IMG/VR virus record: IMGVR_UViG_3300027779_000081
Span: 1-35,921 of that record
Strand: one strand, 5' to 3'
DNA: 35,921 nucleotides
Source: a virus
This document shows positions 1-35,921 of this stretch, in pieces. Position numbers and translations under genes: made by a program. Each line of letters starts with the position of its first letter. Position 1 is the stretch's first letter. The notes below the pieces were generated by a model. That model searched no databases. It saw only the letters and a list, made by a program, of their open reading frames with translations, and was not told where the DNA came from.

Positions 1-3
1 CTA

Positions 4-21
4 TATATCCTTTAGGATATA
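4..21. promoter_or_regulatory. 18-bp palindrome with central TT
   Basis: TATATCCTTTAGGATATA has perfect 8-bp arms around a central TT; the second copy is at 35773-35790. It lies about 35 bases upstream of the proposed terminase promoter. It could be an operator for a dimeric repressor. Two arms around an asymmetric central dinucleotide is also the usual geometry of a serine-recombinase crossover site, and this phage encodes such a recombinase. The palindrome is seen directly; both roles are inference. Confidence 0.5.
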
Positions 22-54
22 GAGGTTGTTGCAATGTTGCGGATGTTTTAACGT

Positions 55-83
55 TTGTTTTTTGTGCCTATTTTATTTATAAT
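55..83 (+). promoter_or_regulatory. Putative sigma70 promoter for the structural genes
   Basis: A consensus -10 hexamer TATAAT (78-83) lies 17 bases downstream of TTGTTT (55-60), a weak -35. Transcription would start near 90 and read into the small terminase gene at 112, whose ribosome-binding site is AAAAAGGA (96-103). The same sequence is repeated at 35824-35852 because of the terminal redundancy. Confidence 0.5.
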
Positions 84-111
84 TAATTAATTTAAAAAGG
101 AATCGAATCAG

Positions 112-603
112 ATGGCTGGACAAAAAATAACTAGGCAACAGTTAAAACATATCAAGGATAATTACCCTGAAGAATCAGAGCTAGAGAATCTATTATTTGA
201 AGCCGTAATTAATGGTGCTTCATTTAGTAAGATTGTTAAAGGTCAAATTGAATCTTTGAAGGGCTTCACCAGAAAAGGTAAAGGCTCTCTTACTTGGGGG
301 TTGTTTTATAAGTACCTTGAGACGCCTAGTAAGGCTTTTCCAGAAGGGAAAAGAGAAGCCCTTACACATGCTCGAGAGCAGTTCCAGATTCAAAAGGCTC
401 AAGACTTAGCGGCTGAAACTGTTGAGATTGCCGACTCAACTGACCTCGACAATGAATCTATTAATAAAAGTAAGCTAATGATTGACTCTAGAAAGTGGCT
501 GGCTGGTTCTTATAATGCCCAATTCAAAGCTGGTGCAACTAATCAAGTCCAAGTTAATATATCAACAAATGATTTGCATCTGGAAGCCTTAAAGAAAGTT
601 TAA
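112..603 (+). CDS. terS: Terminase small subunit (Sf6 gp1-like)
   Basis: The small terminase subunit recognises phage DNA and loads the large terminase for packaging into proheads. The 163-residue protein ends in the layout typical of the Sf6-type family: a helix AREQFQIQKAQ, then EIAD, then a helix containing MIDSRKWLAGSYNAQF, where the family has a DTRKW..SKL.PK.YG-like motif. The N-terminal half would carry the DNA-binding region. A good AAAAAGGA ribosome-binding site precedes the ATG. Unusually, the large subunit is not adjacent; on the circle it lies about 6 kb upstream beyond the minus-strand accessory operon. The assignment rests on the recognised C-terminal pattern and on position immediately before the portal gene. 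Confidence 0.75.
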   Translation: MAGQKITRQQLKHIKDNYPEESELENLLFEAVINGASFSKIVKGQIESLKGFTRKGKGSLTWGLFYKYLETPSKAFPEGKREALTHAREQFQIQKAQDLAAETVEIADSTDLDNESINKSKLMIDSRKWLAGSYNAQFKAGATNQVQVNISTNDLHLEALKKV

Positions 604-924
604 GCTGTTCATTTATTACAATGCTTGAACAATTACCAGTTATTATTACTATAAAAGATGTATTATCTTTTTGCTAAGTTATTGATTTAATTGAGTTTTC
701 TGAGCTAAGACCCCCCTTGTCTTGGTATATGTGGGGGTAGGGGTTACCAATTTCCCACACACCAATCAAAAAAAAAATACATACACAGGGAAAAAAGATA
801 ACAACATCTTGTGTCTAATTACACAACCACCACCACATAATGTATATATACCTAGTAAAAAAAATTTTTTTGTTATAGAATAAACTTTTATAACGCTAAA
901 TGTGGCGACAAAAAGGAATCAACT
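604..924. other. Non-coding gap with competing hairpins
   Basis: I see no credible gene in these 321 bases. AAAAGAT/ATCTTTT forms a weak AT hairpin ending in T residues near 652-671. ACCCCC at 710-715 can pair with GGGGGT at 733-738, or alternatively TGTGGG (730-735) can pair with CCCACA (754-759). These two pairings exclude each other, as in an attenuator. Long A and T tracts follow (769-778, 857-871). Lying between small terminase and portal, it could hold a terminator, an attenuator or the packaging site; none is proven. Confidence 0.5.
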
Positions 925-1053
925 ATGGTTACTCGGTATGATGCTCAATATAACGTACATGACTTGCTAGTCAAAAACCTACCCCCTAAAGAGACTAAAG
1001 TTAAAACTTCTACCCCCAAAAAATCTCAAAAATCAAAATCGGTTAAAACATAA
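925..1053 (+). CDS. Small basic protein upstream of portal (42 aa)
   Basis: A 42-residue product beginning MVTRYDAQYNVHDLL and ending in a Lys/Ser/Thr-rich basic tail. A ribosome-binding site AAAAGGA (911-917) matches the one used for the small terminase gene. Its stop codon overlaps the portal start (TAATG), which suggests translational coupling. I do not recognise a family. Proposed as a real small gene on the strength of its ribosome-binding site and the overlap. Confidence 0.55.
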   Translation: MVTRYDAQYNVHDLLVKNLPPKETKVKTSTPKKSQKSKSVKT

Positions 1054-3464
1054 TGAAAGACAATTACGAAGATAGCGACCTAGATGATATGTATGGGGAT
1101 TCTAACTCCGAGACTTACAATGAAGGAGAAGAACCTAGCAACGAAGATTTAACTGGTACAGTTAGTTCCGCTATAGATGATGCGGTTGATTTTATAGACA
1201 ATACTATTTCACCCATAAGAGCTACAGCCATTGATTATTACAATGGGCTTCCTTTCGGCAATGAGGAATCTGGGCGTAGCCAAGTCGTTAGTCGAGATGT
1301 GCATGACACAATCGCTGATATAATGCCGAGCCTAATGCGTATTTTCTTCTCTACTGAGAATGTCGTTGATTTCGTTCCTTTTGGAAAAGAGGACATCAAA
1401 AACTCTGAGCAAGCTACCGATTATATTAACAGGGTAGTTTTACAACAAGATAATGATGCTTTTACAGCTTTCTACAATGCCTTTAAAGATGCGTTGTTAT
1501 GTAAGAATGGCATTATTAAGTATTGGTGGGATGACAACTACCACGCTGAGTATTTTGAATACGAAGGTTTAGATGATGATGCCCTAGCGGTATTAGAGTC
1601 TGACAGCGAGGTTGAGATTGTCAAAATTAAATCCTACCCTGACCCAGCATACCCTACTCCAGAAGCAACTGTCCAAGTCAACCCAGAGGATATGGGCGAC
1701 ATGATGCAAGGTATGATGGGAGGCGAAGGTGCGGAAATGCCAATGATGCAAGAAGAAGCACCAATGATGCAAGAAGAAATGGCAGTTGACGATACTATTG
1801 CTGAGATGGGCGGACAAGAATTAGGTGGCATGGGCGGAGAAATGTCTCCAGAGCAAATGATTGAACAGCTCTTACCACCACAGGCTCAAGAAGTTCTTCC
1901 TGAGTTAATGCAACAATCCATGATGATACCACAGTTGCATGATGTGAAGTTAAAGAGAAAGAAGGATGGCGGATGCGTTAGAGTTGAAAGCCTACCACCA
2001 GAAGAATTTCTTATAGACCGCAACGCAACCTCTATGGATGATGCGTACCTCGTAGGTCATAGACGTTACTTAACTGTATCAGAACTGGTTAGCATGGGTT
2101 ATGAATATGATGATGTTATAAAATATGCGTCTCCTTATGATATGGAGATGGAAAATAACGCTGAATACAGAGCTAGACATCCATTAGGTGTTGATACAAC
2201 TGATAACGACCAAGACGATAGCAACCTTAAAGTGTTGTATATTGAAGCCTATATGCAGATTGATATGACTGGTGATGGTATGTCAGAATTAAGGCGTGTC
2301 TGTTGTTTAGGAAATACCTACGAAATTAAAAGAAACTATCCATGTTCACATATACCTTTCGTAACATTTTGTCCTGACCCAGAGCCACATACGTTTTTTG
2401 GTACATCTATAGCAGACATTACACAAGATATACAGAAAGTGAAGTCTATGATACTGCGTTCTATGTTAGATAGTTTAGCTTTATCTGTTCACCCTAGAGT
2501 TGCTGTTGTCGAAGGACAAGTTAATATAGAAGATGTGATGAATACAGAGGTCGGTGGTATTATTCGTACTCGTAACGCTGGAGCAGTACAACCTTTCAGC
2601 GTACCTTTTGTCGGTCAACAAGCCTTTCCTATGCTACAATATATGGATGAGATAAAAGAAAACCGAACTGGTATATCTAAGGCAGCAATGGGATTAGACC
2701 CTGATGCCCTACAATCTGCAACAGCAACAGCAGTTAATGCAACTGTTCAAGGCGGTCAACAACATATTGAGCTGATAGCTCGTATCTTTGCTGAGAAAGG
2801 TATGAAGCCATTGTTCAAAGGTATCTTAAAGTTATTAACAACACATCAAGATAAACAAAGAATGGTGCGTTTAAGAAACGAATGGATTCCTATTGACCCT
2901 AGAGCATGGGATGCTGGTATGGATGTTGTTGTTAATGTTGGTCTTGGCAATGGTTCAACACAAGAACGTATGCAATATCTAAGTGTTATATCTGGCAAAC
3001 AAGAACAGATACTTCAAACGCTAGGTGCTGACAATCCTTTAGTTGAGATGACACAGTACAGAAACACAATGGCAAAGATGGTAGAGCTTGCTGGGTTTAA
3101 AGATGCTGGAATGTTCTTCAAAGAAGTTGAACCTATAACACCAGAGCAAAAAGCTATGATGCAACAGAACAAGAAACCTGACGCTGCTGAACAGTTAATT
3201 CAAGTACAGATACAAGAAATACAGGCTGATATGGCTAAATCTGCTGCACGATTAGAGCTTGATACAGAGAAAATGAAACGCTCTGATGACCTAGATAGGG
3301 ACAAGTTAGACTCTGAAATACTACTAAAAGCAGCTGAAATTGAAGCTAAGTATGGCTCTAAAGTAGAAACAGAAGTTATAAGAGCTTTAGTTGAAAGGGA
3401 TAGAGAACAAATGAAACAACAGCAAAATCTTGTTAGCCCAATGAATAGAGGTATTCCGCAATGA
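1053..3464 (+). CDS. Portal protein (P22/SU10-like)
   Basis: The portal forms the dodecameric ring at the capsid vertex through which DNA is packaged and ejected. The 803-residue length fits large podovirus portals. The core region (about residues 390-680) has the expected portal pattern, including HIPFVTFCPDPEPHTFFG, SIADITQDIQKVKSMILRSMLD, and the stretch ENRTGISKAAMGLDPDALQ followed by a Thr/Ala/Gln-rich helix. The C-terminal 120 residues are highly charged and probably form a helical barrel or coiled coil. Residues about 215-275 are an odd insertion very rich in Met, Glu and Gly, with a small tandem repeat of PMMQEE. The gene overlaps the next by 4 bases (ATGA). Confidence 0.9.
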   Translation: MKDNYEDSDLDDMYGDSNSETYNEGEEPSNEDLTGTVSSAIDDAVDFIDNTISPIRATAIDYYNGLPFGNEESGRSQVVSRDVHDTIADIMPSLMRIFFSTENVVDFVPFGKEDIKNSEQATDYINRVVLQQDNDAFTAFYNAFKDALLCKNGIIKYWWDDNYHAEYFEYEGLDDDALAVLESDSEVEIVKIKSYPDPAYPTPEATVQVNPEDMGDMMQGMMGGEGAEMPMMQEEAPMMQEEMAVDDTIAEMGGQELGGMGGEMSPEQMIEQLLPPQAQEVLPELMQQSMMIPQLHDVKLKRKKDGGCVRVESLPPEEFLIDRNATSMDDAYLVGHRRYLTVSELVSMGYEYDDVIKYASPYDMEMENNAEYRARHPLGVDTTDNDQDDSNLKVLYIEAYMQIDMTGDGMSELRRVCCLGNTYEIKRNYPCSHIPFVTFCPDPEPHTFFGTSIADITQDIQKVKSMILRSMLDSLALSVHPRVAVVEGQVNIEDVMNTEVGGIIRTRNAGAVQPFSVPFVGQQAFPMLQYMDEIKENRTGISKAAMGLDPDALQSATATAVNATVQGGQQHIELIARIFAEKGMKPLFKGILKLLTTHQDKQRMVRLRNEWIPIDPRAWDAGMDVVVNVGLGNGSTQERMQYLSVISGKQEQILQTLGADNPLVEMTQYRNTMAKMVELAGFKDAGMFFKEVEPITPEQKAMMQQNKKPDAAEQLIQVQIQEIQADMAKSAARLELDTEKMKRSDDLDRDKLDSEILLKAAEIEAKYGSKVETEVIRALVERDREQMKQQQNLVSPMNRGIPQ

Positions 3465-3727
3465 GCCATGAAATAGATGACGTTATTTTATTTGGTAAAA
3501 ATGCAAAACAAATCTTAGAAAGCATAACCTTTAAAACTGTAATACAAAGTATTAAAGAAGATGTCTTTCACGATTGGCAAACAACATCCACAACACAAGA
3601 TAAAGAAAGAGAAAAATTGTATTCTCTTTTAAAGGCAGTAGACCTTTTAGAAGAAAAAATGTGGGCGGTTTCTGATAACGCTCATGTTCTTAAAATTAAT
3701 TCAGATAAATTAAAAAGTAGAAAATAA
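3461..3727 (+). CDS. Conserved small phage protein after portal (88 aa)
   Basis: The start overlaps the portal stop by ATGA, so the two are probably translated together. The pattern ...IKEDVFHDWQTT....KEREKLYSLLKAVDLLEEKM... is familiar from small proteins next to portal genes of many tailed phages, but I know no demonstrated function. It is predicted to be mainly helical. A structural or assembly accessory role is inferred from position only. Confidence 0.75.
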   Translation: MSHEIDDVILFGKNAKQILESITFKTVIQSIKEDVFHDWQTTSTTQDKEREKLYSLLKAVDLLEEKMWAVSDNAHVLKINSDKLKSRK

Positions 3728-3744
3728 TATAAAAGGAGTTTAAA

Positions 3745-4806
3745 ATGAGTGAAGCGACACCCCATATAGCGGATGTTCCGTTGGAATCGCCTGATAATTT
3801 ACAGACATTAGATAAGGTAACTAAAATTTTGGAACGTCAAGACGTTAACCAGAACCAAGTTGCTCAAGACCAAGAACAGTCGGTAGAAACACAAGACGTT
3901 GATACTGGCGAGGAGTACGAAGATTCTTATGAAGATAACTCTGAGGAATATGAAGCAGAGTCTTATGAGAGTGAAGAAGATTCCGAACTGTATGCAGACG
4001 AACAAATCGAAAGTGATTCGGAAAGCACACCAGAAGCAGAGCCATTATATAGAGTAAAAGTAGATGGTGAAGAATTTGATGTACCGCTCAATGAATTACG
4101 AAATGGATATTCAAGGCAACAGCATTTTACGAAACAAAGTCAAAAACTAGCAGAAGATAAGAAAGTTTTTGAATCTGAGTTTCAACAAGTACAAGAGGAA
4201 CGGCAACAATATGTCCAACTTTTGAGTGCATTAGAGGGTCAAATAAAGAATATGGACTCTCAGCCAGAGCCTGATTGGGATAACCTATACGAAACAGACC
4301 CCATTGAAGCAAGCAGACAACAACATGAGTGGAATCGTTTCAATCAAGCGAAGAATGAAAAACTTCAAGCAGCTCAAGCCGAAAAGCAAAGAGTTATGCA
4401 GATTGAACAGAGAGAACAAATGGAACAATATAAAACCTTGTTATCTCACGAAGCTCAAAGGCTACAAGAGGTTATTCCAGAATGGAAAGACCAAAAGAGA
4501 GCCACAAAGGAACAACAAGATTTAAAGAAATATCTTATAAATCAAGGAGTTTCTGAGGAAGAAGTAAGTGCTTTAGTAAAAGCTGACCACGTTAAGGTTT
4601 TACGAAAAGCAATGTTGTATGATAAGGGCAGAAGAAAGGTTTCTAGCAAAACTAATAACCCACAAAAAAGAACTAGGGTTATGAAAAGTGGAGCGAAACT
4701 AGCACCAAAAGTTCAAGATAAATTTAAGAAAGCGACCTCTAACTTAAAAAAGAGTGGGAAATGGCAAGACGCAGCTCAAGCTGTTTCCATGTTGTTAAAC
4801 GATTAA
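3745..4806 (+). CDS. Capsid scaffolding protein
   Basis: A 353-residue protein placed directly before the major capsid gene, the usual site of the scaffold. The N-terminal 100 residues are extremely acidic (runs of Glu, Asp, Ser and Tyr). A short globular patch follows (YRVKVDGEEFDVPLNELRNG, about residues 101-120), which resembles a motif common in phage scaffold-like proteins. After it comes a long Gln/Glu/Lys coiled coil (about 130-300) and a basic C-terminus that would contact the capsid protein. An AAAAGGAG ribosome-binding site precedes the ATG. Scaffolds guide prohead assembly and then leave or are cleaved. Assigned from composition and context. Confidence 0.8.
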   Translation: MSEATPHIADVPLESPDNLQTLDKVTKILERQDVNQNQVAQDQEQSVETQDVDTGEEYEDSYEDNSEEYEAESYESEEDSELYADEQIESDSESTPEAEPLYRVKVDGEEFDVPLNELRNGYSRQQHFTKQSQKLAEDKKVFESEFQQVQEERQQYVQLLSALEGQIKNMDSQPEPDWDNLYETDPIEASRQQHEWNRFNQAKNEKLQAAQAEKQRVMQIEQREQMEQYKTLLSHEAQRLQEVIPEWKDQKRATKEQQDLKKYLINQGVSEEEVSALVKADHVKVLRKAMLYDKGRRKVSSKTNNPQKRTRVMKSGAKLAPKVQDKFKKATSNLKKSGKWQDAAQAVSMLLND

Positions 4807-4827
4807 TATTTATAAGGAACTAAACCA

Positions 4828-5799
4828 ATGACTATCATTGCAAATACATTTACAAGATACGCTTCAATAGGTATCAGAGAAGAACTATCTAATATTATTT
4901 ATAATATTAGCCCAGAAGAAACACCATTTATGTCAAATGGTGGCAGAGAAACTGTTAGGAATACATTCTTTGAATGGCAAACAGATTCCCTTGCACAAGC
5001 AGTAGCTAACTATCAAATTGATGGTGACGACATTGCAGCTTTCCCAGCAACAGACCCAACAAGCAGAATTGGAAATTACACAAATATTTCCAGAAAACTA
5101 ATCATCCTAGCAGACAATTTATCTGTTATTGATGCTGCTGGTCGTACTTCTGAACTTGCTTATCAAATCACCAAAATGGGTCAAGAATTAAAAAGAGACC
5201 AAGAAACTACATTACTTGCAAACCAAGTAGCAGTAGGCGGTGGAACTGGTACAGCTAGAAGAACAGCTGGTTTACCAGCATGGCTAAGAACAAACTCTAA
5301 CAGAGGTACTGGCGGTGCAGACCCAACAGTAGCTGGTGGTGTTGTTAATGCAGCAGCTGGAGATGCAGTAGCTGGAAATAGACGAGCTTTCACAATTACT
5401 TTATTAAATGATGTAATTGAAAAAGTTTGGACACAAGGCGGAACTCCAAAAATGCTTATGGTTGGTCCTCATAACAAAACTGTTGTCTCTACATTTGTAG
5501 GAATTGCAGCCAATCGTTATGAAATTAACAAACCAGAAGCTGGCGTTATTATTGGTGCAGCAGACATTTATGTATCAGATTTCGGTACAGTAAATATCGT
5601 GGCTAATAGATTCCAAAGAGACAGAGACGCATTCGTGCTTGACCCTGAATTTTATGCAACAACTATACTTCGACCTATCGAAAGTATTGAGCTTGCTAAA
5701 ACAGGTGATGCAGAGAAAAGAATGTTACTTGTTGAGTATGGTCTAAAAATTAAGAACGAAGCAGCTCTTGGAGTTGTTGCGGACTTAACAGACGCTTAA
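4828..5799 (+). CDS. Major capsid protein (SU10/DUF5309 type)
   Basis: A 323-residue protein with the pattern of the SU10-type HK97-fold capsid family. The N-terminus contains REELSNIIYNISPEETPFM, followed by FEWQTDSL, a segment with RKLIILADNLSVIDAAGR, a helix LAYQITKMGQELKRDQE, and a C-terminal RPIESIELAKTGDAEKRMLLVEYGLKI. Codons and composition differ from the neighbours, with more Ala and Gly, as expected for an abundant protein. It follows the scaffold gene by 21 bases with a ribosome-binding site TAAGGA. A hairpin lies just after the stop. Confidence 0.92.
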   Translation: MTIIANTFTRYASIGIREELSNIIYNISPEETPFMSNGGRETVRNTFFEWQTDSLAQAVANYQIDGDDIAAFPATDPTSRIGNYTNISRKLIILADNLSVIDAAGRTSELAYQITKMGQELKRDQETTLLANQVAVGGGTGTARRTAGLPAWLRTNSNRGTGGADPTVAGGVVNAAAGDAVAGNRRAFTITLLNDVIEKVWTQGGTPKMLMVGPHNKTVVSTFVGIAANRYEINKPEAGVIIGAADIYVSDFGTVNIVANRFQRDRDAFVLDPEFYATTILRPIESIELAKTGDAEKRMLLVEYGLKIKNEAALGVVADLTDA

Positions 5800-5810
5800 A
5801 TCAGAATAGG

Positions 5811-5840
5811 TATGGGGAGGGTGTAAAAACCTTCCCCATA
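5811..5840 (+). terminator. Hairpin after the capsid gene
   Basis: TATGGGGAGGG (5811-5821) pairs with CCTTCCCCATA (5830-5840) through 11 pairs, one of them G-T, around the loop TGTAAAAA. There is no T-run afterwards. It is therefore more likely a partial terminator or a 3' mRNA-stabilising hairpin that keeps capsid transcript levels above those of the downstream genes. Confidence 0.7.
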
Positions 5841-5851
5841 AGAACTGAATT

Positions 5852-6181
5852 ATGACAAAAAAAAGACTTATAAGTTTTGACCACGAAACTAAAATTTTAA
5901 ACAATTTTACTTTTGAAGAAGATACGACTGGTAATAATGACCATCATTTTGTTATATCAACAGAACAAGACGTAACAGCAATTATAAATGATAATAAAAA
6001 TCAACTTAAAGAAACTGACAAACGTACTAAATGGAACGACTGGAACAAGGTCGCTTCTATCCCTATGGTGGTTTATTATGATTTAAAGGCAAAGGGTATT
6101 ATTGATGACCCTGTTGCGATTAAGAAATGGTTGAATGACCCAGAGAATAAATATTTTAGAACTAGAGAGGGAAATGTTTAA
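5852..6181 (+). CDS. Conserved head-region protein (109 aa)
   Basis: Unknown small protein between the capsid and adaptor genes. The C-terminal half contains SIPMVVYYDLKAKGIIDDPVAIKKWLNDPENKYFRTREG, a pattern I know from uncharacterised proteins in the same position in many short-tailed phages. The stop overlaps the next start (TAATG). A role in head completion or assembly is plausible from position but not shown. Confidence 0.75.
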   Translation: MTKKRLISFDHETKILNNFTFEEDTTGNNDHHFVISTEQDVTAIINDNKNQLKETDKRTKWNDWNKVASIPMVVYYDLKAKGIIDDPVAIKKWLNDPENKYFRTREGNV

Positions 6182-6807
6182 TGGCTATTACAAATTATGC
6201 ACAACTTCAATCCTCTATAGCTAGTTGGCTTTTACGTTCAGATTTAACTGCTGTTATACCTGACTTTATAACATTAGCAGAAGCTCAGTTTAATAGAGAG
6301 ATAAGAAATAGAAAGATGATTAAAAGAGCAACAGCTACTATTGATTCTCAGTATAGTGCTGTACCTTCTGATTGGTTACAAAATGTTGACCTTGTTATAG
6401 AAACAAATCCAATAACAACATTACAATTTGTTACTAGCGAACAGCTAGATAGATTGAGAGGTTCAACCTCTACCAATGGTAGCCCGTCAGTTTATACAGT
6501 TGTTGGACAAGAGTTAGAAGTTCTTCCTGTTCCAGCTGATAATTCTACATTAACTGGAGAATTAACATACTATGGAAAAATAGAAGTGTTGTCTGATACA
6601 AATACTACTAACTGGTTGCTTAATTCTTCACCTGATATTTACCTTTACGGAACTTTATTACAATCTGCACCCTACTTGGTGGAAGATGCTAGGGTAAATC
6701 TTTGGGCTGGTATTTACAGCAAATTAATAAACGACCTTAATATTGCCGATTCTAATGCAAGAATTGGAGATTCAACTTTAAGAATAAGAGCAACAGCATT
6801 ACAATAG
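6181..6807 (+). CDS. Head-tail adaptor protein (SU10-adaptor-like)
   Basis: The 208-residue protein starts AITNYAQLQSSIASWLLRSDLTAVIPDFITLAEAQFNRE, the signature helical opening of adaptors that dock beneath the portal in SU10-like and related podoviruses. It continues with LPSDWL-like (VPSDWLQNVDL) and a closing helical region containing APYLVEDARVNLWAGIY. It would form the ring that joins portal and nozzle. The position right after the capsid genes agrees. Confidence 0.8.
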   Translation: MAITNYAQLQSSIASWLLRSDLTAVIPDFITLAEAQFNREIRNRKMIKRATATIDSQYSAVPSDWLQNVDLVIETNPITTLQFVTSEQLDRLRGSTSTNGSPSVYTVVGQELEVLPVPADNSTLTGELTYYGKIEVLSDTNTTNWLLNSSPDIYLYGTLLQSAPYLVEDARVNLWAGIYSKLINDLNIADSNARIGDSTLRIRATALQ

Positions 6808-6816
6808 GAGATAATT

Positions 6817-7206
6817 ATGAGCTTTTCAGATTACTTAGAAAATAAGATTTTAGCATATACCTTTAGTGGTACAGCCTTTACACCAGCTGCTACAAAGCAT
6901 TTAGCTTTATACACAGTAGCACCAAATGATGCTGGTACTGGTGGAACTGAGGTATCAACCTCTGGTACTGGTTATGGAAGACAAACTGTAGCTTTTACTA
7001 CTACTGGTTCTCAAGCGAGTAATACAGCAGCAGTAGAATTTGCAACAGCACAATCTAGTTGGGGAACTATTGTTGCAGTCGGAGTTCTTGATGCAGCTAC
7101 AGGCGGTAACTTATATGCAGTAGGAACTTTATCTGTATCAAAACCAATTTCTACTGGTGATGTTTTTAGAGTGCCAGCTGGCGATTTAGATATTGATTTA
7201 ACATAG
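6817..7206 (+). CDS. Tail-associated protein (Gp80-like fold)
   Basis: A 129-residue protein with the pattern HLALYTVAPNDAGTGGTEVS, GYGRQTVAF, WGTIVAVGVLDAATGGNLYAVGTL and ending in GDVFRVPAGDLDIDL. This layout is found in small beta-rich phage tail/fibre-related proteins (Gp80-like family). It opens the fibre cluster and has a good ribosome-binding site (TAGGAG). Its exact position in the virion is unknown. Confidence 0.65.
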   Translation: MSFSDYLENKILAYTFSGTAFTPAATKHLALYTVAPNDAGTGGTEVSTSGTGYGRQTVAFTTTGSQASNTAAVEFATAQSSWGTIVAVGVLDAATGGNLYAVGTLSVSKPISTGDVFRVPAGDLDIDLT

Positions 7207-7213
7207 GACAACA

Positions 7214-7870
7214 ATGACAACTCGTAATTATAGTCAAGGTATATACAATACTAATGTCTACGGAGAGTGGGCTATAACAGATGCTTCTGTTACAATCACA
7301 GCTACATCTTCTTTTGGTTTTTTAGCTGTAAGACAGTACGGACTAAATGATTACGGAACTAATGTCTTTGGAGAATGGGCTATAACCGATAGTGGTGTTA
7401 TTCAATCCACAGCAACATCATCATTAAGCCTAACAGCTGCTCAACCAGTAGATACATATAGTTCTGGTGAATATGGTTATGGTAATTATTCTGCTGGAAC
7501 ATATAGAGATGCTTCTGTTACTATTAATGCAGTTGCTTCCGTAAGTGCAGTTGGTGCTTACACAACAAATGTTGCAGTTACTATATCAGCAGTATCTAGC
7601 TCTAGCCTAATAGGTCAAGTAGTTACTGGAAATATTATACCTGTAGTGGGAGCTTCATCCTCTAGTGCTATTGCAAATGTTACATTTTCTGGAAATCCAT
7701 TTCCTATTAATGGTGTTTCTTCTGTAACAGTTATACCAGAAAGAGTAGTATTTATAGATGTTAATAATATATCAGCAGCTTCATCAACCAACTTTAGTGC
7801 AAGATATAAATGGGAAGATGTTTCTGTTACACCGACAGACTGGACTAATGTTTATAGAGTAGCCGCATAA
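7214..7870 (+). CDS. Ser/Thr-rich structural protein with internal repeats
   Basis: A 218-residue protein rich in Ser, Thr, Val and Ala, with little predicted helix. A block close to YGTNVFGEWAITD appears twice near the N-terminus (about residues 14-23 and 47-58), followed by further repeats of the type VTINAVASVSAVGA. I do not recognise the family. Repeated beta-strand units and a place between tail genes suggest a fibre, spike or virion decoration protein. Confidence 0.6.
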   Translation: MTTRNYSQGIYNTNVYGEWAITDASVTITATSSFGFLAVRQYGLNDYGTNVFGEWAITDSGVIQSTATSSLSLTAAQPVDTYSSGEYGYGNYSAGTYRDASVTINAVASVSAVGAYTTNVAVTISAVSSSSLIGQVVTGNIIPVVGASSSSAIANVTFSGNPFPINGVSSVTVIPERVVFIDVNNISAASSTNFSARYKWEDVSVTPTDWTNVYRVAA

Positions 7871-7894
7871 TTTTTAATTTAAAAGGAGAAAAAA

Positions 7895-8719
7895 ATGGCA
7901 GATACAACAACAACAAATTTAGGCTTAGTAAAGCCAGAGGTCGGTGCAAGCACCGACACTTGGGGTACTAAGTTAAACACAGGTCTTGATACTATAGATG
8001 CCCTATTTTCATCAAATGGTACTGGAACTTCAATAGGAGTTCAAGTTGGTAGTGGCAAGACACTTACAGTAGGAGGTAGCTTAATAGCCTCTGGTGCTGT
8101 TACCCTTAACAACGCAGCTATATCAGCTACTGGAGCAACTATTTCAAACTTAGGAACTGTAACAACTGTTGATATAAATGGTGGTACTATAGACGGAGTT
8201 GTTATAGGTGGAACATCAGCTAATGCTGTAACAGCAACCAATTTAACCTCTACAGGTACAGTTTCTTTTTCTGGAGCTACTGTTTCTAATGGTGGTTCTG
8301 TAACAACTGTTGATATAAATGGTGGTACTGTTGATGGAGCTATAGTAGGTGGAAGTGTTCCAGCTCCTGTTACTTCAACAATTTTAAAATCTACATCCTC
8401 TAGGGAAACAAAAACATCAGTTACCCAATCAACAGGAACATTAACTTTAGATTGTTCTACTGCAAATGTTTTTGAGTTTACTCCCTCTCAAAACATTACA
8501 ACTCTAACTATTAACAACATACCCTCTAGTGGTAATGCTTACGCTATGGTTTTAAAGGTAGGAGGTTCTGCTTATACTATCGCATGGGCTTCGGCTATTA
8601 AATGGGCTGCCGACACAGCACCTACCTTATCAACTTCAAATTGTGATGTTTTTGTTTTACTGACAGTTGATGGTGGAACAACTTGGTTTGCCTTTACAGC
8701 TGGACAAGATTTATACTAG
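7895..8719 (+). CDS. Tail fibre protein
   Basis: A 274-residue protein opening [25 protein letters not shown], a segment typical of the virion-proximal part of many podovirus tail fibres. The middle is a beta-repeat region with two copies of [10 protein letters not shown](I/V)DG. The C-terminal part (about 185-274) has the pattern [31 protein letters not shown] and a [16 protein letters not shown] ending common in marine phage fibres. It would take part in host attachment. Ribosome-binding site AAAAGGAG. Confidence 0.75.
8157..8329 (+). repeat. 32-bp direct repeat inside the fibre gene
   Basis: An identical 32-base stretch occurs at 8157-8188 and again at 8298-8329, encoding the shared [10 protein letters not shown] segment. 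The 141-bp spacing is a multiple of three, so recombination between copies would add or remove 47 residues in frame and change fibre length. Confidence 0.9.
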
Positions 8720-8730
8720 GAGATAATTAA

Positions 8731-10233
8731 ATGAGCGTAGGAACAAAAGCCTTAATGGCAGCTAGTGGCGGTGGCGGTGCGGCTGGAGAAGTTTTACACC
8801 CTATCTTAACTGTAAGTGATAATTCTGGTTCAGACAAATATTATCTATCAGCAGTAGATACTGAAGGTAATATTTCATGGTCAAAAGAGATTGGTTACCC
8901 AACAGGAAGTAGTGCTAACCCATATTATTATTTCCCTACTAACGGCAGAGGTGATAATTGTTGGTGGTGTGAAGTAGGAAAAGTCTGGTGGGTTATGGCT
9001 GCAAGTAATGGTTATGTTTGGGGTATTGATGTAGAAACTGGGGATTGTAGTTTTTATTCAATATATACAACACTACCTACATTTACTTCTAATGCTTACG
9101 GACCTAGCTATGGTATTTCCGCTCCTGTTTATTTTAACAGTTCGGGTGGAACAGATACTTTAGGTTGGCTTCAACAACTTAATTATAATGGGAGTACATC
9201 AGGCAATAGATTTCAAGGTTATACTTTTACAAATGATAGAACAACAACACCTACAGTTTTTGGAGATTTTCAATCTGGTACTTTTGGTAATCAAGCTCTT
9301 TATAATGGTGGTCCTATGGTTAATTATGACTACAATTCAACAAGTGCATTTTATAATTGGAAAGAATATGCAACAGGAAAAGTTTATATTGCTTGGCAAG
9401 AAGGAAGTTCAAACTCCAGCTTCCAAGTTAAAATTCAATCAGCCTCTATAGACCAAGACACCCCTGTAAGTGTATCAAATATAAGCAATATTCTTGGACC
9501 AACTTCTAATTACTCAAGAGGAACGGCAGTTAGGATATGTTCAGGTTTATCAATGCAAAAATACTTTGATGAAAATTGGGCTTCTTGGAATGGCGAAACT
9601 TCTGCTGCCGCAGTTAGTGGTGATACAGGAGATTCAATGGGGATTACTTCTAGTAATGAGTCTTCACAAAAACCACCTAACCCAACAATAACTTCACCTT
9701 TTAATTTTCCAGCTATGATTCCTATTAATCAACAAGGAAATTTAACCTTTGATTATGAACAACAAGCTAGTGTTGTTTCAGACGGAGTAAAAGGTATGTG
9801 GGGATTTATTAGAAGTTACGCAACGGGTTATGGTTCAGTCGCATATAATCTTGGTTATGTTGAAACAGGAACTACTTGGAGTAGCGGTCAATCAATGAGT
9901 TATGAGTCAGGTGGAGATGGCACAGATTATTCAGATATTGTCTATAAAGCAACTGCTGGAATTTATATAGGAACACCTAGTTCTAGCTACGAACTTCCAA
10001 GTTTTTCTATGAGAAGAATTAATGATAATGGTTATGTTGGTTTATGGTGTCCAAATTATGCCGTAAGTAATTCAAGATACGAGTTTCGTGTTCTTGACGC
10101 AACCAACGGACAAGTAGGTTCTACAATAGATTTTGATTTTCCAGCAAATATTGCAAACAAACCTATTAAATTCACAACATTAAGAGAAGATGCTGTTTGG
10201 ACTAAATTATATTCTGGTTCAAATGTTAGTTAA
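8731..10233 (+). CDS. Putative receptor-binding/tail protein (500 aa)
   Basis: A 500-residue, aromatic- and Ser/Gly-rich protein, low in Lys and predicted to be beta-rich. It opens MSVGTKALMAASGGGG, like a group of phage tail proteins that share a VGTxALMAASG start. The body has many Trp/Tyr/Gly strands (YYLSAVDTEGNISWSKEIG, WWCEVGKVWWVMAASNGYVWGIDVETG) reminiscent of beta-propeller repeats. Its place between the fibre gene and the tail-assembly chaperone suggests a distal receptor-binding protein. The family is not firmly recognised. Confidence 0.6.
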   Translation: MSVGTKALMAASGGGGAAGEVLHPILTVSDNSGSDKYYLSAVDTEGNISWSKEIGYPTGSSANPYYYFPTNGRGDNCWWCEVGKVWWVMAASNGYVWGIDVETGDCSFYSIYTTLPTFTSNAYGPSYGISAPVYFNSSGGTDTLGWLQQLNYNGSTSGNRFQGYTFTNDRTTTPTVFGDFQSGTFGNQALYNGGPMVNYDYNSTSAFYNWKEYATGKVYIAWQEGSSNSSFQVKIQSASIDQDTPVSVSNISNILGPTSNYSRGTAVRICSGLSMQKYFDENWASWNGETSAAAVSGDTGDSMGITSSNESSQKPPNPTITSPFNFPAMIPINQQGNLTFDYEQQASVVSDGVKGMWGFIRSYATGYGSVAYNLGYVETGTTWSSGQSMSYESGGDGTDYSDIVYKATAGIYIGTPSSSYELPSFSMRRINDNGYVGLWCPNYAVSNSRYEFRVLDATNGQVGSTIDFDFPANIANKPIKFTTLREDAVWTKLYSGSNVS

Positions 10234-10258
10234 TTAATTAAAACAAAGGAGAAAAAAA

Positions 10259-10705
10259 ATGTCGCAAGTAAAAGAAAAGAGCAGAGGGGTTATAGACCAA
10301 TATCCTTATTCTACTCAACAACTAAAACAGGATAACCCAAATACAAGTTTTCCTTCTGAAATAACTGAGGAGGTTTTACAATCTTATAATGTATATCCTG
10401 TTTCTGTAGAATCAAGACCAGAAATATCTGACGATAAAAAGTTAGAACTTGATGAAGCACCAACTTATAAAGATGGTGTTTGGAGCATAGGTTGGACTGT
10501 AAAAAGTAAAACAGAAGAAGAACTACAAGGGGATATTTACTCAAAAAGACGAGAGAGAGATGAAGCATTAAAATTAACAGATAGTTATGCTTTAACTGAT
10601 AGAGAGCTTTCAGAAGAAATGGCTACTTACAGGCAAGACCTCAGAGATTTGCCAGAGCAAGAAGGTTTTCCTTATATTAATACGCCTAATAAACCAAGCG
10701 AATAG
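10259..10705 (+). CDS. Tail fibre assembly chaperone-like protein
   Basis: The C-terminal half (about residues 90-148) has the pattern KRRERDEALKLTDSYALTDRELSEEMATYRQDLRDLPEQEGFPYIN. This matches the layout of the phage tail assembly chaperone family (PF16778-like): R..RD..L..TD....D......YRQ.LRDLP...GFP. Such proteins help fold or attach fibres, which fits the position directly after the fibre genes. Ribosome-binding site AAAGGAG. Confidence 0.75.
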   Translation: MSQVKEKSRGVIDQYPYSTQQLKQDNPNTSFPSEITEEVLQSYNVYPVSVESRPEISDDKKLELDEAPTYKDGVWSIGWTVKSKTEEELQGDIYSKRRERDEALKLTDSYALTDRELSEEMATYRQDLRDLPEQEGFPYINTPNKPSE

Positions 10706-10713
10706 GAGTAGAA

Positions 10714-10878
10714 ATGTTAGTATTATTAGTTATTATAACAAGTTTTGTTACACTATCATCTTTAGCTTGTTCTTTTGTACCTTTTAAGTATGTTCCAGAA
10801 AACTACAGAAAGGCTCTTAAATATTGTGCATTAAACTTTAATAATGTGCATTATAATTGCAAGCATAAGAAAGGATAA
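10714..10878 (+). CDS. Small membrane-anchored or secreted peptide (54 aa)
   Basis: MLVLLVIITSFVTLSSLACS is a hydrophobic N-terminal segment that could be a signal or membrane anchor; the Cys at 19 is close to but not a canonical lipobox. A short Cys/Lys-containing tail follows. A ribosome-binding site TAGGAG lies 5 bases upstream and the holin candidate starts 5 bases after the stop. A lysis accessory role is possible from location; the function is unknown. Confidence 0.6.
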   Translation: MLVLLVIITSFVTLSSLACSFVPFKYVPENYRKALKYCALNFNNVHYNCKHKKG

Positions 10879-10883
10879 TTTTT

Positions 10884-11087
10884 ATGGCTGGTTTATCTGA
10901 ACTAGAACAAGGAAAATTACTCGTAGCAGTCGAGTCTTTAGAAAAACAAGTTAATAGATTAAACGGAAGAATTGATTCTCTTGAAGGACAATTTAAGTCT
11001 GGTAGAGGAATAATTATAGGAATGTTTTTAACTGCTAGTGGAATATCCGCTGGTGTTGGTGCTGGTCTTGGAAAATGGTTTGGGTAA
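10884..11087 (+). CDS. Putative holin with coiled coil and one membrane segment
   Basis: The 67-residue protein has an N-terminal heptad region (ALEKQVNRLNGRIDSLEGQF-like, about 14-37) followed by a short basic patch and a Gly/Ala-rich membrane segment (about 43-63). This layout resembles XhlA-like holin or hemolysin-associated small proteins. It sits in the lysis cluster, a few hundred bases before a second holin candidate. No experimental basis; the call rests on topology. Confidence 0.5.
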   Translation: MAGLSELEQGKLLVAVESLEKQVNRLNGRIDSLEGQFKSGRGIIIGMFLTASGISAGVGAGLGKWFG

Positions 11088-11517
11088 CAACAATAAGCAG
11101 TTAGGAAGAGTCGGTGAATTAATGGTCTGTTTTGAGTTAGAAAAATTAGGTTATCATACTTCTTTAGTTGAAGCAGAAGGGTATGACATTATAGTTAATA
11201 TCTTAAATAAACCTATAAGACTTCAAGTTAAATCTTCTGGAACTATAGATAAAACTTCTGCAAAAGGAAAAAAACCTCGTTATAATTTTTCTACTTGCGT
11301 AGGAAAAGCAAAACGAAAATTAACAAAAGAAGATACAGATATTGTGGCTTTAGCTTCGACTGATAAAAAAGCAATACTGTTTAGACCAGTTGAAGAAATA
11401 ACAGGCTCTACAACTAAAGTAGCGGAATCTAATTTTAAAGATAACGCAATAACAAGATTATCTTTTGAAAGATGTCTAGGTTATATGGCGTTACCAAGTA
11501 AGGAAGATAGATTATGA
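11038..11517 (+). CDS. PD-(D/E)XK-type endonuclease
   Basis: A probable small nuclease: the conserved part begins LGRVGELMVCFELEKLGYHTSL, continues AEGYDIIVNI and PIRLQVKSSG, and then RYNFS. The Glu of GRVGE, the Asp of YDI and the Gln-x-Lys of LQVK fit the catalytic E...D...(E/Q)xK layout, as in PF11645-like endonucleases or Holliday-junction resolvase relatives. The first ATG (11038) lies inside the preceding gene. An in-frame TTG at 11080, preceded by GGAAAA, may be the true start; the ATG at 11122 would remove part of the core. It ends 4 bases into the next gene. Confidence 0.65.
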   Translation: MEYPLVLVLVLENGLGNNNKQLGRVGELMVCFELEKLGYHTSLVEAEGYDIIVNILNKPIRLQVKSSGTIDKTSAKGKKPRYNFSTCVGKAKRKLTKEDTDIVALASTDKKAILFRPVEEITGSTTKVAESNFKDNAITRLSFERCLGYMALPSKEDRL

Positions 11518-11885
11518 GTTTGTTAGCAACTTCTCTTGTAGGAAATGTGTCTAAAATATTAGACAAGTTTGTTTCGGATAAAGATTTAAAGTCAAAACTT
11601 GAGTCTGATTTAATATCCTCTATTACTGAAATAGATAAAGCCCAAGCACAAATTAACCTACAAGATGCTAAAAGTTCAAGTTTATTTCAATCAATGTGGA
11701 GACCAACTCTTTGTTGGGTTTTAGTATTATCTTTTAGTTTACAGTATTTTTTCTCACCGATTCTTGCTATATTTGATATTGATATACCGCAAGCTGATAT
11801 GTCTGTTATGATGCCTGTATTGTTCGGAGTTTTAGGATTAGGAACTCTTAGAACATACGAGCTTAAAGCTGGAGTTAAAAGATAA
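11514..11885 (+). CDS. Holin (GTA_holin_3TM-like)
   Basis: A 123-residue protein: an N-terminal amphipathic/charged helix region (1-58), then LFQSMWRPTLCWVLVLSFSLQYFF and a second hydrophobic segment MMPVLFGVLGLGTL. The S-x-WRP motif entering a membrane helix is typical of the three-transmembrane holin family first described in gene transfer agents. It would make the inner-membrane lesion at lysis. Overlaps its neighbours by 4 and 1 bases. No endolysin gene was recognised nearby. Confidence 0.75.
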   Translation: MSLLATSLVGNVSKILDKFVSDKDLKSKLESDLISSITEIDKAQAQINLQDAKSSSLFQSMWRPTLCWVLVLSFSLQYFFSPILAIFDIDIPQADMSVMMPVLFGVLGLGTLRTYELKAGVKR

Positions 11886-13372
11886 TGCCTTATGTACCGA
11901 TAAATTTACCAAGTGGTGTTTATAAAAACGGAACAGAAATGCAAGCTAAAGGGCGTTGGCTTGATTGTAATTTAGTTCGTTGGAATGAAGGTGCTATGCA
12001 ACCCATAAGAGGATGGACACAGAGAGGTACTGCCACGACAATAGGCAAGGCTAGAGCTATCAGAACTTGGACTGACAACTCAAATAACAGACGTACAGCA
12101 GTAGGAACATCCTCAAGATTATATATTTATAACGAAATTGGAACACAATACGACATTACCCCAACTAACTTTACTGCTGGGTTTGATGATGCTTCTGCTG
12201 CGACAGGTTTTGGTAATTATATTTATGGAACAGCTAATTATGGAACACAAAGACCTGATAATGGTGTTTTAACTCCAGCTACAACATGGTCTTTAGATAA
12301 TTGGGGTTCTTATTTAGTAGGCTGTTCAAATAGAGATGGCAGAGCTTATGAGTGGACTGGTACAGTAGGAACAGTAGCAGCTCCAATAGCAAATTGTCCT
12401 ACGTCTAATCAAGGAATTGTAGTTACAGAAGAACGCTCTCTAATGCTTATTGGTGCTGGTGGTGATGGAAAAAAAGTACAATGGTCTGACTTAGAAGATA
12501 ATACAGACTGGACACCTTCTGCTACTAATCAAACTGGTTCTTTTAATATTACTGGTGCTGGTGAGTTGTTAAATGGTATAAGGGTAAGAGGACAGATTCT
12601 TATACTATCTACTGTTGATGCTTATACAGCAACTTATGTTGGACTTCCTTTTGTTTATTCTTTTGATAGGGTTGGTTCAAATTGTGGAGCTACATCAACT
12701 AATGCAGCTGTTGCTACCGAGACATTTTGTGCTTGGTTTGGTAGAGGTGGATTTTTTATATATGATGGAGTTGTTAAACCTTTAAAATCAGATGTAAGTG
12801 ATTATGTATTTAGCGATTTAAATAACTCTCAAAGGTCAAAAGTTTATGGTTTTAATAATTCAGCAAATTCTGAGATATGGTGGTTTTATCCTTCTGCGAA
12901 TAGTAATGAGGTGGATAAGTATATTGCTTGGAATTACAAGGAAAATCATTGGATTGTTGGGGAATTAGCGAGAACTTGTGCTTCTGATAAAGGTACTTTT
13001 GATAACCCATTAATGGTTGGTGCTGACAATAAATTATATGAACATGAGACAGGTTATACTTACTCTGGAGAATCAACTGGTGTGTTTGCCGAATCAGCTC
13101 CGTACCAAATAGACCAACCAGAGGGTAGGTTAATGAATGTGTTGAGTGTTATTCCTGACGAAAAAACATTAGGAGATGTTACCGCTACTTTTAAAGTTAG
13201 AAACTATCCTACTGGTCCTGAGACAAGTTACGGAGCTTTTACTCTAGCTAACCCAACAGATGTTCGCTTTAAGGCAAGAGAAGTAAAATTTAGAATTGAT
13301 ACTGCTCGTAATACAGACTGGAGAGTTGGTATAATGCAAATGTTCGTAAAAGCTGGTGGAGAGAGAGGATAA
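11885..13372 (+). CDS. Tail nozzle / hub protein (P22 gp10-like)
   Basis: A 495-residue beta-rich protein opening PYVPINLPSGVYKNGTEMQAKGRWLDCNLVRWNEGAMQPIRGW, a start typical of nozzle proteins that extend the short tail below the adaptor ring. The interior has propeller-like repeats with IVVTEERSLMLIGAGG, VQWSDLEDNTDWTPS, GAGELLNGIRVRGQILILSTVDAY, and a C-terminal beta region. Overlaps of one base with both neighbouring genes suggest coupled translation. Confidence is good on class, lower on the exact homologue. Confidence 0.8.
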   Translation: MPYVPINLPSGVYKNGTEMQAKGRWLDCNLVRWNEGAMQPIRGWTQRGTATTIGKARAIRTWTDNSNNRRTAVGTSSRLYIYNEIGTQYDITPTNFTAGFDDASAATGFGNYIYGTANYGTQRPDNGVLTPATTWSLDNWGSYLVGCSNRDGRAYEWTGTVGTVAAPIANCPTSNQGIVVTEERSLMLIGAGGDGKKVQWSDLEDNTDWTPSATNQTGSFNITGAGELLNGIRVRGQILILSTVDAYTATYVGLPFVYSFDRVGSNCGATSTNAAVATETFCAWFGRGGFFIYDGVVKPLKSDVSDYVFSDLNNSQRSKVYGFNNSANSEIWWFYPSANSNEVDKYIAWNYKENHWIVGELARTCASDKGTFDNPLMVGADNKLYEHETGYTYSGESTGVFAESAPYQIDQPEGRLMNVLSVIPDEKTLGDVTATFKVRNYPTGPETSYGAFTLANPTDVRFKAREVKFRIDTARNTDWRVGIMQMFVKAGGERG

Positions 13373-13578
13373 TGAAATTACCTACCGCATCACAAGAATA
13401 TAGCTCAAACCTTCAACAACAGGCTAATTTTATTATAGAACAAGAAGATAGACGAAACTTTAAGAAAGATACGGATGTAAATATTAATGACGGAAGATTA
13501 ATACTTAAAGCACCTAACGGAACTCGTTATAAGGTAACTGTAGATAACTCTGGCAACCTAGGAACAACAGCAATATGA
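13372..13578 (+). CDS. Small conserved structural-region protein (68 aa)
   Basis: A 68-residue protein: helical N-terminal half (EYSSNLQQQANFIIEQEDRRNF) followed by a small beta unit (GRLILKAPNGTRYKVTVDNSGNLGTTAI). The beta unit resembles short phage virion-associated modules that carry a LxLxSPNGxxWxVxVDNxGxL pattern. Overlaps the next gene by 4 bases. Function unknown; probably a virion or tail accessory. Confidence 0.65.
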   Translation: MKLPTASQEYSSNLQQQANFIIEQEDRRNFKKDTDVNINDGRLILKAPNGTRYKVTVDNSGNLGTTAI

Positions 13579-13937
13579 CAATAGAAACTTTTGATAAATA
13601 TAGACAGGCAGTTCAAAAAGCATTAGACTATGGAAAGAATAGTCATACTGTTGATGATGTAAGAGAAAGTATAGCCAAAGGTGATATGTTTTTTCATAAC
13701 TTTGGAAACTCCTTTATCGTAACAGAAGTTCATGTTTTCCCACAATACTATAATTTACATGGTTTTTTAGCTGGTGGTAAAACAGAAGAAATAAAACAAA
13801 TAATGCCAATACTAGAACGCAAGGCAAAATCAGTTGGTTGTAAATATACAACTTTAACTGGTCGTAAAGGATGGCAAAGAGAATTTAAGGATGTTGGTTA
13901 CACACCAACTTTCTTTACTTTAGATAAGGAGTTATAG
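13575..13937 (+). CDS. GNAT-like phage acyltransferase-fold protein
   Basis: A 120-residue protein with the order seen in a group of phage GNAT-fold proteins: a helix KALDYGKNSHTVDDVRESI, a strand pair FIVTEVHVFPQYYNLHGFLAGG, a helix EEIKQIMPILERKAKSVGC, then YTTLTGRKGWQREFKDVGYTPTFFTLDKEL. The GRKGW motif is the recognisable core. Such genes are frequently found among podovirus tail genes, but the substrate is unknown. Catalysis is not established from sequence. Confidence 0.65.
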   Translation: MTIETFDKYRQAVQKALDYGKNSHTVDDVRESIAKGDMFFHNFGNSFIVTEVHVFPQYYNLHGFLAGGKTEEIKQIMPILERKAKSVGCKYTTLTGRKGWQREFKDVGYTPTFFTLDKEL

Positions 13938-13939
13938 AA

Positions 13940-15448
13940 ATGGGAAAATCAAAATCAAGTGGAAGTTCAGAGTTAGACCCAGCAATCCGAGCTATGATGC
14001 AAGAAACCTTTGATGTCGGTAAAGGTACTATCATGGAAGAATATGATACTGGTCAAGTAAGTCAATATGGACAGCCTATTATGGGTCAAAGACTCAAAGA
14101 GTATCAAGAATATGGAGACCCTAGATTTGCTGCACCAGACTCCGCTACTGGTAGAGGGGAAGCTCTAGCTATTAATTACTTAACAAAAGACGGAAAACTA
14201 GAAGGGCAAAGACTCAATAATATTTATGACGATATGTATGCTAGTTCTAGTTATTCTCCGCTAGATGTTTCTGCTAGAGATGTGGCTTCAAGAGATGTAA
14301 CTGCTGGATTAATTGACCCAGCTGCAAATATTAACGCTTATGATTTTTCTTCCAGAGATGTTGGTGGTGAAAGAGTAGCTGACCCTAACGATATATCAGC
14401 AAGAGAAATACTAGAAAGAAGTATAGACTTTGAAAGAGTTAATGCTGAAACATATAATCCAAATACACTTGCTGGAACAGATTTATCCCCTTATACAAAT
14501 CAGTACAACCAACAAGTTAAAGATGTAACTTTAAACGACATAGTGACTCAAAGAGATAGGCAACTATCAGACCTTCAATCAAGAGCAGCTCAAGCTGGTG
14601 CTTTTGGTGGAACAAGACAAGCTGTTGAGGCTGGTTTAATAAACAATAATGCTATGGGTCAATATGCTAAACAAGCAGCATTACTTAATAAAGAAGGTTT
14701 TGATACAGCTAATCAATTAGCTATGCAAGACATAGGTTTATTAAATCAAGGAGGTTTAACAAACATACAAAATAGAATGACCGCTGGACAACTAAATCAA
14801 TCAGCTGATTTAACTGCTGGTCAAGCTAACTTAAATGCAGCAATGGAAACTCAAAGATTAAACCAAGCTAGAGATTTATCATTAGGACAATTTAATACAC
14901 AAATAATGCAAGACGCAGCTATGGCTAACCAATCAAATGAAAGAGCTATACAACTTGATAACGCAGCTAGAAATTTACAGATGCAAGGAATGTCGGCAGA
15001 TGATGCTTACAGAGTAGCTCAATCTAATGTTGATAATACATTTAGACAACAATCAACTAATATTGCTAATACACTTCAAGCAGACCTAGCTAATCAAGGC
15101 TCAAGTCTGCAAGCAGACCTAGCTAATCAAGGAGCAGACTTAACATCTAGTCAAGCCAACGCACAGTTTGGTCTTGATGCTAATGCTCAAAATCAACAGG
15201 GCTTATTAAATTCTGCTAATTTAGCTGGTGGTGTTACAGATGCAAATATGGCTCGTTTTGGTGCTTTAACTGATGTAGGTGATAGAAGAACAGCTAGAAC
15301 CCAACAAGAATTAGATTTTGATTATCAGCAGTTCTTAGAGGGTGAAGAATATCAAATGCAGTTAGCTCAATTCTTAGGTGGTTTATTAAGTGGATTCCCA
15401 ACACCGCTCAAATCACAAAACAAATCAAGCACACTTTCATTTGGTTAA
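13940..15448 (+). CDS. Internal virion / ejection-type protein (Gln/Ala/Asn-rich)
   Basis: A 502-residue protein dominated by long helical Gln/Ala/Asn/Asp-rich stretches. The segment DRQLSDLQSRAAQAGAFGGTRQAVEAGLIN (about 207-236) is a motif I know from uncharacterised virion proteins of many environmental podoviruses. An 11-residue unit LQADLANQG(S/A)(S/D) is duplicated near 375-400. The N-terminal third contains repeated ARDV/SRDV elements. Its position after the nozzle and before two larger proteins is that of DNA-ejection proteins carried in the head. Confidence 0.65.
   Translation: MGKSKSSGSSELDPAIRAMMQETFDVGKGTIMEEYDTGQVSQYGQPIMGQRLKEYQEYGDPRFAAPDSATGRGEALAINYLTKDGKLEGQRLNNIYDDMYASSSYSPLDVSARDVASRDVTAGLIDPAANINAYDFSSRDVGGERVADPNDISAREILERSIDFERVNAETYNPNTLAGTDLSPYTNQYNQQVKDVTLNDIVTQRDRQLSDLQSRAAQAGAFGGTRQAVEAGLINNNAMGQYAKQAALLNKEGFDTANQLAMQDIGLLNQGGLTNIQNRMTAGQLNQSADLTAGQANLNAAMETQRLNQARDLSLGQFNTQIMQDAAMANQSNERAIQLDNAARNLQMQGMSADDAYRVAQSNVDNTFRQQSTNIANTLQADLANQGSSLQADLANQGADLTSSQANAQFGLDANAQNQQGLLNSANLAGGVTDANMARFGALTDVGDRRTARTQQELDFDYQQFLEGEEYQMQLAQFLGGLLSGFPTPLKSQNKSSTLSFG
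15077..15132 (+). repeat. Tandem 33-bp unit in the ejection-type gene
   Basis: An identical 23-base stretch at 15077-15099 and 15110-15132 has a period of 33 bases, encoding two copies of LQADLANQG. It is in frame, consistent with recent slippage or unequal recombination lengthening a helical region. Confidence 0.9.
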
Positions 15449-15460
15449 GGAGATTAAATA

Positions 15461-16780
15461 ATGGCTATAGGTATGGATGATAGATTTAGAAGATTAACAA
15501 AAGACCTTGAGATGTTAAGGTTTGCTGACCAGCCAAATGGAAATGAGGTTGGAGTTCCAGTTACAAAGAAAGGTGTGCCAGCTTATACTCCAAATATTAA
15601 CACAGATGTTGCTCCTAGTATTTTAAGAACTTTTGGTCGTAATGCTCCTGAGAACAAGGTAGGTAAAATTTTCGATAGGTATGGCGGAAAAATTGTTGAC
15701 AATATTCTAGGAGATTCAACAGACCTAAGAATAAAAGAATTACAACTACAAAATGAATTTATAAATAGTCAAAACGCTCCTGAGACTTCTGTTTTAATTG
15801 ATAAACAAGGTAATTTTTTAGGAAGTACAAGAGATATACGAACTATACTCAATGCACAAAATGACGAAGAAGTTGATGTACTTTCAGTAGCAGATTATAA
15901 AACACGACAAGCAAATGAAAATACTTTAAATATATTAGGTAGAGATGATATTGACCCCAGAGGTATTCAAGGTAAAGTTCAATCACTATTAGGTAGAAAT
16001 TCTTTAAACAGAAATAATAAGATATTAAGTGAAAGATACCAGATAAACGATTTAGGTTATTTTATGCCTAAAATAGTTGAAAATGAACAAGGTGTAGAAG
16101 AAAAACAAACACCATCCTCTGGTTTTGATTTAGGTTTTGACTCAGACATAAGTTTAAAATACCTCTTTCAAGGCGATAATAAAATTTTTAACTCTAGTTT
16201 AAGAGATTATACTCAAGGTGGTAGAGCGAATTCAAATAAAGGAGAGCCTAATAAAAGGCGAATAGGTTTTCCTTCTGCTATTTCTCAATTTAGCCAAGAA
16301 AATTTTCTTGGCAAATTTATTCCAGATGCTTTAACTAATGATACCTATTCAAAATACAGAACATTTTTGCAAACTGGTTATAACGAATTAAAGGGTGCTT
16401 TAGCTAAAGATGTTGGAGAAAGGTCTCAAGTTGCTGGTCTTGATTTAGTTAAAGAAACTTTACCAGATTTAACAAACTCTATAGACTTTGGTGTTTCTAA
16501 TGCAAAAATATTGTTACCAGCTTTATATAACGATTTTGAGAGTTTACATAAACAAATGGTAACAGCTAATAAACTTGGTAAAGCAAAACCTGAAAACTGG
16601 TCTGCTGCACAAACAGAAATATACGAAGCTCTACCAAAAGCTATAACATTAACTAAACTTATTTTGTCTCTAGCTAGAAAAGAAGGAATTGCTGTTGAAG
16701 AAGGTTTTGAGGTTGCACCCAATAAAAACCAAGAGGTAATATTAAGAGAGTTATTAGACAAAAGATTCGGTAATAGGTAA
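15461..16780 (+). CDS. Putative internal virion protein (439 aa)
   Basis: A 439-residue protein, charged and mostly helical, with no recognised domain or membrane segment. It lies between two other large proteins of the presumed ejection-protein set, with a ribosome-binding site AAGGAGATT and a 2-base gap to the next gene. The position suggests a head-internal or tail-tip virion protein. I see no lysozyme or transglycosylase motif. Confidence 0.5.
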   Translation: MAIGMDDRFRRLTKDLEMLRFADQPNGNEVGVPVTKKGVPAYTPNINTDVAPSILRTFGRNAPENKVGKIFDRYGGKIVDNILGDSTDLRIKELQLQNEFINSQNAPETSVLIDKQGNFLGSTRDIRTILNAQNDEEVDVLSVADYKTRQANENTLNILGRDDIDPRGIQGKVQSLLGRNSLNRNNKILSERYQINDLGYFMPKIVENEQGVEEKQTPSSGFDLGFDSDISLKYLFQGDNKIFNSSLRDYTQGGRANSNKGEPNKRRIGFPSAISQFSQENFLGKFIPDALTNDTYSKYRTFLQTGYNELKGALAKDVGERSQVAGLDLVKETLPDLTNSIDFGVSNAKILLPALYNDFESLHKQMVTANKLGKAKPENWSAAQTEIYEALPKAITLTKLILSLARKEGIAVEEGFEVAPNKNQEVILRELLDKRFGNR

Positions 16781-16782
16781 AA

Positions 16783-19700
16783 ATGGTTCAGCTTACAGAG
16801 AAAGAAAAATACGCTATTGGGAGAGTTCTTGATGGAACTGCTCTTTATAATCAACCTACGCCAGATAATACAACTCCATTATATAGCGAAACTACAGGCG
16901 AATATACACCAATACAAAACAGAGGTGAGTTAATATCTAATATTAATGGTCTTTTAAATGACTCAGAAAAAGTAAACTACTTAAATAGTTTAGAAAATGG
17001 TCCTCAATTAGTTAGTAGGTTATTTGCTCAAAAAGATATATTAGATAAAAGACAAGGCTTTTCAGAAGAAGGCGGATTAGCAACTACATTAAGAGGTTTA
17101 GCTGGTGGTGCTGCTAGACAACCTTTAAGTGGTTTAGGCATACCTGATTTAACTGACTCATTATTGGGTCTCGTTCCTTATATTGGAAACACATTTAACA
17201 CAGCAGTTAGCCAAGCTACTGATGAGGGTTATCAAGCACAGGCTGATGAAATAAAAAAAACAGATAAAGCATACAGACAAGCTCTATCAAGTGCTAGTAG
17301 AGAAGATGCTAATTCAATCAGAAATAGAGCTAGTTTTTTTGGTCTAGGTAATTCTAGGAATGACGCTATAGCAAATAGATTTAATATAAACAGAGAAGAT
17401 TTTGGAAGAACTGAAATAGACCCAGAAGTTGCGCTAGCAGCAGAGCCAGAACGCTCTGGTTTTAAAGGAGCTTATCCTCAAGATAGACCTTTGTTTGGAG
17501 CGGCAAGGGCTGATGAAGCTCTTGGTAACTTTACTTTAGGTGGCGACAAGCCTGTATTTGGTTTTGGCGGTAGAGAAAATATTCCGCCAGAGTATAAAAC
17601 TCAAGCAACCTCTGGTGATGTTGCTGGAAGTTTTGCTGGAGCTGGAGGTACTCTAAGAAGTATTTTATCTACACTTCCAAAATTTAAAAGTATAAATCCT
17701 GTTGATGTTTCTACTGGTGTGCCTTTAACAAATACTGGAAGGATAGCTCAAGGTCAAATGCAAAATGCAAAGTATACTTCAGCCAATAACTCTGGTCAAT
17801 TTGATGATTTATTAAAGTTTGAATTACAAAGACCAAAAGCATCTACGGCATTAGATATGACTGCTGGAGGTGCTGCTGGAGGTTCTGAATATGTAAGTGA
17901 TATTCTTGATATACCAGAAGAATATAGACCATTAGTTCAAATATCCGCTGCTCTTGGAGTTGCTTCCTTATCACTTCCAGCCACAGACCTTGCTGTTTCT
18001 GCATATAATAAAGCAAGTAATTTACCAAGACAGGGAGTAAATCTTCTTGGTTCAAAGGCTGGAGAATTAGGAGAAAAATTTTTTACAACAAGAACAAATA
18101 TTATTGATGCTGGAATAGATAAGGTAAAAAAAAGTGCAAGTGTTTTAAAAGAAGCTCTTAAACGAAGCCCAGCTGGCTCTGGGATGAAAGAAGAAGATTG
18201 GATAAAAGGTCCTTTAGCTAGAAGTTTAAGACAATATGCTAATAGAAATAACATGAATTATGAGGAGGTTTTAACAACCGCAAGAGCTGCTGCTGATGAG
18301 CAAATTAAATTTATGGATGATTTACAAGTTAAATTAAACAAAGGCGAGATTGATGAAGCTACCTATAACTCTGAAATAGCAAAAGCAAATTCTTTATTTC
18401 CAGCTCAAATATTTGGTAAAACTGATTTTGGAGATTTTTTACAAACATGGACAATTCAAAGAAACGCATTAAGTGGTAAAGATAATCCAGCTATAAATGA
18501 TTTTAAAGGAATTGTTAGTGCTAAACTAGAAGAACAGTTTAAAAATTTTTCAAAACAGTTTGACGATTTAAAAGCAAAAGGTGTTGATGGAGAAGATATA
18601 CCATTTTTTCTTCAAAAAGATTTAACTACCTTTAGTGATGATATAGTAAAAGAAATAGAGAATAACATAAACACTTATTATAATACTTTAATAAACAAAG
18701 AAGGCACTCCTTTAACCACAGTTGAGCTTTCTCGGTTATTATCACAAAGAGCTGACGAAATATCTTCAACTATAAGAACTAAAAAAAATGAGCTTTACCA
18801 AAACCTTGAGCCTACTTCTTCTGTTATTTCTTCTTTTGACAATGCTCTTGAGGCAATAAAAATTATTCCCTTTAATGCAACTGGTCAAAAAGTTGCTAAT
18901 AGTACAATTAATGTTATTAAAAATGCTGATAAAATTAGCAAAAGAATTGCATCAAATAATGAAAAAATTAATAACCCAAAAACATCCGCAAAGATAAAAA
19001 ATGATTTAACAAACGAAAACAAACTTTTACAAGAAAAACTTCCAACTGAGCAACAAATAAGAAATTTAGCCTCAGAGCTTCAAGACGAAGCTGGACAACT
19101 TTCTAGGAGTGGTAAGGGCAATGCTAGTAATAATGTTACAAATTTAGCAAAAGCATTAGATGATGATTTACTACCTCTTGCTAGTCAAGAAAGAGTTAAT
19201 GCTGATATTGGAAATATTTTATTTAAAAATATTGAAGATGGTATTATAGGCACAATAACATCTTTAAATAGAAGTGGAAGATTAGACATAAAACCAGAGG
19301 TAGCTATCAAAAAATTTGGAGGAGAAAGTAAGGAGCTTGAAACTACAGTTGCCGCTCAAGAACTTCTAACAGGAGCTAAAGCAGCAGAAGATTTAGTTAA
19401 TCCAAATGTTAATTCAATAAATGTAACACCAGCAAGAGGCGGAGAGCCTTTAGTTTTAAACACTAAAAATTTAAGCAACAATACAAAAATACAAACTATA
19501 GACAAAAGAACTGTTGAAAATAATCAGTTAAATTTAAGTCAAACTGAAAAATTAACAGAAAGCATTATATCTAAACTTTATATTGAAAAAGATATTTATA
19601 ACCCACAAAGCATTAATGCCTTTATAAAAGAAAATGAAGTTCTTTTAAATCAACTTCCAAATCTTAAAGATAACTTAATAAATTTATCTAAACAAAGCAC

Positions 19701-20706
19701 AAAAGTTATTCAGGAAAGATTAAGTAGCCCAAAGAATACTTTTGGTCTTAAAGGAGATAAAATTGAAACAAGCGTAGATACTAATGGAAAAGTAACTATT
19801 AGACTTCAAGATGGACCAGATGATAAACTTGTAAATATTTTATTAAATAGTGATGACCCAGCAATGACTCTTTTGCAATTTATTAAAAAAGATACACCAG
19901 CTGGAGTTAGTAAAGAATCAGAGTTAATAAATTTTGTTAATGCAGTAAGAGGAAAGTCTGGTAAATCATCAACAGAATTAGAAAATACTTTTATAGATAT
20001 AATAAAAACAGAAGCTGGTTTAGTTAAAGATATTAATACTGGTAATTTTATATATTCACCAAAAACAAGTGATTATAAAAAAATTAGTGAATTACTAAAC
20101 ACTAAGGTTGGTTCTGGAACTCTTGATGATTTCATTAAAAAGAATGAAATATTTACTTCAGAAGGCGGTGTTAATAAATACAATAAAATAAAAGACAGTT
20201 TAGAAAATGTAACAAACACCTACAATATTGAAACTTTATTAGGAAAAACTTATAACGATATAGCTACTGGAGTAGTAAATGGAACTGCTGATTTGTTCGC
20301 AAGAGTTCTTGGTGCTAACTTATCAACTTTTATTTCAAGCGGTAGGGGTGCGCCTTTAGTTATAGCCCATCAAGTCAATAAGAGAGCTGCTGCTACATTA
20401 AATAGATTTGTTAATAATCAAGAATACAATCAAATAGTAAATCAAACTCTTACAAACCCAGAATATGCTAGGAAAGTTGTAACAATCTTACATGATAAAA
20501 GAATGTTTACTGGCTCAAGAAATATTCCAATTTACATTAGAGAAAATGCCAAACAAATACAAATTGCTCTTAGTGCAATGGGTGTAAATGTTCAAGAAGA
20601 TATTATTTTTGAGGCTTTAGAAGAAGGTATAGCAAATGGAGATTTAAGGGCATTAGATAAAACAGAAGAACAAGTATTGAAACAAATGTTTAAAAGGAGT
20701 AAATAA
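16783..20706 (+). CDS. Large internal virion / DNA-ejection protein (1307 aa)
   Basis: The largest protein of the genome. The N-terminal 420 residues contain Gly/Ala-rich, weakly hydrophobic stretches (GGLATTLRGLAGGAARQPLSG; ISAALGVASLSLPATDLAVSAY) that could insert in or cross a membrane. The centre and C-terminal 800 residues are Lys/Asn/Glu-rich helices and coiled coil. This layout and the position as the last large late gene fit a protein ejected with DNA to form a channel, as T7 gp16 or P22 gp16/gp20 do. No homology is claimed and no peptidoglycan-cleaving motif is seen. Confidence 0.55.
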   Translation: MVQLTEKEKYAIGRVLDGTALYNQPTPDNTTPLYSETTGEYTPIQNRGELISNINGLLNDSEKVNYLNSLENGPQLVSRLFAQKDILDKRQGFSEEGGLATTLRGLAGGAARQPLSGLGIPDLTDSLLGLVPYIGNTFNTAVSQATDEGYQAQADEIKKTDKAYRQALSSASREDANSIRNRASFFGLGNSRNDAIANRFNINREDFGRTEIDPEVALAAEPERSGFKGAYPQDRPLFGAARADEALGNFTLGGDKPVFGFGGRENIPPEYKTQATSGDVAGSFAGAGGTLRSILSTLPKFKSINPVDVSTGVPLTNTGRIAQGQMQNAKYTSANNSGQFDDLLKFELQRPKASTALDMTAGGAAGGSEYVSDILDIPEEYRPLVQISAALGVASLSLPATDLAVSAYNKASNLPRQGVNLLGSKAGELGEKFFTTRTNIIDAGIDKVKKSASVLKEALKRSPAGSGMKEEDWIKGPLARSLRQYANRNNMNYEEVLTTARAAADEQIKFMDDLQVKLNKGEIDEATYNSEIAKANSLFPAQIFGKTDFGDFLQTWTIQRNALSGKDNPAINDFKGIVSAKLEEQFKNFSKQFDDLKAKGVDGEDIPFFLQKDLTTFSDDIVKEIENNINTYYNTLINKEGTPLTTVELSRLLSQRADEISSTIRTKKNELYQNLEPTSSVISSFDNALEAIKIIPFNATGQKVANSTINVIKNADKISKRIASNNEKINNPKTSAKIKNDLTNENKLLQEKLPTEQQIRNLASELQDEAGQLSRSGKGNASNNVTNLAKALDDDLLPLASQERVNADIGNILFKNIEDGIIGTITSLNRSGRLDIKPEVAIKKFGGESKELETTVAAQELLTGAKAAEDLVNPNVNSINVTPARGGEPLVLNTKNLSNNTKIQTIDKRTVENNQLNLSQTEKLTESIISKLYIEKDIYNPQSINAFIKENEVLLNQLPNLKDNLINLSKQSTKVIQERLSSPKNTFGLKGDKIETSVDTNGKVTIRLQDGPDDKLVNILLNSDDPAMTLLQFIKKDTPAGVSKESELINFVNAVRGKSGKSSTELENTFIDIIKTEAGLVKDINTGNFIYSPKTSDYKKISELLNTKVGSGTLDDFIKKNEIFTSEGGVNKYNKIKDSLENVTNTYNIETLLGKTYNDIATGVVNGTADLFARVLGANLSTFISSGRGAPLVIAHQVNKRAAATLNRFVNNQEYNQIVNQTLTNPEYARKVVTILHDKRMFTGSRNIPIYIRENAKQIQIALSAMGVNVQEDIIFEALEEGIANGDLRALDKTEEQVLKQMFKRSK

Positions 20707-20843
20707 TGATTAAAATTATTTTAAGTGTTATCCCAGTATTATTCGTAGTAGGTTGTGCGTCTGGTCATGTAAATGTATCAACACAAACACCTAGCAATAC
20801 TGACTTAACCATTACAATAGAATCAAAACAAAACAAGGACTAA
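20706..20843 (+). CDS. Small lipoprotein (45 aa)
   Basis: MIKIILSVIPVLFVVGCASG is a textbook lipoprotein signal: a Lys near the N-terminus, a hydrophobic core, and the lipobox VVGC with the lipidated Cys at 17. The mature part would be only 29 residues. The start overlaps the preceding stop (TAATG). Such tiny phage lipoproteins may be outer spanins or superinfection-exclusion factors; no partner inner spanin was recognised, so the role is open. Confidence 0.7.
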   Translation: MIKIILSVIPVLFVVGCASGHVNVSTQTPSNTDLTITIESKQNKD

Positions 20844-20844
20844 T

Positions 20845-21477
20845 ATGTTTGGTAATAAAAAAAGGAAAAGTTATTTTAATCTCCAAAGCCCTATTGATGT
20901 TTTAAGTAATAAGGTTTCAGAGATAGGAGAGAGAATTACAACAAATCCTTTGGATAAAATTATGTCTGGAAACATTCAAGGTGTACCCTTAAATGATGAT
21001 TTAACTGCTTTAAATAAATTTAGAGCAAAAACTGGAAAATTTAATAATAGTATGTTTGGTCAAGTTCTTGGAATAGATGATGCGACAAGGCTAAAGGTAT
21101 TAAATGATGAAGCTCAAAAATTATCTACGCAAAAACAATTAAATGCTTTAATGTTTGACTTAAGTGAACAAAATAAAAATTTAGGCAGAACACCTATTAA
21201 GCCTTTTGAATATACTAGACCAATTAATTTAGATGGTGGCTCTTATACAGATATGCTACCTAACGATAATGTTGCTGGTTCACCTTTAGTTGTAGCTTCC
21301 GAAGCTAATAATGAAACAGACCAAGAATTTATAAATAGAGTTTCGCAAGTTAGACAACCAAACAATGCAGAGCAAAATACTACAGAGCAACAAGTTAATG
21401 AAGATGATGAAAAAGGTAATAATCTTTTAAAAGACATTAAAGATAAAAGAAAAAAATTATTTCAGTTCCTCTTTTAA
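20845..21477 (+). CDS. Unknown protein at end of late operon (210 aa)
   Basis: A 210-residue charged, Asn/Gln-rich protein starting just after the small lipoprotein gene. The N-terminus is basic (MFGNKKRKSYFN); the C-terminus is acidic (NEDDEKGN), then basic. No recognised domain. As the final gene of the structural block it may be a virion component. It converges with a minus-strand gene; the AT-rich gap between them has only a weak hairpin (TTAA-GCA-TTAA followed by T's near 21526-21542). Confidence 0.5.
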   Translation: MFGNKKRKSYFNLQSPIDVLSNKVSEIGERITTNPLDKIMSGNIQGVPLNDDLTALNKFRAKTGKFNNSMFGQVLGIDDATRLKVLNDEAQKLSTQKQLNALMFDLSEQNKNLGRTPIKPFEYTRPINLDGGSYTDMLPNDNVAGSPLVVASEANNETDQEFINRVSQVRQPNNAEQNTTEQQVNEDDEKGNNLLKDIKDKRKKLFQFLF

Positions 21478-21523
21478 TAGTTAATTAAAAAAATCACCAA
21501 ACAATAAATAAATAATAATATCT

Positions 21524-21748
21524 TTAAGCATTAAGTTTTTTACCATCATCTGTATTTAATAGGTAGTCATAATGATTCATATCTACATTATAAATCTCAA
21601 CTGCCTTTAAGCAATCATTTAACTCCATGTCTTGTCCAGCCGTTCTTTCTTTGTTGGCTTGTAAATCCATGATGCGTTCTTGTCTCTGACTGATAAGGTG
21701 ATTAAGGGCATACTTAATAAGGGCGTAAGCTAGTGGTTCTAATTTCAT
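21524..21748 (-). CDS. Small helical protein, isolated on minus strand (74 aa)
   Basis: Starts MKLEPLAYALIKYALNHLISQRQERIMDLQANKERTAGQD; entirely helical in appearance, with no recognised family. A strong ribosome-binding site (GGAGGAAAG) lies 6-14 bases upstream of the ATG on the minus strand, supporting a real gene. It is transcribed opposite to both neighbouring operons, and its upstream region is shared divergently with the exonuclease operon. A regulatory role is possible but not shown. Confidence 0.65.
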   Translation of the reverse strand: MKLEPLAYALIKYALNHLISQRQERIMDLQANKERTAGQDMELNDCLKAVEIYNVDMNHYDYLLNTDDGKKLNA

Positions 21749-21968
21749 CTTCTTTCCTCCAAATGAAACACTAGCCTACTTTGATTCTAAAAATAGTCTA
21801 TAGCCCTTTTTACATTAGTTGTTGATAAGCTGTTTATAACTCCAAAAAATATTTCTGATTCAAAAATAATTTTGCACAATTTTCGAATCATGTTTTTATC
21901 TGAATCGGAAAGAAGGCAATCACAAATATTAAACTGCCAATTTCCCCTGTCTAATAAAGGAGATATTG
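21749..21968. other. Divergent intergenic region
   Basis: 220 bases between the leftward small gene and the rightward exonuclease gene. It must contain promoters in both directions. A possible rightward promoter is TTGCAC (21871-21876) with a weak -10 TTATCT 18 bases later. The inverted pair GATTC/GAATC recurs around it (21858-21890, 21902). A leftward TTG-started reading frame across this stretch is not convincing. The exonuclease ribosome-binding site AAAGGAG ends the region. Confidence 0.4.
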
Positions 21969-22817
21969 ATGAAGATAAAATACCCAAGCGTAATAGAAGA
22001 AATGACTAATGCTGAATATCACTCTGGAGCTGGTGATGAAGCTATTGGTTCTTCAAGTTTAAAAACACTAGCTACAAAGACTCCTAATCATTTTAAAAAC
22101 AAGAAGCCTCAAGAAAGTAAACCTTACTTTGACAAGGGTACTGCTTGCCATACAGCAATACTAGAGCCGAACCTATTTAAAAAGAACGTAATAAGAGGTG
22201 GTAAAGATAGAAGGCAAAAGGAATATAAAGAAGCTATGGAAAGTAAAACTTCCGAACAAGTAGTATTGCCTGATAGTGATTATGAGGATGTATTAAGAAT
22301 AAAAGATGCAGTCTCAAACAGCCCTCAAGTTAATAAATTATTGTATCATCAAGATGCAAGGTCTGAGGTATCAGCTTTTTGTATTGATAAAGAAACAGGC
22401 ATTAAGTTGAAGTGCCGACCAGATAAAGTTAGACCATCAAAGAAAGACCCAAGTATGGATATTATCATAGATTTAAAGACAACTGTTGATGCTTCAAGAG
22501 AAGGTTTTGAAAGAGCTTGTGGTAATTTTGGTTATCATATTCAAGAGGCGTTTTACAGGAGGTGCTGGGAACAGGCAACAAATAGAAAGGTTGCTAAGTT
22601 CTATTTCTTAGCTGTAGAAAAAGAGCCACCTTATGCTTTTAGCATATTTGAACTAGGTGATATGTCTATAATAGAAGGTGATGCTGTTGTTGAAAAAGCG
22701 TTACAAACTTATAGCGAATGTCAAAAGACTGGTATCTTTCCTAGTTACGATACTGAAATACAGAAGATAGAGATACCACCATATTTTATAAAATTAACAG
22801 AGCCTACTATATTCTAG
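21969..22817 (+). CDS. recE: RecE-like exonuclease (PD-(D/E)XK)
   Basis: Related to RecE/exonuclease VIII, which degrades one strand of duplex DNA from ends to leave single strands for annealing recombination. The ATG at 21969 is chosen because AAAGGAG lies 6 bases upstream. In the 282-residue protein: GTACHTAILEP (57-67) is the G...H entry motif; GIKLKCRPDKV with the catalytic Asp at 152; IIIDLKTT (165-172) with Asp168 and Lys170; and QEAFYRRC (192-199). All are in the order of the RecE nuclease family. No RecT homologue is evident; the next gene, an SSB-like protein, may be the partner. Confidence 0.85.
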   Translation: MKIKYPSVIEEMTNAEYHSGAGDEAIGSSSLKTLATKTPNHFKNKKPQESKPYFDKGTACHTAILEPNLFKKNVIRGGKDRRQKEYKEAMESKTSEQVVLPDSDYEDVLRIKDAVSNSPQVNKLLYHQDARSEVSAFCIDKETGIKLKCRPDKVRPSKKDPSMDIIIDLKTTVDASREGFERACGNFGYHIQEAFYRRCWEQATNRKVAKFYFLAVEKEPPYAFSIFELGDMSIIEGDAVVEKALQTYSECQKTGIFPSYDTEIQKIEIPPYFIKLTEPTIF

Positions 22818-22872
22818 GTTAAATTAAACAAGGTTAGTGATATAGGCTAATCTTTTCTTAAAGGAGATAAAA

Positions 22873-23481
22873 ATGTCGTTTGGATTTAAAGAAGAACAAA
22901 GAGAGAGTAATGGAGAAGTTTGGGATAGACTAAAGTTTAATGCAAAAACTGGTGTATATACCTCAACAATCTTTAACAAAGAAGAAGGTCAAAAAGAAAG
23001 CAATGAAGTTAATCCTGACTTTAAATGTTATGTAGATTTTGCAAAAACATTGAAGGTTGGATGGGCTGATTTTAGTTTAGAGACTCCATCTGTTGCTACA
23101 ACAGGTTATGGCGAATCGGTACTAGATAGACCAACACCAGAACATAAAGAATATGTAAGTTTCAACCTATATAATAAGGAATTAGGTATGGTAAATTTCG
23201 GCTCTAGCTCAAAAGCAGTATTAATTGAGTTAGGAGGTTTGCACGATTCTTATCTTTCTTTAGAAAAAGAAAAAGGAGATTTAATACCAGTAGTTCATTT
23301 TGACGGAACTAAAGAAATTAAGTTTGGCAAAGCTAATAAAATACAAGTGCCTAACGTATCTATTGTTGATTGGAGAGAAAGACCAGCAACAATGTTAGGT
23401 CAAGTAGAACAAGTTGAGGAGAAAAAGCCAGAGCCTGTAAAAGCACCAGAGCCTGACTTTGATGACGACCTCGACTTCTAA
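22873..23481 (+). CDS. SSB-like protein with acidic tail
   Basis: A 202-residue protein with a beta-rich N-terminal body, a Lys/Pro/Glu linker (about 178-193) and the C-terminal PDFDDDLDF. A flexible linker ending in acidic residues plus a final Phe is the design of bacterial and phage ssDNA-binding proteins, whose tail recruits replication and repair partners. It follows the RecE-like gene and precedes the primase, where an SSB is expected. The OB-fold is inferred, not proven. Ribosome-binding site AAAGGAG. Confidence 0.65.
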   Translation: MSFGFKEEQRESNGEVWDRLKFNAKTGVYTSTIFNKEEGQKESNEVNPDFKCYVDFAKTLKVGWADFSLETPSVATTGYGESVLDRPTPEHKEYVSFNLYNKELGMVNFGSSSKAVLIELGGLHDSYLSLEKEKGDLIPVVHFDGTKEIKFGKANKIQVPNVSIVDWRERPATMLGQVEQVEEKKPEPVKAPEPDFDDDLDF

Positions 23482-23483
23482 GT

Positions 23484-23561
23484 AACTAAAGCCATACTGG
23501 TTGGTTTTAGTTAGAGTAAGGTGTTGTTAGCTTAGATTCTAACTCTCCCCACACCTTACTC
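23484..23561 (+). terminator. Two tandem hairpins after the SSB-like gene
   Basis: AACTAAA (23484-23490) pairs with TTTAGTT (23506-23512). Immediately after it, GAGTAAGGTGT (23514-23524) pairs perfectly with ACACCTTACTC (23551-23561), with an inner stem GTTAG/CTAAC (23526-23530, 23539-23543). There is no T-run behind the long hairpin. This makes it a probable mRNA stabiliser, processing site or factor-assisted terminator rather than a classic intrinsic terminator. Confidence 0.65.
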
Positions 23562-23574
23562 ACCCCAACCCTGT

Positions 23575-23721
23575 ATGAGAAAAAAAAAGAGTTACTGGAA
23601 AGAGATTTGCGTTAATTTATTTGTTTTTATTTACATAGCTTTTGGAAACTATGTATTTGAACTTGACCATGACTATGTTGTTGTAAGGAAAAACTTAAAT
23701 GCAGAAATTAGTATCGAATAA
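23575..23721 (+). CDS. Possible small membrane protein (48 aa)
   Basis: MRKKKSYWKE followed by a hydrophobic span ICVNLFVFIYIAFGNYVF and a short charged tail gives positive-inside single-span topology. It fills the gap between the hairpin and the methyltransferase gene and overlaps the latter by 23 bases. There is no clear ribosome-binding site before its ATG, so it may not be translated. No family recognised. Confidence 0.35.
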   Translation: MRKKKSYWKEICVNLFVFIYIAFGNYVFELDHDYVVVRKNLNAEISIE

Positions 23722-24262
23722 TAATAGGGCTGAACATGATTATTACCCTACACCTAAGAGTTGTGTTGAAGCTCTTTATAACAGAGAATTTTTCTCTGGG
23801 TCAGTCTGGGAATGTGCAGCTGGCAGAGGAGATATTTCTAATGTGTTCTTAGATAAAGGACATGAGGTTTTATCAACTGATTTAATAGATAGAGGGCATG
23901 ACAATATAACTGGTGGTGTAGACTTTCTAAAGACTAAGTATACTAAGGATATGCCACACAATATAGTAACAAACCCACCTTTTAATTTAGCCTTTGAGTT
24001 TGTTAAACACGCCTTTGAGATGTCTTTATTATCAGAGGGTAAAGTTGCTATGTTTCTTAGACTGGCTTTCTTAGAGAGTAAAAAGCGAAGACCTTTCTTT
24101 TTAGAAAACAAACCATCAAAAGTTTATGTCTTTTCAGAAAGACAAACCTTATGGAAGAATGGCGAGGATGTTCCTAAAGGTAGAAGCGGAACTACTCCCT
24201 ATGCTTGGTTTGTTTGGAATGGTAAGAACAGGAAAGATAAAACTGTACTGGAATGGATATAA
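23699..24262 (+). CDS. DNA adenine N6-methyltransferase
   Basis: A 187-residue SAM-dependent methyltransferase. Motif I is WECAAGRGDISNVF (37-50, cofactor binding), followed by an acidic STDL (59-62) and the catalytic TNPPF (91-95), the N6-adenine type of the (D/N)PP(F/Y) motif. The N-terminus HDYYPTPKSCVEALY is usual in small phage enzymes of this type. No restriction partner is nearby; self-protection from host restriction or control of packaging and gene expression are the usual roles of such orphan enzymes. Ribosome-binding site GTAAGGA. Stop overlaps the next start. Confidence 0.8.
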   Translation: MQKLVSNNNRAEHDYYPTPKSCVEALYNREFFSGSVWECAAGRGDISNVFLDKGHEVLSTDLIDRGHDNITGGVDFLKTKYTKDMPHNIVTNPPFNLAFEFVKHAFEMSLLSEGKVAMFLRLAFLESKKRRPFFLENKPSKVYVFSERQTLWKNGEDVPKGRSGTTPYAWFVWNGKNRKDKTVLEWI

Positions 24263-24369
24263 TGAAGTTTGAACACTATTTAATGCTAATTACACTAGGT
24301 CTATTTGGCTATGTGTTATTTGCTAGACTAATGATTTTAATACTAACTGGGAAAGATATTAATGGATAA
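24262..24369 (+). CDS. Tiny transmembrane peptide (35 aa)
   Basis: MKFEHYLMLITLGLFGYVLFARLMILILTGKDING is a single hydrophobic span. The start overlaps the methyltransferase stop (TAATG) and the end overlaps the primase start by 8 bases, so translation of the three would be coupled. No family recognised. Confidence 0.5.
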   Translation: MKFEHYLMLITLGLFGYVLFARLMILILTGKDING

Positions 24370-26206
24370 AAGATATATTGAAGCAATTAAGGTTGTTGCA
24401 AGTGAAGTCTTTGGTGAGATAAAAATTACTACAGACTCTGAATTAAGATTTGGAACTAAGTATTCTAAAGCGGTTAATTTAACTAATGCTACTTGGTTTG
24501 ATTTTGAAGCTAATGAGGGCGGTGGTTTAATAGACCTAATACAAAAACATAAAAGTTTATCTGGTAGAGAATTATCAGACTATCTTTATAATGAGTTTGG
24601 GATAGGTGAAAGAAACATAGACACTAAAGCAGCAAAGCCACCACCTCAAGGCTCAAAAATAGTTAATGAGTATAATTATGTTAATGAGAATGGAGAGGTT
24701 ACATACCAAGTTTTAAGATTTGAACCTAAGACATTCAAGCAACGTCATTTTAAGGATGGCAAGACTGTATGGGGTTTAAAAGACATAGAGCCATTGCCTT
24801 ATAACTTACCTAAGATATTAGAAGATAAAGACAAGACTATATTTATAGTTGAGGGTGAGAAAGATGCTGACCGACTTGTCTCTCTTGGATTTTTAGCTAC
24901 AACTAACTCTGGTGGTAGCAAGAATTGGAAGCCTTCTCTTAATAAATACTTCAAAGATAGAAGGGTAATTTTAATCTCAGACAACGATTCTGCTGGGTAC
25001 TTACATACCCAAGCTATCTCAAATCATCTTCTAAGCGAAGCTGAGAGCCTTCATTTCTTGTCATTAGAAGGAAAAGTTGCAGATAAGGGTGATATATCAG
25101 ATTTTATTGATGCTGGTGGTGATATTGAGGAGCTTATACTTAACGCTACATTAGTAGAAAATTTAAGCCAAGATGTAGTTGAGAATGTTTTTCCTACTAT
25201 GGGAATTAATGACTTGATGGGATTAAAAAGCCAAACCTATCTAATTGAAAATCTTATACCAGAAGGCGGACTTTCAGTAATTTATGGTCAGCCAGCCTCA
25301 TTCAAAAGTTTTGTAGCAATAGATATGTGCCTATCTATTTCCTCTAGTATTGATTGGCAAGGGTATGATACTGGAGCTGGTAAAACTTTATTTATAGCAG
25401 CAGAGGGTGTTGGTGGTTTAAAGAAAAGAATACAGGCATGGCTTGCAAAACATAAGGACATAACAAAGACTCCTGACTTTCATGTTCTGGCTACAACTGT
25501 AGATTTTTTAGACCCAGAGCAGTTAGATAAATTAATAAATACAATTCATAATATTGGTAAGGATTTTAAACTTATAGTAATTGATACTATTGCCAGAACA
25601 TTATCGAACTCTGGCTCTGATGAAAATTCTGCAAGCGATATGGGAATGTTTTTATCAGCCTGTGATACTGTAAGAGAACAAACTAAATCAGCTATACTAG
25701 CTATTCACCATAGCGGTAAAAATGAAGCGTCTGGACTGAGAGGTAGTTCAGCTTTATTAGGTGGTGTTGATACCTCAATTAACTGTTCTCACTCTGGTAC
25801 TGTAAATCTATCAGTACAGAAACAAAAAGATACAGAGCAGTTAGAAATGATTAGTTTAGAAATAGAAAAGAGACAGTTGTTTTCTGATACCTCAGTTACT
25901 TTGCAGAAGCTAACCTTTGAAACTGGTAACAAGCCTATATATGAGCCAGCTCTAGGAGCGAATCAGAAATTAGTCTATGATATTATAAAAAATTCTTTAG
26001 AGGAGAATGGTAAAACTAAATGGATAAACTCTGATGTTGGTGAGCAAACCTTTATAACAATGAGTCATTTAGAATTTAAAAGTTTTGCTCAGTTTCCTGA
26101 TAAAGATTTAAGGCGTAAACAGCAAAAATTATCTAGGACAATACTGTCCTTACAAAACAAAGAGTTAGTTGGTATATGGGATGAAAAGATATGGTTAATA
26201 AAATGA
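24362..26206 (+). CDS. Primase-helicase (TOPRIM + RecA-fold ATPase)
   Basis: The central replication protein. The first about 120 residues contain a WFDFEANEGGGLIDLI segment as in primase N-terminal regions. A TOPRIM domain follows, with IVEGEKDADRL (162-172) and ISDNDSAG (205-212), the catalytic Glu and the acidic pair. The C-terminal part is an AAA_25/RepA-like ATPase: Walker A GQPASFKSF (309-317, Phe replacing the usual Gly before Lys), Walker B LIVIDT (404-409) and AIHHSGK (447-453). It should synthesise primers and unwind DNA, using the host polymerase because the phage shows no polymerase gene of its own. Confidence 0.88.
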   Translation: MDKRYIEAIKVVASEVFGEIKITTDSELRFGTKYSKAVNLTNATWFDFEANEGGGLIDLIQKHKSLSGRELSDYLYNEFGIGERNIDTKAAKPPPQGSKIVNEYNYVNENGEVTYQVLRFEPKTFKQRHFKDGKTVWGLKDIEPLPYNLPKILEDKDKTIFIVEGEKDADRLVSLGFLATTNSGGSKNWKPSLNKYFKDRRVILISDNDSAGYLHTQAISNHLLSEAESLHFLSLEGKVADKGDISDFIDAGGDIEELILNATLVENLSQDVVENVFPTMGINDLMGLKSQTYLIENLIPEGGLSVIYGQPASFKSFVAIDMCLSISSSIDWQGYDTGAGKTLFIAAEGVGGLKKRIQAWLAKHKDITKTPDFHVLATTVDFLDPEQLDKLINTIHNIGKDFKLIVIDTIARTLSNSGSDENSASDMGMFLSACDTVREQTKSAILAIHHSGKNEASGLRGSSALLGGVDTSINCSHSGTVNLSVQKQKDTEQLEMISLEIEKRQLFSDTSVTLQKLTFETGNKPIYEPALGANQKLVYDIIKNSLEENGKTKWINSDVGEQTFITMSHLEFKSFAQFPDKDLRRKQQKLSRTILSLQNKELVGIWDEKIWLIK

Positions 26207-26733
26207 CTAATAAAGAAGATGAAAAAAGAGCAGAGCTATCTCAAGTTTATATTAATAAGTTAGATATTATAGCTTCTAGTATGGAAAGCGTTTGGTTTAG
26301 TAAGGAGGCATTGCTAGACTTAGTTAGCCCAGAGCTGCAAAATAAATTTAGAAGTGCTGAGAAGAAACTAAACATAGCTATTGTTACACACAAAGAACCA
26401 GAAGAAATTGCTAAGTGGTGTAAGAATATTGAGAAAGGTTGGTTGGCTTTAGATAAAGAAGCTAGAGAGTCTGGTCATCAACCACCTAAAGGTGAATATT
26501 GGGTTGCTGAATCTAAAAGCAAAACAAAATTTATTATTGTAAAAGATAAAGCCAATAAGAGAATGATATTAAATAAAGAAGAAGTTAGAGATAAACCTAT
26601 TTATGATTTAGGTGAGCTAGGTGAAATTCTTGATACTCTCTTTGGCATCAATGAAGTTAAAAAAGTATTCAAGGAAGCTCATGTTACTAAGTTTGAAAAT
26701 GCTGAACCTTGGGATGATAGGATTCCGTTTTAG
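26203..26733 (+). CDS. Replication-region protein with SSB-like C-terminal tail (176 aa)
   Basis: The ATG at 26203 overlaps the primase stop in the standard ATGA manner; an in-frame ATG at 26191 would add four residues. The body is helical and charged with no recognised domain. It ends NAEPWDDRIPF, strikingly like the last residues of bacterial SSB (DDDIPF), the peptide that docks on many host replication and repair proteins. It could be a loader, an SSB-like protein or a recruitment mimic. The family is unknown to me. Confidence 0.7.
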   Translation: MTNKEDEKRAELSQVYINKLDIIASSMESVWFSKEALLDLVSPELQNKFRSAEKKLNIAIVTHKEPEEIAKWCKNIEKGWLALDKEARESGHQPPKGEYWVAESKSKTKFIIVKDKANKRMILNKEEVRDKPIYDLGELGEILDTLFGINEVKKVFKEAHVTKFENAEPWDDRIPF

Positions 26734-26735
26734 TC

Positions 26736-26870
26736 ATGGCAAAACAAATTAATTTTAGACATAATGAAAAAACAAAAGTAAAACGTAGGAGAAAGAAACG
26801 ACCCTTAAATCATAGGAAGAAATTAGGGAAGAAAAGTTCTTTTAGAAAAAATGTTGTGCATAAAGTGTAG
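26736..26870 (+). CDS. Very basic small protein (44 aa)
   Basis: About half of the 44 residues are Lys, Arg or His (for example [19 protein letters not shown]). It starts 2 bases after the preceding stop and overlaps the zinc-ribbon gene by 20 bases. Such a composition implies nucleic-acid binding. There is no ribosome-binding site beyond coupling with the upstream gene, so translation is likely but not certain. Confidence 0.5.
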
Positions 26871-27138
26871 TTCAAAAAGAAGTAAGGTTGTTGAGTCTAG
26901 AAGGACATCCGACTCTATTCGTAGAAGAAGGGAATGTTTAGACTGTAACGAGAGATTTACAACTTTTGAATCTGTTTTGAAGGAAAACAAACCCCATAGA
27001 GAGCCTATGATAAAGATTCGAAGGCGTTCAAAGGGCAAAGTATACGAGAACAAAGATTCGTTTCTAGTGTTAGAAGAAGACGATACAGAAGGGTACATTG
27101 ATGGTTACCTTAGAAATAAAGGGATTAAGTATGATTAA
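26851..27138 (+). CDS. NrdR-type zinc-ribbon protein without ATP-cone
   Basis: The first 42 residues match the N-terminal zinc ribbon of the bacterial regulator NrdR: MLCIKC (Cys3, Cys6), [20 protein letters not shown] (Cys29, Cys32) and ERFTTFE. NrdR represses ribonucleotide reductase genes through this ribbon while its ATP-cone senses nucleotides. Here the 95-residue protein stops before a complete ATP-cone; residues 45-95 are a basic then acidic tail. It could bind NrdR boxes of the host or phage without nucleotide control. Overlaps both neighbours. Confidence 0.75.
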
Positions 27139-27379
27139 GTTATTTTTAACTACTAAAGCTAGGAAAGAGAAAGTTTTAAAGAACGAAGCTCTGGAAGAAA
27201 ATAAGTTTTTAAAGAGAAAGCTAAATGCTTATCAAGAATTTGTGTTTTCTTTAGCTGAAAGTGAAAGACCTATTGGACATATAGGAAGGCTATCTAGTCG
27301 AATCCGATTGGATAGAATAATACTACGAGCAAGGAGATTTAAAGATGAAGGACAACAAGAAAAAGGAAGATGGCTTTAA
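27131..27379 (+). CDS. Small coiled-coil basic protein (82 aa)
   Basis: Start chosen at the ATG at 27131 because AAAGGGA lies just upstream; earlier in-frame codons (TTG 27098, ATG 27101) lie inside the zinc-ribbon gene and lack such a site. The protein has a Lys/Glu helix ([27 protein letters not shown]) and an Arg-rich C-terminal part ([18 protein letters not shown]). No recognised family; the layout suggests nucleic-acid binding or dimerisation. Confidence 0.55.
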
Positions 27380-27578
27380 CGAAGATGTTATAGAGATTTC
27401 AGATTACCAAAATGTCGAAGCTATTGATAGCCTAGAAAACGAAGGTTATATTAGTTTGGAATTGGATGATGAAATAAAGGAAAAGATGGGTATAGATTTA
27501 ACAGATGAAGATATAAAAAAGATGGCTGATTCTTTGGTTAATAGTTTATTCGGAAATCCAGATGACGAAACAAATTAA
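27345..27578 (+). CDS. Small acidic protein (77 aa)
   Basis: A 77-residue acidic protein (EDVIEISDYQNVEAIDSLENEG; LELDDEIKEKMGIDLTDEDIKKMADSLVNSLFG). The ribosome-binding site AAGGAG (27331-27336) supports this start, although it overlaps the previous gene by 35 bases. No family recognised. Confidence 0.55.
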   Translation: MKDNKKKEDGFNEDVIEISDYQNVEAIDSLENEGYISLELDDEIKEKMGIDLTDEDIKKMADSLVNSLFGNPDDETN

Positions 27579-27720
27579 AGACTATCCAACAGTTAGTATT
27601 AACAAGGAGTATATGTTGATAACTCGTAATGGCGTTGGGGAAAAGATTGAGTTAAGCACAAGGCAACTTATAAGATTAAATAGAGAGATTGCAAATGTCT
27701 TATGGGAAAGGAAAGAATAG
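27562..27720 (+). CDS. Small unknown protein (52 aa)
   Basis: A 52-residue product beginning MTKQIKDYPTVSINKEYMLITRNGVGEKIELSTRQL, predicted as a short beta unit and a helix. It overlaps the acidic protein gene by 17 bases in another frame and keeps the dense packing of this block. There is no strong ribosome-binding site, so coupling is assumed. Confidence 0.5.
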   Translation: MTKQIKDYPTVSINKEYMLITRNGVGEKIELSTRQLIRLNREIANVLWERKE

Positions 27721-27737
27721 TGTATAATAGACACACC

Positions 27738-27971
27738 ATGACTGATGAAATTAAAATTGAAGAAACTGATTACATTGATGTAGTTGTTGAGACTTGTTCC
27801 AGAATAATTTGTTATGAATACAATAATGAACTTTGTACTTGCCAAGCACCCTCAGATTGTCATGGTCATGCTGATTTTATTAAGTCTGCAAAAGGATGTA
27901 TTGGTGCTGTATCAGCCTTCTCAGTAAACCTATTTGATACACAATATATAGATAAATCAGAGTTAAATTAA
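27738..27971 (+). CDS. Cys-rich small protein (77 aa)
   Basis: Starts MTDEIKIEETDYIDVVVE; an in-frame ATG at 27702 would add 12 residues. Neither has a good ribosome-binding site. Six Cys and two His are scattered in ETCSRIICYEYNNELCTCQAP..CHGHADF..GC, which could bind a metal, but the spacing matches no motif I know. A TATAAT sequence just upstream (27723-27728) has no matching -35. The stop overlaps the next start. Confidence 0.5.
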   Translation: MTDEIKIEETDYIDVVVETCSRIICYEYNNELCTCQAPSDCHGHADFIKSAKGCIGAVSAFSVNLFDTQYIDKSELN

Positions 27972-28231
27972 TGGCAAAGGATTCAAGGTTAGAAAGAGCT
28001 GGAGTTAGTGGTTTCAATAAACCTAAACGGACTCCAAACCACAAAACTAAATCACACATTGTTGTAGCTAAAGAAGGTGATACAATAAAAACAATTAGAT
28101 TCGGTCAACAAGGTAAGACTGGTGATAAGACTATGACAAAAAGAGCTAAATCATTTAAAGCAAGACACGCCAAGAATATTAAGAAGGGCAAAATGTCCGC
28201 AGCATTTTGGTCTAACAAGGTCAAATGGTAG
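27971..28231 (+). CDS. Conserved small basic phage protein (86 aa)
   Basis: MAKDSRLERAGVSGFNKPKRTPNHKTKSH followed by IRFGQQG and a C-terminal SFKARHAKNIKKGKMSAAFWSNKVKW. I know this pattern from small hypothetical proteins of many marine phages, including cyanophages, always of similar length, with unknown function. It is strongly basic and may bind nucleic acid. Start overlaps the preceding stop (TAATG). Confidence 0.75.
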   Translation: MAKDSRLERAGVSGFNKPKRTPNHKTKSHIVVAKEGDTIKTIRFGQQGKTGDKTMTKRAKSFKARHAKNIKKGKMSAAFWSNKVKW

Positions 28232-28240
28232 GAGGAAATT

Positions 28241-28417
28241 ATGAAAGGTGTAAATCATTATCTTAAAGACGGAACTAAGTGGAGTAAGAGTATGCACAAA
28301 ATGCCTAATGGTCAGTTACATAGTGGCAAGACACATGGCAAGACAAGCAAAAGATTATTTCATTATTCAGAACTATCAGATAAAGCTAAAAAAGAATCCA
28401 GAAAAAGGAGTAAATAA
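28241..28417 (+). CDS. Small basic protein (58 aa)
   Basis: A 58-residue Lys/His-rich protein (MKGVNHYLKDGTKWSKSMHKMPNGQLHSGKTHGKTSKRLFHYSEL in short segments). A near-perfect ribosome-binding site TAGGAGGAAATT precedes the ATG, which makes it one of the best-supported small genes here. Similar small proteins with a G..H.GK.H...S..L.H..EL.. pattern occur before terminase genes of other phages. The stop overlaps the next start. Confidence 0.65.
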   Translation: MKGVNHYLKDGTKWSKSMHKMPNGQLHSGKTHGKTSKRLFHYSELSDKAKKESRKRSK

Positions 28418-28518
28418 TGCCTAATTATAATTATGGTAAAATGAAAACTACCACTACTAAGAAAAAAACTACGAAGAAAAAAGATAAAAAGAAAAAAGAT
28501 AAGAAAAAGAAAAAATGA
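28417..28518 (+). CDS. Lysine-rich peptide preceding terminase (33 aa)
   Basis: A 33-residue product in which over half the residues are Lys, the last 19 being almost only Lys, Asp and Thr. Its start overlaps the upstream stop (TAATG) and its stop overlaps the terminase start (ATGA). The upstream AAAAAGGAG at 28402-28410 supports translation. It may act as a DNA-compacting peptide or simply as a coupling device for the terminase. Confidence 0.5.
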   Translation: MPNYNYGKMKTTTTKKKTTKKKDKKKKDKKKKK

Positions 28519-29933
28519 CTGAACCAACATCTAATCCATTTGTAGAGTTTTTAAAGAAATACAAAGGTAATCCTGTTTTGTTTTGCCAGAACGTCTTAGG
28601 CGTTGAACCTGACGAATGGCAAAAAGAATTGATGCAAGCTATCGCTGATGGTGAAAGAAAAATATCAGTACGTTCAGCTCATGGAGTCGGTAAATCTTCC
28701 GTAGCTTCGTGGATAATGTTACATACCTTGCTAACCAATTATGACTGTAAGGTTATTGTTACTGCTCCAACCAGCTCCCAACTTTTTGATGCTCTCTTTG
28801 CAGAGCTATCACGTTGGATAAAAGAAATGCCACAGAGCTTACAAGATTTGGTTGATGTTAAATCAGATAGGGTTGTCTTAAAGGCTAGACCTAATGAAGT
28901 CTTTATATCAGCCAGAACTTCCAGAAAAGAGACCCCAGAGGCTCTTGCTGGGATTCATTCAAATGGTAAGGTTATGTTAGTTGTTGATGAAGCGTCTGGA
29001 GTTCCAGAGGAGGTCTTTGAAAGCGCAGCTGGCAGTATGTCTGGCGATAATGTGCATACTATCTTACTAGGAAATCCAACTAGAAATTCTGGGTTGTTTT
29101 TTGACACTCATCACAGACTGTCTGGCTCGTGGAAAACCTTTCATATATCAGCCTTCGATAGCCCAAGAGTCTCTAAAGAATTTATTGAAGAAATGGCTAT
29201 GCGATATGGTGAAGATAGCCCAGCATATAAAGTTAGAGTTAAAGGTGAGTTTGCAGAGGAAGCGGATGATGGAGTTATATCTATAGGGCTTGTTAGTTCA
29301 GCTATCAATAGAGATGTTCCAATAGATAATACTCAAGATACTTACTGGGCTTTAGACGTTGCAAGACATGGTGATGATAGTTCAGTTTTAGTTAAGCGTA
29401 GAGGTAATGTTATCTTTGATATAAAAACATTTAAGAAGCTAAACTTAATGGAATTAACTGGGCGTATAAATGCTGAGAATGATAGTACAGAGCCACACTT
29501 ACGCCCTGTTGAAATTTATGTCGATAGCATAGGAATGGGCTGGGGAGTCATAGATGCTCTCAACGGGGTAGCTAGAATCAGCGCAGTAGGAATTAATGTT
29601 GCTGAGACTGCTAGTATGTCTGGAACGTATATGAATCTTAGAGCTGAGTTATGGTTTAAATTTAAAGCGTTCTTAGAGGAGGGCTTATGTAAGATTCCAA
29701 ACCATGAAGGAATGATAGCTGACCTTGTATCTCCTAAGTATAAATTTACTGCTGGAGGAAAGATACAACTTGAGAGTAAGGAACAAATTAAAAAGAGATT
29801 AGGTCGGTCTCCAGATGTTGGTGATGCTTTGGTTCTACTTATGGCTGGTGATTTAATAGCTGTAAAAAAGAGTTCTGGTTGGCAAAGAAACTGGAAAGAA
29901 CCTTTAACTCGTGCCATAAAAGGTGTAGTATAA
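28515..29933 (+). CDS. terL: Terminase large subunit
   Basis: The DNA-packaging motor and nuclease, 472 residues. The ATPase domain has a Walker A SAHGVGKSS (54-62), Walker B VMLVVDEA (153-160) and coupling motif LLGNPTR (184-190). The RNase H-like nuclease domain has Asp281 in LDVARHGDD, Asp337 in VDSIGMG and Asp437 in SPDVGDAL, the usual acidic triad. Its length and motifs are complete. It ends the rightward operon, with a strong terminator after it. The small subunit lies elsewhere, across the accessory operon. Confidence 0.95.
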   Translation: MTEPTSNPFVEFLKKYKGNPVLFCQNVLGVEPDEWQKELMQAIADGERKISVRSAHGVGKSSVASWIMLHTLLTNYDCKVIVTAPTSSQLFDALFAELSRWIKEMPQSLQDLVDVKSDRVVLKARPNEVFISARTSRKETPEALAGIHSNGKVMLVVDEASGVPEEVFESAAGSMSGDNVHTILLGNPTRNSGLFFDTHHRLSGSWKTFHISAFDSPRVSKEFIEEMAMRYGEDSPAYKVRVKGEFAEEADDGVISIGLVSSAINRDVPIDNTQDTYWALDVARHGDDSSVLVKRRGNVIFDIKTFKKLNLMELTGRINAENDSTEPHLRPVEIYVDSIGMGWGVIDALNGVARISAVGINVAETASMSGTYMNLRAELWFKFKAFLEEGLCKIPNHEGMIADLVSPKYKFTAGGKIQLESKEQIKKRLGRSPDVGDALVLLMAGDLIAVKKSSGWQRNWKEPLTRAIKGVV

Positions 29934-29947
29934 AGAAAAAATATTTT

Positions 29948-30014
29948 CCTAGTTAATGCTTAATCTCTATCATCTTCTTTCCCAAGAGATTTTGTTTTTA
30001 ACTAGGTTTTTTTT
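29948..30014 (+). terminator. Intrinsic terminator after terminase
   Basis: CCTAGTTAA (29948-29956) pairs perfectly with TTAACTAGG (29998-30006), directly followed by eight T's (30007-30014). An inner stem AATCTCT/AGAGATT (29962-29968, 29985-29991) makes a two-tiered hairpin. It ends the rightward replication and packaging transcript. Confidence 0.85.
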
Positions 30015-30018
30015 CGAC

Positions 30019-30050
30019 AAAAAAATAAGGACAACTTGCGTTGCCCTTAT
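30019..30050 (-). terminator. Intrinsic terminator of the minus-strand operon
   Basis: ATAAGGACAAC (30025-30035) and GTTGCCCTTAT (30040-30050) form an 11-position stem with one mismatch around TTGC. The run of A's at 30019-30025 becomes a T-run on the minus strand. It faces the terminase terminator and stops leftward transcription of the accessory operon. Confidence 0.8.
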
Positions 30051-30096
30051 CCTAACTAAAATGATATTAACACTATGAAATATTAACTCTTTAAAT

Positions 30097-30342
30097 CTAG
30101 TTTATGTTATCCTTTGAGTCAACATTATTATCTGAATCTATTTTTAATTTTATAGCTGATAGAATTATCGACTGTAACACCAGTAATGATTTCTTTTCTG
30201 GGAACGTAAGCATCATAGATTTAAACAAGTTATCTAGGGAATACGTTATAAATAATTGAGCCTCGGCTTCACCCATAGCTTCGTACTTTTCGTCTAATGC
30301 CATCCAATCTTTTTGTATTTCTTCTTGTAGTTTATCCGTCAT
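30097..30342 (-). CDS. Unknown helical protein (81 aa)
   Basis: Last gene of the minus-strand operon. Contains QKDWMALDEKYEAMGEAEAQLFITYSLDNLF and a hydrophobic helix LLVLQSIILSAIKLKI. No recognised family. Its ATG overlaps the stop of the upstream 55-residue gene (ATGA), and an AGAGGA ribosome-binding site lies in that gene's last codons. Confidence 0.6.
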   Translation of the reverse strand: MTDKLQEEIQKDWMALDEKYEAMGEAEAQLFITYSLDNLFKSMMLTFPEKKSLLVLQSIILSAIKLKIDSDNNVDSKDNIN

Positions 30343-30506
30343 TTATCCATCCTCTTTTTTAATCGTGTTGTTAGCTTGTTAATAACTTTTTTAGTATCGT
30401 TACTATACTCAGAGCCAGAAGGTGATACCATCTTCCTCTGCTCTCTTTTAAAGTATTCTAATAACACCAAAGCATCATCATCTCTTAGGCTTAAATTAAC
30501 TGCCAT
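30339..30506 (-). CDS. Small unknown protein (55 aa)
   Basis: MAVNLSLRDDDALVLLEYF begins a 55-residue, basic-ended protein (KLTTRLKKRMDK). A ribosome-binding site AGAGGG lies 9 bases upstream on the minus strand. It overlaps the genes on both sides (11 and 4 bases), as is normal in this operon. The N-terminal half resembles the short helical regulators common in phages, without a recognised family. Confidence 0.55.
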   Translation of the reverse strand: MAVNLSLRDDDALVLLEYFKREQRKMVSPSGSEYSNDTKKVINKLTTRLKKRMDK

Positions 30507-30684
30507 GAAACCAACCCTCTCTATCGGCTCTATCGTCTATCTCTTTAACCCTTCTATCTTCTTCTTCTAAACTTTCTTGATTGCTGCTCCTAGATTTTAA
30601 ATCTGACCAATATTTATTCCAATTAAATCCACCGCCAGAATGTTTCTTATATAACCTTCTCTCTATCTCGTGAAACTTCTCCAT
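30496..30684 (-). CDS. Small charged protein (62 aa)
   Basis: MEKFHEIERRLYKKHSGGGFNWNKYW followed by a Glu/Arg/Asp-rich C-terminal half. A ribosome-binding site GAGG lies 7 bases upstream of its ATG. It starts one base after the serine recombinase stop. No family recognised. Confidence 0.55.
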   Translation of the reverse strand: MEKFHEIERRLYKKHSGGGFNWNKYWSDLKSRSSNQESLEEEDRRVKEIDDRADREGWFHGS

Positions 30685-30685
30685 C

Positions 30686-31450
30686 TTAAACCTCTTGCTT
30701 AATAGTTAAACTTTCTTCGTAGTTCTTTATAGCTTCTTCATCCATAATTAATCTAGCTATAGTGTTATGACTGGCTGGTGTTAAATCCTCTCCAAACCTC
30801 TCGATACACTCAGATTGAATACGTCTTGATGAAACCTTTTCTCTCATGCTGTAGATAAATTTAAAGACTTCATCTCTCCAGACTTCCTTAACAATGGTTG
30901 ATGATTTACCTTCACCAACTTTCTTATATCCCCAGTTAGGTTTACCGCCTATATAACCCTTGGTCTTTTCGTCTAAGTGATACAAGCCACGCTTTGAATC
31001 CTTCCCTCTCCTGACGTTCTTTTTAATCTGGCTTGCCATGTACTCAGAAAAAACAGCAGTCATTGATACCTCTAGTTTCTTCTGCGCATTAACCCCTAAA
31101 GTAATGTTACCAGTATTAGCACAAAAGATATTTATACCCTTAGTTTTACAGTCGTATAAAAAACTTTCTAAGATTCTGTTATCCCTTGCCAACCTATCAA
31201 CACTAGAAATAAAAATACAATCTCCTTCGTCTAGTGTGTTTAGGTTCTTGCCTTGCGGTCTATCCTTAAACTCCGTTAATCCAGATACACCTATGTCCGA
31301 AATATCCTCAGTAATTCTTAGCCCTTCTGGTAGCTCCTCTTTGTCCTGTAAAACTAACAACGTATGGTTATTAATCTCCTGTTGAGTCTTAGGGCTTTGG
31401 TTGTCTGCTTGTGACTCACTACTCACCCTTATATAACTAATTAATCTCAT
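30686..31450 (-). CDS. Serine recombinase (resolvase/invertase family)
   Basis: A 254-residue site-specific recombinase. ISYIRVSSESQ (4-14) carries the nucleophilic Ser10 in the RVS motif; SSVDRLARD (82-90) is the family DRLxR motif; EVSMTAVFSEYMASQIKKNVRRG (about 126-148) forms the start of the long E-helix. A C-terminal segment GGKPNWGYKK...EVWRDEVFKFIYS...RRIQSECIERFG resembles a short Recombinase-type DNA-binding domain, ending with a helix-turn-helix-like stretch. It is longer than plain resolvases (about 190) but much shorter than large serine integrases (450 or more). It may resolve dimers, invert DNA or integrate. An AAGGAG ribosome-binding site supports the start. Confidence 0.88.
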   Translation of the reverse strand: MRLISYIRVSSESQADNQSPKTQQEINNHTLLVLQDKEELPEGLRITEDISDIGVSGLTEFKDRPQGKNLNTLDEGDCIFISSVDRLARDNRILESFLYDCKTKGINIFCANTGNITLGVNAQKKLEVSMTAVFSEYMASQIKKNVRRGKDSKRGLYHLDEKTKGYIGGKPNWGYKKVGEGKSSTIVKEVWRDEVFKFIYSMREKVSSRRIQSECIERFGEDLTPASHNTIARLIMDEEAIKNYEESLTIKQEV

Positions 31451-31547
31451 TGTTCTGCTCCTTCTCTCGCTTCCATTCTAACTTGAGCTGGTCTATCCAT
31501 TTTTGATAGCCAGATAACTTACCTTGATATAAATATTTTAAACGCAT
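31437..31547 (-). CDS. Tiny protein before recombinase (36 aa)
   Basis: MRLKYLYQGKLSGYQKWIDQ is followed by a charged helix (LKLEWKREKEQ). A ribosome-binding site GAGGGAA lies upstream; it overlaps the candidate ADP-ribosyltransferase gene by 10 bases and the recombinase start by 14. It probably couples translation of the two. No family recognised. Confidence 0.5.
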   Translation of the reverse strand: MRLKYLYQGKLSGYQKWIDQLKLEWKREKEQNNEIN

Positions 31548-32089
31548 GATTCCCTCTGGTCATTGTATAATTCACTTCCATTAATTTTAGCAATACTAGG
31601 GTCAACTAAAAATATCTCATGCTCGTTCCTATCATTGCAATAATAAAAATTATCATCACCAGATATAGTTGCTTCACATATTTCAACATTAGGGTTTTTT
31701 AAATGAAGCTCTCTTAATATAAGAGGGTTACTCCATCTACTAGCAAAAAACTTAGCGACATTTTTATTAACTGTCCATGAATGACCATGACTATAAGAAT
31801 CATCATGGTCAATCTCTGCTCTCCAAATTGTAATTGATTCCGAGGCTTTTAATTTAATATATTCAGAGCATTTATCAAGACTTTGTACTTGTGATTTATA
31901 CAGTTTTGAAAATCTATCAATATCAATTTTATGTATCTTACAATACTCAACAAATAATCTATGCCCACCAAACTCCGCATCACTATGCAAGTTCCAAAGT
32001 TTATTTAAAAATTTTGTTTGTTCTTTAAAATTATCCCTTTCCATAAACTTATAAATTATATCTGTTTTATCTATTTTGTTTTTACTCAT
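31538..32089 (-). CDS. Candidate ADP-ribosyltransferase-like protein (183 aa)
   Basis: The C-terminal half has the order of motifs seen in R-S-E class ADP-ribosyltransferases and related phage proteins. There is an Arg in ITIWRAEID (about 86-94), a SWTVNKNVAKFFASRW block (103-118) at the position of the S-T/W-T plus A..FA element, and RNEHEIFLVDP (153-163) offering an E-x-E. The N-terminal 80 residues are helical and may bind the target. If active it would use NAD to modify a host protein, as phage Alt/Mod enzymes do. The family call comes from motif order only; NAD binding is not demonstrated. Confidence 0.5.
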   Translation of the reverse strand: MSKNKIDKTDIIYKFMERDNFKEQTKFLNKLWNLHSDAEFGGHRLFVEYCKIHKIDIDRFSKLYKSQVQSLDKCSEYIKLKASESITIWRAEIDHDDSYSHGHSWTVNKNVAKFFASRWSNPLILRELHLKNPNVEICEATISGDDNFYYCNDRNEHEIFLVDPSIAKINGSELYNDQRESCV

Positions 32090-32247
32090 AATTCAGTCTC
32101 CATCATTTTAGTTTTTGTAGCTTCCAATAATCTATCAAAAGCATTTGCTTCTATTTCTCCAGAATGATTTATTAAATTGCCCTTGTTTAGTAGAGACAAG
32201 AGCAATAATAAATCGCTTTTATTCACAATAGTTTTGTTGCAGTTCAT
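32086..32247 (-). CDS. Small unknown protein (53 aa)
   Basis: MNCNKTIVNKSDLLLLLSLLNKGN leads a 53-residue protein with a Leu-rich helix. An excellent ribosome-binding site (AAAGGAGATT) precedes the ATG on the minus strand, and the stop overlaps the next start (ATGA). It might be an antitoxin-like or regulatory partner of the candidate ADP-ribosyltransferase downstream, but only the coupling supports this. Confidence 0.55.
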   Translation of the reverse strand: MNCNKTIVNKSDLLLLLSLLNKGNLINHSGEIEANAFDRLLEATKTKMMETEL

Positions 32248-32272
32248 GTTGAATCTCCTTTCCTATAACTAA

Positions 32273-32301
32273 GGATAATTGATTCGTGTTCACTTGTCCA
32301 A
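32273..32301 (-). promoter_or_regulatory. Possible internal promoter in the accessory operon
   Basis: On the minus strand TTGGAC (32296-32301) lies 17 bases before TTATCC (32273-32278). The -10 is weak. It sits in one of the few gaps of the operon and could separately express the 53-residue gene, the ADP-ribosyltransferase-like gene and the recombinase. Confidence 0.3.
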
Positions 32302-32316
32302 ACCTATTGACCAATG

Positions 32317-32517
32317 TTATTCTTCTCCTATTAATTTTGCATCTTGTGTAAAATAATCTCGGTGAAGAATATCTTGATTGTATTTTTCAGGATAATCTGT
32401 GCCACCATAATTCTCTACTAAGGTATATGCTTTTTGTTCTGCATCTTGTTTATTATCTGCATCAACTTCTATTGATAACCCTTCTTCAAAATTAATTGCT
32501 ACTCTATATTTAGCCAT
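32317..32517 (-). CDS. Small unknown protein (66 aa)
   Basis: A 66-residue acidic protein, MAKYRVAINFEEGLSIEVDADNKQDAEQKAYTLVENYGG and so on: a beta-strand pair then a helix, like small phage proteins with an EAEEKA.. helix that are common and uncharacterised. Start overlaps the upstream stop by one base. A GAGGGGG ribosome-binding site lies in the end of the upstream gene. Confidence 0.6.
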   Translation of the reverse strand: MAKYRVAINFEEGLSIEVDADNKQDAEQKAYTLVENYGGTDYPEKYNQDILHRDYFTQDAKLIGEE

Positions 32518-32867
32518 TATTTTACCCCCTCAATTAACATAGTTTTTTCAGCATCATCCTTGCCATGAACTAACTCCCAGATAATTTCTTCTAGGTGTTC
32601 TGGCTCGTTTAGTGTTGAAAATAATTTATTAAAATCTTCCTTATCTTCAAAATGGTTAATGCCAAGAGAATTGCTATAAGAAAAACCATCAAGCCTTAAC
32701 TTGTCATCACCCTGATAATCAACTTGAAAGGCTGGTTCTTTATCAACCAAAACCCAGCAAGTAAACCCCTCAGTAAAACCATCTCTAACATCATGTAAGT
32801 TGACGTTATTAACTGTTACCTCGATAGGGTCTTTTCCTTTGTAGCTATAGCTTTTATATGTATTCAT
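32517..32867 (-). CDS. Unknown acidic protein (116 aa)
   Basis: A 116-residue protein with Asp/Glu-rich composition and no recognised family. Its ATG directly follows the stop of the 82-residue gene, and its ribosome-binding site AGGGAGG lies inside that gene's last codons within a 20-bp repeat (32864-32883). This gene is the second member of a module that begins with the structured RNA element at 33114-33205. Confidence 0.55.
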   Translation of the reverse strand: MNTYKSYSYKGKDPIEVTVNNVNLHDVRDGFTEGFTCWVLVDKEPAFQVDYQGDDKLRLDGFSYSNSLGINHFEDKEDFNKLFSTLNEPEHLEEIIWELVHGKDDAEKTMLIEGVK

Positions 32868-32883
32868 TTATACATCCTCCCTA
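32864..32883 (-). repeat. 20-bp gene-junction repeat, copy 1
   Basis: TCATTTATACATCCTCCCTA occurs exactly here and at 33581-33600. On the minus strand it encodes the C-terminal REDV and stop of one gene, contains the next gene's ribosome-binding site AGGGAGG, and ends with its ATG. Confidence 0.9.
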
Positions 32884-33116
32884 ATTATTTTTATATCTCC
32901 ACAATCTAAATCACTCGGTACATTGTTTAAATCAAGTTCACCTGACTCAATTAAATGAGTTAAATATCTAATGACATTTATATCTTCGTCAAATTTATCT
33001 ACATTGCAGTATTTTTTGTTAAAATAATCATCATTTTTATACTTAGCTATAGCTTCACTATCAAAATAACGCTCACTTATTTGTACTGTTATTATTACTT
33101 CTTTAATTTTACTCAT
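32868..33116 (-). CDS. Unknown acidic protein ending REDV (82 aa)
   Basis: An 82-residue protein (MSKIKEVIITVQISERYFDSEAIAKY and on) with alternating strands and helices, no recognised family. Its leader is repeat element A with the ribosome-binding site AAAAAGGTG. Its last four codons REDV are shared with the otherwise unrelated 55-residue gene at 33585-33752. Confidence 0.6.
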   Translation of the reverse strand: MSKIKEVIITVQISERYFDSEAIAKYKNDDYFNKKYCNVDKFDEDINVIRYLTHLIESGELDLNNVPSDLDCGDIKIIREDV

Positions 33117-33205
33117 AGTATTTTCACCTTTTTAGTTAGACTTAATTGTCTAGGACTAGGGGAAATAAATCCCCTAGTTTCTGGATTAACCTTCATCAAC
33201 TAGAC
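33114..33205 (-). ncRNA. Structured leader element, copy A
   Basis: First of three related elements. On the minus strand, outer arms GTCTAG (33200-33205) and CTAGAC (33148-33153) enclose a hairpin of ACTAGGGGA and TCCCCTAGT (33170-33178, 33155-33163 in window coordinates). Compared with copies B and C, two pairs of the outer stem and one pair of the inner stem have changed on both sides so pairing is kept. The stop codon of the upstream gene (33186-33188) lies within the element. The last part is the leader CTAAAAAGGTGAAAATACT plus start codon of the next gene. Confidence 0.75.
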
Positions 33206-33584
33206 TGTAGACTGTATATTGTCCTTCATGTTCAACATCATATTCAAAGTTATTTAATAGATTATCCCAGCCAGATATTAAGGGAGTCTGGTAGCTATCA
33301 TCTATGTAATCCCAGAGCATACCATCACTAGCATTTAAGCCTATGTTGTTTTCCTTCTCATCAATCCATGCTGAAAAGTATTTATACTCTTTGCCTGTAT
33401 TAAGATTCTTAGTTCCTATTCTAACCAAATTATCCCTATAACCTTCTGGTTGATAACTGCTGACAAGGGGTATTTCCTCACCAGCATCACAAACCTTGCG
33501 ACAGAATGTAGAAACTTTAGAAACTAAAATCTCAAAGGCTGGATATAATTCGTGGTTTTTATTTATATCTGAATGAAAAATCAT
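33186..33584 (-). CDS. Unknown acidic protein (132 aa)
   Basis: A 132-residue protein with aromatic and acidic residues (YFSAWIDEKENNIGLNASDGMLWDYIDD), no recognised family. Its ATG follows directly on the stop of the 55-residue membrane protein gene, using the ribosome-binding site in the 20-bp junction repeat. Its last 18 bases, including the CTA GTT codons, form part of structured element A. Confidence 0.55.
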   Translation of the reverse strand: MIFHSDINKNHELYPAFEILVSKVSTFCRKVCDAGEEIPLVSSYQPEGYRDNLVRIGTKNLNTGKEYKYFSAWIDEKENNIGLNASDGMLWDYIDDSYQTPLISGWDNLLNNFEYDVEHEGQYTVYSLVDEG

Positions 33585-33600
33585 TTATACATCCTCCCTA
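33581..33600 (-). repeat. 20-bp gene-junction repeat, copy 2
   Basis: Identical to 32864-32883. It joins the end of the 55-residue gene (REDV stop) to the start of the 132-residue gene and supplies the ribosome-binding site AGGGAGG. Confidence 0.9.
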
Positions 33601-33752
33601 GTTAAAGCTTCTAAAATTAAAGCTAATTTTCTGCGCCTTTCTAGCTCGTCATAGTCAAGGTCTCCAACCTCGATAGTTGCCGTAGCCATCCAGATTCCAA
33701 GAGCTATTATAGCTAGTGCTGTTAATCCAAATAATATATTTAATATAATCAT
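33585..33752 (-). CDS. Small single-span membrane protein (55 aa)
   Basis: MIILNILFGLTALAIIALGIWMATA is a clear N-terminal membrane segment, followed by an acidic then basic helix (DLDYDELERRRKLALILEAL) and the end TREDV. Its leader is structured element B with the ribosome-binding site AAAAAGGAAG. No family recognised. It is the first gene of the second module. Confidence 0.65.
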   Translation of the reverse strand: MIILNILFGLTALAIIALGIWMATATIEVGDLDYDELERRRKLALILEALTREDV

Positions 33753-33846
33753 AGTATCTTCCTTTTTAGTTAAGCTTTATTGCCTAAGATTAGGGGAACT
33801 GAATCCCCTAATTTCGGATATTGAATCCTTCATCAGTTAGGCTGAT
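33750..33846 (-). ncRNA. Structured leader element, copy B
   Basis: Same design as copies A and C. In window coordinates the outer arms are GCCTAA (33782-33787) and TTAGGC (33837-33842). The inner hairpin is ATTAGGGGA/TCCCCTAAT (33789-33797, 33804-33812). There is a local hairpin ATCAG-CTGAT whose five-base loop is the outer-stem strand. The upstream gene's TAA stop lies in that loop, so the local hairpin and the outer stem compete or form a pseudoknot. Confidence 0.75.
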
Positions 33847-34343
33847 ATGTTGTAAAAATCATTCCTCTCTAATTGAATTTTAGAAGCTCTGATAATATGT
33901 TTTAGCTTTGCCCTGTAATAGTAATCTAGTTTGGTTTTTGCTTGCTCTTGTGTGGCTATAATTTCCCAGCTCTCACTAATTGAGCCTGAATCTTCATCAG
34001 CTTGGTTTTTATAATAATCATCAAGGTATAAAAATTCGTTGCTTTCATAGTCTCTTTTTTGGCATTTAAAAATTATATTATTTTTTACAACAGTATCAAA
34101 AGCTCCAAAATTTTCCCTAAACTCAATCGTATATAAATATTCAATATCGCCATGCTGTTCGGTTGTTATCCTGTAGGCGTCATCTTTTAAAATGTCAGCT
34201 GTAAGCTCATGAAAATCATAACAAGATTTCTTTAGTTTCTCGGCTAGGTCATGCCCTGTTTCAGAGGGGTAGCCGTCAGAGTGTCTGTAAATCCAGATTA
34301 TAGAATCGCCATTTATTAGTTTTATATTTGCTCGTGTACTCAT
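33837..34343 (-). CDS. MSTRANI-type conserved phage protein (168 aa)
   Basis: Opens MSTRANIKLINGDSIIWIYRHSDGYPSETG and later has DIEYLYTIEF. This N-terminal MSTRAN...IYRHSDGYP pattern is shared by a widespread set of phage and plasmid proteins of unknown function. A helical C-terminal part follows, ending NISA. It lies directly after ardC, and its leader is structured element C. It may be part of the anti-host set by location. Confidence 0.7.
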   Translation of the reverse strand: MSTRANIKLINGDSIIWIYRHSDGYPSETGHDLAEKLKKSCYDFHELTADILKDDAYRITTEQHGDIEYLYTIEFRENFGAFDTVVKNNIIFKCQKRDYESNEFLYLDDYYKNQADEDSGSISESWEIIATQEQAKTKLDYYYRAKLKHIIRASKIQLERNDFYNISA

Positions 34344-34438
34344 AGTATTTTCACCTTTTTAGTTAAGCTTTATTGCCTAAGATTAGGGGAAATGAATCCC
34401 CTAATTTCGGATATTAAATCCATCATCAGTTAGGCTGA
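34341..34438 (-). ncRNA. Structured leader element, copy C
   Basis: Third copy. In window coordinates the outer arms are GCCTAA (34375-34380) and TTAGGC (34430-34435), the inner hairpin is ATTAGGGGA/TCCCCTAAT (34382-34390, 34397-34405), and the local hairpin is ATCAG/CTGAT (34425-34429, 34435-34439). The ardC stop is inside it. Copies B and C are close in sequence; copy A is diverged but shares the first 28 bases exactly with copy C. Confidence 0.75.
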
Positions 34439-35434
34439 TTTTTTAACCTCCTCTTTTGGCTCTGGTTTAGCTATCTTTAAGCTGGTGTTATCCAGAAAGA
34501 ATTGACTCGCCTTGCTGGCTTTATTCATAGCCTTGATGATGGTTCTTGGGTCATCTTTAAGGGCATCATTCCAGCTTTTAATATAGCTTGTATGATTGAG
34601 GGCTGGCGTTGGTTCAAGTCCAGTATGTCCAGAAATAAACACGCTTGTAAGCTCTGCGATAAGTTCTTCAAAAGCATAATTCTCATTGCCAAATTTATTG
34701 CCTAGCGGTCTATTGAGTCTAGATTCGTGACCTGTTGAATGCCCTATCTCATGGAATAGAGTCGCAAAGTAATTTTGCTCTGCCGTTGCATCCTTAGTAT
34801 CTATAAAATCGGCAAGGGCTGGCATACCTATAACATCAGAGCCAGAGTTGTAATAAGGTGAGCGATTGCCACCGATTCCAGTCATGCCTATATTTTGGCT
34901 GGTAAGGTATTCAGTAGCCCAAATATCACAAAGTGTATTTGTAAACTCTACTGAAAAAGAGGGTTTTGGTGCATAGCGTTTGGAATCACTAGCAAGGTTT
35001 TTATCTTTATCAGCAACTTGCGAAGCATTAAAAACATTGTAAACCTTGTAAATAAAGTATTTGAACTCTGATTTACCAGTTTCTACGTTATCCTCAAAGA
35101 CATATTTAGCAAAAATTACGGGTACGCTTTTTGAACCTTTTTGCACAAAGTAACCCTTGGTTTTCCAGTTCTTAAAAGTACCCCAAACGTTTGAGTCATA
35201 ACCTAAACCAGAAGCCATAGACGATAGGTGGAATTGATTCCATCCGTTGTAAATAGTACCATCTTGATTTTGTGGTAAATTATCTTGACCGCCTCTGCCA
35301 ATTTTCCAGCCCTTCGACCAATGACCTGTACAGTCAGAATTGATAGCGTCAATAATTGTTTGAGTCATGTAGCGCTCAATTTCCTTTTTGACCGCTGAAC
35401 CTTTTAAGCCTTTTATTTTTAATTCGTTTTTCAT
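34430..35434 (-). CDS. ardC: ArdC-like antirestriction protein
   Basis: A 334-residue protein of the ArdC family, which protects incoming DNA from restriction and binds single-stranded DNA. The N-terminal domain (about 15-140) has HWSKGW, the pattern YNGWNQFHLSS, and W.TFKNWKTKGYFVQKGSKS followed by FIYKVYNVFNASQ. The C-terminal part is a zinc-metalloprotease-like domain with LFHEIGHSTGHESRL (HExxH at 228-232) and AFEELIAEL (255-263) offering the third ligand. It is the first gene of the accessory operon, right behind a strong promoter, so it would be made early at entry. Ribosome-binding site TAAGGA. Confidence 0.88.
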   Translation of the reverse strand: MKNELKIKGLKGSAVKKEIERYMTQTIIDAINSDCTGHWSKGWKIGRGGQDNLPQNQDGTIYNGWNQFHLSSMASGLGYDSNVWGTFKNWKTKGYFVQKGSKSVPVIFAKYVFEDNVETGKSEFKYFIYKVYNVFNASQVADKDKNLASDSKRYAPKPSFSVEFTNTLCDIWATEYLTSQNIGMTGIGGNRSPYYNSGSDVIGMPALADFIDTKDATAEQNYFATLFHEIGHSTGHESRLNRPLGNKFGNENYAFEELIAELTSVFISGHTGLEPTPALNHTSYIKSWNDALKDDPRTIIKAMNKASKASQFFLDNTSLKIAKPEPKEEVKKSA

Positions 35435-35479
35435 AGTGTATTCCTTAAATTGATTAATAAAACTTAGTTATGAGTAGAG

Positions 35480-35508
35480 CTTATAATTATTAAATAAACA
35501 TAGGTCAA
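35480..35508 (-). promoter_or_regulatory. Early leftward sigma70 promoter
   Basis: On the minus strand TTGACC (35503-35508) and TATAAG (35480-35485) are separated by exactly 17 bases; each matches the consensus at five or four of six positions. Transcription would start near 35473, about 40 bases before the ardC start. It is the strongest promoter-like sequence I found. Confidence 0.75.
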
Positions 35509-35530
35509 GCGTTGATTTATAGTTGCTTGA
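35505..35530. promoter_or_regulatory. Operator-like inverted repeat over the early promoter
   Basis: TCAAGC (35505-35510) and GCTTGA (35525-35530) are inverted half-sites 20 bases apart, about two helical turns, and the first overlaps the -35 of the early promoter. A dimeric regulator bound here would block that promoter. The repressor is not identified. Confidence 0.55.
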
Positions 35531-35772
35531 ACCATGAACAACCAAAACAGCCCAGACTGGCAGAGTTCAGCCATAATACAGCTAAAACTTTTTTTTAACT
35601 ATTTTATTGATAAGATGTTTGCAGATGTTGCAATCGAATCAAAATTTACACGTTTGCAAACATCTGCAACAAGTTGCCAACAAGTTCAGACTGGCGGAGT
35701 TCTGCGGTTTTATTCTCTGTTTGTGCAAAGATGTTGCAAGAATGGCAATTACAAGAGTGCAAACAACCTCGA
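35531..35772. repeat. Non-coding control region with iteron-like repeats
   Basis: No convincing gene. GATGTTGCAA occurs at 35624-35633, 35730-35739 and 35794-35803, with variants (TGTTTGCA 35616, TTGCAAACA 35654, TGCAACA 35665). TGTTTGCAGATGTTGCAA (35616-35633) and TTGCAAACATCTGCAACA (35654-35671) form an imperfect inverted repeat with two single-base bulges. CAGACTGGC(A/G)GAGTTC occurs directly repeated at 35553-35568 and 35687-35702. Such clustered repeats beside a divergent promoter pair suit a replication origin or a multi-site operator region. Confidence 0.6.
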
Positions 35773-35921
35773 TATATCCTTTAGGATATAGAGGATGTTG
35801 CAATGTTGCGGATGTTTTAACGTTTGTTTTTTGTGCCTATTTTATTTATAATTAATTAATTTAAAAAGGAATCGAATCAGATGGCTGGACAAAAAATAAC
35901 TAGGCAACAGTTAAAACATAT
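35770..35921. repeat. Terminal direct repeat, right copy
   Basis: Second copy of the terminal redundancy described at 1-152, with the palindrome at 35773-35790, the TATAAT -10 at 35847-35852 and the ribosome-binding site at 35865-35872. Confidence 0.95.
35881..35921 (+). CDS. terS: Small terminase start, repeated partial copy
   Basis: The first 41 bases of the small terminase gene, identical to 112-152, cut by the end of the window. It is not a separate gene but the result of the terminal redundancy. Confidence 0.9.
   Translation, partial: MAGQKITRQQLKH

Follow-up and report, generated by a model that had tools for sequence, protein, structure and literature searches.

Three repeated elements (copies A, B and C) on the minus strand of a viral DNA stretch of 35,921 nucleotides (IMG/VR record IMGVR_UViG_3300027779_000081, positions 1 to 35,921; the whole stretch is called the window) are almost certainly hammerhead ribozymes, as judged by their core, stems and predicted cleavage site. 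The best explanation for their presence, and a likely one, is that these type I hammerheads process the leftward operon of a marine phage by self-cleavage at its stop/start junctions.

Identification of the hammerhead elements

The elements were located on the minus strand at 33114-33205 (copy A), 33750-33846 (copy B) and 34341-34438 (copy C). Sequence comparison confirmed the preliminary description in that these are three related leaders, each placed between a stop codon and the ribosome-binding site (RBS) of the next gene. The similarity between copies B and C is about 95%, and the figure for copy A is 64% (ungapped). From B and C to A, one pair of the inner stem is changed on both sides (ATTAGGGGA/TCCCCTAAT to ACTAGGGGA/TCCCCTAGT), and so are two pairs of the outer stem (GCCTAA/TTAGGC to GTCTAG/CTAGAC), exactly the three two-sided changes reported before.

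Read as minus-strand RNA, copy C is GCCUAA-CUGAUGA-U-GGAU-UUAAU-AUCC-GAA-AUUAGGGGA-UUCAUU-UCCCCUAAU-C^UUAGGC, and the order of elements in copy B is the same. The helix order of the copies is stem I, core C3-A9, stem II, G12A13A14, A15.1 opening stem III, U16.1, C17 and stem I again. Register scan, covariation and folding place the three helices in register with the chain ends at stem I. The outer stem described earlier corresponds to stem I and the inner hairpin to stem III, so this part of the layout stands; stem II had been overlooked, as had the catalytic core and the predicted cleavage site. The statement that no described RNA family has this layout was not supported, as the core, stems and predicted cleavage site point to a type I hammerhead. 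A new RNA family was rejected on the basis of the hammerhead core and register.

The predicted type I hammerhead of copy C occupies 34375..34435 on the minus strand (register scan). Stem I (34435-34430/34380-34375) is followed by the core CUGAUGA (34429-34423) and one extra U (34422), stem II (34421-34418/34412-34409, loop UUAAU) by GAA (34408-34406), and stem III (34405-34397/34390-34382) by C17 (34381). From the register of the core, cleavage is predicted between 34381 and 34380, which would give a 37-nt 5' leader ahead of the ATG at 34343. Copy B (33782..33842, minus strand, register scan) has stem I at 33842-33837/33787-33782, the core CUGAUGA at 33836-33830 with one extra A at 33829, stem II at 33828-33825/33819-33816, stem III at 33812-33804/33797-33789 and C17 at 33788, with a predicted cut before 33787. 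The additional base that copies B and C have after A9, ahead of stem II, is a minority form, found in about 10 of the 230 elements described below. Copy A (33148..33205, minus strand) was assigned as a variant hammerhead by register scan, gene-order comparison of relatives and core survey. Its stem I (33205-33200/33153-33148) is followed by the core UUGAUGA (33199-33193, C3 to U), a weak stem II of two pairs in AGGUUAAUCCA (33192-33182), stem III (33178-33170/33163-33155) and C17 (33154). A stem II variant, AGGTTAATCCA, with two pairs and an A opposite A beside the core, recurs in four elements of three phages (L006 at 5308, L116 at 1068 and 1680, and the window at 33182-33192).

Copies B and C match every conserved position (C3 U4 G5 A6 N7 G8 A9 / G12 A13 A14 / A15.1-U16.1 / H17), and copy A departs from the conserved core at position 3 (U3). 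For each of the three copies, the minimum-energy fold of a transcript ending with stem I was the hammerhead. Covariance model R1, built from alignment A2 of other phage lineages only and holding no sequence of the window's clade, detected copy B with 49.2 bits (E 5.8e-9) and copy C with 48.6 bits (E 7.7e-9). Copy A was not found by R1, even at E 10. Since B and C are found by a model free of their clade, and since their relatives covary massively, the resemblance of these two copies is not due to chance. Copies B and C are very probably active ribozymes; copy A, with U3 opposite G8, is probably impaired, slow or dead.

Searches against Rfam at its own cut-offs called no family in the window or in 15 loci. 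With relaxed limits, copy C matched RAGATH-1-hammerhead (RF03152) with 33.1 bits and E 0.007, and relatives reached at most 42 bits, below the threshold of 56.3 bits. The gathering threshold of Hammerhead_1 (RF00163), 34 bits, was reached neither in the window nor in the 15 loci, the best score being 31.5 in L051.

Relatives, covariation and core conservation

A pattern that fixed the core and stem II, with stems I and III left free, matched at least 120 viral stretches in a scan of IMG/VR, a collection with many fragmentary and some redundant contigs. Among the matches listed, 128 of 138 distinct sites also had stems I and III in register (each at least 5 bp, plus U16.1 and H17), against 1 of 690 flank-shuffled controls, and stem I was exactly 6 bp in 135 of these 138 sites. 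Relatives of the 168-aa protein encoded between copies C and B occurred in seven viral contigs, each of which carried one to three canonical hammerheads next to the relative. A collection of 230 distinct elements from 110 loci was assembled, from which identical elements were removed and in which related ones remain. The absence of further copies, or stems that are not preserved, had been named beforehand as evidence against a selected structure; hundreds of copies with their stems kept were found.

The covariation score was 0.763 for a first alignment, compared with 0.151 when shuffled and at most 0.140 when slid, and 0.770 for a second alignment, compared with 0.184 and at most 0.162. Because the elements were selected for having stems, the evidence lies in the compensatory changes and not in the percentage paired. 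RNAalifold recovered the same hammerhead fold unprompted. Taken with the counts of stems in register, these results strongly support the earlier proposal of a selected RNA structure with compensatory changes.

Conservation of the core was surveyed with the stems required and the core left free. The core was intact in 185 elements, had one change in two (one of them copy A) and two changes in another two; this ratio is partly biased, as many elements were found via the core pattern, although further elements in the same loci were not. Both cores with two changes belong to L033 (core UUGAUAA, 6354 and 7390, plus strand), where U3 occurs with A8 in place of C3-G8, a covariation within the catalytic core. 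U3-A8 is a known covarying core pair that was reported to be active (PMC3088659). Outside the core, an A was present at position -7 in 97% and at +7 in 90% of the elements, and a closing G-C pair in about 92%. The pentaloop of stem II is mostly U-N-A-N-U. All these features would fit a tertiary contact between stem I and loop II, with the loop being partly fixed by the search pattern.

The preserved core also bears on whether the elements are catalytic at all. A structured leader without catalysis, such as a protein-binding site, a translational regulator or a terminator, might merely resemble a hammerhead, and such a leader would agree with the lack of any Rfam family above cut-off and with the changed core of copy A. 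This is very improbable, however, as the core, U16.1, H17 and the helix registers are kept in hundreds of sequences with otherwise free stems, and as neither a T run behind stem III nor a terminator was found. A transcription terminator as such was rejected: there is no T run after stem III, and the terminator scan of the operon gave no terminator-like site.

Organization of the operon

The first gene of the operon encodes an ArdC-like antirestriction protein (34430..35434, minus strand; Pfam ArdcN 8e-22 and MPTase-PolyVal 3e-34; PHROG anti-restriction match 1e-70), and it ends at the TAA (34432-34430) that completes the 5' strand of stem I in copy C. It is followed, on the same strand, by the gene for the 168-aa protein of unassigned function (33837..34343), the TAA of which ends the 5' strand of stem I in copy B, and by the genes for a 55-aa protein downstream of copy B (33585..33752), a 132-aa protein upstream of copy A (33186..33584, stop in the stem II region of copy A) and an 82-aa protein downstream of copy A (32868..33116). 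The remaining gene junctions of the operon are without a ribozyme. The operon probably starts from TTGACC-17-TATAAG (35480..35508, minus strand), a possible sigma-70 promoter recognized by eye upstream of the ArdC-like gene; the promoter scan did not report it, since the rule of the scan demands T at position 6.

The ends of the window overlap (1-152 against 35770-35921, with 150 of 152 bases identical and the last 126 exact), and the record is therefore probably a complete genome, circular or terminally redundant, though it is classed as being without end repeats. Between two divergent gene sets, 35613-35665 contains an inverted repeat (AGATGTTTGCAGATGT / ACGTTTGCAAACATCT) and repeated GATGTTGCA words, which could be operators or origin iterons.

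Placement at gene junctions and distribution

The ATG of an open reading frame of at least 30 aa was present within 60 nt of the predicted cut in 210 of the 230 elements, compared with 32% for random same-strand positions. The distance from the predicted cut to the next ATG had a median of 26 nt over all found. In most cases, the stop codon of the upstream gene overlaps or adjoins stem I. It supplies the final three bases of the stem I 5' strand in 50 elements, as it exactly does in B and C, and sits at the first base of that stem in 24; it is a TGA within the core in 26 and falls in or near stem II/loop II in 22.

The preliminary description had suggested that the folding could sense ribosome passage. 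As a regulated ribozyme, the element would be kept from folding by a ribosome terminating at the stem I stop, and the downstream gene would be freed once translation upstream is absent or the ribosome gone. Stops that overlap stem I, the core or loop II, in the numbers given above, agree with this, as does the TAA ending stem I in B and C, and a stop in or beside stem I was found family-wide. The stops are spread over about 25 nt, however, which looks more like space-saving packing against the stop. The ATCAG/CTGAT hairpin on which the suggestion drew is present in B and C as described, but by folding it is the structure taken up by the 5' fragment after predicted cleavage, and in full form it occurs only in part of the window's clade. 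It was rejected as a general feature, as position -8 is C in only 23% of the elements. Coupling to the ribosome is thus considered doubtful.

Copies of the element are clustered, with up to 14 per record among 42 records searched whole, and the 53 loci with more than one copy all carried them on a single strand. Several one-strand hammerheads divide single genes or short blocks, as in the gene-flanking clusters of prophages. The genes downstream are short (median 88 aa), and the named functions among the families listed are antirestriction proteins and DNA methyltransferases, with one member each. Nearly every short gene is preceded by its own hammerhead in L051, a 22-kb record with 14 copies, and the same is seen in L130, an Aliivibrio MAG contig of 5.8 kb with nine hammerheads, which is probably a phage contig in the bin. 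This contig gave the one occurrence of the exact pattern in 84,980 bacterial and archaeal genomes, and the group is essentially viral at exact-pattern stringency.

Single copies were found in three isolated phages, namely Methylophilales phage MEP301 (63.8 bits), Flavobacterium phage elemoB (55.1 bits) and Pelagibacter phage Jormungand (48.7 bits). No hammerhead was present in the genome of HTVC115P or in the scanned parts of HTVC011P, CRP-804, MW202879 and MW202801. A DNA search of close named phages with the operon gave no match, and no relative of the 168-aa protein was found in named phages. A blast match in Vibrio phage 2 TSL-2019 was rejected, as it lies inside a gene and has no hammerhead.

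Between the ardC gene and the gene for a 116-aa protein, hammerheads mark the borders at which modules are exchanged, lost or inserted (L081 2777-3995, L004, L006, L007 and L116). The elements might be mainly repeated gene-boundary sequences that serve the swapping of small accessory genes by homologous recombination, with cutting tolerated or secondary. Ribozymes are kept at the borders of swapped modules in related phages: with H for a hammerhead, the gene order is ArdC-H-168-H-55-132-H-82-116 in the window, ArdC-H-168-H-55-132-H-116 in L004 and ArdC-H-55-132-H-new-H-116 in L081, in a comparison where the gene clusters are rough and the p82 label is polluted. The ribozymes flanking the new gene of L081 are 100% identical, the first two of L004 are 98% identical, and 22.5% of the elements in multi-copy loci have their nearest relative within their own locus, against 1.3% with shuffled labels. 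For over three quarters of the copies, however, the nearest relative is in another locus. Homology for recombination alone would not conserve a catalytic core (185 intact against four with one or two changes), and it explains neither the compensatory changes in the stems nor the covariation from C3-G8 to U3-A8. Recombination as the main function is unlikely, somewhat less so than the coupling to the ribosome; a role in recombination may exist alongside processing, but cannot explain the conservation of the core.

Hairpins of the predicted cleavage products and proposed processing

At the 5' end of the predicted downstream product, copy C has the hairpin UUAGGC-AAUAAA-GCUUAA (34363..34380, minus strand), the first strand of which is the 3' strand of stem I. 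A corresponding hairpin is located at 33770..33787 in copy B and, as cUAGAC-AAUUAA-GUCUA, at 33137..33153 in copy A, if that copy is cleaved (both minus strand). The computed energies of these hairpins were -4.4 to -4.6 kcal/mol. The 3' strand of stem I must match both the 5' strand of stem I and the strand of the downstream hairpin, and this three-way matching is a feature of the clade. A 6-bp hairpin at the 5' terminus was found in 22 of 227 elements; as a family-wide feature it was rejected, being clade-limited.

Processing by self-cleavage would proceed as follows. In the nascent polycistronic RNA, the ribozyme would fold and cleave its own chain behind C17, leaving about 35-37 nt ahead of the next start codon. 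The strong stem III hairpin would then form the end of the upstream message, presumably carrying a 2',3'-cyclic phosphate, and in copies B and C the 5' strand of stem I would be trapped in the ATCAG/CTGAT hairpin of this product. The downstream message would start with a 5'-hydroxyl, and in the window's clade its first bases would refold into the hairpin directly before the RBS. With both products trapped after cutting, re-ligation would be disfavoured and cleavage should therefore be one-way. Cuts at C and B would release the messages for the 168-aa and the 55/132-aa proteins. Messages that are short or carry a single gene would result, protected at both ends and produced without a need for host nucleases. 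As copy A looks impaired, not every junction need be cut.

Beyond the hammerhead identity, covariation, core conservation and gene-junction position established by computation, we infer cleavage in the cell, protection of the ends and an effect on expression. A role of the hammerheads in mRNA processing is favoured, with less confidence than the self-cleaving explanation of the window's junctions. In E. coli, the three hammerheads that surround ardA of Agrobacterium were reported to cleave in vivo (PMC3088659), and RiboJ, an engineered hammerhead with a 5' hairpin, raises the transcript about twofold in E. coli (PMC6206723).

Relation to known hammerheads

The elements share with Hammerhead_1 (RF00163) the order stem I-CUGANGA-stem II-GAAA-stem III-UH-stem I, the open end at stem I and the conserved core. 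In contrast, they score below its cut-off, their stem I is almost always 6 bp bounded by A on the 5' and on the 3' side, and their stem II carries mostly the U-N-A-N-U pentaloop. RAGATH-1 hammerhead (RF03152), the best family match of copy C, has the same core and a short stem I, but the 5' hairpin of its model aligns to the coding sequence of ardC, where there is no conserved hairpin.

Clustered hammerheads are known to flank single genes in prophages, including the antirestriction gene ardA of Agrobacterium tumefaciens, and operon processing was proposed by the authors (Perreault et al. 2011, PMC3088659). Those clusters and the lineage described here have in common that more than one hammerhead surrounds single genes, an antirestriction gene included, and the polycistronic RNA of the Agrobacterium set is cut in vivo. 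Those clusters are bacterial or prophage loci, whereas the present lineage belongs to environmental phage contigs, forms a different sequence group and shows tight stop-ribozyme-start packing with up to 14 copies in 22 kb. For HHphage of the haloviruses HF1/HF2, the 5' end of an mRNA was located close to where the ribozyme cleaves (Perreault et al. 2011, PMC3088659). It too is a hammerhead that immediately precedes a start codon, here of a lytic dsDNA virus, but a single variant ribozyme of an archaeal virus, in contrast to the many copies with a canonical core found here. RiboJ, a synthetic insulator consisting of the sTRSV ribozyme and a 23-nt hairpin (PMC6206723), is a functional analogue of the layout of the window's clade, with a hammerhead, a 5' hairpin and then the RBS. 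Its hairpin is engineered and separate, whereas in the window's clade the first strand of the hairpin is shared with stem I.

The hammerhead class and the gene-flanking arrangement were thus known already (Perreault 2011, PMC3088659). What is added here is the lineage and its scale among environmental phages, a fixed geometry of stop, ribozyme and start, a stem I of strictly 6 bp between flanking A's, a group invisible at Rfam cut-offs and the putative product-trapping hairpin of the window's clade. No paper describing this lineage from marine phages came up in the literature searches; coverage of subscription journals was thin, and an earlier description is possible.

The purpose of bacterial and phage hammerheads has been a question since their discovery around 2011. 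Because the group is large, junction-bound, multi-copy and strand-consistent, and occurs in isolated phages, the splitting of phage messages is directly testable by 5'-end RNA-seq. Rfam cut-offs miss what is a common ribozyme group of environmental viruses. Tentatively, a compact type I lineage below these cut-offs, packed between short accessory genes, may punctuate operons with ribozymes; as a widespread phage strategy, this could provide end-protected, monocistronic mRNAs independently of the host, with the ribozymes also acting as joints for the swapping of gene cassettes.
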